A stretch of 64,000 nucleotides of DNA from assembly GCA_002305045.1 (NCBI GenBank), contig DBPX01000015.1, positions 1 through 64,000 on the forward strand. The letters run 5' to 3'. Origin of the DNA: Ruminococcus sp. UBA1409 (GTDB taxonomy: Bacteria > Bacillota > Clostridia > Oscillospirales > Ruminococcaceae). Numbering within the stretch: position 1 is the stretch's first letter; every line of letters begins with the position of its first letter. The translations under genes and the position numbers were made by a program. Shown here piece by piece: positions 1-64,000 of this stretch. The notes under the pieces are model-generated. The model saw only the letters and a program-made list of their open reading frames with translations, was not told the origin of the DNA and searched no databases.

Positions 1-41
1 AAAAGGTTTAATAAACAACTTCCGATGCCGGAGTCTCGCCT

Positions 42-809
42 ATGGGCTTTTCAATCGAAACCGACTGCGACTGGCTGTCCTTCTCGGAAACAAAGGGAGA
101 AATTGAGCTGACAAAGAGAATCATTCTTTACATCCTCAAGGAGCGCTTTACCGGGATAAAGACAGGGAGCTTCAGGGTGCGTGGCGTCGGCTTTAACGCC
201 TGTGCGAATATCGAAGTTAATGCCCAGAACCGCACCGATATCCCTGTAAACACCTTTATCGAAAGCGACGGCTATATCTGCATGAAGGCTGTTCACTATC
301 AAGGAAAATACGACTCAGAGAACGGAAGCTTCCGCAGTCTTATACCCTGCACTCGTGAGGGAAGCGCAGTAAAGGCATATCCTGTCACCAAGGACTTTAC
401 CAAGGTTAAAGACAAGCCGTACCTGTCGTATAGCTTCCTTGCTCAAAACGAGGGAGAATACCGTGTAAGATTCTGGCTGGAGGCGACTACACCCGTGGTG
501 TTTGAAAGGGAGCAGTACATCAGCTTCTCCATTAACGGCGGTGAGATTATCAGCCTCAACACCGTCAGGGAGCCTGAGCGCCAGTTCTTTACAAGTCCTC
601 AGGCGAACGCCGAGGCTACCGACCATGTAAAATTTGCGGACTATTCCCTGCCCTGCAAAAAGGGTCTCAACGAGCTAATATTCTATGCGGCGAGTCCTGC
701 CATACTTCTTGAAAAGATAGCTTTGTACCCTGCCGGAACTGCTCTTAAAGAGTCCTACATGGGTCCCGCTGAAAGCTATATAAAGCTCCAGAAGGCTGAC
801 GGGGAGTAA
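42..809 (+). CDS. C-terminal part of a GH115 alpha-glucuronidase (5' end missing or frame-broken)
   Basis: This looks like the C-terminal beta-sandwich region of glycoside hydrolase family 115, enzymes that remove (4-O-methyl-)glucuronic acid side chains from xylan. The supporting marks are an 'ESDGYICMKAVHY' segment like the NGYVSIEAEHY start of the GH115 C-terminal domain (about residue 75), a PYLSYSFLAQNEGEYRVRFW strand pair, and the ending 'YMGPAES', close to the SYLGPPES that closes GH115 proteins. Family members are usually over 800 residues, so the catalytic part is absent. The frame is open only back to position 15; two TAA stops lie in frame at 9-14, so an intact gene cannot simply run in from the left. 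The ATG at 42 has no convincing ribosome binding site. It is probably a frameshifted gene or a relic. Family assignment is from motif memory, moderately sure. Confidence 0.6.
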   Translation: MGFSIETDCDWLSFSETKGEIELTKRIILYILKERFTGIKTGSFRVRGVGFNACANIEVNAQNRTDIPVNTFIESDGYICMKAVHYQGKYDSENGSFRSLIPCTREGSAVKAYPVTKDFTKVKDKPYLSYSFLAQNEGEYRVRFWLEATTPVVFEREQYISFSINGGEIISLNTVREPERQFFTSPQANAEATDHVKFADYSLPCKKGLNELIFYAASPAILLEKIALYPAGTALKESYMGPAESYIKLQKADGE

Positions 810-821
810 AAGCAGGCTTTT

Positions 822-850
822 TTGCATACTTTTACACCTAAGTATATAAA
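822..850 (+). promoter_or_regulatory. Predicted vegetative promoter of the nifX-like gene
   Basis: TTGCAT (822-827) and TATAAA (845-850) are separated by 17 bases. They lie just behind the GH115 fragment and 70 bases ahead of the NifX-like start. The -35 box matches the consensus weakly. Confidence 0.4.
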
Positions 851-920
851 AATCAGGTTAGTCGAGGCATTCCTGCCCATACTAAATATCAGACTTAAAT
901 TTACAAAGGAGAGGTTTCAG

Positions 921-1364
921 ATGAAGATTGCAGTAACTTATGAAAATGAAGAGGTATTCGGGCATTTCGGTCACACGAGGCAGTTCAAGCTGTATCAGGT
1001 TGAGGACGGCAAAATCATTTCCAGCGAGATAATAGACACTAACGGGAGCGGTCACGGTGCGCTTGCGGGGCTTCTTAAGGGTCTTGGCGCCGATGTTTTA
1101 ATCTGCGGAGGAATCGGTCAGGGCGCAAGGCTTGCTCTTGAGGAGGCGGGAATCCGTCTTTTCGGAGGAGTTTTTGGCAGTGCGGACAAGGCTGTAAATG
1201 ACTATATTGAGGGGAGCCTTAGCTACGACCCGGACGCTAGGTGCGATCATCACTCCAAGGGTCACGGCGAGGGTCACTCCTGCTCCGGGCATGATTGTTC
1301 GGAACATAATTGTTCGGAGCATGGTTGCTCTGAGCATTCTTGCTCTGAGCATTCTTGCTCTTGA
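921..1364 (+). CDS. NifX/NifB-type iron-molybdenum cluster-binding family protein with Cys/His repeat tail
   Basis: The first ~105 residues form the dinitrogenase iron-molybdenum cofactor domain (NifX/NafY/NifB C-terminal fold): MKIAVTYENEEVFGHFGHT at the start, and a glycine-rich 'LGADVLICGGIGQGARLALEEAGI' core split here by description only around residues 55-80. In anaerobes without nitrogenase, stand-alone copies are thought to carry Fe-S or other metal clusters. Residues ~110-147 are a low-complexity tail rich in His and Cys, with five consecutive Cys-Ser-Glu-His-type units after an HxxGHxxGH stretch. That suggests metal binding. The start at 921 follows AAAGGAGAGG with good spacing; the frame is open further upstream but without a better site. 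It lies 113 bases ahead of a CoA-disulfide-reductase-type gene, and similar pairs occur in clostridia, so a shared redox or metal role is plausible but inferred. Confidence 0.8.
   Translation: MKIAVTYENEEVFGHFGHTRQFKLYQVEDGKIISSEIIDTNGSGHGALAGLLKGLGADVLICGGIGQGARLALEEAGIRLFGGVFGSADKAVNDYIEGSLSYDPDARCDHHSKGHGEGHSCSGHDCSEHNCSEHGCSEHSCSEHSCS
1277..1361 (+). repeat. 15-bp tandem repeat encoding CSEH units
   Basis: About five and a half copies of a 15-base unit (type GAGCATTCTTGCTCT) are arrayed head to tail at the end of the NifX-like gene. The last two copies are identical, while the earlier copies have drifted. The period is a multiple of three, so gain or loss of units changes tail length without breaking the frame. 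Confidence 0.85.
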
Positions 1365-1477
1365 CACGAGCGTCATGACATTTATGCTCTGTACGGCTCT
1401 CAGGGCTTTTCATGGCGTTAAGCAGTAAAGGATGGGTATTATTGCTGTAGATAATATAAAAAAGAAGGAGGAATAGC

Positions 1478-3151
1478 ATGAAAATAGTTGTCATTGGCGG
1501 AGTCGCCGCCGGGACTAAGACCGCCGCCAAGCTTATGCGGCAGAACCGCAGTCAGGAGGTCGTAGTCTACACCAAGGGGAAGGATATTTCCTATGCCGGG
1601 TGCGGACTTCCCTACTATGTCGGCGGGATGATAGAGTCCCCGGAGGAGCTTATCGTAAACACTCCGGCAAAGTACACCGGGCTTACCGGCGTAAGGGTTG
1701 TGACCGGCATGGAGGCTGTGGGTCTTGACGCCGAAAAGAAAACCGTCCTGTTTGCAAACGGCGAGGAGGTATCATACGATAAGCTCGTGATTGCGACGGG
1801 CGCATACCCGTTTGTCCCCGACCTCCCGGGAACCGGGCTGGAGGGTGTTTTCACCGTCCGCACGCCGGAGGACGCTATAGGCATACGAGCGTATGTGGAC
1901 AGCAAAAAATGCCGCTCCGCAGTCATCGTGGGAGGAGGCTTCATAGGTCTTGAGATAGCCGAAAATCTTTTGGCAAAGGGGCTAAAGGTCGCCGTTGTGG
2001 ACATGGCGTCGCAGCTTCTTCCAAATCTTTTTGACTTTGAGGTTTCTGATTACATCCGCCGTCACCTTCAGACTAAGGGTGTAAGAGTGGTCACCGGCAC
2101 AGCCCTGAAGGGCATATACGGCAAGGAGGGCGGTCTTAAGGTTAGTACCTCGGCTTTGGATTTCGATGCCGACCTTGCAGTCTTGGCGATAGGAATCCGT
2201 CCCGCTACCGAGTGGCTGGCAGGCTCTGGAATCGAGCTTGTGAAGGGCGCAGTAGCTACCGACAGCTTCCAAAGGACGAATCTAGAGGATGTCTACGCCG
2301 TCGGAGACTGTGCACAGGTATTCAACCGGCAGACGGGAAAGGCTCAGTGGTCGGCAATGGGGTCCACCGCAAACATCACCGGCAGACTTCTTGCAAAGAA
2401 TATCACCGGCGAGCCGTCTAGGTACGGAGGCTGTCTTGGAACGGGAGTTGTAAAGCTCAGCGATTCCTTAAACGCAGGGCGGACGGGTCTTACCGAGGAG
2501 CAGGCTGCAAACGAGGGCTATGACGCCGTTTCTGCGACCTGCGTCACCGACGACAAGGCTCACTACTACGCCGATTCCTCCTTCTTCATTACAAAGCTTG
2601 TCGCAGACAGAGCGACAAAAAAGCTCCTGGGAATACAGGTTTTAGGCTCTGGAGCCGTAGACAAGATGGTCGACATCGCCGTCACGGGAATCGCAATGGG
2701 AGCCTCGCTAAGCGACTTTGACACCCTCGATTTTGCCTATGCTCCCCCGTTTTCGACAGCGATACATCCCTTCGTCCAGGCGTGCTACATACTTGAAAAC
2801 AAGCTGAGCGGAGTGTATAACAGCATGACTCCCGCCGAGTACCTAAAGGGCGCCGCTAAGGGCTACAGGGTTATTGATGTAAATCCCGCTCCGGCGATTC
2901 CCGGCGCTCTTTGGCTAGACCTTGCAAAGGTCACAGGTCCCGTGGAGGGGCTTGGAAAGGAGGATAAGCTCCTTTTGGTCTGTGCGAGAGGAAAAAGAGG
3001 CTACTTCCTGCAAAACCGTCTGAAAGCATACGGATATACAAATACCCTTGCCCTCGAGGGAGGACTCACCGTAAACAGTGTAAAGGTCGAGCTTTCGGGC
3101 ACCGAGCTTCCTCCAGAGGAGAAAAAAGAGTCAAGGGTCTTGAATGCCTGA
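1478..3151 (+). CDS. CoA-disulfide reductase / NADH oxidase-type flavoprotein with C-terminal rhodanese domain
   Basis: This is an FAD- and NAD(P)H-dependent class III pyridine-nucleotide disulfide oxidoreductase, acting on CoA disulfide, persulfides or oxygen. Visible features are the FAD Rossmann motif GGVAAG (7-12), the single redox cysteine C42 in SYAGCGLPYY, the NAD(P)H motif VGGGFIGLE near residue 150, and the second FAD motif 'YAVGDCA' near residue 270. A rhodanese-like domain fills roughly residues 455-540, with a putative active-site cysteine at C502 in CARGKRG. CoADR-rhodanese fusions are known persulfide/CoA-disulfide reductases. At 557 residues it has the usual length of the fused type. 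AAGAAGGAGGAATAGC precedes the ATG. The exact substrate cannot be read from the sequence. It lies between the NifX-like gene and a truncated ABC ATPase that starts 21 bases downstream. Confidence 0.88.
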   Translation: MKIVVIGGVAAGTKTAAKLMRQNRSQEVVVYTKGKDISYAGCGLPYYVGGMIESPEELIVNTPAKYTGLTGVRVVTGMEAVGLDAEKKTVLFANGEEVSYDKLVIATGAYPFVPDLPGTGLEGVFTVRTPEDAIGIRAYVDSKKCRSAVIVGGGFIGLEIAENLLAKGLKVAVVDMASQLLPNLFDFEVSDYIRRHLQTKGVRVVTGTALKGIYGKEGGLKVSTSALDFDADLAVLAIGIRPATEWLAGSGIELVKGAVATDSFQRTNLEDVYAVGDCAQVFNRQTGKAQWSAMGSTANITGRLLAKNITGEPSRYGGCLGTGVVKLSDSLNAGRTGLTEEQAANEGYDAVSATCVTDDKAHYYADSSFFITKLVADRATKKLLGIQVLGSGAVDKMVDIAVTGIAMGASLSDFDTLDFAYAPPFSTAIHPFVQACYILENKLSGVYNSMTPAEYLKGAAKGYRVIDVNPAPAIPGALWLDLAKVTGPVEGLGKEDKLLLVCARGKRGYFLQNRLKAYGYTNTLALEGGLTVNSVKVELSGTELPPEEKKESRVLNA

Positions 3152-3171
3152 GGGATAAAAGATATCCAGAT

Positions 3172-3732
3172 GTGTTCAATGTAAGGGTCATCACAAGGCT
3201 TGCAGCCTATCTTCCGCAGGGACGAGCTGTGCCTGACATGACGGTATCCCAGCTTGTACTCCACGGGAGATTCCCCCACACGGGATATCCAAGAAGGTAT
3301 ACAAGCCGTGACCGTGAGGCGGCGGCTTCTGCCATGGAGACTGCCGGCGTCAGCGAGCTTGCCCAAATGCCGATATCCTCCCTGTCAGGAGGGATGAGGC
3401 AGAGCGCATATATCGCCATGGCTCTGGCTCAGGACACAGGATACATCCTCCTTGACGAGCCGACCACCTATCTCGACATCCGGCACCAGCTTGAGCTTAT
3501 GAGGCTTTTACGCACTCTGGCGGACTCGGAAAAGGGGGTTGTCGCCGTCATGCACGACCTTCCGATGGCGTTTAGCTTCTCCGACAGGCTGGCGCTGATG
3601 AGCGGCGGCAGGATTACAGTCCTAGGCTCCCCCTCAGAGCTATGCTGTGGCAGTGCGGTAAAAGGCGTGATGGGAGTGGGAGTGATTTACGAGGGAGGAA
3701 GATACCTGTATGACTACACAGGTAGTCTTTAG
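3172..3732 (+). pseudogene. Truncated iron-siderophore/cobalamin-type ABC transporter ATPase (FecE/FepC family)
   Basis: The sequence matches the FecE/FepC/BtuD ATPase from the Q-loop onward: 'AAYLPQGR' (Q-loop), 'VLHGRFPHTGYPRRY', signature LSGGMRQ (about residues 70-76), Walker B 'YILLDEPT' followed by a D-loop, and the switch His in 'VMHDL'. The first ~50-60 residues, with the Walker A P-loop, are absent. The recognisable part begins only ~20 bases after the stop of the flavoenzyme gene. Without a P-loop it should not bind ATP normally. The only start candidate is a GTG at 3172 with no clear ribosome binding site. No permease or binding-protein gene is nearby. It is best read as the 3' remnant of a transporter locus left by a deletion that fused its tail to the preceding gene. 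Confidence 0.85.
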
Positions 3733-3742
3733 ACATTCATAC

Positions 3743-3771
3743 TTGATATCCCAAAGAAAATATTATATAAT
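3743..3771 (+). promoter_or_regulatory. Strong predicted vegetative promoter of the iron-sulfur flavoprotein gene
   Basis: TTGATA (3743-3748) and a perfect TATAAT (3766-3771) are 17 bases apart, immediately after the end of the broken ABC gene. A GC-rich hairpin (3781-3807) follows directly. Confidence 0.8.
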
Positions 3772-3780
3772 ATATCAAAG

Positions 3781-3807
3781 GCTCTGCGGGGCTTATCCCG
3801 CCAGAGC
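3781..3807 (+). other. Leader hairpin ahead of the flavoprotein gene
   Basis: GCTCTG-CGGGG pairs with TCCCG-CCAGAGC (one-base bulge) around a short CTTA-type loop. It lies between the promoter and the AAAGGAG ribosome binding site. No T-run follows, so it is a leader structure or mRNA 5' stabiliser rather than a terminator. Confidence 0.45.
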
Positions 3808-3825
3808 ATCAAAGGAGATGCTTTT

Positions 3826-4443
3826 ATGAAGGTTTTAATTGTCAACGGAAGTCCGCATACCGACGGCAGCGTGTCAGTAGCCCTCAAGGAGGTCGAGAAC
3901 GCCTTGAACCAGGAGGGCATAGACACCGAGGTCATCCAGATAGGAAGGCTGGCGATAAGAAGCTGCGTAGCCTGCAAAAGCTGCTACAAGACCGGGAAAT
4001 GCGCCATCGACGATATTGTCAACGAAGCAGCGCCCAAATTCGAGGAGTGCGACGGACTGGTAGTCGGTGCGCCGGTTTACTATGCCGCCGCAAACCCTAC
4101 CCTCACCGCATTTTTGACAAGACTGTTTTACAGCACCCGCTTTGACAAGAGGATGAAGGTTGGTGCGGCTGTCTGCTCTGCAAGAAGGGGCGGCATCACG
4201 GCGAGCTTCGACGAGCTAAACAAGTTCTTCACCATAAGCGGAATGCCGATAGCCTCCGGGCAGTACTGGAACGGAATCCACGGAAACAGCGCCGAGGACG
4301 CCAAAAAGGATCTCGAGGGGCTTCAGATGATGAGGACTTTAGGAAAGAACATGGCGTTTCTAATAAAGTCCATAGCTCTTGGCAAAAAGGAGTACGGGCT
4401 TCCCGAGAAGGAGGAGCCTATCCGTACAAACTTTATAAATTAG
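3826..4443 (+). CDS. Iron-sulfur flavoprotein / NAD(P)H-dependent FMN oxidoreductase family
   Basis: This is a flavodoxin-fold FMN protein. The N-terminal phosphate-binding loop is 'NGSPHTDGS' (7-15). The segment C47-x2-C50-x2-C53-x5-C59 matches the compact CX2CX2CX4-7C motif of iron-sulfur flavoproteins, which carries a 4Fe-4S cluster next to FMN. 'GAPVYYAAANP' around residue 82 is the second FMN loop. Such proteins transfer electrons and are thought to help detoxify O2 or H2O2 in anaerobes. At 205 residues the length is normal. AAAGGAGATGCTTTT precedes the ATG. It appears monocistronic, with its own promoter and downstream hairpins. The physiological partner is unknown. Confidence 0.85.
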   Translation: MKVLIVNGSPHTDGSVSVALKEVENALNQEGIDTEVIQIGRLAIRSCVACKSCYKTGKCAIDDIVNEAAPKFEECDGLVVGAPVYYAAANPTLTAFLTRLFYSTRFDKRMKVGAAVCSARRGGITASFDELNKFFTISGMPIASGQYWNGIHGNSAEDAKKDLEGLQMMRTLGKNMAFLIKSIALGKKEYGLPEKEEPIRTNFIN

Positions 4444-4496
4444 CTACCAGTATCAGATTATTTATAATTAGCCACCAGTATCGGCTAATTTATGAT
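4441..4496 (+). repeat. Imperfect 28-bp tandem duplication starting at the stop codon
   Basis: Copy 1 (4441-4468) and copy 2 (4469-4496) agree at 23 of 28 positions and both begin with TAG, the stop codon of the flavoprotein gene. The second copy contains an inverted repeat, ATTAGCC (4467-4473) with GGCTAAT (4483-4489). Confidence 0.7.
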
Positions 4497-4524
4497 AGCG
4501 ATAGCTTTTTTTGACAGCTTCAAA

Positions 4525-4554
4525 GGGCGGGCCCTGCGGTCTGCCCCTGTTTTT
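4525..4554 (+). terminator. Rho-independent terminator after the flavoprotein gene
   Basis: GGGCGGG (4525-4531) pairs with TCTGCCC (4540-4546), including two G-U pairs, and is followed by a T-rich run. Confidence 0.65.
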
Positions 4555-4667
4555 CGGAATATGAAAATATTTTCACATAGTTATCATAAATATATAGCAT
4601 TTAAAGGGTATAATTATCTGTTGATGTGATTAATATTTCACAATACAATAAAAAGGAGAGGAAAAAT

Positions 4668-6551
4668 ATGCCTAAGATTGAGTTTAAGACGGAGTCAAAA
4701 AAGCTTCTTGACATGATGATTAACTCCGTTTACACCAACAAGGAGATTTTTCTAAGAGAGATTATTTCAAACGCCAGCGACGCCATAGATAAGCGCCAAT
4801 ATATGTCGCTGGACAATTCTGATATGTCCCTGTCAGATGGCGAGTATCAGATTGTAATCGAAAAGGACGCTGACAACAGGCTTCTTTCAATCAGGGACAA
4901 CGGCTGCGGAATGAGCAGGGAGGAGCTTGAAAACAACCTCGGCACCATCGCTAAAAGCGGCTCCTATGATTTCAAGCAGGACTCGGACGCCAAGAACAAG
5001 ACCGAGATAATAGGTCAGTTCGGAGTTGGCTTCTACTCCGCCTTCATGGTCGCCGACTCTATAACCGTAAAATCAAAAGTCCCAGGCTCTAAAGAGGCGT
5101 GGCAGTGGAGCTCCTCGGGAGTCGACGGCTACGAGCTGGAGCCCTGCGAGCTTGACGAGGCAGGAACTATCGTTACCCTTCACATAAGGCAGGACAAGGA
5201 CGACGAGAGCTACTCTGAGTTTCTTGACGACTACCGCATAAGGTCGCTCATAAGAAAATACTCCGACTATATAAGATACCCCATAAGGATGGAGGTCGAG
5301 GAGTCAAGACCTAAGGAAGGCTCTGAAAACGAGTACGAGACCGTTAAAGCTACAACCACCCTTAACAGCATGGTGCCGATATGGAGGCGTTCCTCCTCAG
5401 AGGTCAGCCAAGAGGAGTACAACAAGTTCTACAGGGACAAGTTCTTCGACTATGAGCCTCCAGTCAAGGTGATACACTTCTCGGTGGACGGCACAACACC
5501 CTTTGAGTCTCTTTTGTTCATACCCTCTCATGCTCCGTATGACTACTACACTAAAATGTATGAGAAGGGTCTTTCGCTCTACTCAAACGGCGTCATGATA
5601 ATGGAAAAGTGCCCGGAGCTTCTTCCCGACCATTTCGGCTTCGTTCACGGAATAATAGACTCCGACAGCCTGACCCTTAACATCTCAAGAGAGACTCTCC
5701 AGCACAACAGGCAGCTCACAAACATTGAAAGAGCGGTCGAAAAGAGAATCAAGTCTGAGCTTTTAAAGCTGCTTGAGTCCGACAGGGACAAGTACACCGG
5801 CTTCTTTGAGGCCCTAGGGCTTCAGCTCAAATACGGTCTTTATGCCGATTTTGGCGTCAACAAGGACACCCTTAAGGACCTTGTGATGTTCTATTCCTCC
5901 AACGACAAAAAGCTTACAACGCTTAAGGAGTATGTCGGCAGGATGAAGGAGGACCAAAAGGCAATCTACTACGCCTGCGGCTCCAGCATAGACGCCGCCG
6001 CAATGCTCCCTCAGGCTGAGGCTGTTATAGACAGGGGCTACGAGGTCCTCTACCTCAAGGACGATGTTGACGAGTTCGCTCTAAAAACTCTCTCGGAGTA
6101 CGACGGCAAGACCTTCACAAATGTCAGCGACCAGTCGCTCGACATATCCAGCGAGGAGGAAAAGGCAAGCCTTAAAACCGAGAACGACTCCAACAAGGAG
6201 ATGCTTGATTATATCAAGACCTCGCTTGGGGACAAGGTAAGCTCGGTAAGGTTTAGCTCCTCGCTAAAGGACCACCCGGTCTGCCTCTCCTCAGAGGGCG
6301 GAATCTCGCTTGAGATGGAAAAGGTGCTTAACTCCATGCCTCAAAACGACCGTCCCGTAAAGGCGGAGACCATACTCGAGATTAATGTCTCCCACCCCAT
6401 AGCCGAGAGTCTTAAAAAGCTCTACTTTAAGGACAAGGACAAGCTTGCAAGCTATTCAAAGATTCTTTACGCCCAGGCAAGGCTTATAGGCGGAATGGAG
6501 ATAGATAATCCTACCGAGCTTAGCAATCTGGTCTGCGAGCTGATGGTATAA
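4668..6551 (+). CDS. htpG: Molecular chaperone HtpG (Hsp90 family)
   Basis: This is the cytosolic ATP-dependent Hsp90 chaperone. The N-terminal GHKL ATPase domain shows the EFKTESKKLLDMMINS start, 'LREIISNASDA' with the ATP-site Asn, 'DNGCGM', and the lid motif 'GQFGVGFYSAF'. The middle domain includes the 'SRETLQ' loop near residue 340, and a dimerisation domain ends the protein. At 627 residues it has the usual length. The ATG at 4668 follows AAAAAGGAGAGG and fits the family start MPKIEFKTE; an upstream in-frame start would add an unconserved leader. A TATAAT box at 4609-4614 lies in the intergenic space without a clear -35 partner, and no CIRCE operator was seen. It is followed by a bidirectional terminator. 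Confidence 0.97.
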   Translation: MPKIEFKTESKKLLDMMINSVYTNKEIFLREIISNASDAIDKRQYMSLDNSDMSLSDGEYQIVIEKDADNRLLSIRDNGCGMSREELENNLGTIAKSGSYDFKQDSDAKNKTEIIGQFGVGFYSAFMVADSITVKSKVPGSKEAWQWSSSGVDGYELEPCELDEAGTIVTLHIRQDKDDESYSEFLDDYRIRSLIRKYSDYIRYPIRMEVEESRPKEGSENEYETVKATTTLNSMVPIWRRSSSEVSQEEYNKFYRDKFFDYEPPVKVIHFSVDGTTPFESLLFIPSHAPYDYYTKMYEKGLSLYSNGVMIMEKCPELLPDHFGFVHGIIDSDSLTLNISRETLQHNRQLTNIERAVEKRIKSELLKLLESDRDKYTGFFEALGLQLKYGLYADFGVNKDTLKDLVMFYSSNDKKLTTLKEYVGRMKEDQKAIYYACGSSIDAAAMLPQAEAVIDRGYEVLYLKDDVDEFALKTLSEYDGKTFTNVSDQSLDISSEEEKASLKTENDSNKEMLDYIKTSLGDKVSSVRFSSSLKDHPVCLSSEGGISLEMEKVLNSMPQNDRPVKAETILEINVSHPIAESLKKLYFKDKDKLASYSKILYAQARLIGGMEIDNPTELSNLVCELMV

Positions 6552-6591
6552 GACTGCAAAAAGCTCTAAAAAGCATAGAATGTATAAAAAT

Positions 6592-6622
6592 GAATCCCAT
6601 GAAAAATCATGGGATTCTTATT
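6592..6622. terminator. Bidirectional terminator between htpG and mutS2
   Basis: GAATCCCATGA (6592-6602) and TCATGGGATTC (6607-6617) form a perfect 11-bp stem with an AAAA loop. T-rich sequence follows on the plus side and an A-run precedes it, so it serves the convergent htpG and mutS2 transcripts. Confidence 0.9.
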
Positions 6623-9013
6623 TTATCTCAGCTCAACTATCGTAACGCCGTCCTCGCCCTCGCCGTAGACTCCCTTTCTTGAGGACAGGACCTGCGGGTG
6701 CTTTTTAAGATGGCTTCTTACAGCGGTTTTCAAGGCTCCCGTACCCTTTCCGTGGATAATCGTCACAACTCTGTTGCCGCTCATTATCGCACGGTCGATA
6801 AAGGAATCAAGCTCATAGATGCCCTCGTCAACGGTATAGCCCCTTATGTCAAGCTCAAGCTCCGGCTTTCTTGTCGCCCTGGATTCAATCCCGGAGGAGG
6901 ACGGCTCGCTTCTTCTTTTCGGAAGCTGTCCGCCGTTGTAGGCGCTGCCGCTCTCCACCAGCCTGAGTTTTGATATATGCACCTTGGTTTTCATTATGCC
7001 GAGCTGTACAATGCAGTTCCCAGAGCCGTCCGGCAGGGATATAAGGACTCCCGATTTGTTTGAGTCCCTGATTAAGACATCGTCGCCCTTTTTTAAGGGT
7101 CTTGGCAGGACATAGCTTTCCTCTGTCAGCTTGCCGAGACCCGCAGCCTCGTCGTAGAGGCTGTTTACCGCAGAGCGGTACGACTGCCGTCTGCTTTCTA
7201 CAAGCTTTGAGAAGTCCTCCTTGTCCCTTTGCTTTTTAAGCTCCACAAGCTCGTCCATTAGCTGCTGGGAGCGCAGGCTCACCCTGTCTATAATCTCCCT
7301 AGCCTGCCGCCTTGTCCTGTCAAGCTCGGTCTGGCTTTCCAATCTAAGCCTGCTTTTTTCCTCCTCCAGCTCTGCCTTCAGCTCCTCGGAGCGGCGCTTA
7401 TACTGCTCTGCCAGACGGGCATTCTCCTCATATTCCAGCCTTGCCTGCTCAAGCCTTTTTATGACATCCTCAAAGTGAGAGGATTCCTCTCCGAGCAAGG
7501 CCCTTGCCTGCTCTATTATATCCTCGCCCAGACCGAGCTTTTTTGAAATCGCAAAGGCGTTCGACTTTCCCGGAGAGCCTATTATCAGCCTGTATGTCGG
7601 CAAAAGGGTCCTTAGGTCGAACTCGCAGGAGGCGTTTTCTACTCCAGGAGTCTCGAGTGCAAACATTTTTAGCTCCTGATAGTGGGTTGTGGTGACAAGC
7701 CTCGCCCCGGCGTCCTTAATCTTTTTAATTATAGCCACGGCAAGCGCAGCGCCCTCCACGGGGTCGGTGCCGGAGCCAAGCTCGTCTATGAGAACTAAGG
7801 AGCTTGGTCCTACTCTTTTAAGTATATCGACTATCGCCGTCATGTGCGAGGAGAAGGTGGAAAGGCTCTCCTCTATCGACTGCTTGTCCCCTATATCTAC
7901 AAGGACATCCTCAAAAACGGTTATCTTGCTGCCGTCGCTCACGGGGATGAGAAGTCCGCACATCACCATAAGAGTAAGAAGTCCGACCGTCTTTAGAGTT
8001 ACGGTTTTTCCTCCCGTATTGGGTCCCGTTATGATAAGAGCGGAATAATCGCTTCCTATCGAAAAATCAATCGGCACCACCCTTTTTTTATCAATGAGCG
8101 GATGTCTTGCCTTTTTAAGGATAATCTCGCCGTCGTCGGAAATCGTAGGCATACACGCCGACATATCTGCTCCCAGATTTGCCTTGGCAAAGTAAAGATT
8201 CAGCCTGACAAAGGCGTTATAGTCAGAGATTAGCTGCTGTGCAAAGCCTGCGCAGTCCTGCGACAGCTCCCTTATTATCCTTTGAATCTCCTCCTGCTCC
8301 TTGCCCTTTAGAATCCTTATCTCATTGTTTGCCTCGACAACCGCCATAGGCTCGATAAAATAGGTCTGACCGCTTGCCGAGGTGTCGTGTACAAGTCCGG
8401 GGACGCTGTTTTTATGCTCCGACTTGACAGGAAGGACATACCTATCGTCCCTTATGGTGACAAGGCTGTCCTGAAGATAGCTTTTTGCCGAGGAGGAGCG
8501 TATCATGCTGTCAAGCGTCTCCTTGATTCTCTGACCGGCTAAGGCGAGCTTTCTTCTTATCGCTGAAAGCTCAGGGCTTGCACTGTCGGAAATCTCGTCC
8601 TCGGATATAACGGCGCCCAGTATTTTCTGACTTAGCCATCTGTTGTCAAACAGCTGTTCAAAGAGGTAATCAAGCTCGAAATCCTCCTCAAACTGCCTTC
8701 TCCACGCCATAAGAGCCTCTGTCTGGCTTAGAAGCCTTGAAACATCCAAAAGTTCCCTTAGGCTAAGCTCCGAGCCGTTTAAGGCTCTTTTTGCTATTAC
8801 TGCGCCGTCCGGCAGGTTCATAAAGACCGGGCTTCCGAACCTTGCGGACATATTAAACGCCGCAAAGACCTTATTGACCTCGGCTCTGACCTCGTCAAGC
8901 TGGCTGGAGGGCTGAATGCTCAAGGCGAGCCTCTTTGACGCCTCGTTTGAGCAGCGCTCTGCCAGCAGCTCCAGAATTTTATGTAGCTCAAGTGTTATAT
9001 ATTCTTCCCTCAT
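6623..9013 (-). CDS. mutS2: Endonuclease MutS2
   Basis: This is a MutS-family ATPase with a C-terminal Smr nuclease. In Gram-positives MutS2 acts on recombination intermediates and, in Bacillus, on collided ribosomes. The N-terminal clamp region is followed by Walker A GPNTGGKT (330-337), Walker B 'LVLIDELGSGTDP' near 405-417, a long coiled coil (about 520-630) and the Smr domain with 'LDIRG' and 'HGKGTGALK' at the C-terminus. At 796 residues it is typical. It is the last gene of the phoH-ybeY-era-yqzL-recO-mutS2 series, 16 bases after recO. Confidence 0.96.
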   Translation of the reverse strand: MREEYITLELHKILELLAERCSNEASKRLALSIQPSSQLDEVRAEVNKVFAAFNMSARFGSPVFMNLPDGAVIAKRALNGSELSLRELLDVSRLLSQTEALMAWRRQFEEDFELDYLFEQLFDNRWLSQKILGAVISEDEISDSASPELSAIRRKLALAGQRIKETLDSMIRSSSAKSYLQDSLVTIRDDRYVLPVKSEHKNSVPGLVHDTSASGQTYFIEPMAVVEANNEIRILKGKEQEEIQRIIRELSQDCAGFAQQLISDYNAFVRLNLYFAKANLGADMSACMPTISDDGEIILKKARHPLIDKKRVVPIDFSIGSDYSALIITGPNTGGKTVTLKTVGLLTLMVMCGLLIPVSDGSKITVFEDVLVDIGDKQSIEESLSTFSSHMTAIVDILKRVGPSSLVLIDELGSGTDPVEGAALAVAIIKKIKDAGARLVTTTHYQELKMFALETPGVENASCEFDLRTLLPTYRLIIGSPGKSNAFAISKKLGLGEDIIEQARALLGEESSHFEDVIKRLEQARLEYEENARLAEQYKRRSEELKAELEEEKSRLRLESQTELDRTRRQAREIIDRVSLRSQQLMDELVELKKQRDKEDFSKLVESRRQSYRSAVNSLYDEAAGLGKLTEESYVLPRPLKKGDDVLIRDSNKSGVLISLPDGSGNCIVQLGIMKTKVHISKLRLVESGSAYNGGQLPKRRSEPSSSGIESRATRKPELELDIRGYTVDEGIYELDSFIDRAIMSGNRVVTIIHGKGTGALKTAVRSHLKKHPQVLSSRKGVYGEGEDGVTIVELR

Positions 9014-9029
9014 ATTCCTCTACCATACT

Positions 9030-9797
9030 TTAATCTGTTTTTTCCTCATAGGAGTCTGTGCTCTTGTAAAATTCCAGCGTCTTAAAGCTCCTTCCAAGCT
9101 GGATATTAGCATACCTTTCGGTGATTAGGGAAAGCTCCTCAAGATGCTTTTTTGATATCCTGAAGGAAAAAATCCTCTCCATATCCGACAGGGCGATAAA
9201 TCTAAGCGCATGAAGCAGCACGCCGTCTAGTATTGCACACCTTGTCATATCACGCTTTGAGCAGCACCGTGAGCAGTAGAGCCTGCCCTCCGCCATGTCA
9301 AACACCATGTCGCCGTCCTCATATTTATAGCATTTACAGCAGCCTATAAGATTTGGGACGAGGCCTATCTCACTCATGAGTCTTAGCTCAAAGACGGGCT
9401 TTAGGAGCCTGTGGCTTCGCTCCTTGACCTCAAGATAGTGCAGGGTGTTCAAAAACAGCCTCAAAACATCTGCGCTTTGCTGCTCCCCGGTGCCGGTATA
9501 AATTGTCAGCTCGCTGAAATAAAGGGCAAGAGACAGCCTTGATATATCCAATCGGACAGAGTAAAAGCTCCTTATAAGCTCACTGCTGTTTAGAAAGTAG
9601 ACGCCCGTCCTGCTCCTTTCAAGGCAAAGGCTGCCGTAGGAATAAAGCTGGGATATCGCTGCGTTTTTGGCATTCTGCTTCCTTACGCCCCTTGCTCTTA
9701 CCTCCAGAACTCCCTGCTCAGCCGTCAGCACGGTGAGCCACTTGTCGTTCTCACCCGCAGGGCGCTCCCTTATCACAAGTCCCTTTATTGTCAGCAT
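9030..9797 (-). CDS. recO: DNA repair protein RecO
   Basis: RecO anneals single-stranded DNA and, with RecR, loads RecA in the RecF pathway. The N-terminal OB-fold is seen in 'RERPAGENDKWLTVLTAEQGVLEVRARGVRK'-type sequence (first 40 residues, described not quoted further). The helical domain carries a zinc-binding cysteine cluster (CCKC ... CSRCC, about residues 153-183). At 255 residues it is of usual size. Its start lies inside the yqzL reading frame. The era-yqzL-recO order is conserved in firmicutes. Confidence 0.93.
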   Translation of the reverse strand: MLTIKGLVIRERPAGENDKWLTVLTAEQGVLEVRARGVRKQNAKNAAISQLYSYGSLCLERSRTGVYFLNSSELIRSFYSVRLDISRLSLALYFSELTIYTGTGEQQSADVLRLFLNTLHYLEVKERSHRLLKPVFELRLMSEIGLVPNLIGCCKCYKYEDGDMVFDMAEGRLYCSRCCSKRDMTRCAILDGVLLHALRFIALSDMERIFSFRISKKHLEELSLITERYANIQLGRSFKTLEFYKSTDSYEEKTD

Positions 9798-9882
9798 AGC
9801 TCTTACCGTCCTGCTTTTTCTTATATTCCAGATAGTCCTTTATCTTTCCTGTTTTATAAAATCTAAGCCATAGCTCGTCCAT
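9751..9882 (-). CDS. YqzL-like small protein
   Basis: This is a 43-residue frame starting MDELWLRFYKTGKIKDYLEY, which resembles the YqzL family (Trp, then Phe-x-x-Thr-Gly and a Tyr-Leu pair). YqzL proteins sit between era and recO in Bacillus and many clostridia. Its function is unknown. The ATG at 9882 has a GGTGAT-type binding site. The last 47 bases overlap recO in another frame, which suggests translational coupling. Homology is judged from pattern and synteny. Confidence 0.7.
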   Translation of the reverse strand: MDELWLRFYKTGKIKDYLEYKKKQDGKSYADNKGTCDKGAPCG

Positions 9883-9934
9883 ATAATCACCGCTATTAGC
9901 TTTTGCCGCAGAGCGGCTAATATGTGTGGAAAAA

Positions 9935-10846
9935 TCAGTCGCTTGAAAGACCGAAATTCTTTATTAGCCCCTCACGGTTTCGCCAGCCCTCCTTGACCTT
10001 TACCCAGAGCTGAAGATTGACCTTTATCATGAAGAAGCGCTCGATGTCCTCCCTGGCGAGCTGACCCACCTTTTTGAGCATCGCTCCGCCCTTTCCTATC
10101 ACGATGCCCTTGTGCGACTCCTTCTCGCAGTAGATGACGGCGGTTATGTCCATTATCCCCTCGCCCTGACGGTTGTCACGCTCGCTGAGGGACTCTATCC
10201 CGACTGCTATACCGTGCGGGACCTCCTTTGAAAGAAGCTCCAGCAGCTTTTCTCTTATCATCTCGGAGATTAAGACTCTTTCAGGCTGGTCGGTAAACTT
10301 ATCGTCGGGAAAATAGTGAGGACCCTCCTTGGAGTAGCGCAAGATAATCTCCAAAAGCCGGTCCAGCCCGTCAAGGCTTAATGCGCTGACGGGAATACAC
10401 TCATCAAAGGGATAAAGCGAGGAATACTCCGCTATCACCGGCAGAATCATATCCTTTTTCTCAAGAAGGTCGATTTTGTTTATAATAAGAAGCGCCGGCG
10501 CTCCCGACTGACTTAACGACCTTATAAGCTCTCTTTCAGCCTCGTTGGGCTTTTTTTGAGCGTCCGCAACCAGCAAAACGCAGTCGACAGAGCCGAGCGA
10601 GCTTCCTATAGCCTTTAGCATATGCTCTGACAGCCTGTCCCTCGAGCGGTGCATACCCGGTGTGTCTATAAAGACATACTGGACCTCGTCACGGGTCAGA
10701 ACGCCGGTTATCTTTGTCCTTGTGGTCTGCGGCTTTGAGCTGACCGCCGCAATTTTCTCCCCCACCAGGGCGTTCAAAAGAGAGGACTTTCCCACATTGG
10801 GACGCCCTAAAATCGTGACGAAAACATTTTTCCCGGCTCCTGCCAT
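9935..10846 (-). CDS. era: GTPase Era
   Basis: Era binds 16S rRNA near the 3' end and checks 30S assembly. It shows G1 GRPNVGKS (14-21), G3 'DTPG', G4 'NKID', and a C-terminal KH domain with 'IGKGGAMLKKVG'. At 303 residues it is normal. The ATG at 10846 is chosen because GGGAGGT stands eight bases upstream. An in-frame ATG at 10861 would place that binding site inside the gene. ybeY ends just upstream, a conserved pairing of rRNA maturation genes. Confidence 0.96.
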   Translation of the reverse strand: MAGAGKNVFVTILGRPNVGKSSLLNALVGEKIAAVSSKPQTTRTKITGVLTRDEVQYVFIDTPGMHRSRDRLSEHMLKAIGSSLGSVDCVLLVADAQKKPNEAERELIRSLSQSGAPALLIINKIDLLEKKDMILPVIAEYSSLYPFDECIPVSALSLDGLDRLLEIILRYSKEGPHYFPDDKFTDQPERVLISEMIREKLLELLSKEVPHGIAVGIESLSERDNRQGEGIMDITAVIYCEKESHKGIVIGKGGAMLKKVGQLAREDIERFFMIKVNLQLWVKVKEGWRNREGLIKNFGLSSD

Positions 10847-10864
10847 GCTTTTACCTCCCATGCG

Positions 10865-11353
10865 TTATGCCTTGCCTTCATCAAGACCCAGCCTTGAAAC
10901 TACTCTTCTTTCGCAGGCTCTCATGGCGCTTGTCATTTCGCCGTCCTCGTCGGGATGGTCGTAGCCAATCAGATGAAGCGTTGAGTGTATTACAAGGAAC
11001 GAAACCTCCCTTTTAAGGGAGTGGCCAAGCTCCTTTGCCTGCTCCAAGGCTCTTTCGGTGGAGATAATTATATCTCCCAGGGAGTAACAGCCGGTGTCTT
11101 TATTAAGCTCGAACTCACGGTTATCAGCCATCGGGAAGGAAAGAACATCAGTACAGGAATCAATCCCCCTGAAATCACGGTTTATCTCCCTTATTTTTTC
11201 ATTGCCGACAAAGGATATGCTTATTTCACAGCTTTCATTATAGCCGCCCTCCTCAAGAGCCGCCCTGCAGCAGCTCCTTAGAAGCCTTTTAAGCCTTAAA
11301 TCAAGCCTAAGAAGGCTCTGCATATTCAAAAAGGAAATTTTAAGCCTTCTCAT
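10865..11353 (-). CDS. ybeY: Endoribonuclease YbeY (rRNA maturation factor)
   Basis: YbeY is a zinc-dependent RNase-fold protein for 16S rRNA 3' processing and ribosome quality control. The zinc triad lies in HSTLHLIGYDH (H123, H127, H133), preceded by 'DVLSFPM' and 'LGDIIIS'. At 162 residues the length is usual. It overlaps phoH by 14 bases and is followed by era. Confidence 0.95.
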   Translation of the reverse strand: MRRLKISFLNMQSLLRLDLRLKRLLRSCCRAALEEGGYNESCEISISFVGNEKIREINRDFRGIDSCTDVLSFPMADNREFELNKDTGCYSLGDIIISTERALEQAKELGHSLKREVSFLVIHSTLHLIGYDHPDEDGEMTSAMRACERRVVSRLGLDEGKA

Positions 11354-12320
11354 GGCGCTTTCTCATCCTTTCGCTGTTATACACCTCGTATGCCTTCACG
11401 ATGTCCTGAACCAGCCTGTGCCTGACGACATCCTTCTCGCTGAAATAGTTGATCCCGATGTCCTTAATCCCCTTTAAGACCTTTACAGCCTCGATGAGTC
11501 CCGATTTTCTGGGGTCGGGGAGGTCTATCTGTGTGATGTCCCCCGTTATTACCATCTTGGAGTTAAAGCCGAGTCTTGTTAGAAACATCTTCATCTGCTC
11601 CGGGGAGGTATTCTGAGCCTCGTCAAGAATTACAAACGCCTCATCCAGCGTTCTTCCCCTCATATAGGCAAGAGGCGCAACCTCTATGCTCCCACGCTCC
11701 TGCAGCTTCGAGAAGGACTCCGCACCAAGCATCTCAAACAGAGCGTCGTAAAGCGGCCTAAGGTAAGGGTCAACCTTGGTCTGAAGGTCTCCGGGAAGAA
11801 ATCCCAGCTTCTCCCCCGCCTCGACTGCCGGTCTTGTAAGAATGATTTTTGTGATATCGTGCGCCCTTAGCGCCTTTACAGCCATCGACACCGCCAGGAA
11901 GGTCTTTCCCGTTCCAGCCGGACCGACTCCGAAGGTTATCGTATTTTTGTCTATCATGTCGATGTAGTGCTTCTGACCAAGGGTCTTTGGCTTTATTATC
12001 TTTCCTGTGGAGGTTACGCATATCCCGCCGTCCGAAAGGGCTGCTATCTCCTCGCCGGCTGCCTCGCCTGCCATCGAAAGTATATACCTGACCTGCTGAA
12101 GGGTGATATCGTCCCCGTTCTCAGCTATCCTAAGAAGCGACTCTATGCAGGAGTACGCCCTGTCGACATCCTGCTGACTGCCTGTTATCTTTATGTCAGA
12201 GCCTCTTGTTATAACCGTCACCCCAAGCTCATCCTGTATGAGCCTAAGGTTTTCGTCATAGCTGCCGAAAAGATTGACAAGATGGTTCATATTTGTAACG
12301 ACCAGAGATTTTTCTGCCAT
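11340..12320 (-). CDS. phoH: PhoH-family ATPase
   Basis: This is a PhoH-like P-loop ATPase, predicted to act in RNA metabolism because it is regularly linked to ybeY and era. A KH-like N-terminus is followed by Walker A GPAGTGKT (133-140) and Walker B 'AFVILDEAQN' near residue 230. At 326 residues it is typical. It is the first gene of its operon, with a predicted promoter at 12370-12398. Confidence 0.93.
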   Translation of the reverse strand: MAEKSLVVTNMNHLVNLFGSYDENLRLIQDELGVTVITRGSDIKITGSQQDVDRAYSCIESLLRIAENGDDITLQQVRYILSMAGEAAGEEIAALSDGGICVTSTGKIIKPKTLGQKHYIDMIDKNTITFGVGPAGTGKTFLAVSMAVKALRAHDITKIILTRPAVEAGEKLGFLPGDLQTKVDPYLRPLYDALFEMLGAESFSKLQERGSIEVAPLAYMRGRTLDEAFVILDEAQNTSPEQMKMFLTRLGFNSKMVITGDITQIDLPDPRKSGLIEAVKVLKGIKDIGINYFSEKDVVRHRLVQDIVKAYEVYNSERMRKRHEKA

Positions 12321-12369
12321 TTTACATTCCTCTTTCCCGATAAAACGCTCAATTTGTCCCTTGGATATA

Positions 12370-12398
12370 ATTATAGCAGATTTCTTCGGTCAATTCAA
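12370..12398 (-). promoter_or_regulatory. Predicted vegetative promoter of the phoH-ybeY-era operon
   Basis: Read on the minus strand, TTGAAT (12398-12393) and a perfect TATAAT (12375-12370) are 17 bases apart, 50 bases ahead of the phoH start. Confidence 0.7.
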
Positions 12399-12464
12399 TA
12401 ACCCTATATGGGTTTTCTTGGTCGCTTTGAGGATTTTAAAGCCGGATTCGTCACAAAATCAGAC

Positions 12465-13661
12465 TTACTGGGACTCTGGCAGGCTGTCGCTTATCTTTCT
12501 TTTTACAAACAGGGGGCTTTCCCTCCCTATATTTCCCCTCAGCCTGTAGCTTACAGTGAGGTAAAGGCTTCCTCCCCTTAGCTCGTAGGATTCTTTCTTT
12601 TCGAGAATCTCGGCGTCCTTTAGCATATTTGTCTCGTAATTATAGAGTTTGTCCTCAAGAACCTCCGCAGCCTCCTCAATAGAGTAGCTTATGCTGCTGC
12701 TCTCCACCCTGACATACTTCTCAGTCATAATCCCTATCGGCAGGGGGATGCCGAAAAGCCTTATAGGCTGGCTGTAGGAGTCTATAGCCGAGGAGCCTGA
12801 CTCAATCCTTTCTCCCGGGAGCGGGATGTTATACTCAAAGAAGCTAAGATATCTTTTGTAGACCGGGTCCTTTACAGCATCTATGCTGTCATAGAGCGGC
12901 TGCTCTAAGGTGACGCTCTCGGTGTATTCCGCTATGATGTCCGCTATTGCGTGGACATAGTAAGCCTGACCGTTCGGATTCTCTATTATCCCGCTGACCA
13001 AAAGCTCACCCTTTTTGACCGGGCTTCCTATCAGCGCTGAAAGCTCGCCTACCAGCACGCTGGCCTTTAGTATCTGACCGTCCTTGTCGGAGACTATGTT
13101 GCAGGGTATCCTCCTTTCCCTGGTTTGAGCCTTTTCGTCTGACATGCTCACGCTGACGCTGACCACCGACCCGGTCGAGCCTATTGAAGCCCAGGCGACC
13201 GAGCCGGACGCCTTTAGAAGCTCGGTCTCAAGCTTGATTAGATTAAGACCTGGGATGTAGGCTCCGGCGTGAAGTCCGTTGTTTGAAAGTATCTGTCTGA
13301 TTTGCTCCTCCTCCTGCGGCGACGGGGCTCCGACTATCCTGATTTTCATTGCTATATTTGACATATACAGGCATAAAATTGCAGAAATCAGCGCTCCTGC
13401 GGCTATTCCGTATCTTTTTAAATACCCCCTTAGCTTAGTTAGGAGTCCTCTCTCCCTGGTTATTTCAGCCGACCAGCCGTTTTCTTGGCAGATAGAAAGT
13501 GCGGCATTCTTTTTTCCAAAAGGGAGTCCTAAAATTACCGACTCGCCCTGAGTCCTGATATATAGGATTTTTTTAAGGGAGGTAATCTCTCTTAGCACTC
13601 TTTCAGGCTCTAGGCTGTCGATTCTCAGCTCCAGCATTCCAAGAAGGTCATACACCGTCAT
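12465..13661 (-). CDS. yqfD: Sporulation protein YqfD
   Basis: YqfD is a forespore-engulfment-stage membrane protein of endospore formers, under sigma-E control in Bacillus. The sequence has a cytoplasmic N-terminal domain, one membrane helix (about 84-103), and a long extracytoplasmic part containing the 'LSNNGLHAGAYIPGLN' POTRA-like region and family C-terminus. At 398 residues it is normal. It overlaps yqfC by 4 bases, the conserved arrangement, and lies upstream of the phoH operon as in other clostridia. Confidence 0.92.
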   Translation of the reverse strand: MTVYDLLGMLELRIDSLEPERVLREITSLKKILYIRTQGESVILGLPFGKKNAALSICQENGWSAEITRERGLLTKLRGYLKRYGIAAGALISAILCLYMSNIAMKIRIVGAPSPQEEEQIRQILSNNGLHAGAYIPGLNLIKLETELLKASGSVAWASIGSTGSVVSVSVSMSDEKAQTRERRIPCNIVSDKDGQILKASVLVGELSALIGSPVKKGELLVSGIIENPNGQAYYVHAIADIIAEYTESVTLEQPLYDSIDAVKDPVYKRYLSFFEYNIPLPGERIESGSSAIDSYSQPIRLFGIPLPIGIMTEKYVRVESSSISYSIEEAAEVLEDKLYNYETNMLKDAEILEKKESYELRGGSLYLTVSYRLRGNIGRESPLFVKRKISDSLPESQ

Positions 13662-13918
13662 TTTGCGCCCTCCCTCCTAAAAAGCTCCACCGACTTTATC
13701 CTGCCCCTTATCTGGCAGGAGTTATTTATATAGTTTTCAACCGTCATTTCCTCTCCCCAGACAATAATCTCGAGTCCTCCCGACTTTATTCTTATCATAA
13801 TCTCGTTGCACTCGCACACCGTACTGATATTTTCTATGAGCAGCCAGCCGTCTCCGCAGATGGTGACATACGGCTCGGCTTTTGACGCTCCCCTGCCGAC
13901 AAGCTTATTAAGGTCCAT
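13658..13918 (-). CDS. yqfC: Sporulation protein YqfC (YabP/YqfC family)
   Basis: This is an 86-residue YabP-family beta-rich protein. The marks are 'PYVTICGDGWLLIENISTVCEC' (written as two halves around residues 16-37) and 'IWGEEM'-like family end 'EIIVWGEEMTVENY'. It is needed for normal spore formation, with unknown biochemistry. It overlaps yqfD by 4 bases. The start ATG at 13918 is supported by the family start; the binding site ahead of it (GGTAAAAAG) is weak. Confidence 0.9.
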   Translation of the reverse strand: MDLNKLVGRGASKAEPYVTICGDGWLLIENISTVCECNEIMIRIKSGGLEIIVWGEEMTVENYINNSCQIRGRIKSVELFRREGAK

Positions 13919-14033
13919 CAGCTTTTTACCTATCCCTTCTTAAATATTTGTCCAGTTAATTATACTGCCGCAAACATGCTCATAGAATGGATTATGAAAA
14001 TATCGGTCAGGCTATTTAGGGAGGGATGCGTCC

Positions 14034-15095
14034 TTGAAAATAAAAAAGCTTATAGGCTCGCTGTCAGAATACCTCTGGGCGGCGCTTACTCTTGCGGCAA
14101 TTGCAGTCTCGATAGACTGCATTGACAGCGTTAAGGAGGCTGTTATCGACTCTGTAAGAGTCTGCGTATATAACATTATGCCATCTTTGTTCGCAGCCTG
14201 CGTTATAACCACGGCGGCGCAGAGGCTGGGGACTCTTGAGCCTCCCTTAAGAGGGCTGAAAACAGACTCAGCTGTGGTATTGGCCATGATTTTAGGAAAT
14301 CTCGGAGGCTATCCCATCGGCGCAAGACTTTTAAAGGAGCTTCTTGACGGCGGCAGGCTCTCCAAAAGGGACGCCGAAGCCGCTCTTGCCTTCTGCTTTT
14401 CGCCCGGACCGGCCTTTTGCTTCGGAGTCATAGGAGGCTGTGTGTTTAAAAATCCTGCGATGGGCGGAATCCCGTATTTTAGCATTACTGCGGCAAATTT
14501 TATACTCTTTCTCTTTCTTAAAAGGCGTTTTCAAAGCCACGGCGGGAAAGGGGACGGCTCCGGCAAAAAAGCGTCCTTCAGCGAGGTCATGACCTCCTCG
14601 GTGCTTTCCTCCGCAAACGCAATGCTTGCAATATGCTCCCAGATTGTATTCTTCTCGGTGCTCACCGGGATATTAAAAAGGCTTCTCCCCGGAATCGAGT
14701 CCCTGCCGCTTATAGAGCCTATTTTGGAGATTTCAAGGCTCTGTGAGCTAAGCTATAGCGGCATACCCTCGGTTTTGGAGGTTACCTCGCTTTTGGCAAT
14801 GGGCGGACTCTGCGTCTGGATGCAAATAGCGGGAATTGCCTCTGGCAGCTTCCCCATCAGGCTGTTTGTAGCCTCAAGGCCGGTTATTATGCTTCTGGCG
14901 TCGGCTATATCAATGCTTCTATATCCTTTATTTGCGGGTCTTGCACCCTCGGTCAGCGTATTCAGCCGCAGCCTGTCTGTCCATAAAAACGCCTGGATTC
15001 CCATTTTATGCATAGCCGGGATGGTGTTTATCTCTATAAGCTATACAAAAGGACGCAAAAAGAGCCGGCAGGATATACCCATGCCGGCTAGATAA
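14034..15095 (+). CDS. YlbJ-like sporulation integral membrane protein
   Basis: This 353-residue polytopic membrane protein has about eight hydrophobic segments. It carries the nucleoside-recognition/gate-domain motif 'GNLGGYPIGARLLKEL' near residue 87, the hallmark of YlbJ (the spore cortex-related membrane protein SpoIVH). A second gate-like half lies near 200-300. The start is a TTG at 14034 preceded by GGGAGGG; the nearby ATG at 14026 runs into a stop after three codons. It is the only plus-strand gene inside a 40-kb minus-strand block and is divergent from yqfC. Assignment to ylbJ itself, rather than a relative, is probable. Confidence 0.75.
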   Translation: MKIKKLIGSLSEYLWAALTLAAIAVSIDCIDSVKEAVIDSVRVCVYNIMPSLFAACVITTAAQRLGTLEPPLRGLKTDSAVVLAMILGNLGGYPIGARLLKELLDGGRLSKRDAEAALAFCFSPGPAFCFGVIGGCVFKNPAMGGIPYFSITAANFILFLFLKRRFQSHGGKGDGSGKKASFSEVMTSSVLSSANAMLAICSQIVFFSVLTGILKRLLPGIESLPLIEPILEISRLCELSYSGIPSVLEVTSLLAMGGLCVWMQIAGIASGSFPIRLFVASRPVIMLLASAISMLLYPLFAGLAPSVSVFSRSLSVHKNAWIPILCIAGMVFISISYTKGRKKSRQDIPMPAR

Positions 15096-15109
15096 AGCAT
15101 ATTTTAAAA

Positions 15110-16561
15110 TTACAGCTCGCCAAGACGCTTTAAAACAATCTCCTTGACCGCTCCGGGGTTAGCCTTTCCTCCCGACGCCTTCATGCACTGCCCGACAAGG
15201 TATCCAAGAGCGTTTGTCTTGCCGTTTTTGTAGTCAAAAACAGACTTTTCATTCTCGGCGAGCACCCTTGCCGCAAGCTCCTCAAGAGCAGCCTGGTCGG
15301 AGACCTGCAAAAGCGATTTTTCCTCGATGATAGCGTCTATGTCAGGGGAGTTTTGGCTTCCCGAGGAGCTTACAAGCTCGTCAAAGACTATCTTTCCCGA
15401 GGCGTTGGATATCCTGCCGTCCTGAATGTACTCTACAAGCTTTTTCAGCCTTTCTGGAGTAATCCCAAGCTCAGATATCTGCCTGCCCTCGTTCATAAGC
15501 CTTGATATGTCGCCGATTATCCAGTTTGCCGCCAGTCTGGAAGCCTTACAGCCAAGCTCAAGACAGCCGTCAAAAAGCTCCGCCTTCTCGGGGACATCGA
15601 CGATGACCTCGGCGTCCTTGCGGGAGAGTCCGCAGTCCTTGATATATCTTAGTATCTTGTGATTGGGAAGCTCGGGAAGGCTGTCCTTAAGCTCCTTTAC
15701 CCTGTCCTCAGAGACGACTATCGTCAAAAGGTCAGGCTCGGGGAAGTATCTGTAGTCCTGAGCGTCCTCCTTCTGGCGCATAGAGACGCTCTCGCCCTTT
15801 GCATCGTCCCACCGTCTTGTCTCCTGGACGACTCTGCCGCCCGACTCGATTAGGGCAATCTGCCTTTTAGCCTCGTAGTCTATACCCCTTACCGCCGCCG
15901 AGAAGCTGTTGATATTTTTCATCTCACAGCGAGTTCCAAACGGCTCACCCGGCTTATGGACTGAGACATTTACATCGCATCTTATTGAGCCCTCCTGCAT
16001 CTTGCAGTCGGAGATGTCTATATACCTAAGAATCGACCTTATCGTCTCGAGATAGATCCTTGCCTCCTCTGAGCTTCTAAGGTCAGGTCTTGAAACTATC
16101 TCTATAAGCGGGACTCCGCAGCGGTTGAAGTCGACCAAGGAGCCGTCAAACCTGTCGGAATGAAGGAGCTTTCCGGCGTCCTCCTCAATATGGATTCTCT
16201 CTATGCCTATCCTCTTGGTGCCGTTTTCAAGGATTATATCAAGATAGCCGTCATGACAGAGCGGAATGTCTGCCTGTGAAATCTGATAGGACTTCGGAAG
16301 GTCGGGGTAAAAATAGTTCTTCCTGTCCTGCTTGCAGATTCTGTTTATGCCGCAGTTAAGGGCGTGACCCATCTTTATGGCATAATCTACAACCCTTTCG
16401 TTGAGCTTAGGGAGCGTTCCCGGCATACCTAAGCATATAGGGCAAACCTGTGTGTTGACCTCAAGACCGAAGGAGTTTTTGCAGCCGCAGTATATCTTGG
16501 TGGCTGTGCTAAGCTCGGCGTGGACCTCAAGTCCGACCACCACCTCGTAGCCGTTAATCAT
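15110..16561 (-). CDS. gatB: Aspartyl/glutamyl-tRNA amidotransferase subunit B
   Basis: GatB binds and activates mischarged Glu-tRNA(Gln)/Asp-tRNA(Asn), while GatA supplies ammonia. The sequence shows 'VVGLEVHAEL' at the start, the 'CPICLGMPG' region, the YFYPDLPK loop, and the C-terminal tRNA-binding YqeY-like tail. At 483 residues it is normal. ATG 16561 follows GGGAGGG; an upstream in-frame start would erase that spacing. It is the last gene of ligA-gatC-gatA-gatB. Confidence 0.97.
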   Translation of the reverse strand: MINGYEVVVGLEVHAELSTATKIYCGCKNSFGLEVNTQVCPICLGMPGTLPKLNERVVDYAIKMGHALNCGINRICKQDRKNYFYPDLPKSYQISQADIPLCHDGYLDIILENGTKRIGIERIHIEEDAGKLLHSDRFDGSLVDFNRCGVPLIEIVSRPDLRSSEEARIYLETIRSILRYIDISDCKMQEGSIRCDVNVSVHKPGEPFGTRCEMKNINSFSAAVRGIDYEAKRQIALIESGGRVVQETRRWDDAKGESVSMRQKEDAQDYRYFPEPDLLTIVVSEDRVKELKDSLPELPNHKILRYIKDCGLSRKDAEVIVDVPEKAELFDGCLELGCKASRLAANWIIGDISRLMNEGRQISELGITPERLKKLVEYIQDGRISNASGKIVFDELVSSSGSQNSPDIDAIIEEKSLLQVSDQAALEELAARVLAENEKSVFDYKNGKTNALGYLVGQCMKASGGKANPGAVKEIVLKRLGEL

Positions 16562-16575
16562 ATCCAACCCTCCCA

Positions 16576-18033
16576 TTAAAGCTTTGGTGAGGCAAATCCG
16601 CCCATTAGGGACTCATGCGACAGCGCCGCATTGAGCAGGGTTGCCTCGTCGAATCTTCTGCCTATTATCTGCATACCGTACGGCAGTCCCGAGCCGCTGT
16701 AGCCGCAGGGAACGCTGACGGCGGGAAGTCCCGCTATGTTTACCGTGACGGTGCAGATATCAGAGGAGTACATGGCTAGAGGGTCGGATATCCTGTCGCC
16801 CAGCTTGAACGCCTCAAACGGCGAGGTCGGGGTCACGATGACATCAACCTCACTGAGAGCGCTGTCAAACTCCGCCCTTATCCTCTCCTGAAGGAGCTTT
16901 GCCTTTTTGTAGTAGGCGTCGAAGTAGCCGGAGCTTAAAACAAAGGTGCCGAGGATTATCCTCCTTTTGACCTCTCTGCCGAAGCCCTCGCTCCTTGTCC
17001 TCTCGTACATATCAATAAGGCTCTTAGGGGACTCGCACCTGTAGCCGTACTTAACGCCGTCAAATCTGGCAAGATTCGAGGACGCCTCGGCGCAGGCGAT
17101 GATATAGTAAGCCGAAAGAGCGTATTTCGTCGAGGGAAGGGAGATTTTCCTCACCTCAGCGCCCTCGCTCCTGAGCCTTGCTACAGAGTCCATAACCGCA
17201 TTCTTAACCGAGTCCTCAACGCCCTCTGCGAAGTACTCCTCGGGTATTCCTATTTTAAGACCCCTTGCAGAGCCTGTCAGACTGTCAAAGCAGGGGACCC
17301 TTTGCGTATTTTTCGAGGTGGCGTCCATCCTGTCGTAGCCGCTTATGCAGTCGTATAAAAGAGCGACATCCTTTACGCACCTTCCAAACGGACCTATCTG
17401 GTCGAGCGAGGAGGCAAAGGCGACAAGCCCGTATCTTGAAACTGCGCCGTAGGTCGGCTTTAAGCCGACAACTCCGCACATTGAGGCGGGCTGCCTTATC
17501 GAGCCGCCGGTGTCCGAGCCGAGAGCCAAAACAGCCTCGCCGGAGGCAACGGCAGCCGCAGACCCTCCCGACGAGCCGCCCGGAACGCAGTCTGTATCAA
17601 AGGGATTTCTTGTCGGCTTGAAGTAGGAGGTCTCGGTGGAGGAGCCCATTGCGAACTCGTCCATATTGAGCTTTCCTGTGATTACAGCGTCGCTTTTTAT
17701 CAGCTTGTCGACTACGGTGGCGTTAAAGACCGGGATGTAGCCCTCCAGCATTCTGGAGGCGCAGGTCGTTCTGATCCCCTTGGTGGAGATATTGTCCTTT
17801 ACTCCTATCGGGATTCCCGCAAGCCTTGAAAGCTCCTCCCCTCTCATCCTCTTTTTATCGACCTGCTTTGCGGACTCCATTGCGGACTCCCCGCAAAGGG
17901 TGAGATAGGCGTCAATTTTAGGCTCAACCTCGTCGATTCTGTCAAGAACGGACTTTGTAAGCTCAGCCGAGGATATTTTACCGTCTCGAAGCATATCGCT
18001 CAGCTCGAACGCCTTGTATTCAAAAAGCTTCAT
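16576..18033 (-). CDS. gatA: Aspartyl/glutamyl-tRNA amidotransferase subunit A
   Basis: GatA is the glutaminase of the amidation complex. The Ser-cisSer-Lys amidase triad is visible: Lys in 'IGVKDN' (about residue 77), and serines in 'GGSSGGSAAAVASG' and 'GSDTGGSIRQPAS'. At 485 residues it is normal. ATG 18033 with AGAGGTGG upstream is preferred over a GTG nine bases earlier. It sits between gatC and gatB. The set implies indirect charging of Gln- and/or Asn-tRNA. Confidence 0.97.
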   Translation of the reverse strand: MKLFEYKAFELSDMLRDGKISSAELTKSVLDRIDEVEPKIDAYLTLCGESAMESAKQVDKKRMRGEELSRLAGIPIGVKDNISTKGIRTTCASRMLEGYIPVFNATVVDKLIKSDAVITGKLNMDEFAMGSSTETSYFKPTRNPFDTDCVPGGSSGGSAAAVASGEAVLALGSDTGGSIRQPASMCGVVGLKPTYGAVSRYGLVAFASSLDQIGPFGRCVKDVALLYDCISGYDRMDATSKNTQRVPCFDSLTGSARGLKIGIPEEYFAEGVEDSVKNAVMDSVARLRSEGAEVRKISLPSTKYALSAYYIIACAEASSNLARFDGVKYGYRCESPKSLIDMYERTRSEGFGREVKRRIILGTFVLSSGYFDAYYKKAKLLQERIRAEFDSALSEVDVIVTPTSPFEAFKLGDRISDPLAMYSSDICTVTVNIAGLPAVSVPCGYSGSGLPYGMQIIGRRFDEATLLNAALSHESLMGGFASPKL

Positions 18034-18045
18034 TTTAACCACCTC

Positions 18046-20347
<2,302 letters not shown>

Positions 20348-20373
20348 TCAAAAAAGAAAATCCCGGCATCAGC

Positions 20374-21042
20374 CTAAAGCGCTATGCTGGTGTAGCCCTC
20401 GGGTATGCTGCCGACGATTATCGTCTGCGCTATTACAAAATCCTGAGTGAGGCTGAAGCTCTCCTTAGCCGGGGGAAGATACAAAACCGAATCTATTGTT
20501 ATCCTCAGTATTATCTCATTTTTCACGATGTTGATTCCGGCAGACTCAAAGCTTGAGAAGAGCTCGATTTTTGGATAGGAAGCCTGAGCTATCCTCAGCC
20601 TTATTCCCGGACCCTTGCCGCTTGACAGCAGCTCCCCGGTTATACTCCCCAGAGGGAGCTTTATTTTGCTTGCTCTAAGACCCTCAAGAGCCTTAATAAG
20701 CTCCTCCGAAACCGTTGTGCGAAGTCTGTTTATCCTTGATGTATTATATTGAGCGGAGGTGACCATCCCGCTTTCGGAATAGCTAAGGCTCACAAGCTCG
20801 GAATACTCCAAGGCCTCAAGCTCAAACACCGAGCTGACAGCCTCGCTGACCGTCCTTGAAACGGCAAGGCTGCCGTACTGCCTCGCCATCGACATCACAA
20901 CAGGTCCAAGCGTTCGGTTTAAAAGGATTACGGCTGCTAAAAGCAAGGATAATAAAAATATCACAGGAAGCCGGTCCCTTGAAGCGCCTATTAAAAATCT
21001 TGAGCGGCCGAAAAAGCCGCCTGTTAGTCCTTTTCTTCGCAC
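20374..21042 (-). CDS. yunB: Sporulation protein YunB
   Basis: This is a 222-residue membrane-anchored protein with a cytoplasmic basic N-terminus, one helix (about 25-41) and an extracytoplasmic domain matching YunB, which is sigma-E-controlled and required for sporulation in Bacillus. Family marks include 'IKLPLGSITG' and the closing 'IVGSIPEGY'. The start is a GTG at 21042 with GGGAGGG upstream. A long inverted repeat (21058-21103) lies in the leader. Confidence 0.85.
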   Translation of the reverse strand: MRRKGLTGGFFGRSRFLIGASRDRLPVIFLLSLLLAAVILLNRTLGPVVMSMARQYGSLAVSRTVSEAVSSVFELEALEYSELVSLSYSESGMVTSAQYNTSRINRLRTTVSEELIKALEGLRASKIKLPLGSITGELLSSGKGPGIRLRIAQASYPKIELFSSFESAGINIVKNEIILRITIDSVLYLPPAKESFSLTQDFVIAQTIIVGSIPEGYTSIAL

Positions 21043-21057
21043 GAAACACCCTCCCGA

Positions 21058-21103
21058 GCAGGAAAATCCGATTTGTCACTGATAAATCATATGATTTTCC
21101 TGC
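21058..21103. repeat. Long inverted repeat in the yunB leader
   Basis: GCAGGAAAATC (21058-21068) and GATTTTCCTGC (21093-21103) are exact complements. Inside the loop, GATTT and AAATC form a second short stem. No T-run follows on either strand, so a simple terminator is unlikely. It lies 16 bases before the yunB start codon. Confidence 0.7.
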
Positions 21104-21180
21104 CGGAAAGTGAATCTAAAGCAATAAAAATAATATAATGCCAAAAAGCCTGCGCCTTAGCCTTAGGTCAGACGGCGTTC

Positions 21181-22128
21181 TTACTTGGCCGCAACAGCCT
21201 CTTTTACCGTCTTTACGACATTCTCAGCACATAGGCCGAACTCCTTGAGAAGAGCGACAGCCGGTCCTGAATAGCCAAATACATCGTTTACGCCTATCTT
21301 GACCACCCTGACGGGGCAGCTGGCACAGACAACATCGCTTACAGCGGAGCCAAGACCGCCTATTACGCTGTGCTCCTCTGCGGTGACGATAAGCCCGGTC
21401 TCCTTAGCTGCCTTGATTATAATCTCCTCGTCTATCGGCTTGATGGTGTGGATGTTTATGACTCTTGCGCTTATTCCCTCGGACTCAAGAGCCTGGGCAG
21501 CCGTAAGAGCCTCGTAGACCATAAGACCTGTTGCTATTATGGTGACATCGGAGCCGTCCTTTAGCTGTATTCCCTTGCCAAGCTCGAATTTATAGCTCTC
21601 CTTGTCGTTAAAGACGGGAGTGGCAAGCCTTCCGAACCTCATGTAAACGGGTCCCTCGAAGTTAATGGCAGCCTCTATTGCCGCCCTTGCCTCGACATCG
21701 TCGGCAGGGTTTATTATCGTCATCCCGGGGATTGTTCTCATAAGGGCGATATCCTCGTTGCACTGGTGGGTGGCGCCGTCCTCTCCTACAGAGATTCCTG
21801 CGTGTGTTGCGCCAATCTTGACATTGAGGTGAGGATAGCCTATAGAGTTTCTTACTATCTCAAATGCCCTTCCGGCTGCGAACATAGCAAACGAGGAGGC
21901 AAAGGGAATCTTCCCGGTGGCGGCAAGACCAGCCGCAACGCCCATCATGTTAGCCTCTGCGATGCCGCAGTCGATATGCCTGTCGGGAAACTTCTTCTTG
22001 AATACGCCGGTCTTTGTAGCCGCAGCAAGGTCGGCGTCGAGGACATATAGGTTGCAGTACTTGTCGCCAAGCTCGGCAAGAGCCTCGCCGTAGCTCTCTC
22101 TTGTAGCCTTTTTAATCATATCTGCCAT
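21181..22128 (-). CDS. Transketolase, C-terminal subunit
   Basis: This is the pyrimidine-binding and C-terminal half of a split transketolase, as found in many anaerobes and archaea. The 'DADLAAATKTGVFKKKFPDR' start and the 'GISVGEDGATHQ' stretch (His and Asp of the active site) are typical. It works with the gene directly upstream, 4 bases away, to interconvert pentose and triose/hexose phosphates. At 315 residues it is normal. Confidence 0.95.
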   Translation of the reverse strand: MADMIKKATRESYGEALAELGDKYCNLYVLDADLAAATKTGVFKKKFPDRHIDCGIAEANMMGVAAGLAATGKIPFASSFAMFAAGRAFEIVRNSIGYPHLNVKIGATHAGISVGEDGATHQCNEDIALMRTIPGMTIINPADDVEARAAIEAAINFEGPVYMRFGRLATPVFNDKESYKFELGKGIQLKDGSDVTIIATGLMVYEALTAAQALESEGISARVINIHTIKPIDEEIIIKAAKETGLIVTAEEHSVIGGLGSAVSDVVCASCPVRVVKIGVNDVFGYSGPAVALLKEFGLCAENVVKTVKEAVAAK

Positions 22129-22132
22129 TGTA

Positions 22133-22975
22133 TTAACCCTCCAATTCTTCTAGGCTTGCTTTTAGCTCGGACATGGCCTTTTCGTACTGCTCCTGATTGG
22201 GAGCGGTGCCGTGCCAGGAAACCTGATTCTCCATGAAGGAAACGCCCTTGCCCTTTACCGAGGTCATGACTATCGCAACCGGCTGGTTGACAACGCTCTC
22301 AGCCTCGTTGAAGGCGGCCTCAATGCTGTCAAAATCGTGAGCGTCCATGGTGATGACATGCCAGCCGAACGCCTCGAACTTGTCGGTTATGGGATAAGGC
22401 GAGCAGACATCGGAAATCTTGCCATCTATCTGGAGACCGTTATTATCGACTATCGCCACAAGATTGTCCAGCTTGTTGTGAGCTGCAAACATGGCAGCCT
22501 CCCAGACCTGACCCTCCTCAATCTCGCCGTCGCCTAAAATGGCGTAGACCTTATAGGTGTCGCCGGTGAGCTTGGCGGAAAGAGCCATACCGCAGGCTGC
22601 GGAAATACCCTGTCCTAAAGAGCCGGAGGACATGTCAACGCCGGGAATATGCTTCATGTCGGGATGTCCCTGAAGCATCGAGCCGATGTGCCTAAGCCCC
22701 TTTAGCTCCTCGAGCGGGAAATATCCCCTGTTGGCAAGAGTGGAATATAGAGCGGGAGCGGTATGTCCCTTGGAGAGGACAAAACGGTCCCTGTCAGGAC
22801 ACTTTGGGTTATCAGGGTAGATATTCATTTTGGCAAAGTACAGATAGGTCATGACATCGGCTATAGAAAGAGAGCCGCCGGGATGTCCGCTTTTTGCATT
22901 ATACACGCCCTCGATAATGCCCATTCTTACCTTGCAAGCAGTTTTCATAAGCTGCTTTTTCAGCAATTCGTCCAT
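22133..22975 (-). CDS. Transketolase, N-terminal subunit
   Basis: This is the thiamine-diphosphate pyrophosphate-binding half of the split transketolase. The TPP motif 'GDGEIEEGQVWEA ... NN' lies near residues 150-180, with 'SKGHTAPALY' and 'GSLGQGIS' earlier. At 280 residues it is normal. It lies between the HAD phosphatase gene and the C-terminal subunit, and probably belongs to the lspA-rluD-HAD transcript. Confidence 0.95.
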   Translation of the reverse strand: MDELLKKQLMKTACKVRMGIIEGVYNAKSGHPGGSLSIADVMTYLYFAKMNIYPDNPKCPDRDRFVLSKGHTAPALYSTLANRGYFPLEELKGLRHIGSMLQGHPDMKHIPGVDMSSGSLGQGISAACGMALSAKLTGDTYKVYAILGDGEIEEGQVWEAAMFAAHNKLDNLVAIVDNNGLQIDGKISDVCSPYPITDKFEAFGWHVITMDAHDFDSIEAAFNEAESVVNQPVAIVMTSVKGKGVSFMENQVSWHGTAPNQEQYEKAMSELKASLEELEG

Positions 22976-22992
22976 AATGGTACCTCCATAAG

Positions 22993-23799
22993 TTATAATT
23001 TTGATAGTGCCTCGATAGCCTCCGCCACAGCGTCCTCCTCACAGGTGCCGCCAAGGACATATGTTGCGCTGTCCTTAACAGACTGGAGCGAATCCGATGG
23101 GCAAAAGCTTATATCAGATGCTTTTAGCATCTCAATATCATTGTCATAATCTCCTGCTGAGGAGATGACCCTTCCCTCATAATAAGGGCTTTCTAATATC
23201 CTTTTCAGTGCGCTTCCCTTTGAAACGCCCTCGGGAAGCACCTCAAGAAAGTACGGACAGGACCTTACAAACCTCACGCCCATGCCCTCAAACCTCTTGA
23301 CATAAAGGCTAAGCTCGTTTATTACCTCGATGCCGTCGGCAAACAAAAGCTTGCACCACGGCTCTTGGACCTCGTCCCCGGAGCTTTTTTTGATATAGCT
23401 GACCTTGACTATCTCGTGATGCCAGCGCTCCGCCTCGTTGAGATTAAGATAATACTGCGCCTCAAAGGTGAAAATCTCGGGAGCTATCCCGGGAAAGCGG
23501 GAGTAGATGTCCTTTAGGATATCCCTTGCGGCGTCGGGAAGATAGTCACCGTGAACTATACTATTAGTTTTATGGTCATACACTATGCAGCCGTTGTATA
23601 AAATCAGGGGAAGGTCTGGCGTCAGGATATCAAGATATCTTCTGGTGGTGTGAACCGGCCTGCCGGTGGCAAGCCCAAACAGCCCTCCCTGGGACTGAAA
23701 CCTCCTGATAAGCTCTAGGTTTCTCTTTGAAACGCCCTTGTTCTTTGTTAGAAGCGTTCCGTCCATATCTGTGACAAAAATCAGCTTACTGTAATCCAT
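22993..23799 (-). CDS. Cof-type HAD-IIB family hydrolase
   Basis: This is a haloacid-dehalogenase phosphatase with a C2 cap of the Cof type. The nucleophile pair is D11-x-D13 in 'FVTDMDGTLL', and 'AGDYDNDIEML' near residue 220 is motif IV. Such enzymes dephosphorylate sugar phosphates, nucleotides or pyridoxal phosphate; the substrate is not predictable. It overlaps rluD by 14 bases. Confidence 0.9.
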   Translation of the reverse strand: MDYSKLIFVTDMDGTLLTKNKGVSKRNLELIRRFQSQGGLFGLATGRPVHTTRRYLDILTPDLPLILYNGCIVYDHKTNSIVHGDYLPDAARDILKDIYSRFPGIAPEIFTFEAQYYLNLNEAERWHHEIVKVSYIKKSSGDEVQEPWCKLLFADGIEVINELSLYVKRFEGMGVRFVRSCPYFLEVLPEGVSKGSALKRILESPYYEGRVISSAGDYDNDIEMLKASDISFCPSDSLQSVKDSATYVLGGTCEEDAVAEAIEALSKL

Positions 23800-24709
23800 G
23801 TTGTCTAAATCCTGTTAAAAGCTTGGTAAAGTACCCGGGAAGCCTGCTTGTAAGCTCCAAATACTCCCCAGTGTCCGGATGTATAAAGCCGAGCCTTATT
23901 GCGTGAAGGCACTGGCCGACGCAGCCCTTATACGGTCTGCCATAGACATCGTCTCCTAGAATCGGATGTCCCATGTGGGAGCAGTGTACCCTTATCTGAT
24001 GGGTCCTGCCCGTCTCGAGGCGGAGCCTTATGTGGCTGACGCCTATGAGCCGCTCTATAGTTTCATAGTTCGTAACTGCGTTCCTTGAGTTTGAGTAGGT
24101 GACGCACATCCTCTTTCTGTCCCTCTTGTCCCTGCCAATAGGAAGGTCTATCCTACCCGAGGGAGGCTCAAGGCTTCCTATGCATATCGCCTCGTACTCC
24201 CTTGTAAAGCTGTGCGCCTTTATCTGCTCGGCGAGAAAGGCGTGTGCCTTGTCCGTCTTTGCAACCACCAGAAGTCCGCTGGTATTTTTATCAATTCTGT
24301 GGACTATTCCGGGACGGATAACTCCGTTTATCCCGGAAAGACCGTCCCTATACCTGAACAAAAGGGCGTTTACAAGCGTCCCCGAGTAGTTCCCGGGAGC
24401 GGGATGGACAACCATCCCCTGGGGCTTGTTTACGACGAGCAGGCTGTCGTCCTCATAGACTATATCAAGAGGGATATCCTCCGGGAGAACGCTTGAATCC
24501 ACGGGGTCGGGGATGCTCAGCCTGACAAGCTCGCTCCCTGACAGTCTATAGCTCTTGCTGACGGCACTCCCCCCGACGCTGACGCAGCCCGACTCAATCA
24601 GCCTTGCGGCGTAGGAGCGGGAAAGCTCAACCTCGGTCTGAGAGGAAAGCCACTTGTCGATTCTCTCGCCTGAGTCAGACTCATCCGCAATAAGCTCGTA
24701 ATTAAGCAT
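23786..24709 (-). CDS. RluA/RluD-family 23S rRNA pseudouridine synthase
   Basis: An N-terminal S4 domain ('SYAARLIESGCVSVGG') is followed by the pseudouridine synthase domain with the catalytic Asp in 'HRIDKNTSGLLVVAKT' (about residue 140). The long-form length (307 residues) and the place after lspA match the RluD type of firmicutes. It overlaps lspA by 8 bases. Confidence 0.93.
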   Translation of the reverse strand: MLNYELIADESDSGERIDKWLSSQTEVELSRSYAARLIESGCVSVGGSAVSKSYRLSGSELVRLSIPDPVDSSVLPEDIPLDIVYEDDSLLVVNKPQGMVVHPAPGNYSGTLVNALLFRYRDGLSGINGVIRPGIVHRIDKNTSGLLVVAKTDKAHAFLAEQIKAHSFTREYEAICIGSLEPPSGRIDLPIGRDKRDRKRMCVTYSNSRNAVTNYETIERLIGVSHIRLRLETGRTHQIRVHCSHMGHPILGDDVYGRPYKGCVGQCLHAIRLGFIHPDTGEYLELTSRLPGYFTKLLTGFRQHGLQ

Positions 24710-25298
24710 CTTCCTTACCCTGTTCTAGGCCGCTATCATCGCAGGAGGGGTCCCCAGCAGCGCCCGTCTCAGCCTTTTTTCCCTCTTCGGATTTTTTCTT
24801 TGAAGCCTTAATCTCGGCTATCACGCACAGGACGCAGAAGCCTATTCCTCCGACGACAACCAAAATGTCCGCAAGGTTGAAAACAGGAAAGTCGATAAAC
24901 TCCAGCTTGATGTAGTCTACAACGCCGGTAAATCCGTCGTCTATCAGCATACGGACCCTGTCGATGAGGTTTCCAAGACCCCCCGCTAATATCAGGCTCA
25001 TGCACAGAAGCTCGAGTCTTGGGAGCTTTCTCCATCTAACCGTGATGTATACGGCGATTGCTACCATCACAACCGCCGTGAAGCTGACTAAAAGCACCGT
25101 CTGCCCGCCAAGAATACTCCACGCCGCACCGTCGTTTCTTATGTGGGTGAGGCTGAAAATATCAAAATCTCCGATTGAGAAAGTGTAGTATTCCCTGAAC
25201 GCTCCGGGAGATTCCGCAAAATTTAAGATTACTAGCTGCTTTATAAGCTGGTCAAGTCCTACAAAAACTATTACTATCGCCCAGGCTAACGCCAGCAT
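24702..25298 (-). CDS. lspA: Lipoprotein signal peptidase II with charged C-terminal tail
   Basis: This membrane aspartic protease cleaves lipoprotein signal peptides. Four membrane helices are present. The catalytic aspartates are D113 (GNLIDRV) and D144 (FNLADILV). Residues ~162-198 form a cytoplasmic tail rich in Lys, Glu, Gly and Asp beyond the usual ~160-residue protein. The GH43 lipoprotein in this window is one expected client. Confidence 0.94.
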   Translation of the reverse strand: MLALAWAIVIVFVGLDQLIKQLVILNFAESPGAFREYYTFSIGDFDIFSLTHIRNDGAAWSILGGQTVLLVSFTAVVMVAIAVYITVRWRKLPRLELLCMSLILAGGLGNLIDRVRMLIDDGFTGVVDYIKLEFIDFPVFNLADILVVVGGIGFCVLCVIAEIKASKKKSEEGKKAETGAAGDPSCDDSGLEQGKEDA

Positions 25299-25361
25299 GA
25301 CCTATTACCTCCAGATAATCCCAAAGGGCATAACAGTCCGCCATCGGGGAAAGTTCACATT

Positions 25362-28157
25362 CTACTCCTCAATCCCCTCAACGGCGGCGGCACAGCGCTC
25401 GCAAAGGGTGGGATGCTCGGCGCAGGAGCCTACGCTGTCAGAATAAATCCAGCAGCGCTCGCACTTCTGCCCGGACGCCTTCCTTACGGTAAAGCCAAGG
25501 CCTGTAATCTCGCCGGTGTACTCGCCGTCGGAGGACTCCTCCAGCTCAACTCTTGAAACAAGGAAAACCGTGGGAAGATAATCCTTAACGGCAAAAATCC
25601 TTTCAAGCTCCTTTCCGGCGTGTACAACAAGGTCTGCCTCCAGCGAGGAACCTATTACCTTCTCGGCACGCTTAAGCTCAAGAGCCTTCTTAGCGTCCTC
25701 CCTGAGGCTGTAGATAAGCTCCCAGGCTGCTAAGAAATCGTCGTCATAAACAAGTCCCGACTTAGCCGGCATATCGTTTAGGAATACGCTTTCGGGGTTT
25801 TCCGAGGAGGAATGTCTCATATACGACCATATCTCGTCGGCGGTGAAGGAAAGAATCGGAGCGACAAGCCTTGCTATCGAGGAGAGGATATTGTACATAA
25901 CCGTCTGAGCGGCACGCCTCTGAGGGCTTTCCGGCTTCTCGCAGTAGAGCCTGTCCTTGATTATATTCAGATAGAAGTTCGACATATCCACAACGCAGAA
26001 GTTATGAATAGCGTGGAAAACAATATGGAAATCAAAGCTGCTGTAGGCCTCGGCGACCTTGTCTATAAGGGTGTCAAGACGCATCATCGCCCATCTGTCA
26101 AGCCCCTCGAGGCTCTCAAGCGGGACGCTGTCCTTATCAGGGTCGAAGCCGCTCTGATTTGAAAGGTTTCCAAGGATGAACCTTGCGGTGTTCCTTATTT
26201 TCTTGTACGCCTCGGAGAGCTGTGCAAGGATATTCTTGGAGATTCTTATATCCGAGTGATAGTCGCTGGAGGCTACCCAGAGCCTTAGAATATCCGCTCC
26301 GTTCTTGTCGTAAACCTCCTTGGGCTCGATGCCGTTGCCGAGGGATTTGTGCATAATCCTGCCGTCGCCGTCGACCGTCCAGCCGTGGGTGCATACCGCC
26401 TTATAGGGCGCACGGCCGTTAATTACAACCGAGGTCAAAAGCGAGGACTGGAACCAGCCTCTGTACTGGTCTGCCCCCTCCAGATACAGGTCTGCCGGGG
26501 AGGAAAGGTCGTCTCTTTCGTCGAGGACGGCGCTGTGTGTGACTCCTGAGTCGAACCAGACATCCATGATGTCGGTCTCCTTTATGAACTCCGAGCAGCC
26601 GCACTCGCATTTTACGCCGGAGGGGATAATCTCGCTGGCGTCGTATTTCCACCAGGCGTCGGAGCCTTCCTTGGCAAACAGCTTGGATATTGCGTCTATA
26701 GTTTCGTCTGTTGCAATCGGCTTATGGCAGTCCTTGCAGTATACTATCGGTATCGGGACTCCCCAGGACTTCTGCCTTGAAATACACCAGTCGGAGCGGT
26801 CAAGGACCATGCCCTTGATTCTGTCCTCTCCCCAGGCAGGAATCCACTCAACCTCCTCGATTGCCTTGACGGTCTCCTCCCTGAAATCCTTGACCGAGCA
26901 GAACCACTGCTCTGTCGCCCTGAACAGTATCGGGGACTTACATCTCCAGCAGTGAGGATACTGGTGGGTAATCTCGTTTGTGGCGAACATCGCCCCGGAC
27001 TCCACGAGATTCTTAGCGATAACCTCGTGAGCCTCGCCGGTCCTGAGTCCCGCAAATATGCCGGACTGCTCGGTGAGGACTCCGTTGCCGTCAACTCCGA
27101 CGACTATTCCAAGCTCAGGATACTTCTTGCAGACCTCAAAGTCGTCTACGCCGTAGCCGGGAGCGGTATGAACGCAGCCCGTACCGCTGTCAAGCGTTAC
27201 ATGGTCTCCTATGATGACAAGCGAGTTTCTTTGCATGAAGGGGTGCTCTGCCTCGCAGTATTCAAGCTCCCTGCCGGTGAAGGAGCCTACCGTCTCGTAG
27301 TCCTTTATGCCGGCTGCCTCCATAGTAGGCTCTACAAGCTCCCTTGCCATGATGTAGTTTTCTCCGCCCGCCTTAACTACTGTATACTCATAGTCGGGAC
27401 CTAGGCATATTGCAAGGTTTCCGGGAAGCGTCCAGGTGGTAGTCGTCCAGATGACGAAGAAGGTCTTATCAAGCTCAAGCCCAAGGGATGTAAGAATTCC
27501 GTTGTCCTTTACGACCCTGAACTTTACATATATCGAGTGGCAGGGGTCGTCCTGATACTCGATTTCAGCCTCTGCAAGCGCCGTCTTGCACTCGGGGCAC
27601 CAGTATACCGGCTTTAAGCCCTTGTAGATATACCCATTTTTTATCATCTCGCCGAATACCCTTACCTGTCTTGCCTCAAACTCCGGCTTCATGGTAAGAT
27701 ACGGATTCTCAAAATCGCCCAAGACTCCCAGCCTCTTAAACTGCTGCTTCTGGCTCTCGACAAAGCTAAGAGCGAACTCCCTGCAGTGCTTTCTAAGCTC
27801 TAAAGGAGGTATGGCTCCGCCCTCGACGCCAATGGTTTTCATCGCCTTTAGCTCTATCGGCAGACCGTGAGTATCCCAGCCGGGGACATAGTTTGAGCGA
27901 TACCCCGACATATTCTTATGCTTTACGATTATATCCTTTAAAATCTTGTTGAGCGCAGTTCCTATATGGATGTCCCCGTTTGCATACGGAGGACCGTCGT
28001 GGAGAATATATGAGGGTCTTCCCTCGTTCTTTTTGAGTATCTTTTTGTAAAGCTCGTCATCCTCCCACTCCTTGAGAATATCCGGCTCCTTGGTGGGGAG
28101 ATTTCCCCTCATCGGATACTCTGTCTGCGGGAGGTTCAGAGTCTTGTTGTAATCCAT
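25362..28157 (-). CDS. ileS: Isoleucyl-tRNA synthetase
   Basis: This class I synthetase has the HIGH motif in '[15 protein letters not shown]' (about residue 57), a CP1 editing domain, and a KMSKS-equivalent loop that reads 'IMHKSLGN', a variant seen in some bacterial IleS. The C-terminal zinc site is 'CERCWIY ... CERC'. At 931 residues it is typical. It lies in the divIVA-ileS-lspA neighbourhood common in Gram-positives. No T-box leader was found ahead of it; a short hairpin at 28219-28242 separates it from divIVA. Confidence 0.97.
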
Positions 28158-28218
28158 AATACGAACACGCCTTTCTTCTAATTAAACTTTTTGCTTGTCA
28201 AAGCAGCTTCAGACAGGG

Positions 28219-28242
28219 AAAATGCCCGTACCCTCAGACGGG
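28219..28242 (-). terminator. Possible terminator or attenuator between divIVA and ileS
   Basis: On the minus strand CCCGT and ACGGG flank an 8-base loop, followed by CATTTT. The stem is short and alternative pairings exist (TACCC with GGGTA), so partial readthrough or attenuation is possible. Confidence 0.4.
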
Positions 28243-28266
28243 TAGCGGCATCCCCTGCGGGACTAA

Positions 28267-29085
28267 CTATCTGTGATTCTTGCTGCGGTTTCTGTTCTGA
28301 CCGAATTTAAGCTCGCCGAAGGGGTTGTCAATATGCTTAGCTCCGCTCTCTGTGAAGCCAAAGGGCATATTTTCAGCATCCTTTCTCTCGCTCCTTGCCT
28401 TTGGCTGCTCAAAGGGTATATCCTCATGCCTTGAGGCTTCCTGATTAGGAGCCTCCTCGGGAGCCAAAGCCTCCTCCTCAGGAGGCACCGAAGCCGTCTC
28501 GGGGACGGTGACCTCGGGGCTTACCAGCGCATTAAGCTCCTCGTCGGTTATATCGGGAAGCTGTGCCGCCAGCTTAATCTGCTCCTCGTAAAGCCCTAAG
28601 AGCCTTCCCTTGAAGTCGCTGACCTCAGCCTTTAGCTTTAAGAGCTTCTGGGTCTGCTCCTTGATTTTATCCTCGGCGAGGGCTTTTACCGCCTCAAGCT
28701 TAGCGCTCTCCTGCGATACGGCAACCGCAATCTTCTCAATCTGACTGCGTTTTATCGTTTCGCAGTCGCTGGTTATCTCGGCTATCATGGCGTCACGCCT
28801 TGCCTGAGCCTCCGAAACAAGCTTTGAAGCCTCCTCCTTAGCCTCGGCGATTATCCTTGAAGCCTGCTTCTGGGCAACCAAGAGCGCATTTCCTATTGCA
28901 GACTCGTCGCTCCTGTACTCGTTAATCTTGTCGACAAGCTTGATTATCTTTGCCTCCTGCTCATCCCTATCCTTTAGAGCGGCAGCAAGCGCCGCCGAGA
29001 CCTCCCTAAGATAGGAGTCTACCTCCTCCTGCTTATATCCAAAGCCCTTTTCAAACCTTTTATTAAGCACATCTCTTGGATTCAT
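28267..29085 (-). CDS. divIVA: DivIVA-domain protein
   Basis: This is a polar or septal curvature-sensing coiled-coil protein. The N-terminal DivIVA lipid-binding motif reads 'MNPRDVLNKRFEKGFGYKQ', then 'VDSYLREV'. Heptad-rich coiled coil covers ~30-185. The tail (~190-272) is acidic and Pro/Glu-rich, ending in an Arg/Asn/His stretch. At 272 residues it is longer than Bacillus DivIVA. ATG 29085 with GGAGCG upstream fits the family start; an upstream in-frame ATG adds an unrelated leader. It follows sepF and ylmH in the division cluster. Confidence 0.92.
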   Translation of the reverse strand: MNPRDVLNKRFEKGFGYKQEEVDSYLREVSAALAAALKDRDEQEAKIIKLVDKINEYRSDESAIGNALLVAQKQASRIIAEAKEEASKLVSEAQARRDAMIAEITSDCETIKRSQIEKIAVAVSQESAKLEAVKALAEDKIKEQTQKLLKLKAEVSDFKGRLLGLYEEQIKLAAQLPDITDEELNALVSPEVTVPETASVPPEEEALAPEEAPNQEASRHEDIPFEQPKARSERKDAENMPFGFTESGAKHIDNPFGELKFGQNRNRSKNHR

Positions 29086-29174
29086 AAAAAACGCTCCTTC
29101 CTTTATATCGGCAAAATAAGACGAGCCGCCACGGCTCATATGACATAACAAGACTATATGACATCACGGGGACA

Positions 29175-29942
29175 TCACACCGATTTATCCACAGTAATAA
29201 AGATTCTGCCCTTCTTAGACAGTCCTCCTGCTAAGGACAGCTTAAACCTGCCGTATCCCCTCACCGAAAAGACATCTCCCTGAGAGACTGCGGCTCCCGG
29301 GTCGAAAACCGTGAGGTAGTTTAAGGTTATTCCCTTAGTCCTTATAAGCTCCTGGGTCTTTTCACGGGAGAGCCTGAGGGCAATAGCAGCTACAGCGTCC
29401 AGCCTCAGCGACGAAACCGTGCCGCTAAGACTTACAGACTCCTCCCCTGGAATGTCCTCCTCGCAAAAATCAAACAAGACTCTGACTCCGACTCCGCCGA
29501 CCTTTGTGATTCCTGCAGCAAGCGGACATACGCTGTTTAAAACAAACACAATAGTTTTAGACGGTCCTACAAGGATATCCCCGACGGTCTCCCTTTTTAT
29601 GTCGAGCGCCATAAGCGTCCCCAAAAAGTCACGGTGAGAGGGCTTGTCCTCCTGACGGTAGCTGTACGCCACCGCCGTAAAGGGGCAGCTCTCGCCGTAG
29701 CCCGGAAAGATTATCACCCTGCGCCTGGCGCCGTCATATCCGCCGTCGGTTTTATAGCCCGAAAAGCCCTCCCTGTCGAGAATGGCAGAGCAAAGGGCAA
29801 GCTGACGCTCGTCTAAAAAGCATGAGAACATAGACCTTCCCGTATTATCGGCTCGCCGGGCAAGGTCTTTTATATGTCTTGTGAGAAGCCGCTCATCGTC
29901 CGTCATCGACATGAGCAGCCTCTGGCTGTTAAATTCTATCAA
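29175..29942 (-). CDS. ylmH: YlmH-type S4-domain RNA-binding protein
   Basis: The 255-residue protein has an N-terminal YlmH domain (residues ~1-170) and a C-terminal S4 RNA-binding domain starting near 'LRLDAVAAIALRLSREK'. YlmH lies in the division gene cluster of Gram-positives and binds ribosomes, with a reported role in ribosome rescue in Bacillus. It overlaps sepF by 4 bases. Confidence 0.92.
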   Translation of the reverse strand: MIEFNSQRLLMSMTDDERLLTRHIKDLARRADNTGRSMFSCFLDERQLALCSAILDREGFSGYKTDGGYDGARRRVIIFPGYGESCPFTAVAYSYRQEDKPSHRDFLGTLMALDIKRETVGDILVGPSKTIVFVLNSVCPLAAGITKVGGVGVRVLFDFCEEDIPGEESVSLSGTVSSLRLDAVAAIALRLSREKTQELIRTKGITLNYLTVFDPGAAVSQGDVFSVRGYGRFKLSLAGGLSKKGRIFITVDKSV

Positions 29943-30364
29943 TTGAAGTTATAGCCGCCAGCCTCAAGCTCGCTCATAAGGTCGATGCCGCTGAACTCGA
30001 CATTCTTGGGCATAAAGACAAAGGTGTCCTGAGCGGTCTTTTTAAAGGTCGCCTGATTAGCCTGGGCGTTGCCCTGAAGATAGTCAAGAATCCTCTGCCC
30101 GACATCCTTGCTGACAAGCTCGAGATTCAAAAGCACTACCTTCTGCTGGTTAAGCTCGGTGCCGATAGCCTGAAGCTCTGAAAGGTCCTTGGGTCTGAAG
30201 AGCACCATCTGAAACTTTGCGGTGGTGCTTATCTTGACCTCACGGTTTCTTCTCTCCTCGCCGATGTCGACATTGTCGCTGTCGCTGCTCTCGTCGACGA
30301 TAGGCTCGTAATCGTCGTCATCACCGCTCATAATCATATTTTTCATTTTTTCCCAGAAGCTCAT
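29939..30364 (-). CDS. sepF: Cell division protein SepF
   Basis: SepF tethers and bundles FtsZ at the septum. It has an N-terminal amphipathic helix (MSFWEKMKNMIM), an acidic linker, and the C-terminal SepF fold with 'RPKDLSELQAIGTELNQQ' and 'RILDYLQG'. At 141 residues it is normal. It heads the sepF-ylmH-divIVA run with its own promoter (30429-30457). Confidence 0.96.
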   Translation of the reverse strand: MSFWEKMKNMIMSGDDDDYEPIVDESSDSDNVDIGEERRNREVKISTTAKFQMVLFRPKDLSELQAIGTELNQQKVVLLNLELVSKDVGQRILDYLQGNAQANQATFKKTAQDTFVFMPKNVEFSGIDLMSELEAGGYNFN

Positions 30365-30428
30365 AGTATTCCTCCGTACATTATATCATACTCATTAGTC
30401 TGACCATAGCATACATCTATACCATTAT

Positions 30429-30457
30429 ATTATCTAATATTTTGGATGTGATGTCAA
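30429..30457 (-). promoter_or_regulatory. Predicted vegetative promoter of sepF-ylmH-divIVA
   Basis: A perfect TTGACA (30457-30452 on the minus strand) and GATAAT (30434-30429) are 17 bases apart, 65 bases ahead of sepF. Further TATAAT boxes lie closer to the gene. Confidence 0.75.
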
Positions 30458-30490
30458 GTCATATTCTAAAAAAACTGAAATTTTATGCTC

Positions 30491-31837
30491 CTAGTCTGCG
30501 CTGTCCTCCCCGGAGCCGTCCTCGGGAGCTTCGTCACCGTCAGCCTCCCTGCTTCCTCCCAAGGAGGATATCGGGTCTAGAAGCACCCTGTCGTAAAGAC
30601 CGAGATAGCTTTTTGAGTCCGGGTGATGGGAGGAAAGGACATAATCGTCACCCTCGTAGATGACATCAAGCGGCTTGAACTCGATGCTCTCTCCCTCTAA
30701 GACATAAACTCCCTTGACGCCGTCTGAAAACCGTATAGCAGACCTTAGGACCTTTATCCCGGTGTATTCTCCGAACAAAAGCTCGGCGTCCACGACTCTG
30801 GAGGCTGCTATGTCGGCGTCCATCTCGTCACAGCTTAAAACCATTATAGCCTCGTCTCCCCTGCCGGTTGGGGTAATGCTCTCGACCAAAACCCGGTAGG
30901 ACTTATTTGTAGAGGAAAGCTCAAGGTCAAAGCTGCCGTTTACAAAGTACCTGTCGGGAGTGTTTATCACGCAGACAAGCTTCCAGCTATAGGTGCTAAA
31001 AACCTTTCCGATGACATTCGAGCCGACGACTCCGTTCTTTTGAGGGGTGGCTATTATCTCGTTTATCCTCTCGACCGTAAGCTCATCTATCGAATCGGTG
31101 GATATCTCGGTTTCGTAGCCGTCGGTCACGGAGGTGAAATACCCCGACTCGACCGCATTTACAACCGAAACAGGGTTTGTAAGCACCGCATTGTAGACGC
31201 TCTGCTGGCTCTTTAAAGCCTCCAGCCTGCTGTCATAGCCGGACTCGGCGTTCGAGGCGACATTGTATATGCACATGAGCTTTAGCATCTCGAGCTTATC
31301 CTCCGCTATGCCATCAAGGCTCTGCGAAACGGTGGCTGATAGGATGCTGTTATAGCTCTCCTTTATCTGATTTAGTATGAAGTCCGGCTGGACATAGTCG
31401 GTCGTGCCCCTCGCCTGAGCCTTCTCTAGGGCGTCAATCTCCTCGTTGAGCTTTTCAAGGCGGTAGCGGTAGTAAACCTGATCGTAGGAGCTGTAGATTC
31501 TCGCAATCTGAGAGTGATTCGATATTCTTCCTCCGTCAGGCACGCAGTAGCTCAGAACGCCGTCCCCGGTGTAGCTGGAATGGACAAGGCTTTCGTCTCT
31601 TACTATCACACCTCTTAGGCTAAGGCTGCTTCTCGTGGTGAAAAGCACAGTGTCCTCGCTGGAGCGGTCTGCGCTGAGAGAGTTTCTTGTCTGAGTTATT
31701 ACAATTGTCAGAATAAGCGAGAATATTATTAGGTATATAAAAGCGTCCCTTATAAGCCTGAGTCTTTGGCTCACTCTCTCGTTTACAAGCTTTTTTTTGC
31801 TATTCTCACCGCTCTGGGCGGTATCCCTGCTGCTCAT
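30491..31837 (-). CDS. HlyD-like membrane-anchored protein next to the division cluster
   Basis: This 448-residue protein has a basic cytoplasmic N-terminus, one membrane helix (about 31-48) and a large extracytoplasmic part. The 'GVIVRDESLV' and 'DGVLSYCVPDGGRISNHSQIARIY' region (described in two pieces, about 75-115) resembles the split biotinyl-lipoyl barrel of HlyD/MFP adaptor proteins. A helical hairpin follows (about 120-235), then a beta-rich half. The C-terminus is very acidic. No partner ABC transporter or outer-membrane gene is nearby. Similar proteins occur beside sepF in clostridia. A wall or division role is a guess. Confidence 0.65.
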   Translation of the reverse strand: MSSRDTAQSGENSKKKLVNERVSQRLRLIRDAFIYLIIFSLILTIVITQTRNSLSADRSSEDTVLFTTRSSLSLRGVIVRDESLVHSSYTGDGVLSYCVPDGGRISNHSQIARIYSSYDQVYYRYRLEKLNEEIDALEKAQARGTTDYVQPDFILNQIKESYNSILSATVSQSLDGIAEDKLEMLKLMCIYNVASNAESGYDSRLEALKSQQSVYNAVLTNPVSVVNAVESGYFTSVTDGYETEISTDSIDELTVERINEIIATPQKNGVVGSNVIGKVFSTYSWKLVCVINTPDRYFVNGSFDLELSSTNKSYRVLVESITPTGRGDEAIMVLSCDEMDADIAASRVVDAELLFGEYTGIKVLRSAIRFSDGVKGVYVLEGESIEFKPLDVIYEGDDYVLSSHHPDSKSYLGLYDRVLLDPISSLGGSREADGDEAPEDGSGEDSAD

Positions 31838-31882
31838 GCTCTCACTTCCTTTTTGCAGTAGGCATATAATAATTATCCTTTG

Positions 31883-32842
31883 TTATACTTTTTTGTCTCC
31901 CATAAGCTCAAGCACGCCGGAGTCCTCAATTATCTTCATTGCCGAATCGGCAGCCTCCTTGGTGCCAAGCCTGTCCATCATTATCCAGTGTATTCTTTTG
32001 TCACGCCTGAACCAGGTCAGCTGCCTCTTGGCGTAGTGCCGGGTGCTCTGCTTCAGCCTCTCTATGCACGAATCAAGGCTCATGCTGCCGTCAAAATACG
32101 GCTTAAGCTCCTTATAGCCTATCGCCTGAACAGCCGTCTTTAGCTGCGGCTCGCTGAATACTCTTTCAGCCTCCTCCAAAAGACCTGCCTCGAGCATCCT
32201 ATCGACCCTTAGATTTATCCTTTGGTAGAGAAGCTCCCTGTCATCAAAGCCAAGGCCTATCATGCACGGCTCAAAGAGGCTCTCCTGCCTGCTTTTTCTT
32301 TGAAGCTCGGACATCGTGACCCCGGTCGTCCTGTAGACCTCGATGGCTCTTATAATCCTTGTTATGTTGTTTTTATGGAGCCTTTCGGCGGTCTCGGGGT
32401 CAAACTCCCTGAGAATCGAAAGGAGCCTCTGTCCTCCCTGCTCCTCGGAAAGCCGGGTAAGCTCCCTTCTTAAATCCTCGGAGGGGGCGTTTTCCTCAAA
32501 CCAGATGTTGTCGATAAACGAGGTGACATAAAGCCCCGTCCCTCCGCAGAGAATAGGAAGCCTCCCTCTTTTTAGGATGTCCTCCGTCGCTAAGAGGGCA
32601 AGCTCGCAGTACCGTGCTACCGAAAAGCTCTCGCAAGGCTCCAAAAAGTCGATAAGATGATGCCTCACTCCGCCCATCTCAGCTTCTGTGGGCTTTGCAG
32701 TTGCTATCTCCATCCGCTTATATATCTGCATTGAGTCCGCCGAGACGATTTCGGCTCCGAGCCTTTTTGCAAGCTCTACCGAAACGGCTGTCTTGCCGGA
32801 GGCGGTCGGTCCGACTATAGCTACAAGAGGTCTTTTTGTCAT
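31883..32842 (-). CDS. miaA: tRNA dimethylallyltransferase
   Basis: MiaA adds a dimethylallyl group to A37 of tRNAs reading U-starting codons. The P-loop is GPTASGKT (11-18), followed by 'SADSMQIYKRM' and 'HHLIDF'. At 319 residues it is typical. ATG 32842 follows AGGAGG and overlaps the end of mutL by 4 bases. The mutL-miaA pair is conserved. Confidence 0.96.
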   Translation of the reverse strand: MTKRPLVAIVGPTASGKTAVSVELAKRLGAEIVSADSMQIYKRMEIATAKPTEAEMGGVRHHLIDFLEPCESFSVARYCELALLATEDILKRGRLPILCGGTGLYVTSFIDNIWFEENAPSEDLRRELTRLSEEQGGQRLLSILREFDPETAERLHKNNITRIIRAIEVYRTTGVTMSELQRKSRQESLFEPCMIGLGFDDRELLYQRINLRVDRMLEAGLLEEAERVFSEPQLKTAVQAIGYKELKPYFDGSMSLDSCIERLKQSTRHYAKRQLTWFRRDKRIHWIMMDRLGTKEAADSAMKIIEDSGVLELMGDKKV

Positions 32843-34833
32843 TGCTGAATCCTCCTGAACAGCCTCTCGATCTCCTTTTTCGACAGCCTGGCAAGAACAG
32901 GTCTGCCGTGAGGACAATATCTTAGCTTCTCGCCAACGACAAGATTGACAAGATGCTCAAGCTCAGGGAGCTTTGACTCACTGTTCGCCTTTATCGCCGC
33001 CTTGCAGGCAAGCGAGTGGAAGAAGCCGCTGAACAGGTCGCTGCCGTCGCCGTTTCTTTTTGACCTCAGGCTGTCGGCAAGCATATTCAAAATGTCCAAG
33101 GGAGCTTCAAGAGTCATGACCGAGGGCACGCCGTAGACCTCGACAAAGGGAGGTACTAAAAACTCAACCCCGAGTCCGACTCTGCTGCAAATCTCCTTAT
33201 TTTCAAAAAGAATCTCATACTGGTCGTAGCCAATGGAAAGCCTGAGCGTTTCAGCCATAAGCTGCATGCTTATCGTATCGTGACCCGCCATAAGCCTGTC
33301 GTAGAGGTATCGCTCGTGAGCCGCATGCTTGTCCACTATCAAAATATCGTCTCCGCTTTCGGCGATTATGTAGGTCTTAAACACCTCGCCTACAACTCTT
33401 ATAGGCGTCTCCTGCCCGGCTTCAGAGGGCGTCTCCTCCCTTACAGGAAGCACAGAGCTTCTGTCAATGTACTTAAAGCCCTCAAGGGCTGCTGGGCTAT
33501 CATGAGAGGCATTGCCGTCTAAAGCCTCCTGGCTTGAATCCATGAAGGCAGAGCCCATAAAGGCAGAGCCCATGAAGGCAGAGCCTTCTGCGGAAGGGTC
33601 TGTATGCTCCTTGCCGTCATCCTGCGAGCGAATCTCCTGAGCGCTTTTTTCCTGCGGGCAGGAGCCTTGACTGTCAGCAGAGTAGCTGATAGTCCTCGGC
33701 CCGAAGCTCTCCTCCTCCTCTTTAGTGGGCGCTCTTAGGATTAGCTGCTCCCCGTGAAGCTCCTCGGAGCGAAAAACTCCCTTAGCCTTAAAGCTGACAT
33801 CGTCCGCCCCTGAGCGGCTGAGGCTCACGCTTTCGGGGACTCCCTCCCTCAAAAGGGCGTTCTTGACTGCGAAATAGACTGCGTTGTAGACAGACCTCTC
33901 GTCCTGAAACCTTATTTCCAGCTTTGCAGGATGGGCGTTGACATCAACCGTGCCAAAATCTATCTCAAGATTTAAAACACAGCCCGGGAATTTTCCGGTC
34001 ATCAGCCTGTCACGGTATGCCTCCTCGAGAGCATAGGTGCAGGTTGCGCTTTTTACATATCTGTTATTTACATAAAAATTCTGATAGATACGGTTGACTC
34101 TTGCGGCGAGCGGTCTTGTGACATAGCCGGATACCCGTATTCCCTCCTGCCTGTAGTCGACCGGGAGGCAGCCGTCGTGAAACTCCTTTCCAAGCACCAA
34201 ATAGATGCTTGATAGCAGCTTGCCGTCCCCGGTGGTCAAAAGCTCGGTGCGGTTGTCCCTTAAAAACTTTATGGAAATCTCCGGGTGGGAAAGAGCAAGC
34301 TTTTGTACCGTTGCGGCAACCGAGTTGCCCTCAGCCACATCCTTTTTGAGGAACTTCTGCCTCGCCGGGAGGTTGTAAAACAGGTCCCTGACAATAATCG
34401 TAGTGCCGTCGGGACAGCCGCCGATTATAAACTCCGTCTCCTCGCCGCCCTCGATTTTATAGTGACTGCCGAGGCTTTCGTCGCTCCGCTTTGTGATAAG
34501 CTCCACCTTTGATACGGCGCAGATGGAGGCAAGAGCCTCTCCCCTGAAGCCGAGCGTGCCTATTTTAAGAAGGTCCTCCTTGGAATAGACCTTGCTGGTT
34601 GCGTGACGCTTAAATGCCAGCGGGACATCCTCAGACAGGATGCCGCAGCCGTTGTCGGTAACTCTTATGAAGGACTTTCCTCCCCGCATTATCTCGACGA
34701 TTATCTTGTCCGCCCCGGAGTCAATGGCGTTCTCTATAAGCTCCTTTACCACCGAGGAGGGCCTTTCTATGACCTCTCCGGCGGCTATCAGCTCGTATAC
34801 CGACCTGTCTAAAAGCTGTATTCTTGGCATCAT
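32839..34833 (-). CDS. mutL: DNA mismatch repair protein MutL
   Basis: This GHKL ATPase of mismatch repair has an N-terminal ATPase with 'ELIENAIDSGA', 'DNGCGI' and 'TLGFRGEALASI'. A linker of ~330-470 is low in complexity and carries three tandem Gly-Ser-Ala-Phe-Met units. The C-terminal dimerisation domain has 'DKHAAHERYLYDRL' and ends with 'CPHGRPVLARLSKKEIERLF', the endonuclease-type C-terminus. At 664 residues it is usual. Two adjacent ATG codons (34833, 34830) follow AGGTGAT; the second gives better spacing and the family start MPRIQLLD. Confidence 0.96.
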   Translation of the reverse strand: MMPRIQLLDRSVYELIAAGEVIERPSSVVKELIENAIDSGADKIIVEIMRGGKSFIRVTDNGCGILSEDVPLAFKRHATSKVYSKEDLLKIGTLGFRGEALASICAVSKVELITKRSDESLGSHYKIEGGEETEFIIGGCPDGTTIIVRDLFYNLPARQKFLKKDVAEGNSVAATVQKLALSHPEISIKFLRDNRTELLTTGDGKLLSSIYLVLGKEFHDGCLPVDYRQEGIRVSGYVTRPLAARVNRIYQNFYVNNRYVKSATCTYALEEAYRDRLMTGKFPGCVLNLEIDFGTVDVNAHPAKLEIRFQDERSVYNAVYFAVKNALLREGVPESVSLSRSGADDVSFKAKGVFRSEELHGEQLILRAPTKEEEESFGPRTISYSADSQGSCPQEKSAQEIRSQDDGKEHTDPSAEGSAFMGSAFMGSAFMDSSQEALDGNASHDSPAALEGFKYIDRSSVLPVREETPSEAGQETPIRVVGEVFKTYIIAESGDDILIVDKHAAHERYLYDRLMAGHDTISMQLMAETLRLSIGYDQYEILFENKEICSRVGLGVEFLVPPFVEVYGVPSVMTLEAPLDILNMLADSLRSKRNGDGSDLFSGFFHSLACKAAIKANSESKLPELEHLVNLVVGEKLRYCPHGRPVLARLSKKEIERLFRRIQQ
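33541..33585. repeat. Three 15-bp tandem repeats in the mutL linker
   Basis: Three copies of a CATGAAGGCAGAGCC unit (the middle copy with one change) lie at 33541-33555, 33556-33570 and 33571-33585. On the coding strand they give Gly-Ser-Ala-Phe-Met three times. Confidence 0.9.
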
Positions 34834-34899
34834 ATCACCTGCCTCGCTGATTAAAATACTCTGCGGCGACGCCGCTGTCCGGGCAGATAAGCCCTATCG

Positions 34900-35991
34900 C
34901 TAAAATAGCTTTGAAATGTCGCTTACCGTCACTAAAAGCATGACGATAAGAAGCGCCGCCATCCCGATAAAATGAACAAGCCCCTCATGCTCCGGCTTTA
35001 TAGGCTTGCGGCGTATTGCCTCGATGACCAAAAACAAGGCCCTAGCGCCGTCAAGCGCAGGAACAGGGAGAAGATTGAATATCCCGACATTTATGGTTAT
35101 GAAAGCAACAAAGGAGAACAGGTCCTGGAGCATCTGGGAGACTGGGATTCCCTCCTGTGTGGAGCTTACCACATCCCCTATCGCCCCTACGATTCCGACA
35201 GGTCCCGAAAGGTCGTTTATCGAGTATTTTCCCTTTATCAAATCTGTAAGGGACAGCCAGATTATCCTTGCCACCGAGACAAACTTCCCGGAGGAATAGC
35301 TTATTACCGACGCCGGAGTCACCCTCTCGCCGACGACGCTGAAATCAATGTGGATATAGCTGGAGCCGTCCTCCAGAACGCTTCTTCTAAACTCAACTGC
35401 GGGAAGCTCAACCCTTTGACCGTCACGGATCACAGTCATATCAAAAACAGCGTCCTCGTCGACCTGGAACTGATAGGAGATATCGGTGTCGGTGTAGATT
35501 CTCATGCCGTTGACCCTTACAATCCTGTCCCCCTCCATAAGACCTGTGCTGTTGGAAAGAGCGGGCGTGCTTTCGCCTGTCTCGCTGTCGACCGTGGGAT
35601 AGAACTCGTCAACCGTGGTCGAGATTATAACATCGGAGGAGGCGGTCAGGATAATGAGAATCAAAAAGCCGAGGACAAGATTCATAACCGCTCCCGCCAG
35701 CACGACTATAAGCCTCTGCCAGACCTTTTTGTTCCTGAACGCTCTTGGGTCGCTGCTTGAATCGTCCTCCCCCTCCATTGAGACAAAGCCGCCCACCGGG
35801 AGCGCTCTAAGGGAGTATTTTGTCTCCCCCCTGCCCCAGCTAAAAAGCTTAGGACCCATTCCGAGGGAGAACTCGTTTACCTTGATTCCGCAGAGCTTTG
35901 CGGCTGCGAAGTGCCCAAGCTCGTGGATGATGATTATCACGTAGAAGATTAAAACTGCGATAAAAATATACAAAAAAATCAAGCTATCCAT
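34900..35991 (-). CDS. rseP: RIP metalloprotease RseP/RasP (site-2 protease)
   Basis: This intramembrane zinc protease cuts transmembrane signals such as anti-sigma factors. The zinc motif HELGH is at 23-27 in the first helix. A PDZ domain fills the middle (about 150-230), with a GxLxxxxG-like 'DLSGPVGIVGAIGD'. The third zinc ligand lies in 'NLLPVPALDGARAL' near residue 300. At 363 residues it is normal. It follows dxr by 17 bases, the common dxr-rseP pairing. Confidence 0.95.
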   Translation of the reverse strand: MDSLIFLYIFIAVLIFYVIIIIHELGHFAAAKLCGIKVNEFSLGMGPKLFSWGRGETKYSLRALPVGGFVSMEGEDDSSSDPRAFRNKKVWQRLIVVLAGAVMNLVLGFLILIILTASSDVIISTTVDEFYPTVDSETGESTPALSNSTGLMEGDRIVRVNGMRIYTDTDISYQFQVDEDAVFDMTVIRDGQRVELPAVEFRRSVLEDGSSYIHIDFSVVGERVTPASVISYSSGKFVSVARIIWLSLTDLIKGKYSINDLSGPVGIVGAIGDVVSSTQEGIPVSQMLQDLFSFVAFITINVGIFNLLPVPALDGARALFLVIEAIRRKPIKPEHEGLVHFIGMAALLIVMLLVTVSDISKLF

Positions 35992-36008
35992 CCTTTCGTT
36001 ATGGGAGC

Positions 36009-37163
36009 CTAGAGTCTTGATAAAACAAGCTCCCTTGCCATGCAGTCAGCCGCCTCTATGATTTCAAGACTGTCCGCCGTCTCAGGCTTTAGACTGTCAA
36101 GAGCCTCGGTTACAAGCTCTCCTATTCTCAAAAAGCCTATCCTGCCCGATAAAAATGCAGCTACAGCCGCCTCGTTCGCCCCGTTTACTATTGCGGGAGC
36201 GGTACTGCCTATCATATTAGAAGCCCTCTGGCAGGCTCTTAGGCAGTCAAAGCTGTCATAATCAGGCTTTTTAAAGGTGAGACTGCCGTAATCTGTCAGT
36301 GACAGTCTCCTGACGCCCGACTCAGGTCTTTCAGGGCAGGTCAGAGCGTACTGAATGGGTATTTTCATGTCTGGGACTCCAAGCTGAGCTATTACAGAGC
36401 CGTCTTTAAACATCACGGCGGAGTGAAGAACGCTCTCACGGTGAATCACTATCTCGACATCCTCGCTCCTCACCCTGAAAAGCCAGATTGCCTCTATCAG
36501 CTCAAGCCCCTTGTTCATCATTGTGGCTGAGTCTACGGTGATTTTAGCTCCCATGCTCCATGTCGGGTGCTTTAAAGCGTCCTCTACAGTGATGCCGGAA
36601 AGCTCCCGGCGGCTTTTTCCGTAAAACGGTCCCCCGGAGGCGGTAAGAATTATTCTTTCAAGGTCGGAGCGTCTGCCCGACTGAAGCGACTGGAAGATGG
36701 CGGAATGCTCGCTGTCGACAGGGTAAATCCTGACTCCCTTTTTCTTGACGAGAGCGTTAACGACGCTTCCTCCTGCAACTAATGTCTCCTTGTTGGCAAG
36801 GGCGATGTCCTTTCCTGTGCTTATAGCCTCTACTGTGGGTCTTAGTCCGACCATTCCCACCACGGAGTTAAAGGTTATCTCGCTTGAGGGAGTGCACGCC
36901 GCCTCGCAAAGACCCTCCATCCCGGACACGACCTTGATTCCGAGTCCGAAAAGGCCGTCCCTGACAGCTTGGTATTTACTCTTGTCGTATATGCAGACGG
37001 TTTCGGGTCTTAGACTTCTTGCCTGCTCTATGAGAATATCAGAGCTTTTGTTGGCTGCAAGAGCCGCCACCCTTATCCCGAGACGCTTTGCTACCTCGAT
37101 GGTGTTAAGCCCTATCGAGCCGGTAGAGCCTATAAGCGCTATGCTTTTTTTCACGGCTGTCAC
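36009..37163 (-). CDS. dxr: 1-deoxy-D-xylulose-5-phosphate reductoisomerase
   Basis: Dxr is the second enzyme of the MEP isoprenoid pathway and uses NADPH. It has the 'LIGSTGSIGLNTIEV' nucleotide motif, 'ANKETLVAGG', the 'PVDSEHSAIFQSL' metal/substrate motif, and 'ASGGPF'. At 384 residues it is usual. It supplies precursors for the neighbouring uppS product. Confidence 0.97.
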   Translation of the reverse strand: MTAVKKSIALIGSTGSIGLNTIEVAKRLGIRVAALAANKSSDILIEQARSLRPETVCIYDKSKYQAVRDGLFGLGIKVVSGMEGLCEAACTPSSEITFNSVVGMVGLRPTVEAISTGKDIALANKETLVAGGSVVNALVKKKGVRIYPVDSEHSAIFQSLQSGRRSDLERIILTASGGPFYGKSRRELSGITVEDALKHPTWSMGAKITVDSATMMNKGLELIEAIWLFRVRSEDVEIVIHRESVLHSAVMFKDGSVIAQLGVPDMKIPIQYALTCPERPESGVRRLSLTDYGSLTFKKPDYDSFDCLRACQRASNMIGSTAPAIVNGANEAAVAAFLSGRIGFLRIGELVTEALDSLKPETADSLEIIEAADCMARELVLSRL

Positions 37164-37250
37164 CTCCCAGAAGGATTATTATAGCTTGCCGAAAACACCT
37201 CTCAATAGGCTGGGGCTGAAAAACGGCGCTTTATTAGCCTCGACAGACCC

Positions 37251-38096
37251 TTACAAAGCTAAAAAGAAGCTAAGCCTTGTCAGCATAAGAGCCATGGCGG
37301 GAGCTACGAATACCACGCTGTCAAAGCGGTCCAGTGCGCCGCCGTGTCCCGGCATGATGTTGCCATAATCCTTAATTCCGCACTGCCTCTTTACAAGCGA
37401 GGCAAGAAGGTCTCCTATAAGACCAAGAACGGCGCCAAGGACTCCGGCAGCGGCAAGGATAATGTAGTTAGGCGCAAGCCCTGAGTCTATCTTGGAGATT
37501 ATAAAGCCGGCAAGCATCATTATCAGGGCGTTTGAGAGTATCCCGCCGATAAGACCCTCCACGGTTTTCTTGGGGCTTATTGTGGGACAGAGCTTGTGTC
37601 TGCCGAAGAAGGTGCCGGCAAAGTACGCTCCGCTGTCCGCAAGCCAGGCGGCGCAGAGGCTGCAAATCACATTGTAAAGCCCCAGCCTGATGTCCATTAC
37701 CTCTATGTAGGCTATGGAAAACACGCTTACGGATATCAAAACCGTGTACAGCATGAGAACAAAGCCTCTTCCAAGGTCAAACTGCCTGCTTTTCCCCGAG
37801 TCTATAATAATTATTGCAGTGCAGACGCATATATATGCAAAGCCTACTAAAATAAAGGAGTATATCCCGCTGCTTAAGACAAAGAGCCTCGGCGTTATCG
37901 CAGAATACGCCGGGAAAAGAAGGCTGACGCCAATAAATACCCAGCTCTTTTCCTTCTTGTAGGCGTGAAAAAGCTCATAAACCATAAGACAGCCTATCAG
38001 CGAAAAGGCTGCGTTAAAAACTATCGTCGAGTGAAAATACAAAACCCCAGCAAGCAGCACTATTGCCACAAGCGCCGATATTATCCTTGTTTTCAT
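37251..38096 (-). CDS. cdsA: Phosphatidate cytidylyltransferase
   Basis: CdsA makes CDP-diacylglycerol for phospholipid synthesis. It is polytopic with about eight helices. The C-terminal signature 'SLVKRQCGIKDYGNIMPGHGGALDRFDS' (residues ~240-267, quoted in parts) holds the catalytic aspartates. At 281 residues it is normal. It lies in the uppS-cdsA-dxr-rseP order common to bacteria. Confidence 0.95.
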   Translation of the reverse strand: MKTRIISALVAIVLLAGVLYFHSTIVFNAAFSLIGCLMVYELFHAYKKEKSWVFIGVSLLFPAYSAITPRLFVLSSGIYSFILVGFAYICVCTAIIIIDSGKSRQFDLGRGFVLMLYTVLISVSVFSIAYIEVMDIRLGLYNVICSLCAAWLADSGAYFAGTFFGRHKLCPTISPKKTVEGLIGGILSNALIMMLAGFIISKIDSGLAPNYIILAAAGVLGAVLGLIGDLLASLVKRQCGIKDYGNIMPGHGGALDRFDSVVFVAPAMALMLTRLSFFLAL

Positions 38097-38122
38097 ATCC
38101 CTTCCCCTTTATAAGTATCAGG

Positions 38123-38851
38123 CTATACCCTTCCGAACCGCCTCTGCCTGCCGGAGTAGCTCTCAAGAGCCAGCTCTAGCTCGGACTCGTCAAAGTCCGG
38201 CCAGAGACAGTCGCAAAAGTATAGCTCGCTGTATGCAAGCTGCCACAGAAGAAAATTAGATATCCGCTTTTCTCCGCCGGTCCTCACAAGAAGATCGACA
38301 TCGGGGATGCCGCCGGTGTCCAAAAGCGAGGAAATAAGCCCCTCGCTGATATCCTCCGGGCGCAAAAAGCCGTCCCTTAGCTGCAAGGAAAGGCTCCTAA
38401 GACATCTTGCGATATCGTCCCTCCCACCGTAGTTTATGGCAAAGCAGGCGGTTGTCCCTGTTCTCCCGGCGGTTTCTCTCTCGTAGTAGCCCATCTTTTC
38501 ACTGAGCTTCTTGTCAAGAGCGGACCTGTCCCCTATGAAGCGAAGGCGGATATTCTCGCTTTGATAGTTTACAAGGTCGTCAAGCTGCTCGTCAAAAAGC
38601 CTCATCAGCTCTGTGACCTCCTCCTCGGGACGGTTCCAGTTCTCGGTAGAAAAGGCATAAAAGGTGGCGTAGGGGATATTAAGCTCGGATACCCTGCTGA
38701 TTATCTTTTTCAAAGACTTGACGCCCTCTCTGTGACCGTAGGTCCTGGGCATCAGCCTTTTTTTAGCCCACCTGCCGTTGCCGTCCATGATAAAGGCTAT
38801 ATGCTTAGGAAGCGCCCCTTCTGTTGATACTAAATCCCTTTTTTCCGGCAT
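38123..38851 (-). CDS. uppS: Isoprenyl transferase (undecaprenyl diphosphate synthase)
   Basis: This cis-prenyltransferase makes the C55 lipid carrier for wall synthesis. The catalytic motif is 'FIMDGNGRWAKKR' (about residue 24), followed by 'FSTENWNRP', and 'DLLVRTGGEKRISNFLLWQ' near residue 195. At 242 residues it is normal. Confidence 0.96.
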   Translation of the reverse strand: MPEKRDLVSTEGALPKHIAFIMDGNGRWAKKRLMPRTYGHREGVKSLKKIISRVSELNIPYATFYAFSTENWNRPEEEVTELMRLFDEQLDDLVNYQSENIRLRFIGDRSALDKKLSEKMGYYERETAGRTGTTACFAINYGGRDDIARCLRSLSLQLRDGFLRPEDISEGLISSLLDTGGIPDVDLLVRTGGEKRISNFLLWQLAYSELYFCDCLWPDFDESELELALESYSGRQRRFGRV

Positions 38852-38922
38852 TTAAACACTCTCCAAACGCCATATGCCTAAGAACAGCTCCACAAGCAGT
38901 GAAGCTGTTCAGGCTGATTGGC

Positions 38923-39477
38923 TTAGATAGAAAGAATCTCTCTTTCCTTATCAGATACAGCGGAGTCCACCATTGAGATATACTTGTCGGTGAGGTTCTG
39001 GATGTCCTTGTCGAACTTCTTGACATCGTCCTCGGTGACCTCGCCGTCCTTCTTTAGGGACTTTATCTTGTCGTTAGAGTCCCGGCGTATAGCACGGACG
39101 GCAATCTTGGAGTCCTCGCCCAGCTTTCTTATCTCCTTGCACAGCTCCTTACGCCTTTCCTCGCTGGGAATCGGGAAGGTAAGCCTTATCACCGAGCCGT
39201 CGTTGGCAGGATTAATGCCCAGGTCGCTCGCCTGTATAGCCTTTTCTATGGCCTTCAGCGAGGTCTTGTCCCACGGCTGAATTACAAGCACCCTGGCATC
39301 TGATACCGAGATGGCTGCCATCTGGTTTATAGGCGTCTGAGTGCCGTAATAGTCTACGGTTATCCTGTCCAAAACGGCGGGATTGGCTCTCCCCGCTCTT
39401 ATCGAGGCAAAATCAGAGGACAAAACTCCTAGGGTTTTTTCCATCCTTGCTTTTGCGTTGTTAAGTATCTCCTTCAT
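38923..39477 (-). CDS. frr: Ribosome recycling factor
   Basis: RRF splits post-termination ribosomes with EF-G. Family marks are 'GRANPAVLDRITVDYYGTQTPINQ' (residues ~28-51, in parts), 'IQPWDKTSLKAIEKAI', and 'IRLTFPIPSEERRKELCK'. At 184 residues it is standard. It lies between pyrH and uppS as usual. Confidence 0.97.
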   Translation of the reverse strand: MKEILNNAKARMEKTLGVLSSDFASIRAGRANPAVLDRITVDYYGTQTPINQMAAISVSDARVLVIQPWDKTSLKAIEKAIQASDLGINPANDGSVIRLTFPIPSEERRKELCKEIRKLGEDSKIAVRAIRRDSNDKIKSLKKDGEVTEDDVKKFDKDIQNLTDKYISMVDSAVSDKEREILSI

Positions 39478-39498
39478 GGTAGTCCATCCTTTCAGCTC

Positions 39499-40203
39499 TT
39501 ATTTTACCAGAGTTCCTATTCTTTCGCCCATGCAGGCGTCATATATATTATCAGGTCTTGAGAGGTCGAAAACAATTACCGGGATTCCATTGTCCTTGCA
39601 CATTGCCGCCGCAGTCGAGTCCATGACGGCAAGGTTCTTTAAAAGCACCTCGTCCATTGTGAGAGTGTCGTACTTTACGGCGTCGGGGTATTTATGGGGG
39701 TCCTTGTCGTACACGCCGTCGACCATTGTAGCCTTCAGCATGACATCCGCCTCTATCTCGGCGGCTCTTAAGGAGGCGGCGGTATCGGTGGAGAAGAACG
39801 GGCTTCCCGTCCCGCAGCCAAAGATTACTATCCTGCCCTTTTTAAGATGGGTTACGGCACGGTTCCTTATATACGGCTCGGCTATCTGACGCATTTCAAT
39901 GGCCGTCTGCACCCTGACCTCGGCTCCTAAGGCCTCCAGGGAGTCTGCAACCGCCAGGGCGTTCATCGAGGTGGCAAGCATCCCGATATGGTCGGCACGG
40001 GTCCTGTCCATCGCACCGCTGGACCTTCCCCTCCAGAAATTGCCTCCGCCGACCACAATTGCAACCTGAACTCCGGCGTCGTAGCACTTTTTAATGCTCG
40101 TGCAGATGCGGTTGATAACATCAAAGTCAAGGCTCGCCTTCTTGTCTCCAGCGAGAGCCTCGCCGCTAAGCTTTAAAAGAATCCTCTTATATTTTGGCTC
40201 CAT
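39499..40203 (-). CDS. pyrH: UMP kinase
   Basis: This amino-acid-kinase-fold enzyme makes UDP. It shows '[10 protein letters not shown]' at the start, '[10 protein letters not shown]' and '[15 protein letters not shown]' near residue 135. At 234 residues it is normal. ATG 40203 follows GGGAGG; an earlier in-frame start is less likely. It heads pyrH-frr-uppS-cdsA-dxr-rseP-mutL-miaA, with a promoter at 40239-40267. The usual rpsB-tsf genes are not upstream. Confidence 0.97.
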
Positions 40204-40238
40204 AAACATTCCTCCCTGCAATTTTTCTTTATGAGTAT

Positions 40239-40267
40239 ATTTTACCCTAAATGCGGCTGAATGTAAA
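40239..40267 (-). promoter_or_regulatory. Predicted vegetative promoter of the pyrH operon
   Basis: TTTACA (40267-40262) and TAAAAT (40244-40239) are 17 bases apart on the minus strand, 36 bases ahead of the pyrH start. Confidence 0.7.
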
Positions 40268-40313
40268 TATCTTTTCCTACATTTTTCGGTTTTTTCACTT
40301 TCCTTGCATAAAT

Positions 40314-41294
40314 TTACTCGGAGCGATAGGGTCTTCCCATGAGAGCCGAGATGGCGTCCTTAGGAGAGCGTCCTAGAAACAGGATTCCGTTTATCTCCCT
40401 TGTTATCGGCATATCCACGCCGTACCTCCTTGAAAGCTCCAGTGTTGCGGCGGCGCAGCCGTAGCCCTCGACGGTGCCGACTATCCTTACAGCCTCCTCG
40501 GGGTCTGTCCCCTGACCGATAAGTATTCCGGCTCTGAAGTTTCTTGAATGCATGCTTGTGCAGGTGACTATGAGGTCCCCGATTCCGGCAAGCCCGCAGA
40601 AGGTGTCCGCAGTGCCGCCCATGGCGACTCCCAGCCGTGTTATCTCGCTTAGGCCCCTTGTTATAAGGGCTGCCCTTGAATTGTCCCCCAGTCCAAGACC
40701 CTCCAGCACACCGCAGCAAAGGGCTATTACATTTTTGATGGCTCCGCCTATCTCACAGCCTATTACATCGCTGTTGACATAAAGCCTTAGCACATTGTCT
40801 GAAAATGTCCTTTGAATCAGCATGGCGGCGTCACGGTCTGAGGAGGCTACGACAACGGCGGTCGGTATGCCTCTTCCAAGCTCCTCGGCGTGAGAGGGCC
40901 CAGTAAGCACGACAACGGTGTTTTCGGGGAATACCTCGCCTATTACCTCGCTCATACGCTTGAGGCTTCCCTCCTCAAGACCCTTTGAACAGCTAACTAT
41001 TATCGAGGAGGGGCTTATATGCTCCCTAGCCTGATTGCAGACATCCCTGACAAATTTCGTCGGTATTCCGACTACTATGATATCCTTATTCTCGCAGCAG
41101 CAGATATCCTCGGTCAGCTTGACGGTCCTAGGTATCTGCACTCCGGGCAGCTTAGCCCTCAGCTCGCCTGTTCTTCTTATAGAGTCAAGCTCGTCCTTGA
41201 AGGCGCTCCAGACCGTGACCTCATGTCCCAGCCTTGAAAGCGTGCAGGCAAGCGCAAGACCCCATCCTCCCGAGCCGAGTATAGCTATTTTCAT
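40314..41294 (-). CDS. gpsA: Glycerol-3-phosphate dehydrogenase [NAD(P)+]
   Basis: GpsA makes sn-glycerol-3-phosphate for phospholipids. It has the Rossmann motif '[13 protein letters not shown]' (4-16), the 'GPSHAEE' motif near 137, and the catalytic-lysine region '[13 protein letters not shown]' near 187. At 326 residues it is normal. It stands after plsY, which uses its product. Confidence 0.96.
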
Positions 41295-41353
41295 GGCAAT
41301 ATTCCTTTCCTTTCAGATAATAAAACCGTCTATCCTGATTAAGACGGCGGGAA

Positions 41354-42022
41354 TCACTCCTCGCCCTCTTTTTTCAGGGTAAATTTTCTCTCTGTATGCT
41401 CAACAAGCCTTTTTATATTTGAAATATGTCTTAAAAGGCACAAAAGCCCGATTATCCCCGCAAGAAGCATATGAAGCCAGGTGCTGTCTCCTATCGAGCC
41501 GTTCAACAGCTCGGCAAAATATATAAAAGCAGGATATCCTATGCAGCAGCATATCGAGCCTAGGGAGATATATCTTGTAATCCCGACGACCGCCGCCATG
41601 ACTATAACTCCCCACAAAAAGATGACCGGGTATATGGCAAGGGCACAGCACGCCGCAACTAGTATGCCCTTTCCTCCCTTGAATCTGTAAAACACAGGGA
41701 AAACATGACCCATCACCGCAAACAGCGAGGCGATAAGACAGGCTGTCACCGGGTTATACTCCTCTGCCGAAAACATCCCGGACCAAAAAAGTGCCAGCCT
41801 GGTCCCGAAAACCACCGCAAAGCCCTTTGCAAGGTCGATAACCAGCGTCACTGCGGCGCAGCCGGCTCCAAAGCACCGATAGACATTAGTGAGTCCGGCG
41901 TTATTGCTGCCGTACTGCCTTATGTCGCATTTTTTGATGAGATAGACCGAAATTATCGCAGAATTCAGGCTCCCGATTATGTATGCGACGACCGAAACCG
42001 CCGCAAGTGCAAGATAGTACAA
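41354..42022 (-). CDS. plsY: Glycerol-3-phosphate acyltransferase PlsY
   Basis: PlsY is the integral membrane enzyme that acylates glycerol-3-phosphate from acyl-phosphate. It has about five helices. Conserved loops are 'IGSLNSAII', 'GSNNAGLTNVYRCFG' near residue 40, and 'FKGGKGILVA' near 114. At 222 residues it is normal, with a basic C-terminal tail. It lies between der and gpsA. Confidence 0.94.
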   Translation of the reverse strand: MYYLALAAVSVVAYIIGSLNSAIISVYLIKKCDIRQYGSNNAGLTNVYRCFGAGCAAVTLVIDLAKGFAVVFGTRLALFWSGMFSAEEYNPVTACLIASLFAVMGHVFPVFYRFKGGKGILVAACCALAIYPVIFLWGVIVMAAVVGITRYISLGSICCCIGYPAFIYFAELLNGSIGDSTWLHMLLAGIIGLLCLLRHISNIKRLVEHTERKFTLKKEGEE

Positions 42023-42070
42023 GCTGATTGCCTCCTAATTAGTAAAGCGGGTGAAAGGTGTTCCTCCCGG

Positions 42071-43402
42071 CTACCTTGTGTCCCTTGAGTCTCTTTCCCT
42101 TATCATAAATCTCACAGGCGTTCCCTCAAGACCACCCAAGGTCTCCCTTATCTGGTTTTCCAGATATCTCATATACGAGAAGTGGAACAGCTCCTGATTG
42201 TTGACAAAGACAACAAAGCTGGGCGGATTTGAGGTCGGCTGGGTCATGTAGTATATTTTCAGCCTCTTGCCCTTGTCGGACGGCGGCTGGACCCTGGAGG
42301 TGGCATATGCGAGAATCTCGTTAAGCCTTCCCGTTGTAATTCTCATGGAATTATTTTCATAAACAAGGTTTATAAGCTCATACAGCTTATTGACCCTCTG
42401 CCCCGTCTTGGCGGAGATGAAAATAAACGGCACATAGTCCATAAAGCCTAGCTTTAACTTTATCTCCTCGGTAAACTTCTTCATGGTGCCGCCGTCCTTC
42501 TCGACGACATCCCACTTATTTACAGCTACAATACAGCCCTTTCCCTGCTCGTGGGCATAGCCCGCAACCTTGGAATCCTGCTCGGTGAAGCCGACAGAGG
42601 CGTCTATAATTATAACGCAGACATCCGACTCGTCTACCGCCATGTAGGACCTTAAAACGCTGTAATGCTCTATATTTTCATAGACCTTTGATTTTTTTCT
42701 TATTCCCGCCGTGTCGACAAAGACATACCTTCCCCACTCGTTTTCTATCTCGGTGTCGGTAGCATCCCTTGTGGTTCCGGCGATATCGGAGACTATCGCC
42801 CTGTCCTCCCCGGCTATGCGGTTTATCAGCGAGGATTTTCCGACATTGGGCTTTCCTATCACGGCAACACGGATGCTCTTTTCCTCCTCTGCCAAGGCAT
42901 CATCGGGTATGCACTCAAGCACCCTGTCTAAAAGGTCGCCGGTGCCGTAGCCGTGAACCGAGGAGACCTCCACCGGGTCGCCCAGCCCGAGATTATAAAA
43001 CTCATAAAACTCCGGCGAAGGGTCACCCAGCCTGTCGCACTTATTTACGCAGAGAATAACCGGCTTCCCGGATTTTTGCAGCATCGAGGCGACATCGTAG
43101 TCTGTAGCCGTCACGCCGCATCTTAGGTCGGTGACAAGAATTATCACGCAGGCTCTGTCTATCGCTATCTCCGCCTGCCTTCTCATCTGAGCCAGTATGC
43201 TGTCACTGCTTTTAGGCTCGATTCCGCCGGTGTCGACAAGCATGAACTCCCTGCCCAGCCACTCGCATTTTGAATATATCCTATCCCTTGTGACGCCGGG
43301 AGTATCGTCCACAATCGAGAGCCTCTTGCCTATCAGCTTATTAAAGAGAGTGGATTTTCCGACATTCGGTCTCCCGACTATCGCAACTATAGGCAGCGCC
43401 AT
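42071..43402 (-). CDS. der: Ribosome biogenesis GTPase Der (EngA)
   Basis: Der is a double-GTPase 50S assembly factor. It has two G domains, each with its own P-loop (GRPNVGKS at 10-17 and GKPNVGKS near 183) and DTxG motif, followed by a KH-like domain. At 443 residues it is standard. The gene begins 49 bases after the rpmF terminator and leads der-plsY-gpsA. Confidence 0.97.
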   Translation of the reverse strand: MALPIVAIVGRPNVGKSTLFNKLIGKRLSIVDDTPGVTRDRIYSKCEWLGREFMLVDTGGIEPKSSDSILAQMRRQAEIAIDRACVIILVTDLRCGVTATDYDVASMLQKSGKPVILCVNKCDRLGDPSPEFYEFYNLGLGDPVEVSSVHGYGTGDLLDRVLECIPDDALAEEEKSIRVAVIGKPNVGKSSLINRIAGEDRAIVSDIAGTTRDATDTEIENEWGRYVFVDTAGIRKKSKVYENIEHYSVLRSYMAVDESDVCVIIIDASVGFTEQDSKVAGYAHEQGKGCIVAVNKWDVVEKDGGTMKKFTEEIKLKLGFMDYVPFIFISAKTGQRVNKLYELINLVYENNSMRITTGRLNEILAYATSRVQPPSDKGKRLKIYYMTQPTSNPPSFVVFVNNQELFHFSYMRYLENQIRETLGGLEGTPVRFMIRERDSRDTR

Positions 43403-43450
43403 ATTTGCCCTCCTTGAATCTTATATCAAAACTTCAAAGAAAAATATCTC

Positions 43451-43481
43451 AAAAAAACAGAGAAGGATCGCTCCTTCTCTG
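43451..43481 (-). terminator. Rho-independent terminator after rpmF
   Basis: CAGAGAAGGA (43458-43467) and TCCTTCTCTG (43472-43481) form a perfect 10-bp stem with a TCGC-type loop. On the minus strand it is followed by seven T residues. Confidence 0.92.
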
Positions 43482-43494
43482 ATTTTGAAGAAGA

Positions 43495-43677
43495 CTAAGC
43501 TTCTTTCTTGATTACCTGAACACCCTTATAGTAGCCGCAATTGCTGCAAACCTTATGGGGAGAAGTCAAAGCTCCACAGTTAGAGCATCTTGAAAGCGCC
43601 GGAGCGTCAAGCTTCCAGACATTTGAACGCCTCTTATCTCTTCTTGCCTTGGAGACCTTCCTCTTTGGTACTGCCAT
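43495..43677 (-). CDS. rpmF: 50S ribosomal protein L32
   Basis: This 60-residue L32 starts MAVPKRKVSKARRDKRRSN and carries the zinc-ribbon pairs CSNC and CSNC separated by nine residues. The Cys-containing form binds zinc. ATG 43677 follows GGAGG-type sequence (AGGAGGTGCTCAAGG); an upstream in-frame start would add an unconserved piece. It follows the DUF177 gene, the near-universal yceD-rpmF pair. Confidence 0.97.
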   Translation of the reverse strand: MAVPKRKVSKARRDKRRSNVWKLDAPALSRCSNCGALTSPHKVCSNCGYYKGVQVIKKEA

Positions 43678-43719
43678 CCTTGAGCACCTCCTCTTCAAAG
43701 AGTAATTATCCCGACATCA

Positions 43720-44172
43720 CTATTTCTCGCAGTCACAGTCCCCGTGATTGAGATTCTGACCGCATACAGGGCAAAGTCCCCTGCAATCCTCCCTGCAAAG
43801 GCTTTTTGTCGGGAGGGAGAGTAGCAAATCCTGTATCGCCAACTCATTCACATCAAGAGTATCCTCCGGGCAGCCAACATATTCCTCCTCGTCCATAGAG
43901 ATCTCCCCACGGACCAGAATATGAGAGAAATCCAGCTTATACTCACGATTAAATTCGTCAAGACATCTGTCGCATAGGTGATGAATCGTCACCGAAAGAG
44001 AGTAGCTGAGTGACACCACTCCTGCACGGTTGACAATCTCGCCGACGAGCGATACCGGTGTTACAAATGTACCCACGCCAAAGATGCTTCCAAGTTCACA
44101 GGAAGGAATCTCAAAGCCAAGCTCCTTCCTTTCGCCCTCTCTGTCGAAGAGCTGTTTCAGCCTAAGTAACAC
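43720..44172 (-). CDS. DUF177 (YceD-like) protein
   Basis: This 150-residue DUF177 protein carries 'CDRCLDEFNREYKLDF' near residue 63 and a cysteine-rich end 'CREDCRGLCPVCGQNLNHG'. The family is linked to rpmF almost everywhere and is implicated in 23S rRNA accumulation. The start is a GTG at 44172 with GAGGTG upstream; the ATG two bases before it is out of frame. A fully consensus promoter lies 26 bases upstream. Confidence 0.9.
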   Translation of the reverse strand: MLLRLKQLFDREGERKELGFEIPSCELGSIFGVGTFVTPVSLVGEIVNRAGVVSLSYSLSVTIHHLCDRCLDEFNREYKLDFSHILVRGEISMDEEEYVGCPEDTLDVNELAIQDLLLSLPTKSLCREDCRGLCPVCGQNLNHGDCDCEK

Positions 44173-44197
44173 ATTACACCTCAGAATATCAGATATT

Positions 44198-44226
44198 ATT
44201 ATACTTAACCGAAATCAAATTGTCAA
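44198..44226 (-). promoter_or_regulatory. Consensus vegetative promoter of DUF177-rpmF
   Basis: Perfect TTGACA (44226-44221) and TATAAT (44203-44198) boxes are 17 bases apart on the minus strand. This is the strongest promoter seen in the window, as expected for a ribosomal protein gene. Confidence 0.92.
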
Positions 44227-44271
44227 TATCTTTGGGAAATTTTTTAGCTTCCCGACAATTTAAATTCAATT

Positions 44272-44676
44272 TCAGTCGAGATATTTCTTAACGCTCTCGG
44301 GAAGATTCTCGTTATCCTCAGAAACTGTGAACACCACTATGATATCCTTGGTTATCTTGTCCACCTTCTCAAAGAGGTCGGCAAGCTTGTCGTAATCCCT
44401 GCCGCCGATTTTGAGTATACCGTCGACAAAGACCTCCTTGATATCGTAGTTGGAGGCTACGGTTCCGGCGATAAAGCCGTAGAACTTGTCGTAGCTGTCA
44501 ACATTGTAGCCGTCGACATCGACAAGCCTTACGCTGTAGGGAATGTCATAGGTGAGCTGCATATTCTTCTCGATGCAGACAACGTTTCCTATCGTGTTCT
44601 TGGCAGCCTCCTTGATAAGGTCAACGAGCACCTTGGTCTTTCCAGAGCCTCTTTTTCCGGTAATAATCTTAATCAT
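44272..44676 (-). CDS. Small P-loop ATP-binding protein of unknown function
   Basis: This 134-residue protein starts with a Walker A motif, GKRGSGKT (7-14). A possible Walker B is 'KEVFVDGIL' near residue 80. There is no other recognised domain; it is a bare P-loop NTPase core ending in 'NLPESVKKYLD'. Similar short ATP-binding proteins of unknown role occur in clostridia. It lies 85 bases downstream of pgi on the same strand. A hairpin with a plus-strand T-run (44694-44714) lies between them. Confidence 0.75.
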   Translation of the reverse strand: MIKIITGKRGSGKTKVLVDLIKEAAKNTIGNVVCIEKNMQLTYDIPYSVRLVDVDGYNVDSYDKFYGFIAGTVASNYDIKEVFVDGILKIGGRDYDKLADLFEKVDKITKDIIVVFTVSEDNENLPESVKKYLD

Positions 44677-44761
44677 AGCAAAACTCCGTTTCCGCCCTCC
44701 TAAGGGCTGTTTTTATTTGAAATCCGAACTGCCTTTGCAGCCGTCGGCTCAGCATAATAAA

Positions 44762-46096
44762 TCAGTATCCCAGCTTTGCCTCAAGCTCCGCCTTCTGGGA
44801 CTCGTACCCTGGCTTGCCAAGAAGCGCAAACATATTCTTCTTATAGCTCTCGACGCCGGGCTGGTTGAAGGGGTTGACTCCCAGCATATAGCCGGAGATG
44901 GCACACGCCTTCTCGAAGAAGTATACAAGCTCGCCGAAGTTATACTCGTCCAGCCTGTCCACCTCGATGATGAGGTTGGGGACTCCGCCCTCAGTGTGGG
45001 CTAGAACCGTGCCCTCCATAGCCTTGCGGTTTACGACCGACATATTCTGGTTTGTGAGGAAGTTAAGACCGTCAAGATTCTCGGCGTCGTTCTCTAGGAA
45101 GAGGTCCTGCTTGGGATTCTTGATGTCGACAACCGTCTCGAACATTATCCTTGCGCCGTCCTGAACAAACTGACCCATGGAGTGAAGGTCGGTAGAGAAG
45201 ATTGCGCTGGAGGGATAAATACCCTTGTTGTCCTTGCCCTCGGACTCGCCGAAGAGCTGCTTGAACCACTCATTCATCATGGTAAAGGCGGGGTCGTAGG
45301 AGACAAGCATCTCAACCGACTTGCCCTTTCTGTAAAGGATGTTCCTAAGAGCGGCGTACTTGTAGCAGTCGTTCATATCATCCTTGGAATATGCAAGCCT
45401 TGCAGCCCTTGCGCCCTCCATGATTTTATCTATATCTGCGCCGGAAACCGCTATGGGAAGAAGTCCGACGGCTGTTAAAACGGAGTATCTTCCTCCGACA
45501 TCGTCGGCTATGACAAAGGTCTCGTAGCCCTCGGCGTCGGAAAGCTCCTTCAGGGTTCCCCTTGCCTTGTCGGTGGTGGCGAAAATTCTGGTCTTTGCCT
45601 CCTCCTTGCCGTACCTGTCCTCCATCAGCTTTTTGAAGATTCTGAATGCCAGCGCAGGCTCGGTTGTAGTTCCCGACTTGGAGATGACATTGACGCAAAG
45701 CTCCTTGCCCTCGCAGATGGAAAGAATCTCGTTAAGATATGTAGGGCTTATATTGTTCCCGACGAAATAAATGTCGGGCGTGTCCTTTTTAAGGTTGTTG
45801 TAATAAGGGCTTCTGAGAAGCTCTATGGCAGCTCTTGCTCCTAGGTAGGAGCCGCCGATTCCTATGACAATGAGAATATCAGCCTTCTTTTTTATTCGCT
45901 CGGCTGCCGCCTTTATCCTCGCAAACTCCTCCTTGTCATAATTCTCAGGAAGGTCGAGCCAGCCTAGAAAATCGTTTCCAAGACCGTCTCTGTTGGCAAG
46001 AGCGTTGTGCGCTGCGCTTACCTGGGTTTTGACAGCGTCGAGCTCATGCGGGTTGATAAACTTCTGTGCGTACTTAGTTATTAGCTTTACCGACAT
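44762..46096 (-). CDS. pgi: Glucose-6-phosphate isomerase
   Basis: Pgi interconverts glucose-6-phosphate and fructose-6-phosphate. It has '[14 protein letters not shown]', '[16 protein letters not shown]', '[14 protein letters not shown]' and the C-terminal '[20 protein letters not shown]'. At 444 residues it is the short bacterial form. A promoter is predicted at 46130-46158. Confidence 0.97.
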
Positions 46097-46129
46097 ATGA
46101 AGTCATATCCTCTCTGTTTAATTTATATC

Positions 46130-46158
46130 ATTCTACCACAAAACCGGCTCAAATGCAA
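46130..46158 (-). promoter_or_regulatory. Predicted extended -10 promoter of pgi
   Basis: TTGCAT (46158-46153) and TAGAAT (46135-46130) are 17 bases apart on the minus strand. The -10 box has an upstream TGG, making an extended -10. Confidence 0.55.
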
Positions 46159-46209
46159 GGAATTTTATGAAAAAACTATAACGAAAATTTTAATCACCTG
46201 CTCCTCGCC

Positions 46210-47394
46210 CTAGGAGGCAAAAACAGTCCTAAGAATTTTCACAGCTCCTAGAAGGATGTTCATCCTGGCTGCTTCCTCCCCGGCAAGGATATCGGCTCTG
46301 TACAGCTCCTCGCCGTCGAGGCTGTATACTATGCTGCCGACCCTGTCTCCTGAATAAACCGGCGCCTCGAGCTCGTTTTCGTATTCATAGCTTATTTCAA
46401 TGTCGTTTTCCCTGCCGGAACGGATTATAAAGCTCTTTAGCTCTCCTGAGACGGCGGCAACCTCGCTCTTTACCCCGTTTTTCACCCTGACCGGCTCTAA
46501 AAAGATGTCCTTTAGCCTCGGGGTGTAGAGCCTATACGCTAAGTAGCCGATGTTCATCTTCTCCTTAGCTGTAGAAAATCTCCTGTCGCCGTCTGTCTCG
46601 CCGAGGATTACGCATATCATAGAAAGCCCGTCTCGCTCGGAGGAGGCTATAAGGCAGTCCCCGCAGTCCTCGCCGGAATACGCCTTCATACCGGTTATTC
46701 CGTTATAGCTTCTTACAAGACGGTTCTGGGAGACCAGCTCCGCCCTGCCGTCCCTGACGCTTGTCATCCATGTGGTAAAATACTCCCTCAGCCATTCAAA
46801 GCGTATAAGACTGGACGCCAAAATCGCCGTGTCGCAGGCGGTGGTTATGCTTCCGGGCTTTGTGCCGGTCGGGTCGGCGTAGACGGTAGACTGCATTCCA
46901 AGCTCCCCTGCTTTTGAGTTCATCATCTGCAAAAAGACCTCCTCGCTTCCTCCTACAGCCTCAGCCAGAGCCATGCAGGCGTCGTTGGCATTTCCTACGG
47001 TGATAGAGGCTATAAGCTCCGAGACGGCTATCTTCTCCCCGACATCCAGCCATATCTGCGCTCCCTGCATAGAGTTGGCGTTTTTTGACACTACGACCTC
47101 GCTGTCAAGGGATAGACTGCCGCTCTCTATCGCCTCACAGCAAAGAAGCAGGGTCATAAGCTTTGCGCTGTGATAGGGAGGAATCGGCGCCCAGCCGTTC
47201 TCGGAGTATAAAAGCGTGCCTGTACCGCCCTCCATTAGAACATAGGAATAAGGATAGCCGGAGGCCTTTGCCGGATAGAACATAAAAGCCGCCGTCAAAC
47301 AAGCAGCAAAGCAGGCTGTGGCAAGCCTTAGCCACATTGCCCCGTCCGATATTTTGAGTAATATTTTTCTAAGCATAGCCAAAGCCCTTGGCAT
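46210..47394 (-). CDS. DacF-like D-alanyl-D-alanine carboxypeptidase homologue lacking catalytic motifs
   Basis: The fold is clearly penicillin-binding-protein 5/DacF: an N-terminal membrane segment (~21-40), the transpeptidase-like domain to ~290, and a C-terminal PBP5 beta domain. The three catalytic motifs are all altered. In the SxxK position the sequence is H75-S76-A77-K78, so the nucleophile Ser is His, with a Ser one residue later. SxN is N135-A136-N137. KTG is K237-A238-Y239. The surrounding positions align well (APAS-MTKIMT in Bacillus against PPYH-SAKLMT here). The frame is intact and AAAGGAG precedes the ATG, so it looks expressed. It may be a non-catalytic peptidoglycan-binding protein. 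True DacF trims spore or wall peptides. Confidence 0.85.
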   Translation of the reverse strand: MPRALAMLRKILLKISDGAMWLRLATACFAACLTAAFMFYPAKASGYPYSYVLMEGGTGTLLYSENGWAPIPPYHSAKLMTLLLCCEAIESGSLSLDSEVVVSKNANSMQGAQIWLDVGEKIAVSELIASITVGNANDACMALAEAVGGSEEVFLQMMNSKAGELGMQSTVYADPTGTKPGSITTACDTAILASSLIRFEWLREYFTTWMTSVRDGRAELVSQNRLVRSYNGITGMKAYSGEDCGDCLIASSERDGLSMICVILGETDGDRRFSTAKEKMNIGYLAYRLYTPRLKDIFLEPVRVKNGVKSEVAAVSGELKSFIIRSGRENDIEISYEYENELEAPVYSGDRVGSIVYSLDGEELYRADILAGEEAARMNILLGAVKILRTVFAS

Positions 47395-47496
47395 ACCGCC
47401 ATCTCCTTTGTTCTTTTCTTAGGGTAGCATTGCCGAAATTCCTTGATATATACAAAGGCAATCTTAATTGCCAGCTTGATACTCCTTCTCGCTTGA

Positions 47497-47556
47497 TAAA
47501 AAAGAAAGCTCCCTCGGTCCTCGCCGCCCCAAAGGGACAGCCAGAACGAAGGAGCT
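47497..47556 (-). terminator. Rho-independent terminator after the HPr-like gene
   Basis: On the minus strand an AGCTCCTTCG arm (47556-47547) pairs over ten positions with CCGAGGGAGCT (47517-47507) around a long inner hairpin. It is followed by a TTCTTTTTT tract. Confidence 0.75.
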
Positions 47557-47606
47557 GAGTTTGTTAACGGCAAAACGGTCTGCCGCAGTCAGCGGCAAAG
47601 CCAAAA

Positions 47607-47837
47607 TCACTCGACTACGAACTTCTTGATTTTCTCTACAAGGTCGTCGCAATTATCGACATGAGCCTGGAGCTCGACAGGCCTTGAAAGGTCAAGGCTG
47701 AAAATACCCATGATGGACTTAGCGTCAATGGAATATCTGCCGGAAACAAGGTCAACATCGTAATCGCAAAGGGTGACAGCGCTTACAAACTCCTTGACAT
47801 CGTTTATCGCCTCAAGTTTAATCTTCATCTTCTGCAT
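47607..47837 (-). CDS. HPr-like protein without the active-site histidine
   Basis: This 76-residue protein matches the HPr fold after the first helix. The regulatory serine site is present as KSIMGIFSL with S41 equivalent to Ser46. The 'GLHARPA' active-site loop with His15 is missing, so it cannot relay phosphate in the sugar phosphotransferase system. It resembles Crh-type regulators, which act with HPr kinase and CcpA in carbon control. ATG 47837 follows GGAGGG; an upstream in-frame start is less likely. It has its own promoter and terminator. No enzyme I gene is nearby. Confidence 0.8.
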   Translation of the reverse strand: MQKMKIKLEAINDVKEFVSAVTLCDYDVDLVSGRYSIDAKSIMGIFSLDLSRPVELQAHVDNCDDLVEKIKKFVVE

Positions 47838-47870
47838 AATTACATCCCTCCAAATTTCAAGGCTAATTAC

Positions 47871-47900
47871 AGTATAACAGATGCTGTTATTTTGTGTCAA
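47871..47900 (-). promoter_or_regulatory. Predicted vegetative promoter of the HPr-like gene
   Basis: Perfect TTGACA (47900-47895) and TATACT (47876-47871) are 18 bases apart on the minus strand, 34 bases ahead of the start. It is divergent from the mtaB promoter. Confidence 0.75.
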
Positions 47901-47938
47901 GGGGATTTGGCAAAATTTATTTTAAATTCATGTCGGGA

Positions 47939-47967
47939 TTTACACACAGATGATAATATGCTATAAT
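47939..47967 (+). promoter_or_regulatory. Predicted vegetative promoter of mtaB
   Basis: TTTACA (47939-47944) and a perfect TATAAT (47962-47967) are 17 bases apart, 20 bases before the mtaB start, giving a very short leader. Confidence 0.8.
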
Positions 47968-47987
47968 CCATGTCGGGAGGATGTAAG

Positions 47988-49289
47988 ATGACAGCATATA
48001 TTTACACGCTAGGCTGCAAGGTCAATCAGTACGAGTCCTTAGTTATCAGGGAGCTTTTGGAGTCTCACGGCTTTTTACTGCTGGACTCCCCCTACGGCGC
48101 AGATGTGATAATCATCAACTCCTGCACGGTAACAGAGTCCGCCGATACCAAACTAAGACAGCTTATGATGAGGATAAAAAGGGAGTCAAGGGACTCGGTT
48201 ATAGCTCTAACCGGCTGCTTCCCTCAGGCTCAGCCGGACTCAATCATAAACAGCTATGCCGATATCGTGCTGGGAGAGAACAAAAAGACCGAAGTCGTGA
48301 GCGCAATAAAGGAGTATTTTGAATCGGGGAGCAGGCTTTGCCTTGTCGAGAAAAACCACAGAGGCGAGGAGCTTGAGCATATGCTCCTAACAAGCGACCC
48401 CGAGCATACAAGGGCGTCTATAAAGATTCAGGACGGCTGCGACAGATTCTGCTCCTACTGCATAATCCCCTACGCAAGGGGACGCTCAAGGTCAAAGCCG
48501 CTTGATGTCATTAAGGACGAGGCAAGAGGGCTTGTCGCCGCCGGGCACAAGGAGCTTGTTCTTGTCGGGATAAATCTTAGCTGCTACGGGCTTGACCTTC
48601 CGGGAGGGGTTAATCTTGCGGACGCCGCTTCGCTTGTCTGCAGCACAAGCGGGGCAAGAAGAGTCAGGCTAGGCTCCTTAGAGCCTGAGCTGCTCGATAA
48701 AGGCATTATAAAAAGGCTCTCAAAAAACAAGACCCTCTGTCCGCATTTTCATCTTTCCCTTCAATCTGGGAGCGACAGGGTCCTAAGCGAGATGGGAAGA
48801 AAATACGACACCAGAGAGTATATCTCAATAGTCGAGTCTTTAAGGGAGGAGTTTGAGGGCTGTACTATAACAACCGACCTCATGACAGGCTTCCCCGGCG
48901 AAACAAGAGAGGATTTTGCCGACTCGCTCAGGCTGATAGAAATAATCGGCTTTGCAAGAGTCCATGTGTTCCCGTACTCACAGCGTCCCGGAACGAAAGC
49001 CTCAAGGAGGTCTGACGGGATACCAAGGAGCGTCGCTGTAGAAAGAGCGAAAATTGCCTCCCAGACGGCTAAAAGGGTGGAGCTTCAATTCCTCGACAGT
49101 CTTATAGGAAGCACTCAGGAGGTCCTTTTTGAAAGGGAGCAGAATCCAAGCTGGCACTTCGGCCACACAAGAGGGTATCTTGAGGTAAGGGTAAGGCGGA
49201 CCGGCGGCTCGCTCAGGCATGAGATTAAAGATGTTATAATAACCTCCCGGGAGGACGGCTTCTTAATCGGCGAGCTTATTAAGCCATAG
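47988..49289 (+). CDS. mtaB: tRNA t6A37 methylthiotransferase MtaB
   Basis: This radical-SAM enzyme adds a methylthio group to t6A37, giving ms2t6A. The N-terminal UPF0004 domain has cluster cysteines in 'LGCKVNQYES', 'NSCTVTESAD' and 'ALTGCFPQ'. The radical-SAM motif is 'CDRFCSYC' (about residue 146). A TRAM domain ends the protein. At 433 residues it matches MtaB, and the NQYES variant distinguishes it from MiaB. ATG 47988 with GGGAGG upstream is preferred over an earlier in-frame ATG. Confidence 0.95.
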   Translation: MTAYIYTLGCKVNQYESLVIRELLESHGFLLLDSPYGADVIIINSCTVTESADTKLRQLMMRIKRESRDSVIALTGCFPQAQPDSIINSYADIVLGENKKTEVVSAIKEYFESGSRLCLVEKNHRGEELEHMLLTSDPEHTRASIKIQDGCDRFCSYCIIPYARGRSRSKPLDVIKDEARGLVAAGHKELVLVGINLSCYGLDLPGGVNLADAASLVCSTSGARRVRLGSLEPELLDKGIIKRLSKNKTLCPHFHLSLQSGSDRVLSEMGRKYDTREYISIVESLREEFEGCTITTDLMTGFPGETREDFADSLRLIEIIGFARVHVFPYSQRPGTKASRRSDGIPRSVAVERAKIASQTAKRVELQFLDSLIGSTQEVLFEREQNPSWHFGHTRGYLEVRVRRTGGSLRHEIKDVIITSREDGFLIGELIKP

Positions 49290-49314
49290 GGCATAAAACT
49301 CTATAGGACAGAAA

Positions 49315-49360
49315 AATCCCCGACAGGAATGGGTTAATACGCTGTCGGGGATTATAATTT
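49315..49360. terminator. Bidirectional terminator between mtaB and the acetyltransferase gene
   Basis: AATCCCCGACAG (49315-49326) and CTGTCGGGGATT (49342-49353) form a 12-bp stem. T-rich sequence follows on the plus strand, and ATTTTTC on the minus strand, so it can serve both convergent genes. Confidence 0.88.
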
Positions 49361-49491
49361 AGGCATTTCATGCCGGGGAATAACACTGCGCCGCCTTAAC
49401 TAGGGGTGAACAAAGGATGATAAGGCGGTATTTTATGCAGTGCGTTTGTTATCGGCAGTCTTAATCCAGGGAGGGTCTATTCGTTATTTAT

Positions 49492-50115
49492 TCAGCGGTA
49501 TCCTACCCTTTTATACATGCTGTCCTCCTCGGTGATTTTTCTTATCACCCTGCAGGGATTTCCGGCGGCAAGGACTCCGGGAGGGATATCCCTTATGACT
49601 ACGCTGCCCGCTCCTATCACGCTGCCGGAGCCGATTCGTACTCCCCCGCATATTGTGACATTCGAGGCTATCCACACATCGTCTCCGATTATAATAGCCC
49701 TTCCGTACTCATAATCGTGGAGCACTCCGTTCTCGTCTACCGTTATTCTCCTCTCGTCTGCCAAAAGCGAATGAATCCCTGTCGCAAGGGTGCAATACGG
49801 ACCGATAAACACATTATCGCCGATATTTGCGGTACAGCCCCCTATAAACGAGAAGTGGATGTTTGAATAGAAGTTCCTCCCGATTTTTATCTCATTGCAG
49901 TTGTCGATAAATATCGGAGCCTCCATAATTCGGTAGAGTCCGAAGTCGTCACTTGGGAAAAGCTCCTTTAAGAGTCTTTGCTTCCCTTGGTCGTCAGCGG
50001 CGCTCAGCCGGTTATACTCCTCACAGATTAGGCGGCTTTTTCTCTGGGCTTTCCCGATATCCTCGGACAGGCTGTCGTGGATTATACCCTTTTGCATCTT
50101 TTCATATTCTGTCAT
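49492..50115 (-). CDS. Maltose/galactoside O-acetyltransferase-type hexapeptide transferase
   Basis: This is a left-handed beta-helix acetyltransferase. A helical N-terminal Mac domain (about 1-55) is followed by hexapeptide repeats. The catalytic His lies in 'LATGIHSLLADERR' and the end is 'RDIPPGVLAAGNPCRVIRKI'. Such enzymes acetylate sugars from acetyl-CoA. At 207 residues it is normal. It lies 36 bases after a GH43 gene on the same strand, so it may modify sugars from that pathway; this is inference. Confidence 0.9.
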   Translation of the reverse strand: MTEYEKMQKGIIHDSLSEDIGKAQRKSRLICEEYNRLSAADDQGKQRLLKELFPSDDFGLYRIMEAPIFIDNCNEIKIGRNFYSNIHFSFIGGCTANIGDNVFIGPYCTLATGIHSLLADERRITVDENGVLHDYEYGRAIIIGDDVWIASNVTICGGVRIGSGSVIGAGSVVIRDIPPGVLAAGNPCRVIRKITEEDSMYKRVGYR

Positions 50116-50151
50116 ATTTTCACCAAATCCCTTCGGCAGGATGCCTTGCGG

Positions 50152-51825
50152 CTATCTTTCCGACTTAGTTACTCTGTAGTAGTCAAAGTCGGCGTGACCG
50201 CCGGCGCTGGCTGTGGAGTAGCAGTAAAGAGCGGTCCTGTAGCCTGTGAACAGGTCAAGGTCATAGGTCATGGAAAAGCCCTTTGAAAGCTTTGTCCAGC
50301 TCTCGCCGTCAAGCGAGTAGTAGAACTTGGCGTTGTCCTCGGTGGTCATGCTGCCGTCCTCGTTGACTGTAGAGAACAGATACTCTATTTTGAGATAGAC
50401 CGTGTCGCCCTCTAGAGACTCCTCCTGTCTTATCTCCTGCTCGCCGTTCCTGTTCTGCTTGGCAAAGTATACCATCTTGCTTCCGTCCTCCCTGACATAG
50501 ACTCCCACCATGCCGGTGTTGGTCTGAAACGCCGATATCCCGGCATAGTCCCCGGGATTAAGTCCTGAGACATCAAGAAGCACCTCCGCCGTCGATGCGG
50601 GACCCTCCATCCTCTGGGTGAGGGTATTTCTTGCGTGGAAGATGTCGCTGACAGTCTTGGAGGTTGTGATTCTGTAATATCCGGGACGCTCGGTGACGCT
50701 CCAATAGCTGTTGTCCGGGTTGTGATTGAACTGCCACTCAAGCCTGAGCTTATTTTCGGAGTAGTCAAACTCATCGTCGGACATGAGGGTGGTTTCGCTC
50801 CACTCGGACTGATTGGAGTCAACAGTTACATTTACTACCGCCTTGCCGTCCTCGCCCATCATCGGCCAGCCATCCTCCCATGTGACAGGCTGGAGATTCG
50901 GTATTCTTCCTACGGCGCCGTGGTCCTGGAACAAAAGGGCGTACCAGTCTCCCTCGGGAGTCATGACTATTCCGCCCTGAGCTACTCCGTTGCCGTAGTA
51001 GCCCATGGTGTCGCATAAAACCACCTTGCCCTCATAGGGACCTAGAAGGCTGTCCGCACGGTAGCAGGTCTCGCACCTTGCGACTCCGGGGACATTCGTG
51101 GCATAGCTTATCATGGTGCCGTAGTACCTGCCGTCTATCTTGTAAAAATGCATTCCCTCTGCGCCGCTGAGGCCCTCTGCAAGCCCGGTATTGAAAAGAA
51201 GCTGGTCAACTCCGCCCGGCTTGACCGAGGAGCAGTCCTTTTCAAGCTCGATTATGTAAACATCCCCCACTCCGTAGACGACATATGGAGTGCCGTCGTC
51301 CTCGAAGAAGAGCGAGGCGTCGTGAAATACCCTGTCAAAGACATATCTTGTCCATTCGGGATTTTCAATGTCCTCGGTCTTATAGATATAGGATTTGCCC
51401 TGGTCCCATGCACAGAACAGGACATAGAACATCCCCTCGTGATATCTTATGCTTGCCGCCCACGAGCCTTTGCCGTAGGCGTGACTGTCTCCGAACAGCT
51501 CGGTCTGCGGACTGTCCTCAAGGGTGTCGTACACATAGCCGATAAGCTCCCAGTTGACAAGGTCATAGGAGCGCATAATCGGCACTCCGGGAGTGTAATA
51601 CATTGTGGTGCTTACCATATAGTAGGTGTCGCCCACCCTTATTACATCAGGGTCGGGGACATCCGACCAGATGAGCGGATTTTCGGCGGTGATTTTGTTT
51701 GCGTAGGATACATCAAGCTCCTCGTCCCCCGGCAGGCTATGCGTGGGAGCCTTGTCACAGCCAAAAAGCGCCGTAAAAGAAAGGCTCAGGCAGATCAATA
51801 GCACAATTAATCTTTTAATTTGCAT
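50152..51825 (-). CDS. GH43 family lipoprotein (beta-xylosidase / arabinofuranosidase type)
   Basis: This is a secreted lipoprotein glycosidase. The signal peptide ends with a lipobox, cysteine C23 (TALFGC). The five-bladed propeller domain begins 'WSDVPDPDVIRVGDTYYM' with the catalytic-base Asp in PDPD (58-60). The second Asp is in 'FHDASLFF' and the catalytic Glu probably in 'SGAEGMHFYK'. A C-terminal concanavalin-like domain (about 360-557) follows, as in many GH43 xylosidases. Members act on xylo- or arabino-oligosaccharides; exact specificity is not predictable. ATG 51825 with AAGGGAG is preferred over an upstream in-frame start that lacks the signal context. It complements the GH115 fragment at the left end. 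Confidence 0.9.
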   Translation of the reverse strand: MQIKRLIVLLICLSLSFTALFGCDKAPTHSLPGDEELDVSYANKITAENPLIWSDVPDPDVIRVGDTYYMVSTTMYYTPGVPIMRSYDLVNWELIGYVYDTLEDSPQTELFGDSHAYGKGSWAASIRYHEGMFYVLFCAWDQGKSYIYKTEDIENPEWTRYVFDRVFHDASLFFEDDGTPYVVYGVGDVYIIELEKDCSSVKPGGVDQLLFNTGLAEGLSGAEGMHFYKIDGRYYGTMISYATNVPGVARCETCYRADSLLGPYEGKVVLCDTMGYYGNGVAQGGIVMTPEGDWYALLFQDHGAVGRIPNLQPVTWEDGWPMMGEDGKAVVNVTVDSNQSEWSETTLMSDDEFDYSENKLRLEWQFNHNPDNSYWSVTERPGYYRITTSKTVSDIFHARNTLTQRMEGPASTAEVLLDVSGLNPGDYAGISAFQTNTGMVGVYVREDGSKMVYFAKQNRNGEQEIRQEESLEGDTVYLKIEYLFSTVNEDGSMTTEDNAKFYYSLDGESWTKLSKGFSMTYDLDLFTGYRTALYCYSTASAGGHADFDYYRVTKSER

Positions 51826-51946
51826 TATAACTCCCTTCTTTCTGAAACGGCGCACAGCCAAGCCATGCCCAGCCATGCGCCAACCAAAACTAACTATTTG
51901 CCCTTTCTGCCTCCAGGATATTAAGTCCCGGACTAAGGCAGCCGGA

Positions 51947-53521
51947 TTATATCATGCTCTTTTCCCAGCACTCAGGAGCCTTTAGTCCGAGCAGTGAGGC
52001 AACCGTCGGAGCGACATTTGCAAGACCGTACTCGCCCTCAAGAATCGTGTAGGTGTTGTCCCTGTCGTAGATGATGAAAGGCACCTTGTTCAAAGAGTGC
52101 GCCGTTCTTACCTGGATCTCACCCTTTTTGTTCTTTTCAAGCATCTCATCGGCGTTGCCGTGGTCTGCGGTTATCAAAACGGTGTAGCCGTACTCGTCGG
52201 CGGCTGCAATAGCCCTTGAAATCCCGAGATCAACTGACTCGACGCCGATTATGGTGGCGTCAAGATTTCCGGTATGCCCTACCATGTCGCCGTTGGGGAA
52301 GTTGCAGCGGATAAAGCTGTACCTTCCGCTCTTCATGGCGTTTATGATATCATCGGTTATCTCGGCGGACTTCATCCAGGGTCGCTCGTCAAAGGATACG
52401 CTGTCGGAGGGAATCTCGTTGAAGGTTTCAAGCTCCTCAGAGAACTTCTCGGACTTGTTTCCGTTCCAGAAATAGGTCACATGACCGTACTTCTGAGTCT
52501 CGGAGACGGCGTACTGCGAAAGACCGTTCTCAACCAGAAGCTCGGAAAGGGTGTTCTTAATCTCGGGAGGATTAACCAAGAATCTTCTGGGAAGCTTTAG
52601 GTCGCCGTCATACTGGAGCATTCCTGCGTAAACGACCTTGGGGACCTCTCCCCTGTCGAAATATGTAAAGCTCTCGTCGTCAAACGCCATCGAAAGCTCT
52701 ATGGCACGGTCTCCTCTAAAGTTGAACAGAATAACCGAGTCGTTGTCGCAGATTCTTCCGACCGGCTCGCCGTCCTTGGCGATTACAAAGGCGGGAAGGT
52801 CCTGGTCTATAACATCGTGCTCGGCTCTATAGGTGGTTATCGCTTCCTTTGCGGAGGCAAACTGCCTTCCTATGCCGTGAACATGGGTGTCCCATCCGAG
52901 CTTGACCATTCCCCAGTCAGCCATGTATCTGTCCATGGTTATCTTCATCCTGCCTCCGCCGGAGGCTATTGCAGAATCGAAGCCGGGGCAGTTGAGCGAA
53001 GCCAAAAGCTCCTCAAGCTCGTCTACATAGGTAAGGGCGGAGGTTGCGGGGACATCCCTGCCGTCAAGAAGTATATGGCACCTCACCCTTGAAACTCCCG
53101 ACTCCTTAGCCTTTACTATCATCTGCTTTAGGTGGGATATGTTGGAGTGAACATTGCCGTCGGACAAAAGTCCGATAAAGTGCATCGCAGAGCCGTTTTC
53201 GGTGCAGTTGTCAACAAGCTCCTTCCATGCCGAGGAGGAGAACATCTTGCCGCTCTCAATCGACTCGTTTACAAGCTTTGCTCCCTGGGAGTATACCTGT
53301 CCGCAGCCTAGGGCGTTGTGACCTACCTCAGAGTTTCCCATATCGTCGTCGGAGGGCAGTCCGACTGCCGTTCCGTGAGCCTTCAGCCTTGTGTAGGGGC
53401 ACTCCTTGAGCAGTCTGTCAAGGGTGGGGGTGTTAGCCATGGTGACAGCGTCCCCAAGTCCTGTCTTTGAGAAGCCGACGCCGTCCATAACAATAAGTAA
53501 AACCGGCTTTTTGCTGTTCAT
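51947..53521 (-). CDS. gpmI: 2,3-bisphosphoglycerate-independent phosphoglycerate mutase
   Basis: This Mn-dependent alkaline-phosphatase-fold mutase converts 3- to 2-phosphoglycerate. 'LIVMDGVGFSKTG' begins the metal site, the nucleophile Ser is in 'MGNSEVGHNALG' (about residue 62), and 'TADHGNADEM' lies near residue 455. At 524 residues it is standard. It is the third gene of pgk-tpiA-gpmI. Confidence 0.97.
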   Translation of the reverse strand: MNSKKPVLLIVMDGVGFSKTGLGDAVTMANTPTLDRLLKECPYTRLKAHGTAVGLPSDDDMGNSEVGHNALGCGQVYSQGAKLVNESIESGKMFSSSAWKELVDNCTENGSAMHFIGLLSDGNVHSNISHLKQMIVKAKESGVSRVRCHILLDGRDVPATSALTYVDELEELLASLNCPGFDSAIASGGGRMKITMDRYMADWGMVKLGWDTHVHGIGRQFASAKEAITTYRAEHDVIDQDLPAFVIAKDGEPVGRICDNDSVILFNFRGDRAIELSMAFDDESFTYFDRGEVPKVVYAGMLQYDGDLKLPRRFLVNPPEIKNTLSELLVENGLSQYAVSETQKYGHVTYFWNGNKSEKFSEELETFNEIPSDSVSFDERPWMKSAEITDDIINAMKSGRYSFIRCNFPNGDMVGHTGNLDATIIGVESVDLGISRAIAAADEYGYTVLITADHGNADEMLEKNKKGEIQVRTAHSLNKVPFIIYDRDNTYTILEGEYGLANVAPTVASLLGLKAPECWEKSMI

Positions 53522-53536
53522 ACTACCGCACCTCCA

Positions 53537-54307
53537 TCAGCCGTTTGTGGCGGCGCCTACAATGACGGAAAAATCGTTTGCCTTGAGGCTTGCTCCTCCG
53601 ATAAGTCCGCCGTCGACATCAGGCTTTGAAAGAAGCTCCGCCGCATTTGCTGCGTTCATCGAGCCTCCGTACTGAACGGTGACAGCCTCCGCCGTCTCGG
53701 AGTCGTAAAGCTTTGCAAGGGTCGCTCTTATGAAGGCGCAGACCTCCTCAGCCTGCTCTGCTGTAGCGGTCTTTCCAGTTCCTATCGCCCATACAGGCTC
53801 GTAGGCTATAATACAGCTTAAAAGCTCGTCCTTGGATATTCCGAAGAAGTCAAGCTTTATCTGGCGGGCGATCACCTCCTCGGTGATGCCGCACTCCCTC
53901 TCCCAAAGAAGCTCGCCTACGCATACAATAGGCTTTAGACCTGCCGAAAGAGCTGCCCTTGTCCTTTTGTTGACGGTCTCGTCGGTCTCGCCGAAGTACT
54001 GCCTGCGCTCGCTGTGCCCAAGAACTACATACTCGACTCCAAGCTCCATGAGCATATCGGCAGAGACCTCGCCGGTAAAGGCGCCCGACTTCTCAAAATG
54101 GCAGTTCTGCGCTCCGACCTTGATGTTTGTGCCCTCTGTAAGAGCTACTGCGGTCTCGAGATTTGTAAAGGGAACGCAGATAACAACCTCACAGCCGGCG
54201 TCCTTTACAAGGGGAACGAGCGAGGATATAAGCTCCTTAGCCTCGGGACGGGTCTTGTTCATCTTCCAGTTTCCAGCTATAACAGCCTTTCTAACACTCT
54301 TATTCAT
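53537..54307 (-). CDS. tpiA: Triosephosphate isomerase
   Basis: This TIM-barrel enzyme has 'AGNWKMNKT', the catalytic His in 'VLGHSERRQYFGE', the catalytic Glu in 'IAYEPVWAIGTGKTA', and 'QYGGSMN'. At 256 residues it is normal. ATG 54307 follows AAAGGAGAG; an earlier in-frame start is less likely. It lies between pgk and gpmI. Confidence 0.97.
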   Translation of the reverse strand: MNKSVRKAVIAGNWKMNKTRPEAKELISSLVPLVKDAGCEVVICVPFTNLETAVALTEGTNIKVGAQNCHFEKSGAFTGEVSADMLMELGVEYVVLGHSERRQYFGETDETVNKRTRAALSAGLKPIVCVGELLWERECGITEEVIARQIKLDFFGISKDELLSCIIAYEPVWAIGTGKTATAEQAEEVCAFIRATLAKLYDSETAEAVTVQYGGSMNAANAAELLSKPDVDGGLIGGASLKANDFSVIVGAATNG

Positions 54308-54374
54308 AATACTCTCCTTTTTTGAAACAAGGGGCTGCGCTACGGTGAGCAGCCCCAAGTCAAGCTATCTATAT

Positions 54375-55598
54375 TTACTTGTCGGCGATGACATCAATTC
54401 CGGGAAGCACCTTGCCCTCGAGATACTCAAGGCTGGCTCCTCCGCCGGTGGAGATGTGTGTCATCTTGTCGGCAAAGCCGAGGTTTATAACGGCTGCTGC
54501 GGAATCTCCTCCTCCGATGACGGTGGTAGCGTCAGTCTCGGCAAGAGCCTTTGCAACGGCAAGGGTTCCCTTTGCAAGGATGGGATTCTCAAATACGCCC
54601 ATAGGTCCGTTCCAAACGACCGTCTTTGCGGACTTGACCTCCTCGGCATAAAGAGCGGCTGTCTTTGTTCCGATGTCAAGACCCATATAGTCTGCGGGTA
54701 TCTTGTCGGAATCTACGACGCTTGTTTCGACCTCGGCGTCTATCGGGTCGGGGAAGTCCTTGACGATGGTGGTGTCAACCGGCAGAAGAAGCTTCTTGCC
54801 GAGCTTGTCAGCCTTTTCAAGCATCTCACGGCAGTAATCCAGCTTCTCGTCGTCAACAAGAGAGGTTCCTATCTCATAGCCCTTAGCCTTTAGGAAGGTG
54901 TAAGCCATTCCGCCGCCTATGATGAGAGTATCGCACTTTTCAAGAAGGTTGGAGATTACATTGAGCTTGTCCGCTACCTTTGCTCCGCCCAATATTGCGA
55001 CAAACGGCCTTACCGGGTCCTCAACGGCGTTGCCGAGGTACTTTATCTCCTTCTGCATAAGATATCCTACGGCAGTCTCCTTGACGAACTTGGTAACTCC
55101 TGCGGTGGAGGCGTGCGCTCTGTGAGCAGAGCCGAAGGCGTCCATTACGAATACCTGATTGTCAACAAGGGCTGCAAGCTCCTTGGAGAACTCCTCGCCG
55201 TTTTTAGTCTCCTCCGAGCCTCTGAAGCGAGTGTTCTCAAGAAGGACTATATCGCCCTCGTTCATAGCGGCGACACAGCTCTTTGCATTCTCGCCGACTA
55301 CGCTGTCGTCCTTAGCAAAGCTGACCTTGACGCCCTCCATAAGCTCCTGAAGCCTCTTTGCGACCGGCGCAAGAGAGAACTTGTCCTCAGGACCGTTCTT
55401 GGGCTTGCCAAGGTGAGAGCACAAAACAACCTTTCCGCCGTCAGAAACCAGCTTCTTTATCGTGGGAAGAGCGGCTGTGATTCTGTTGTCGTTAGTGATG
55501 ACTCCGTCCTTGAGGGGGACATTGAAGTCACAGCGAACGAGCACCTTTTTGCCCTTTACGCTGATATCGTCAACGCTTACCTTGTTTAATCCTGCCAT
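54375..55598 (-). CDS. pgk: Phosphoglycerate kinase
   Basis: Pgk makes ATP from 1,3-bisphosphoglycerate. Visible motifs are '[14 protein letters not shown]', '[11 protein letters not shown]', '[15 protein letters not shown]' and 'GGGDSAAAV'. At 407 residues it is typical. ATG 55598 follows AAAAAAGGAGATAT. Upstream in-frame codons lie in a palindrome-rich leader and are not used. Promoter at 55696-55724. Confidence 0.97.
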
Positions 55599-55695
55599 AA
55601 ATATATCTCCTTTTTTAAAATTATAGCATCCATCATACGGCTGAGACCTAGGACGGCGCCGTCGCCTCCTGCTGCCGCAGCCTAAGACCATAACC

Positions 55696-55724
55696 ATTAT
55701 ATAAAACTCGGCGTGAAAAATCAA
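55696..55724 (-). promoter_or_regulatory. Predicted vegetative promoter of pgk-tpiA-gpmI
   Basis: TTGATT (55724-55719) and a perfect TATAAT (55701-55696) are 17 bases apart on the minus strand. The ~90-base leader holds two GC-rich palindromes. Confidence 0.72.
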
Positions 55725-55767
55725 TACCATACCGAGATTTTTTTAGGAAAAAGCCTTGCCTGACCGC

Positions 55768-56268
55768 TCAGTCCTCCCATGTAAAGCGGGTGAGCCTTCC
55801 CTCACGGTCAAGGTCGGGAAAGTCCCACTGCCTCAGCACCTCATAGACGGCGATTGCGGCGGCGTTTGAAAGATTGAGGCTTCTCAGCTCGGGACGCATC
55901 GGGATTCTTACGCAGCTCTTTTCGTTTCCGTAAAGAAGCTCCTCTGGAAGCCCCTTGTCCTCCCTGCCGAAAACTATAAAGCAGTTGTCGGGATACTCGA
56001 CCTCGGAGTAGACCCTTCTTGCCTTCGTCGTGAAGAAATAGAGCCTCTCGCCGGCGTTTTTGTCAAGAAAATCGAAAAGACTGTCGTAATATGTAATGCT
56101 GAGCTTGTCCCAGTAATCAAGCCCCGCTCTTTTGAGCTGCCTGTCCGTCACCTCAAAGCCAAGCGGACGGACAAGGTGAAGCCTTGCCCCGGTGACAGCG
56201 CAGGTCCTTGAGATATTTCCCGTATTCTGGGGAATCTGCGGCTCTACCAAAACTATGTTCAGATTCAT
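55768..56268 (-). CDS. trmL: tRNA (cytidine(34)-2'-O)-methyltransferase
   Basis: This small SPOUT methyltransferase modifies the wobble base of tRNA-Leu. It starts 'MNLNIVLVEPQIPQNTGNISRTC' (first part 2-21), has 'FGREDKGLPEEL' and the knot end 'RSLNLSNAAAIAVYEVLRQ'. At 166 residues it is typical. It is 12 bases after pdxY. Confidence 0.94.
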   Translation of the reverse strand: MNLNIVLVEPQIPQNTGNISRTCAVTGARLHLVRPLGFEVTDRQLKRAGLDYWDKLSITYYDSLFDFLDKNAGERLYFFTTKARRVYSEVEYPDNCFIVFGREDKGLPEELLYGNEKSCVRIPMRPELRSLNLSNAAAIAVYEVLRQWDFPDLDREGRLTRFTWED

Positions 56269-56280
56269 CCTTTAAAAGCC

Positions 56281-57141
56281 TCACATTGCGGTGTAGTCCA
56301 TATAGCACTGGTTTGAAATCAGCATCGGGAGGCATTTTTCAAGCATTACTCCCTCTCTTGCGTCGCTGCCGTAGCCAAAGGTCGTCTTTATTGCGTATTC
56401 AAGGAAATAGGTGGCTCTTGACATCGCTATCGGCAGACTGTCCCCCAGCATCAGCCCTCCCGTCAGCACGGAGGCGAAAAGGTCCCCGGTGCCGGGATAG
56501 CTCCTTGGAATTTTCTCGTAGGAGACTCTCCAGAAGGCGTTATGCTCACGGTCGTATCCGACATTACAGTTTTTGCCGTCAGCCATCGGGACGCTTGTTA
56601 TCACGACAATCTTAGGTCCCCTGCCGGCAAGCCTTACAAGCATTCCCTTTATCTCATTCTGGGTGAGCTGTGAGACGGGATAGTCTATTCCTAGCAGTAT
56701 GGACGCCTCGGTGAGATTGGGAGTTATGATGTCCGCCGCCTGTGCAAGCCTTTGCATACTGTCGCACAGCTCCTTGGTGTAGGTCTTGTACATCCTGCCG
56801 TTGTCCCCCATGACAGGGTCAACTATCCTCATAGCGTCAGGATAGCTCTCAAAAAAGTCAAGGCAAAGCTCGACCTGCCTTTCAGACGCCAAAAAGCCGG
56901 AGTATATGCACTCAAAGCCGACTCCGGCGCTGCGGTAATGCTCGAGCGCCAAGGGGATATAATCGGTCATGTCCTTCATCACGACATCGCCAAATCCCCT
57001 TGTATGGGTAGAAAGAAGCGCAGTCGTCACCGGGCAGACCTGTATCCCAAGCACCGACAGCGTCGGCATTATCACCGAGAGCGAGCATCTTCCCACCCCG
57101 GACAGGTCGTGTATGGCGGCGACTCTTTTTAGCTCCTTCAT
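56281..57141 (-). CDS. pdxY: Pyridoxamine/pyridoxal kinase
   Basis: This ribokinase-fold vitamin B6 kinase has 'AIHDLSGVGRCSLS' at the start, 'DPVMGDNGRMY' and the phosphate loop 'YPGTGDLFASVLTG' near residue 220. At 286 residues it fits PdxY/PdxK. ATG 57141 follows GGGGGTGATAA; the frame is open further upstream without support. A bifunctional HMP-kinase role is possible but less likely from the DNGRMY motif. Confidence 0.9.
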   Translation of the reverse strand: MKELKRVAAIHDLSGVGRCSLSVIMPTLSVLGIQVCPVTTALLSTHTRGFGDVVMKDMTDYIPLALEHYRSAGVGFECIYSGFLASERQVELCLDFFESYPDAMRIVDPVMGDNGRMYKTYTKELCDSMQRLAQAADIITPNLTEASILLGIDYPVSQLTQNEIKGMLVRLAGRGPKIVVITSVPMADGKNCNVGYDREHNAFWRVSYEKIPRSYPGTGDLFASVLTGGLMLGDSLPIAMSRATYFLEYAIKTTFGYGSDAREGVMLEKCLPMLISNQCYMDYTAM

Positions 57142-57288
57142 TTTTATCACCCCCTGATAGGTGTAAATCTGCACAAAAATCAATATGAAAAATTGTGAGA
57201 GTTTTGAAATTTTTGTTTGCAGGTGAGGGTTTATTTTGCTTTATTTCGCAGAAAATAGCTTTACAAAAACCAAAAAGGAGAGATTAAA

Positions 57289-57468
57289 ATGAGCATGAAC
57301 ATTCCATCACTCTGCAAGGGAATAACCATCGGCATAGTAACAGGGGCGGCTGTCTACGCCGTTTCAAACGCCACCAGAGCCGAAAGGCGGCATCTTAAAA
57401 GCAGCACTATAAGAGCCGTCCGCTCGATAAGCTCGATGCTGGAGGGGCTTGGCTCGATGTTTGTTTAA
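57289..57468 (+). CDS. Short predicted membrane protein of unknown function
   Basis: This 59-residue frame begins MSMNIPSLCKGITIGIVTGA. It has a small-residue-rich membrane helix (about 10-26), a basic stretch 'RAERRHLKSSTIRAVRSI' and a hydrophobic end. AAAAAGGAGAGATTAAA precedes the ATG with ideal spacing, which is the main reason to call it real. It is divergent from pdxY. It is followed by hairpins at 57470-57541. No family is recognised. Confidence 0.7.
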   Translation: MSMNIPSLCKGITIGIVTGAAVYAVSNATRAERRHLKSSTIRAVRSISSMLEGLGSMFV

Positions 57469-57661
57469 AGCCGCAGCTTCTGCGGCTCAGACAGTCTATA
57501 AACCCACTCACCACAAAAATGTTAGTTTATCAGAGTGGGTTGAAGCACGCACTGCAAAATTCGGTTTTTCATTAACTGTGCGGGTGCTTTTGCCCACTCA
57601 TCGCAAAAAAAGCGGGGTTATCAGTTTCCTAATTTTTATTAGGTAACAAAACGATTCCATT

Positions 57662-57699
57662 ATTCACAGAGCCGTAGTCGGCTCTGTGAATGCATTTTT
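57662..57699 (+). terminator. Strong plus-strand terminator hairpin
   Basis: ATTCACAGAGCCG (57662-57674) and CGGCTCTGTGAAT (57679-57691) form a perfect 13-bp stem with a 4-base loop, then GCATTTTT. It can end the transcript of the short gene at 57289-57468. Confidence 0.8.
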
Positions 57700-57711
57700 G
57701 CTTACAGCGTC

Positions 57712-57770
57712 AAAAGCCCCTTGTAGTACCCAAGCACGAAGTACTTATGTGCAAACTATCGAGGCTTTTT
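57712..57770. terminator. Terminator-like hairpin downstream of the yesL-like gene
   Basis: AAAAGCCCC (from 57712) pairs with GAGGCTTTTT (to 57770). An inner AGTAC/GTACT stem lies in the loop. T-runs on both outer sides allow function on both strands. Confidence 0.65.
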
Positions 57771-57829
57771 CCTTGTCTGCATGGGTTTCTTGATGTCTGC
57801 AATTCTCTTAGGCTACATACTACGATGTT

Positions 57830-58735
57830 CTAACGGAGCTTTCTTTTCCGTGAGCCGTCCTTTGGCTTCTCCTCGGGGGTCTCCTTTTCGGGAGAGTCCA
57901 CAAACACAGCCTCTGAGGAGGTGTCCCTGTACTCAAACTCGGGATTGGTCTCGCCCCTCTCGTCATACCACGGCTGGATGACATATTTTCTAATCAGAGG
58001 GAAGCAGTTGAAGGCATAAAGAAGTCCCAAAAACGAGGGGATTATGATTATCAAAAACGCCGTATAGGGGAAGAATATTATCGTAAAGAGAAGTATCAGA
58101 ACAGTAATAAAGAGATTGATTATACTGATTTTAACCTCGATACAGGTAAGGAAGAAGCTGTTTTTTAGTATCTTCCAGAGGCTTAGATTAGTCGATACTA
58201 TCAAAAGATAGATATAAAAATGCATGACGGCAAACAGCACCGAGCATACAAGGCAGACTAAAAACGGGATGTAGAAGGTGGAGTTTTCAAGACTGAACCT
58301 ATAGTAAAGCGGGAACGCCGTCGACATGGCGGCTAAAAAGCCCATGTCTATCATCCCTATGAACCAGCCCTGCCTGAAGTTGGATTTGTACGCCTTGAAA
58401 AAGTCGTGCCACAAGAATACCGGCCGCTCGGTGGCGATATTTCTTACTATCTTTGTAAATCCGCAGGTCGCCGGACCGAAAACAAGACCTCCCAGCACCA
58501 CAAAAAGAGTGTAAAATACAATGTAGTACAGCCCGGTCTCCTCAGGGGAGATATAATACTCCAGCAGCATTATCGCCGCAAAGGGAAGAAACGCCGCTAT
58601 ATAGATGAAGTTGAGCAGCACGAGCTTGGAAAGATGCGAAAAGTAGTTCTCGAAAAACTTAAAAACTGGCAGCTTATCGTCCGGGTTTTTCGAGACACCC
58701 GGTCCCGCCTTGTCGTAATTAGAAAATAGACCCAT
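57830..58735 (-). CDS. YesL-like (DUF624) membrane protein
   Basis: This 301-residue protein has about six membrane helices between residues ~35 and 235. The 'GGLVFGPATCGFTKIVRN' segment (about 83-100) is the family hallmark of YesL/DUF624, often found with polysaccharide-use loci. The C-terminus (about 245-301) is hydrophilic, Glu/Pro-rich, ending in a basic cluster. Function is unknown. It is downstream of a spoIIM-like gene on the same strand. Confidence 0.75.
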   Translation of the reverse strand: MGLFSNYDKAGPGVSKNPDDKLPVFKFFENYFSHLSKLVLLNFIYIAAFLPFAAIMLLEYYISPEETGLYYIVFYTLFVVLGGLVFGPATCGFTKIVRNIATERPVFLWHDFFKAYKSNFRQGWFIGMIDMGFLAAMSTAFPLYYRFSLENSTFYIPFLVCLVCSVLFAVMHFYIYLLIVSTNLSLWKILKNSFFLTCIEVKISIINLFITVLILLFTIIFFPYTAFLIIIIPSFLGLLYAFNCFPLIRKYVIQPWYDERGETNPEFEYRDTSSEAVFVDSPEKETPEEKPKDGSRKRKLR

Positions 58736-58788
58736 AGTTTAACATCCTCATCGTTATCATCGCTAAATATCCGTTTTTTCAAAAAGAC

Positions 58789-59352
58789 TCACCCGGCGTA
58801 TAGCCGCAGAAGCATACAGCCAGCTGCGCTCAGCACGGCACAGACGGCAAGGTGTTTAAAAAAGCCGAGAATGTACAGCCGAAACTCCCTTGCAAGACCT
58901 ATGCAGTTCTCGTCTGTCACCGAAAGCATAAGATACCGCACCGACATCTGAATCGCACTGTCAGCCTGCATAACAAGCGGCAGGCAGGATACCGCCGCCA
59001 GAAAAGCCGCCTGGAAAAGCGTCGCAAAAAGTGAGCCTGAGCCGACTCCCTGGGAATATGCCAAGCGGACAAAGGCTCCGGCTCCCAGCCCCTTAAACGC
59101 CACGAGAAGGTACTCAAACGGCGCAGAAAGGGCGCAGAAGCCCATCAAAAAGGAGAGCGTCACAAAGGACGCCGAGCCGACAAGCAGGGTTAAATAGCAC
59201 TGCCAGCCTGCGCCTGGGAGTCCGCCAAGGTCGTCCAAGAAAGAGTACGGCGACCCCTCCAGACCAAAGACAGCGCCGCCCGCAAGCATTCCCGCCGACA
59301 GCGACGCAAAAAGTGCAAGGCTCCTGTTCCATCCTCTTATCCTTTTCAACAC
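58789..59352 (-). CDS. SpoIIM-like membrane protein
   Basis: This 187-residue polytopic protein has about five hydrophobic segments. The 'FKGLGAGAFVRLAYSQGVGSGSLF' region (about 86-109, in parts) resembles the SpoIIM/DUF95 motif FKGf-lG...yG..G. SpoIIM is part of the DMP engulfment machinery in spore formers. The start is GTG 59352 with GGAGGGATGC upstream; a TTG follows directly. A vegetative-type promoter is predicted at 59422-59450. The other DMP genes (spoIID, spoIIP) are not nearby, so the assignment is moderate. Confidence 0.6.
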   Translation of the reverse strand: MLKRIRGWNRSLALFASLSAGMLAGGAVFGLEGSPYSFLDDLGGLPGAGWQCYLTLLVGSASFVTLSFLMGFCALSAPFEYLLVAFKGLGAGAFVRLAYSQGVGSGSLFATLFQAAFLAAVSCLPLVMQADSAIQMSVRYLMLSVTDENCIGLAREFRLYILGFFKHLAVCAVLSAAGCMLLRLYAG

Positions 59353-59421
59353 GCATCCCTCCTTGTCCTATACCTATGCCGGGAGGGAGGGCATTATTCT
59401 GCCGCAGGGTGTCTTGGGTAT

Positions 59422-59450
59422 AGTTTATCACATTATGAGGTCTTTATCAA
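59422..59450 (-). promoter_or_regulatory. Predicted promoter of the spoIIM-like gene
   Basis: TTGATA (59450-59445) and TAAACT (59427-59422) are 17 bases apart on the minus strand, 70 bases ahead of the gene. Confidence 0.6.
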
Positions 59451-59486
59451 GTACCCCGGGAGCAATTTTTGCCCTGCTTCGGACGC

Positions 59487-59514
59487 AAAAAAGCCGGGAT
59501 GCTTAGTCCCGGCT
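59487..59514 (-). terminator. Rho-independent terminator after folT
   Basis: On the minus strand AGCCGGGA (59514-59507) pairs with TCCCGGCT (59499-59492), followed by a T-run. Confidence 0.88.
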
Positions 59515-59545
59515 CTGTATTCCATATCATATATTATATATCCTC

Positions 59546-60427
59546 CTACTCCGAGTCCTCGGCGGGAGGCTGCGGCTTCTCGATGCCCTTCTGCTCGTAG
59601 ACATAATCCAGCTGCTGCTGCATAAGCTCCAGCTGCTCTGACTGAGCCGCAACCGTCTTTTGGAGCTCTGAGTTCTTGGTCTTTAGGTCCTGAGAGCTAA
59701 AGCCAAGGCAGCAAATTATCACAAGGATAAGGCATATAAGATATGTCAGCGCTCCGATAAAGCCCTTATCGCTGAAAAGCGTGTTTTCAGGCACCTTCCT
59801 CACATTCTTGAAGGCACGGTCATATGCCAAGAGTATCAAGGGCAGGAAAACTGCGAGTATTACGATGTCGACGGGAAGCTGGATGAGATTAGACGCCACT
59901 CTTGCGGGAAGCATAGCTGTAAAGCCCCTTCCCATAACGCTTGACAGCGCCCATGTCGTCAGCCAGAGGTTGCACACCGCCACCACCGTCGCCTTTGCGG
60001 CAACTATTCTGGGGACAAACCATCTGCCGGACACTGCGTTGTAAAGGAAAAGACCGTAGATAAGCCCTCCTACCGCCTCAATAAGGGTGAAGCGAATGTC
60101 AAAGGCTCCTGTCGGCTTGACGATAAAGCCCAGGATATCGGTTATGAGTCCTGCCAGGAAGCCGACCGTCGGTCCGTAGAGCATACCGACTGCGCTTAGT
60201 GCGACAAACGCAAAGGACAGCTTAATAAACTCGTTCACCTGGATGTTTATCGTCAGCTTGATGACGATATCGAGCGCTATAAGCATCGAGATGACGCAAA
60301 GATTGCGAACGCTCCCAAGCTCTCTAAAAGACCTTAGGAATATCCCTCTGTCAAAATACTCCCTGAGACTCTTTTTAGGAGCCTGCACGCTCACGCCGTC
60401 CGTGTCCGAACTAAAAAAGCTTTTCAT
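59546..60427 (-). CDS. folT: Folate ECF transporter S component with C-terminal helix and coiled coil
   Basis: This is the membrane substrate-binding subunit of an energy-coupling-factor folate transporter. Six helices lie between ~42 and 202. 'SFAFVALSAVGMLYGPTVGFLAG' (about 71-93, in parts) and 'DIRFTLIEAVGGLIYGLFLY' are typical of FolT. Unlike the usual ~170-180-residue protein it has a long N-terminal lead (~40 residues), an extra membrane helix (about 224-243) and a Gln/Leu-rich coiled coil (about 247-280). A THF riboswitch lies in its leader, which independently supports folate as substrate. TAAGGAGG precedes the ATG. The ECF ATPases must be encoded elsewhere. Confidence 0.9.
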   Translation of the reverse strand: MKSFFSSDTDGVSVQAPKKSLREYFDRGIFLRSFRELGSVRNLCVISMLIALDIVIKLTINIQVNEFIKLSFAFVALSAVGMLYGPTVGFLAGLITDILGFIVKPTGAFDIRFTLIEAVGGLIYGLFLYNAVSGRWFVPRIVAAKATVVAVCNLWLTTWALSSVMGRGFTAMLPARVASNLIQLPVDIVILAVFLPLILLAYDRAFKNVRKVPENTLFSDKGFIGALTYLICLILVIICCLGFSSQDLKTKNSELQKTVAAQSEQLELMQQQLDYVYEQKGIEKPQPPAEDSE

Positions 60428-60530
60428 TCTGATTCCTCCTTAAATCAAATCAATACTACACATATCCTACTTAATATGCACAATATGCACAAGACCATAA
60501 GGAAAAATCTCATGAAAAGCTGTATGCAAG

Positions 60531-60645
60531 TTAAGCGGGATGCGGAAACCGAACCGCAGGCTAAATGCCGTTTCGTCCGCACAGCAACTCCCCGTCTGTG
60601 CGGCACTGAGCCAATTAAAGGCGTTACGCTCGGTTTCCTACTCAA
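60531..60645 (-). promoter_or_regulatory. Tetrahydrofolate (THF) riboswitch
   Basis: Read on the minus strand, the element follows the folT-motif order. A weak P1 (TTGAG with CTTAA) encloses GAGTAG. P2 is GGAAACCGA (60638-60630) paired with TCGGTTTCC (60552-60544). An inner CGTAACG-type joint follows. P3 is CCGCACAG/CTGTGCGG (60603-60596 with 60584-60577) capped by a GGGGAG loop, directly followed by GACGAAACG. It closes with GCGGT ... GCATCCCGC, matching the conserved GCAUCCGCUCC end. The gene behind it is folT. Possible output: TCCTTA, ~30 bases downstream of the aptamer, can pair with the TAAGGA of the folT ribosome binding site, which would give translational control; this part is inference. 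Confidence 0.85.
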
Positions 60646-60662
60646 AACGATTGCTTCCCTTT

Positions 60663-61643
60663 TTAGAGGGAAAGTGAGGCTAAAAGATTGTGAAGGTGCG
60701 AATCGTAGCCCTTCTTCATCGACAGAGCCTCTTGTATATCATAATCGACAAGCTTTGTATTCTTGACGGCTATGACCCTGTTTGCCTCATTCTGCCCGAT
60801 AAGCTCGACTGCGTAGCAGCCCATCCTTGCGGCTATTACCCTATCGTAGCAGGATGGAGCGCCTCCCCTCTGGACATATCCAAGAATCGTAGCTCTTGAA
60901 TCTATCCCGGTGTGCTCCTGGATATACTTAGCTATATCCTCGCTGTGACCTACTCCCTCGGCGACGACGACCTCAAAATGCGTCTTGCCGGTGTTCTTCT
61001 GGTCGATTATCTTCTTGCATATCTTGTCGATGTCATACGGCATCTCGACGGTTATGACATCTATGGCGCCGGTGGCTGCCGCTACATTTACTGCGATATG
61101 ACCCGCTCTTCTTCCCATTACCTCGACGACAGAGCAGCGGCTGTGGGACATCTCGGTGTCCTTTATCCTGTCTATCATTTCGATGCAGGTGTTCATGGCG
61201 GTGTCAAAGCCGATGGTGTAATCGGTGCAGGCTATGTCGTTATCTATAGTTCCGGGAAGGCAGATGCACTTAACTCCCAGCTTGCAGATATCCATGGCTC
61301 CTCTGTAGGTGCCGTCTCCCCCTATGCAGACAAGATAGTCGATTCCGACCTTGTCGCAGGTAGCCTTTGCCCTTTTCTGGCCCTCAAGCGTCATAAACTC
61401 CTTGCTTCTTGCGGTAAAGAGCATCGTTCCGCCACGCTGGACGATATCCGAGACATCTCTTGGTCCCATCTCGAAGAGATCCTCCTCGATAAGACCCTGA
61501 TAACCCCTTCTTATGCCCATCACTCTGTAGCCGCTGAAGATACCCGCTCTTGTGACGGCTCTTATTGCGGCGTTCATGCCGGGAGCGTCGCCCCCGCTGG
61601 TAAGTATGCCAATAGTACCCTTTATATCAGTTCTGTCAGACAT
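60663..61643 (-). CDS. pfkA: ATP-dependent 6-phosphofructokinase
   Basis: PfkA phosphorylates fructose-6-phosphate. It has 'ILTSGGDAPGMNAAIRA', the ATP motif 'CIGGDGTYRGA' (GGDGT, not the GGDDT of pyrophosphate enzymes), and the catalytic 'PGTIDNDIACTDYTIGFDTA' region. At 326 residues it is typical. ATG 61643 has GGAGGTG upstream; a GTG four codons earlier would overlap that site. The stop lies 18 bases before the THF aptamer of folT, so readthrough from pfkA into folT is likely. Confidence 0.96.
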   Translation of the reverse strand: MSDRTDIKGTIGILTSGGDAPGMNAAIRAVTRAGIFSGYRVMGIRRGYQGLIEEDLFEMGPRDVSDIVQRGGTMLFTARSKEFMTLEGQKRAKATCDKVGIDYLVCIGGDGTYRGAMDICKLGVKCICLPGTIDNDIACTDYTIGFDTAMNTCIEMIDRIKDTEMSHSRCSVVEVMGRRAGHIAVNVAAATGAIDVITVEMPYDIDKICKKIIDQKNTGKTHFEVVVAEGVGHSEDIAKYIQEHTGIDSRATILGYVQRGGAPSCYDRVIAARMGCYAVELIGQNEANRVIAVKNTKLVDYDIQEALSMKKGYDSHLHNLLASLSL

Positions 61644-61777
61644 CAAAAATTGCACCTCCGTAGGATTAGCAGGCAGACCGAATCAGCTCATGACTGCGAA
61701 AGCGGCGTCACCGTTTTACCGCAGTGAAAATATTATACATATGAAAAACCGCTTAGTCTCTGCCAGCAAACACATAA

Positions 61778-61806
61778 AGCATATCATTCCCACCGCATAA
61801 TGTCAA
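61778..61806 (-). promoter_or_regulatory. Predicted vegetative promoter of pfkA
   Basis: A perfect TTGACA (61806-61801) and TATGCT (61783-61778) are 17 bases apart on the minus strand. A separate TATAAT (61737-61732) lies nearer the gene without a -35 partner. Confidence 0.6.
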
Positions 61807-61948
61807 TATTTTTGGGGTGAAATGAATGACGAAAATACGACTGTTTTTTTCAAAATCTCTGTTGATATTAAAGAAAATTCAACACTTTTTAAGGCTTTTC
61901 AGGGACTTTTGGCTTCCGGCTTGAATAAACAGGAAGGATATTTTTAAT

Positions 61949-63733
61949 CTAGCCTGCGAACATGGCGTCGGGAGTGTAAACCGAGATGTCGACATAAAGG
62001 GTATCTCCCTCCTCGACATTTATCTGACCTCCGACACCGTCGCCGGTCTGCTTGCAGTAAACCCCCATGACAAAGCCGGACTGCTCATAGGGAGTGTTAA
62101 GCTCTCTTAGAGTATATTTTATGTTGAGCCTGTCAAGAATCTCGACATACTCCTCCTTGGTATACCTAAACTCCATGCCGGTGAACTCGTCCTGATACAT
62201 ATAATCGGGAATCTCTACGATTCTGAGTCCCTTGCTGACAAACAGCCTGACCTTCTGCACGGGATAGAGGTCGGTGCCGGCGGGAATGTCCTGGTCAAAG
62301 ATGAGTCCGCTCTCGTAATCGTCGGAATACTCGTACACGGCGTCAAACTCAAGACGCTCCTTCCAGGTCTCGCTCTCGATTACCGAGGTGTACTTCTCAC
62401 CCTTCAGGTCGGGCATTACAAACATCGTGCCGGTTGGCGCAGACGGGGTTGTGACAGGCTCGCTGTCCTCTGTCGGCAGGGTGACGATGGAGGGAACATC
62501 CGGCACGGCTTCGCTGACTCCCGGAGTGCTGTCGCTCCCGGTAGAGGGCGTGACGGCGGGATTGTTACGGCTCCCAGAGCCGTCGGGAAGGAGCATAAGA
62601 ATAAGTAGGACAAAGGCGATGACTACAACCGCAAGAAGAAGTCCTGCGGCTATGAACATCCCGGGGTTTGCTCCCCTCTTCGAGCCCTTTGAAGCAGGCT
62701 TCGGCTTTTTATTTGCTCTTTGGGCGTCGATATTTATCGTCTGCGTAGAGCCGTTTGGCAGCTTTGACATATAGCTTGGCTGCTCAAACAGCTTTGTTAC
62801 AAAGTCGGTAATGGTCTGAATCCTTCTCTGACAGGAAAGAGCCATAGCCTGTGCTATTACCCTTGAGACATTAGCCGGGATATGCGAGTTTATCTTTCCA
62901 GGCTCTAAAAGGGAGTCGTTGCCGACCCTCGCCATAGCCTCGTTAGGCATACAGCCGGTCAGGATTCTGTACATTACGGCTGCGATGGAGTAGACATCCG
63001 TCCAGGTGCCGTCCCAGTCGGCGGCTCCGTACTGCTCTGGGGCTGAGTAGCCGGGGTAAAGCTCGGGGGCAAGGTCTGTATTGACCGTTCTTATCTCGGG
63101 AATCGAGAAGCCGGTGAGCCTAAGCTCCACCCTGTCGGTGACAAGTATGTTGTCAAGGCTTATCCCACGGTGTATGATTCCTGCGTTGTGGAGACATCCA
63201 AGAGTAGTCAAAAGAGGCGGGAAAAGCTTTTTGACCTGCTCCCAGCTAAGCTCGCCGGCATTGTCGGCAAGGTACTGCTTTAGAGTCACGCCGTCGCAAT
63301 ATCCCATCACGACATACGCCGTGCCGTTTGCGGAGAACATATCGTTGGGAGCTATTATGTGCGACATCGTCCTGAATCTTGTAAGACCCTTATTCAGCTC
63401 CACAAACTCAGACATATAGTTTTTATACTGCACCAGGGAATTCTGGTTTACAAGAATCCCCAGACCGTCCGAGCTGCGCCTGCAAATAGCGTCCGGCATG
63501 TACTCCTTTATAAATACCTTGGTCCTTTCAAGATTGTCATAGCCGATATACACAGCCGACTCGCCGTTGTACCTAAGAAGCCTTCCAACGACATACCTTG
63601 AATCAAGCACAGTCCTCGGCTGAAGATAGGACGCCGGATTCGCCGAGGAGTTTACATATCCGCATTTAGGACAGATTTCAAAGCTGTCAGACTCCTCCAT
63701 GCAGCCCATGCAGAGCGTTTTATGCTCACTCAT
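61949..63733 (-). CDS. Membrane-anchored Ser/Thr kinase-like protein with degenerate active site (predicted pseudokinase)
   Basis: Domain order in 594 residues: an N-terminal zinc ribbon (C8, C11, C21, C24), a protein-kinase fold (about 45-315), a Lys/Ser linker, one membrane helix (about 359-382), a Ser/Pro/Thr-rich extracellular linker, and two PASTA-like repeats (from ~440). The beta-3 lysine is present (K76 in FIKEYMP), as is the APE motif (231-233). The HRD catalytic Asp is Gly (H188-R189-G190), the DFG motif is G208-F209-S210, and the glycine loop is degenerate. Phosphotransfer therefore looks unlikely. PASTA kinases sense muropeptides or lipid II. ATG 63733 is chosen over an upstream TTG because AAAGGAAAG precedes it. 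The promoter is at 63851-63879. Confidence 0.85.
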   Translation of the reverse strand: MSEHKTLCMGCMEESDSFEICPKCGYVNSSANPASYLQPRTVLDSRYVVGRLLRYNGESAVYIGYDNLERTKVFIKEYMPDAICRRSSDGLGILVNQNSLVQYKNYMSEFVELNKGLTRFRTMSHIIAPNDMFSANGTAYVVMGYCDGVTLKQYLADNAGELSWEQVKKLFPPLLTTLGCLHNAGIIHRGISLDNILVTDRVELRLTGFSIPEIRTVNTDLAPELYPGYSAPEQYGAADWDGTWTDVYSIAAVMYRILTGCMPNEAMARVGNDSLLEPGKINSHIPANVSRVIAQAMALSCQRRIQTITDFVTKLFEQPSYMSKLPNGSTQTINIDAQRANKKPKPASKGSKRGANPGMFIAAGLLLAVVVIAFVLLILMLLPDGSGSRNNPAVTPSTGSDSTPGVSEAVPDVPSIVTLPTEDSEPVTTPSAPTGTMFVMPDLKGEKYTSVIESETWKERLEFDAVYEYSDDYESGLIFDQDIPAGTDLYPVQKVRLFVSKGLRIVEIPDYMYQDEFTGMEFRYTKEEYVEILDRLNIKYTLRELNTPYEQSGFVMGVYCKQTGDGVGGQINVEEGDTLYVDISVYTPDAMFAG

Positions 63734-63850
63734 CAATACAATCTTTCCTTTCAAAAAGTCATATATCCACCGATATTGCTTTACTAAATCAAAAGCTGAC
63801 AGACAGCCTGCCGGCTTAAAATATTACAGTTGCCGCAAATTACCGATTTA

Positions 63851-63879
63851 ATCATACCAACGGGTGAGTAAAATGTCAA
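63851..63879 (-). promoter_or_regulatory. Near-consensus vegetative promoter of the pseudokinase gene
   Basis: A perfect TTGACA (63879-63874) and TATGAT (63856-63851) are 17 bases apart on the minus strand, 118 bases ahead of the start codon. Confidence 0.8.
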
Positions 63880-63938
63880 CCGGTCTTTTCAAACTGTCAC
63901 CTCACTGTAACCAACTTGTAACCTTTTTCCCGGACGGT

Positions 63939-63969
63939 TAGGACAGGTTTTCCCCGAAGCCCTGTCCTA
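63939..63969. repeat. 9-bp inverted repeat near the right edge
   Basis: TAGGACAGG (63939-63947) and CCTGTCCTA (63961-63969) form a perfect stem with a 13-base loop. No T-run follows on either strand. Its role is unclear because the window ends 31 bases later. Confidence 0.5.
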
Positions 63970-64000
63970 TTGGCATAAAGAGCTGTCCCAAGGCAATTTT

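Follow-up and report, generated by a model that had tools for sequence, protein, structure and literature searches.

Among the known means by which Gram-positive bacteria monitor their cell wall, PASTA receptors are one of the chief ones, and those studied in detail act through phosphorylation. The locus described here raises the question of what a protein of this build may do when the residues for phosphate transfer are missing, and whether such a gene is maintained by selection or is decaying. The gene occupies positions 61949..63733 of the window (the whole 64,000-nucleotide stretch of Ruminococcus sp. UBA1409 DNA that was analysed), and through it a lineage of bacteria common in the gut retains, as a second PASTA receptor, one without the residue for the usual chemistry. 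A first-pass annotation had regarded the product as a selected, non-catalytic protein and had drawn its function from the PASTA kinase family.

Architecture of the gene and its product

The open frame lies on the minus strand (no strand had been given before) and runs intact for 594 codons, from an ATG at 63733 to a TAG at 61949-61951; all features of the protein given below are on the same strand. It encodes a protein of 594 aa in which a zinc ribbon of the form C8-x2-C11 ... C21-x2-C24 (63662..63712) precedes a kinase-like domain of residues 41-318 (62780..63613), a single membrane helix of residues 358-381 (62591..62662) visible in the sequence and in the structural model, a PASTA domain of residues 439-501 (62231..62419) and a second, degenerate PASTA-like unit of residues 503-587 (61973..62227). 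The four cysteines are present in every non-gap row of the 120 aligned sequences. The first PASTA domain matches Pfam PF03793 at 37 bits (cut-off 23.2), and the PASTA ectodomain stands behind the one membrane helix. The C-terminal unit resembles a second PASTA repeat by the secondary structure predicted in the model (pLDDT over 90); the Pfam scan of the window protein called no PASTA at residues 503-587, and two PASTA stretches were called by Pfam in 6/6 clade relatives tested. The Pfam Pkinase match (65.4 bits, cut-off 31.7) is confined to residues 118-266, so that the N-lobe goes unrecognised; the kinase fold is predicted to be kept in the structural model, where the activation segment has low confidence (pLDDT 55-59). 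Zinc ribbon, membrane helix, PASTA repeat and reading frame, reported as intact by the first-pass annotation, were found to be so letter by letter and by Pfam and the model.

The same holds for the motifs, which can be read directly in the DNA letters. The beta-3 lysine K76 (63506..63508) and the APE motif at residues 231-233 (63035..63043) are kept, HRG replaces HRD at residues 188-190 (63164..63172), and GFS replaces DFG at residues 208-210 (63104..63112). The glycine loop (residues 50-62, 63548..63586) is altered as well, with NGES where active relatives have GGFG. Two features had been overlooked: the alpha-C glutamate is gone, its position being taken by Leu113 (63395..63397), and the beta-3 lysine, though found here, varies within the family. 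With the HRD and DFG aspartates lost in a kinase fold, the protein belongs by its sequence among bacterial pseudokinases, a class defined by the loss of one or more of the beta-3 Lys, HRD Asp and DFG Asp.

Catalytic aspartates across relatives

In the alignment of the nearest proteins (the best 120 of 1856 database matches, the window's own protein included; the VIA-align list of relatives spans residues 35-325), no variation is found at G190, G208 or F209. The broader set, 222 sequences filtered for identical cores only, over-represents near relatives; the HRD aspartate is absent from 203 of the 222, including the window protein (201 Gly, 2 Ala). This HRD-less group is defined by the motif itself, so a count of 203/203 is circular and the test consists in the agreement of similarity-chosen sets with the trees. 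Twenty further family genomes, picked from listed matches between about 7e-78 and 3e-109 and without overlap with the loci of the main relatives, all lack the HRD aspartate (14 Gly, 6 Ala). In the sister-family set, i.e. the best 120 of 878 proteins nearest to one copy from the family coded f5, position 190 is Gly in 119/119 readable rows. The active comparison set (the best 120 of 7977 matches to a single zinc-ribbon relative that is catalytically complete) has Asp at both the HRD and DFG positions in 120/120, together with Lys 76 and Glu 113 in 119/119 readable rows.

The DFG position is more variable. Among the 203 HRD-less sequences it is Gly in 190, Asp in 8, Ala in 2 and Asn, Glu or a gap in one each; Asp occurs in 4/20 of the further family genomes, and the best 120 of 878 sister-family proteins show Gly in 64, Ser in 31, Asp in 17 of 119 readable rows, Glu in 3, Asn and Ala in 2 each, and one gap. 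The first-pass annotation had made the conservation of both glycines its test, and the outcome is divided: G190 holds, with Gly throughout the nearest and the readable sister-family rows and never Asp in the further genomes, and G208 is the weaker of the two. That both aspartate losses are equally fixed is ruled out by this variation, although Gly is found in all of the best 120 of 1856. A subgroup of loci (L054, L056, L057, L062, L069, L072) reads HRG but DFC, which means that the DFG Asp is present and the catalytic base is absent.

A tree of 35 rows (17 active), built with the eight catalytic columns left out, separates all HRD-less rows from the rest by a single branch (99/96). The same split, with support of 100/97 and in 100% of 200 bootstrap trees, appears in a tree of 47 rows, of which 29 are active, when other rows are taken and 55 columns of pocket and activation segment are left out. 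By these trees the HRD Asp, the catalytic base, appears to have been lost once, and its absence is fixed across this branch of relatives; the DFG position changes several times within the branch, and its loss is the looser one. One loss on the tree, with both aspartates in the best 120 of 7977 proteins on the active side, offers a clean case of conversion from kinase to pseudokinase.

Origin and distribution

The analogy with the PASTA kinase family, from which function had been derived, is not supported. The window protein scores 122.7 bits against the PASTA-kinase model NF033483 (cut-off 450), the genome's own PrkC scores 545.4, and the intact HRD and DFG motifs of a PASTA Ser/Thr kinase are missing. 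The tree places the kinase domain beside the zinc-ribbon KEYxP kinases and not beside PrkC, which serves as an outgroup on a long branch whose exact place is unsure; local identity is about 28-36% to KEYxP kinases vs 23% to PrkC. Both marks of the KEYxP lineage, an N-terminal CxxC...CxxC ribbon and the KEYxP strand, are present in the window protein. Searches of NCBIfam and PDB sequences gave general kinase matches. Descent from PrkC is unsupported by the NF033483 score and the grouping of the kinase domain. Precomputed Pfam annotation includes PASTA in all of the best 120 of 878 sister-family proteins and in none of the best 120 of 7977 proteins nearest to the active zinc-ribbon relative; direct domain scans found PASTA in 6/6 clade members and 0/14 active relatives. 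A PASTA ectodomain was probably gained by a zinc-ribbon member of the KEYxP kinase lineage, and this origin, with a catalytic base apparently lost once, should replace the PASTA-kinase analogy. The active Clostridia zinc-ribbon kinases (L096, L097, L099, L103, L104, L109, L112, L114, L117) carry varied C-terminal domains, namely F5/8-type C, MORN, lectin, RDD and TcaA-like.

Among 391 sampled genomes of the class, strong matches (1e-52 or better) occur in 6/6 genomes of the family coded f1 and 8/8 of f5, and the HRD Asp is absent in each of these 14. Four sampled genomes from three other families of the order gave weak matches only, about 1e-17 to 1e-22, which is the size that PrkC gives. Strong matches were also obtained in other families of the class, and those that were read are catalytically complete zinc-ribbon kinases. 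Some match is found in 292/297 genomes of the window's own family; this count includes PrkC, so near-universality in the family is only an estimate. Named members of the sister family include Caproiciproducens and Caproicibacter, and Caproiciproducens is placed in Acutalibacteraceae by the NCBI taxonomy; f5 is probably Acutalibacteraceae, going by these names. Judged from its sequences, this is a conserved pseudokinase family of Oscillospiraceae/Ruminococcaceae and of a sister family, with many members from animal guts. In some sources its members are named "serine/threonine protein kinase" or "protein kinase", and such names may distort kinome counts and mislead phosphoproteomic work on these bacteria.

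Proposed function

The reading that we favour, with more confidence than doubt, is a non-catalytic wall-facing receptor or scaffold that arose from a KEYxP kinase with an acquired PASTA ectodomain and whose likeliest client or regulator is the PrkC/PrpC/IreB pathway. The needed residue is absent and its loss is kept in relatives of two families, so that the protein is most likely a scaffold and not an enzyme, and it would not be expected to transfer phosphate. PASTA domains of PrkC-type receptors are described as binding peptidoglycan fragments. After a zinc-ribbon kinase of the KEYxP lineage had gained its PASTA ectodomain and lost the HRD Asp, the extracellular PASTA units would attach to the wall or septum or be positioned there, the cytosolic zinc ribbon and kinase-like fold would form a docking scaffold, and the genome's complete PrkC/PrpC/IreB pathway would be the most likely partner.

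The output of such a scaffold may be tuned by phosphorylation at a juxtamembrane T-x-T-I. In the window protein this is TQTI at residues 330-333 (62735..62746, minus strand), a possible candidate phosphorylation site picked out by column comparison. T330 is kept in 185/203 and I333 in 181/203 HRD-less rows within an otherwise variable linker, and no TQTI-like motif occurs in the 18 active rows. At the aligned places the sister family has Thr in 118/120 and Ile or Leu in 114/120 (best 120 of 878, in a loose alignment), and the motif is lost or changed in deeper branches. FHA proteins are a usual reader of such phosphothreonine sites; no FHA match was found in the window's genome (88.5% complete), and an FHA reader of TQTI was rejected as a candidate there.

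The neighbouring genes give a wall role little help, and pfkA, an ECF component, cls and YebC point to no wall pathway, except loosely cls. The pseudokinase gene sits between pfkA (6-phosphofructokinase, downstream; 60663..61655, minus strand), a synteny marker outside the mechanism, and a divergent cardiolipin synthase gene, cls (L119 4094-5620 = G000:C14:64094-65620, plus strand), which is a possible link to the envelope. At 39/78 loci pfkA is no more than two genes away from the pseudokinase (34/59 where three or more genes are available on either side), and for cls the count is 26/78; an operon partner by synteny was rejected, as these counts give no mechanism. A YebC-type regulator gene is directly upstream in 5/7 sister-family loci (L151, L153-L156), and the window's genome has one four genes upstream; it is found in 3/78 loci of the relatives and window, never within two genes, so that synteny across the families is weak support for orthology, for which the tree and the common architecture are the basis. 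In 2/7 sister-family loci a phosphofructokinase of a different subtype is nearby. A small protein with a zinc ribbon and membrane helix (cluster 26, named by eye) is encoded within two genes in 8/78 loci, mostly of Ruminococcus (L041, L064, L073, L074, L078, L082, L084, L088).

Relation to PrkC

The first-pass annotation had recommended a search for a second, catalytically complete PASTA kinase and its phosphatase, and both are found in the same genome (1.74 Mb). The one other Pfam kinase match is a canonical PrkC with three PASTA domains, its gene adjoins rsgA and a gene for a Stp1/IreP-type phosphatase (PP2C, PrpC), and IreB is encoded as well. Another PASTA protein (G000:C19:56104-56463; L007, L008) has a frame of 773 aa with one PASTA match above the cut-off and one below, and is perhaps a penicillin-binding protein.

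The pseudokinase may possibly modulate PrkC. Stated as a full mechanism, in which it would join the active PASTA kinase at the septum by way of the kinase-like or PASTA domains and increase, decrease or redirect the phosphorylation by that kinase, this is a serious possibility, though we would sooner doubt it than accept it. PrkC is widespread, so its mere co-occurrence says nothing; what speaks for modulation is the complete set of PrkC, PrpC and IreB in one genome and the PASTA ectodomain common to both proteins, but the two genes are unlinked (contigs C12 and C14) and their contact is a proposal. A proposed precedent is CD2148 of C. difficile, which showed no detectable autophosphorylation and was phosphorylated in vitro only with PrkC, and whose mutant had a PrkC-dependent CwlA phosphosite up more than four-fold, according to the available accounts (PMC9674922, PMC8262956). 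The precedent is, however, an uncertain one, since the same authors count 41 proteins as phosphorylated under CD2148 control, and CD2148 may therefore itself be active (PMC9674922, PMC8262956).

The nucleotide pocket

Column comparison shows that the nucleotide pocket has been rewritten beyond the two aspartates. The alpha-C Glu position is Leu in 172/203 HRD-less rows vs Glu in 17/17 readable active rows, and glycine-loop positions 56-59 read N-G-E-S/G against G-G-F-G in 16/16 readable active rows. N56 is kept in 197/201 and E58 in 200/201 readable HRD-less rows, where the active rows have G and F in 16/16 readable; E58 recurs in 117/119 readable sister-family rows. An arginine following the DFG position, R215, is found in 201/203 HRD-less and 119/119 sister-family rows, and neither E58 nor R215 was seen in the active rows compared. 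Other positions drift across the family. The beta-3 position (K/R/H) is Lys in 81, Arg in 35, Ser and Gln in one each and a gap in two of the best 120 of 1856, and Arg in 78, His in 38, Lys in 2 and Asn and Ser in one each of the best 120 of 878 sister-family proteins; the alpha-C Glu position varies among L/M/Y/H. The catalytic-loop Asn is replaced by Thr in 45/203 and by Ser in 5/203 HRD-less rows, N195 being kept in the window protein, and an acid stands at residue 194 in 199/203.

Kinase-fold pockets have been repurposed before, as in SelO and SidJ, and the N56-G57-E58 loop and R215 might likewise form a new site for a non-canonical ligand or a different reaction. Their near-invariance in both families, and the single fixed replacement at 190 (Gly) instead of drift, would suit a new constraint, but the drifting beta-3 Lys and alpha-C Glu positions behave unlike a catalytic centre and both R215 and the loop could have a structural role only, so that we take this reading to be rather unlikely. 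K76 and N195 survive here and the DFG Asp is found in some relatives, for which reason nucleotide binding or unusual activity may remain; nevertheless a residual or atypical kinase, in which weak ATP-dependent phosphorylation would need no more than Lys76, Asn195 and the acid at 194, is very improbable, as K76 and N195 are themselves unconserved and the branch as a whole has lost the HRD Asp, the alpha-C Glu and the glycine loop together, whatever is made of the DFG Asp in 8/203.

Selection and expression

The substitution pattern shows purifying selection, as would be expected if the protein is functional and needs its kinase fold for a purpose other than catalysis. Among 3240 pairs of copies, 65 had a usable dS (0.05-1.2), and their median dN/dS is 0.064 for the whole protein, 0.062 for the zinc ribbon, 0.035 for the kinase-like domain, 0.113 for the linkers and helix, 0.036 for PASTA 1 and 0.085 for the C-terminal unit, which makes the kinase-like domain and PASTA 1 the most constrained parts. 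The view of the first-pass annotation, that the protein is selected and non-catalytic and the gene not in decay, is borne out by this constraint on the kinase part and by the HRD loss fixed in the branch.

The sigma-70-type promoter TTGACA-17-TATGAT, noticed before ahead of the gene, is indeed present on the minus strand (63851..63879, reading from 63879 to 63851), is more than chance would give and is conserved among relatives; a ribosome-binding-like AAAGGA (63746..63751, minus strand) lies before the ATG at 63733. A site of 11 of 12 matching bases with a 17-base spacer occurs upstream of 29/30 close copies, the window counted (three pairs are the same genome, which leaves 27 distinct), and in single-base shuffles of each upstream sequence the observed score was reached in 0 to 3/200 for those 29. 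The remaining copy has 10 of 12, a score reached in 30/200 shuffles. A promoter-like site precedes 30/52 loci (L034 to L088) vs 0.6 expected, L052 being in both sets; start codons of relatives were chosen by rule, and promoter-to-start distances are therefore rough.

A decaying gene, or an assembly or sequencing error, has nothing in its favour beyond the motif losses and a practically negligible probability, being ruled out by the recurrence of the HRD loss in each set chosen by similarity, the full-length open frames of most fetched relatives, the conserved promoter and the dN/dS of the kinase part.

Comparison with known systems

Among the publications listed in literature searches, none was on a zinc-ribbon/PASTA pseudokinase architecture. 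Pseudokinases are reported to serve as scaffolds or allosteric partners, and by the described motifs, compared by eye, the window protein seems to fit none of the seven bacterial pseudokinase families of a 2025 review, as far as its descriptions go (PMC12599244). These mention a GLW motif, a DLHK family that keeps the HRD Asp, a deletion in the activation loop or a 250-residue insert, and CP1 and DLHK without a membrane helix (PMC12599244); set against the ActPs1, ActPs2, ActPs3, GLW, CP1 and DLHK descriptions, the window protein reads HRG/GFS, with no large insert or deletion noticed and one membrane helix. The DYD pseudokinases are described as membrane-associated proteins of Firmicutes and Actinobacteria with DYD replacing DFG, a beta-3 Arg and no alpha-C Glu (PMC12599244); membership in this group was rejected, because the protein reads GFS and its relatives with the Asp read DFC or DFY, though the other DYD features partly agree. 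A bolder proposal is of an undescribed receptor class, widespread and perhaps near-universal in one family and present in its sister family, in which the zinc-ribbon/PASTA pseudokinase senses the wall by PASTA and controls growth without catalysis, a repurposed pocket (N-G-E loop, Arg after DFG) and a T-x-T-I switch making it a dedicated PrkC co-receptor; this is put forward tentatively and is in our estimate more likely wrong than right.

The non-catalytic receptor or scaffold preferred here has partial counterparts. EssB/YukC of type VII secretion is likewise a membrane pseudokinase scaffold in Firmicutes but has a markedly reduced activation loop, and the description in the review mentions neither zinc ribbon nor PASTA (PMC12599244). 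C. difficile CD2148 is, like the window protein, a second Hanks-type protein beside PrkC with autophosphorylation undetected; by its authors' account it keeps the Hanks signature motifs and is without PASTA, and the likeness is drawn from the published descriptions. In Mycobacterium the MviN pseudokinase is attached to a lipid flippase, not to PASTA. MviN (ActPs3) resembles the window protein as a membrane-tethered, cell-wall-linked pseudokinase, and is reported to be phosphorylated by the PASTA kinase PknB and to recruit FhaA (PMC12599244); it differs in its motif losses, and the window's genome has no FHA match. The PASTA Ser/Thr kinases (PrkC/PknB/Stk1/StkP; NF033483) share the cytosolic kinase fold, one membrane helix and the PASTA ectodomain, whereas the window protein adds a zinc ribbon, lacks the catalytic residues and has a kinase part that groups elsewhere. 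Nearest in sequence, tree and fold are the Hanks-type KEYxP kinases with a zinc ribbon found in Clostridia, together with the solved PpkA kinase domain (5hnv, 5x1r). The KEYxP kinases share with it the zinc ribbon (in most Clostridia members fetched) and the (I/V)KEY(F/Y/M)P strand; those sampled differ in being catalytically complete and in having F5/8-type C, MORN, lectin, RDD, TcaA-like or no recognised domain in the place of PASTA.
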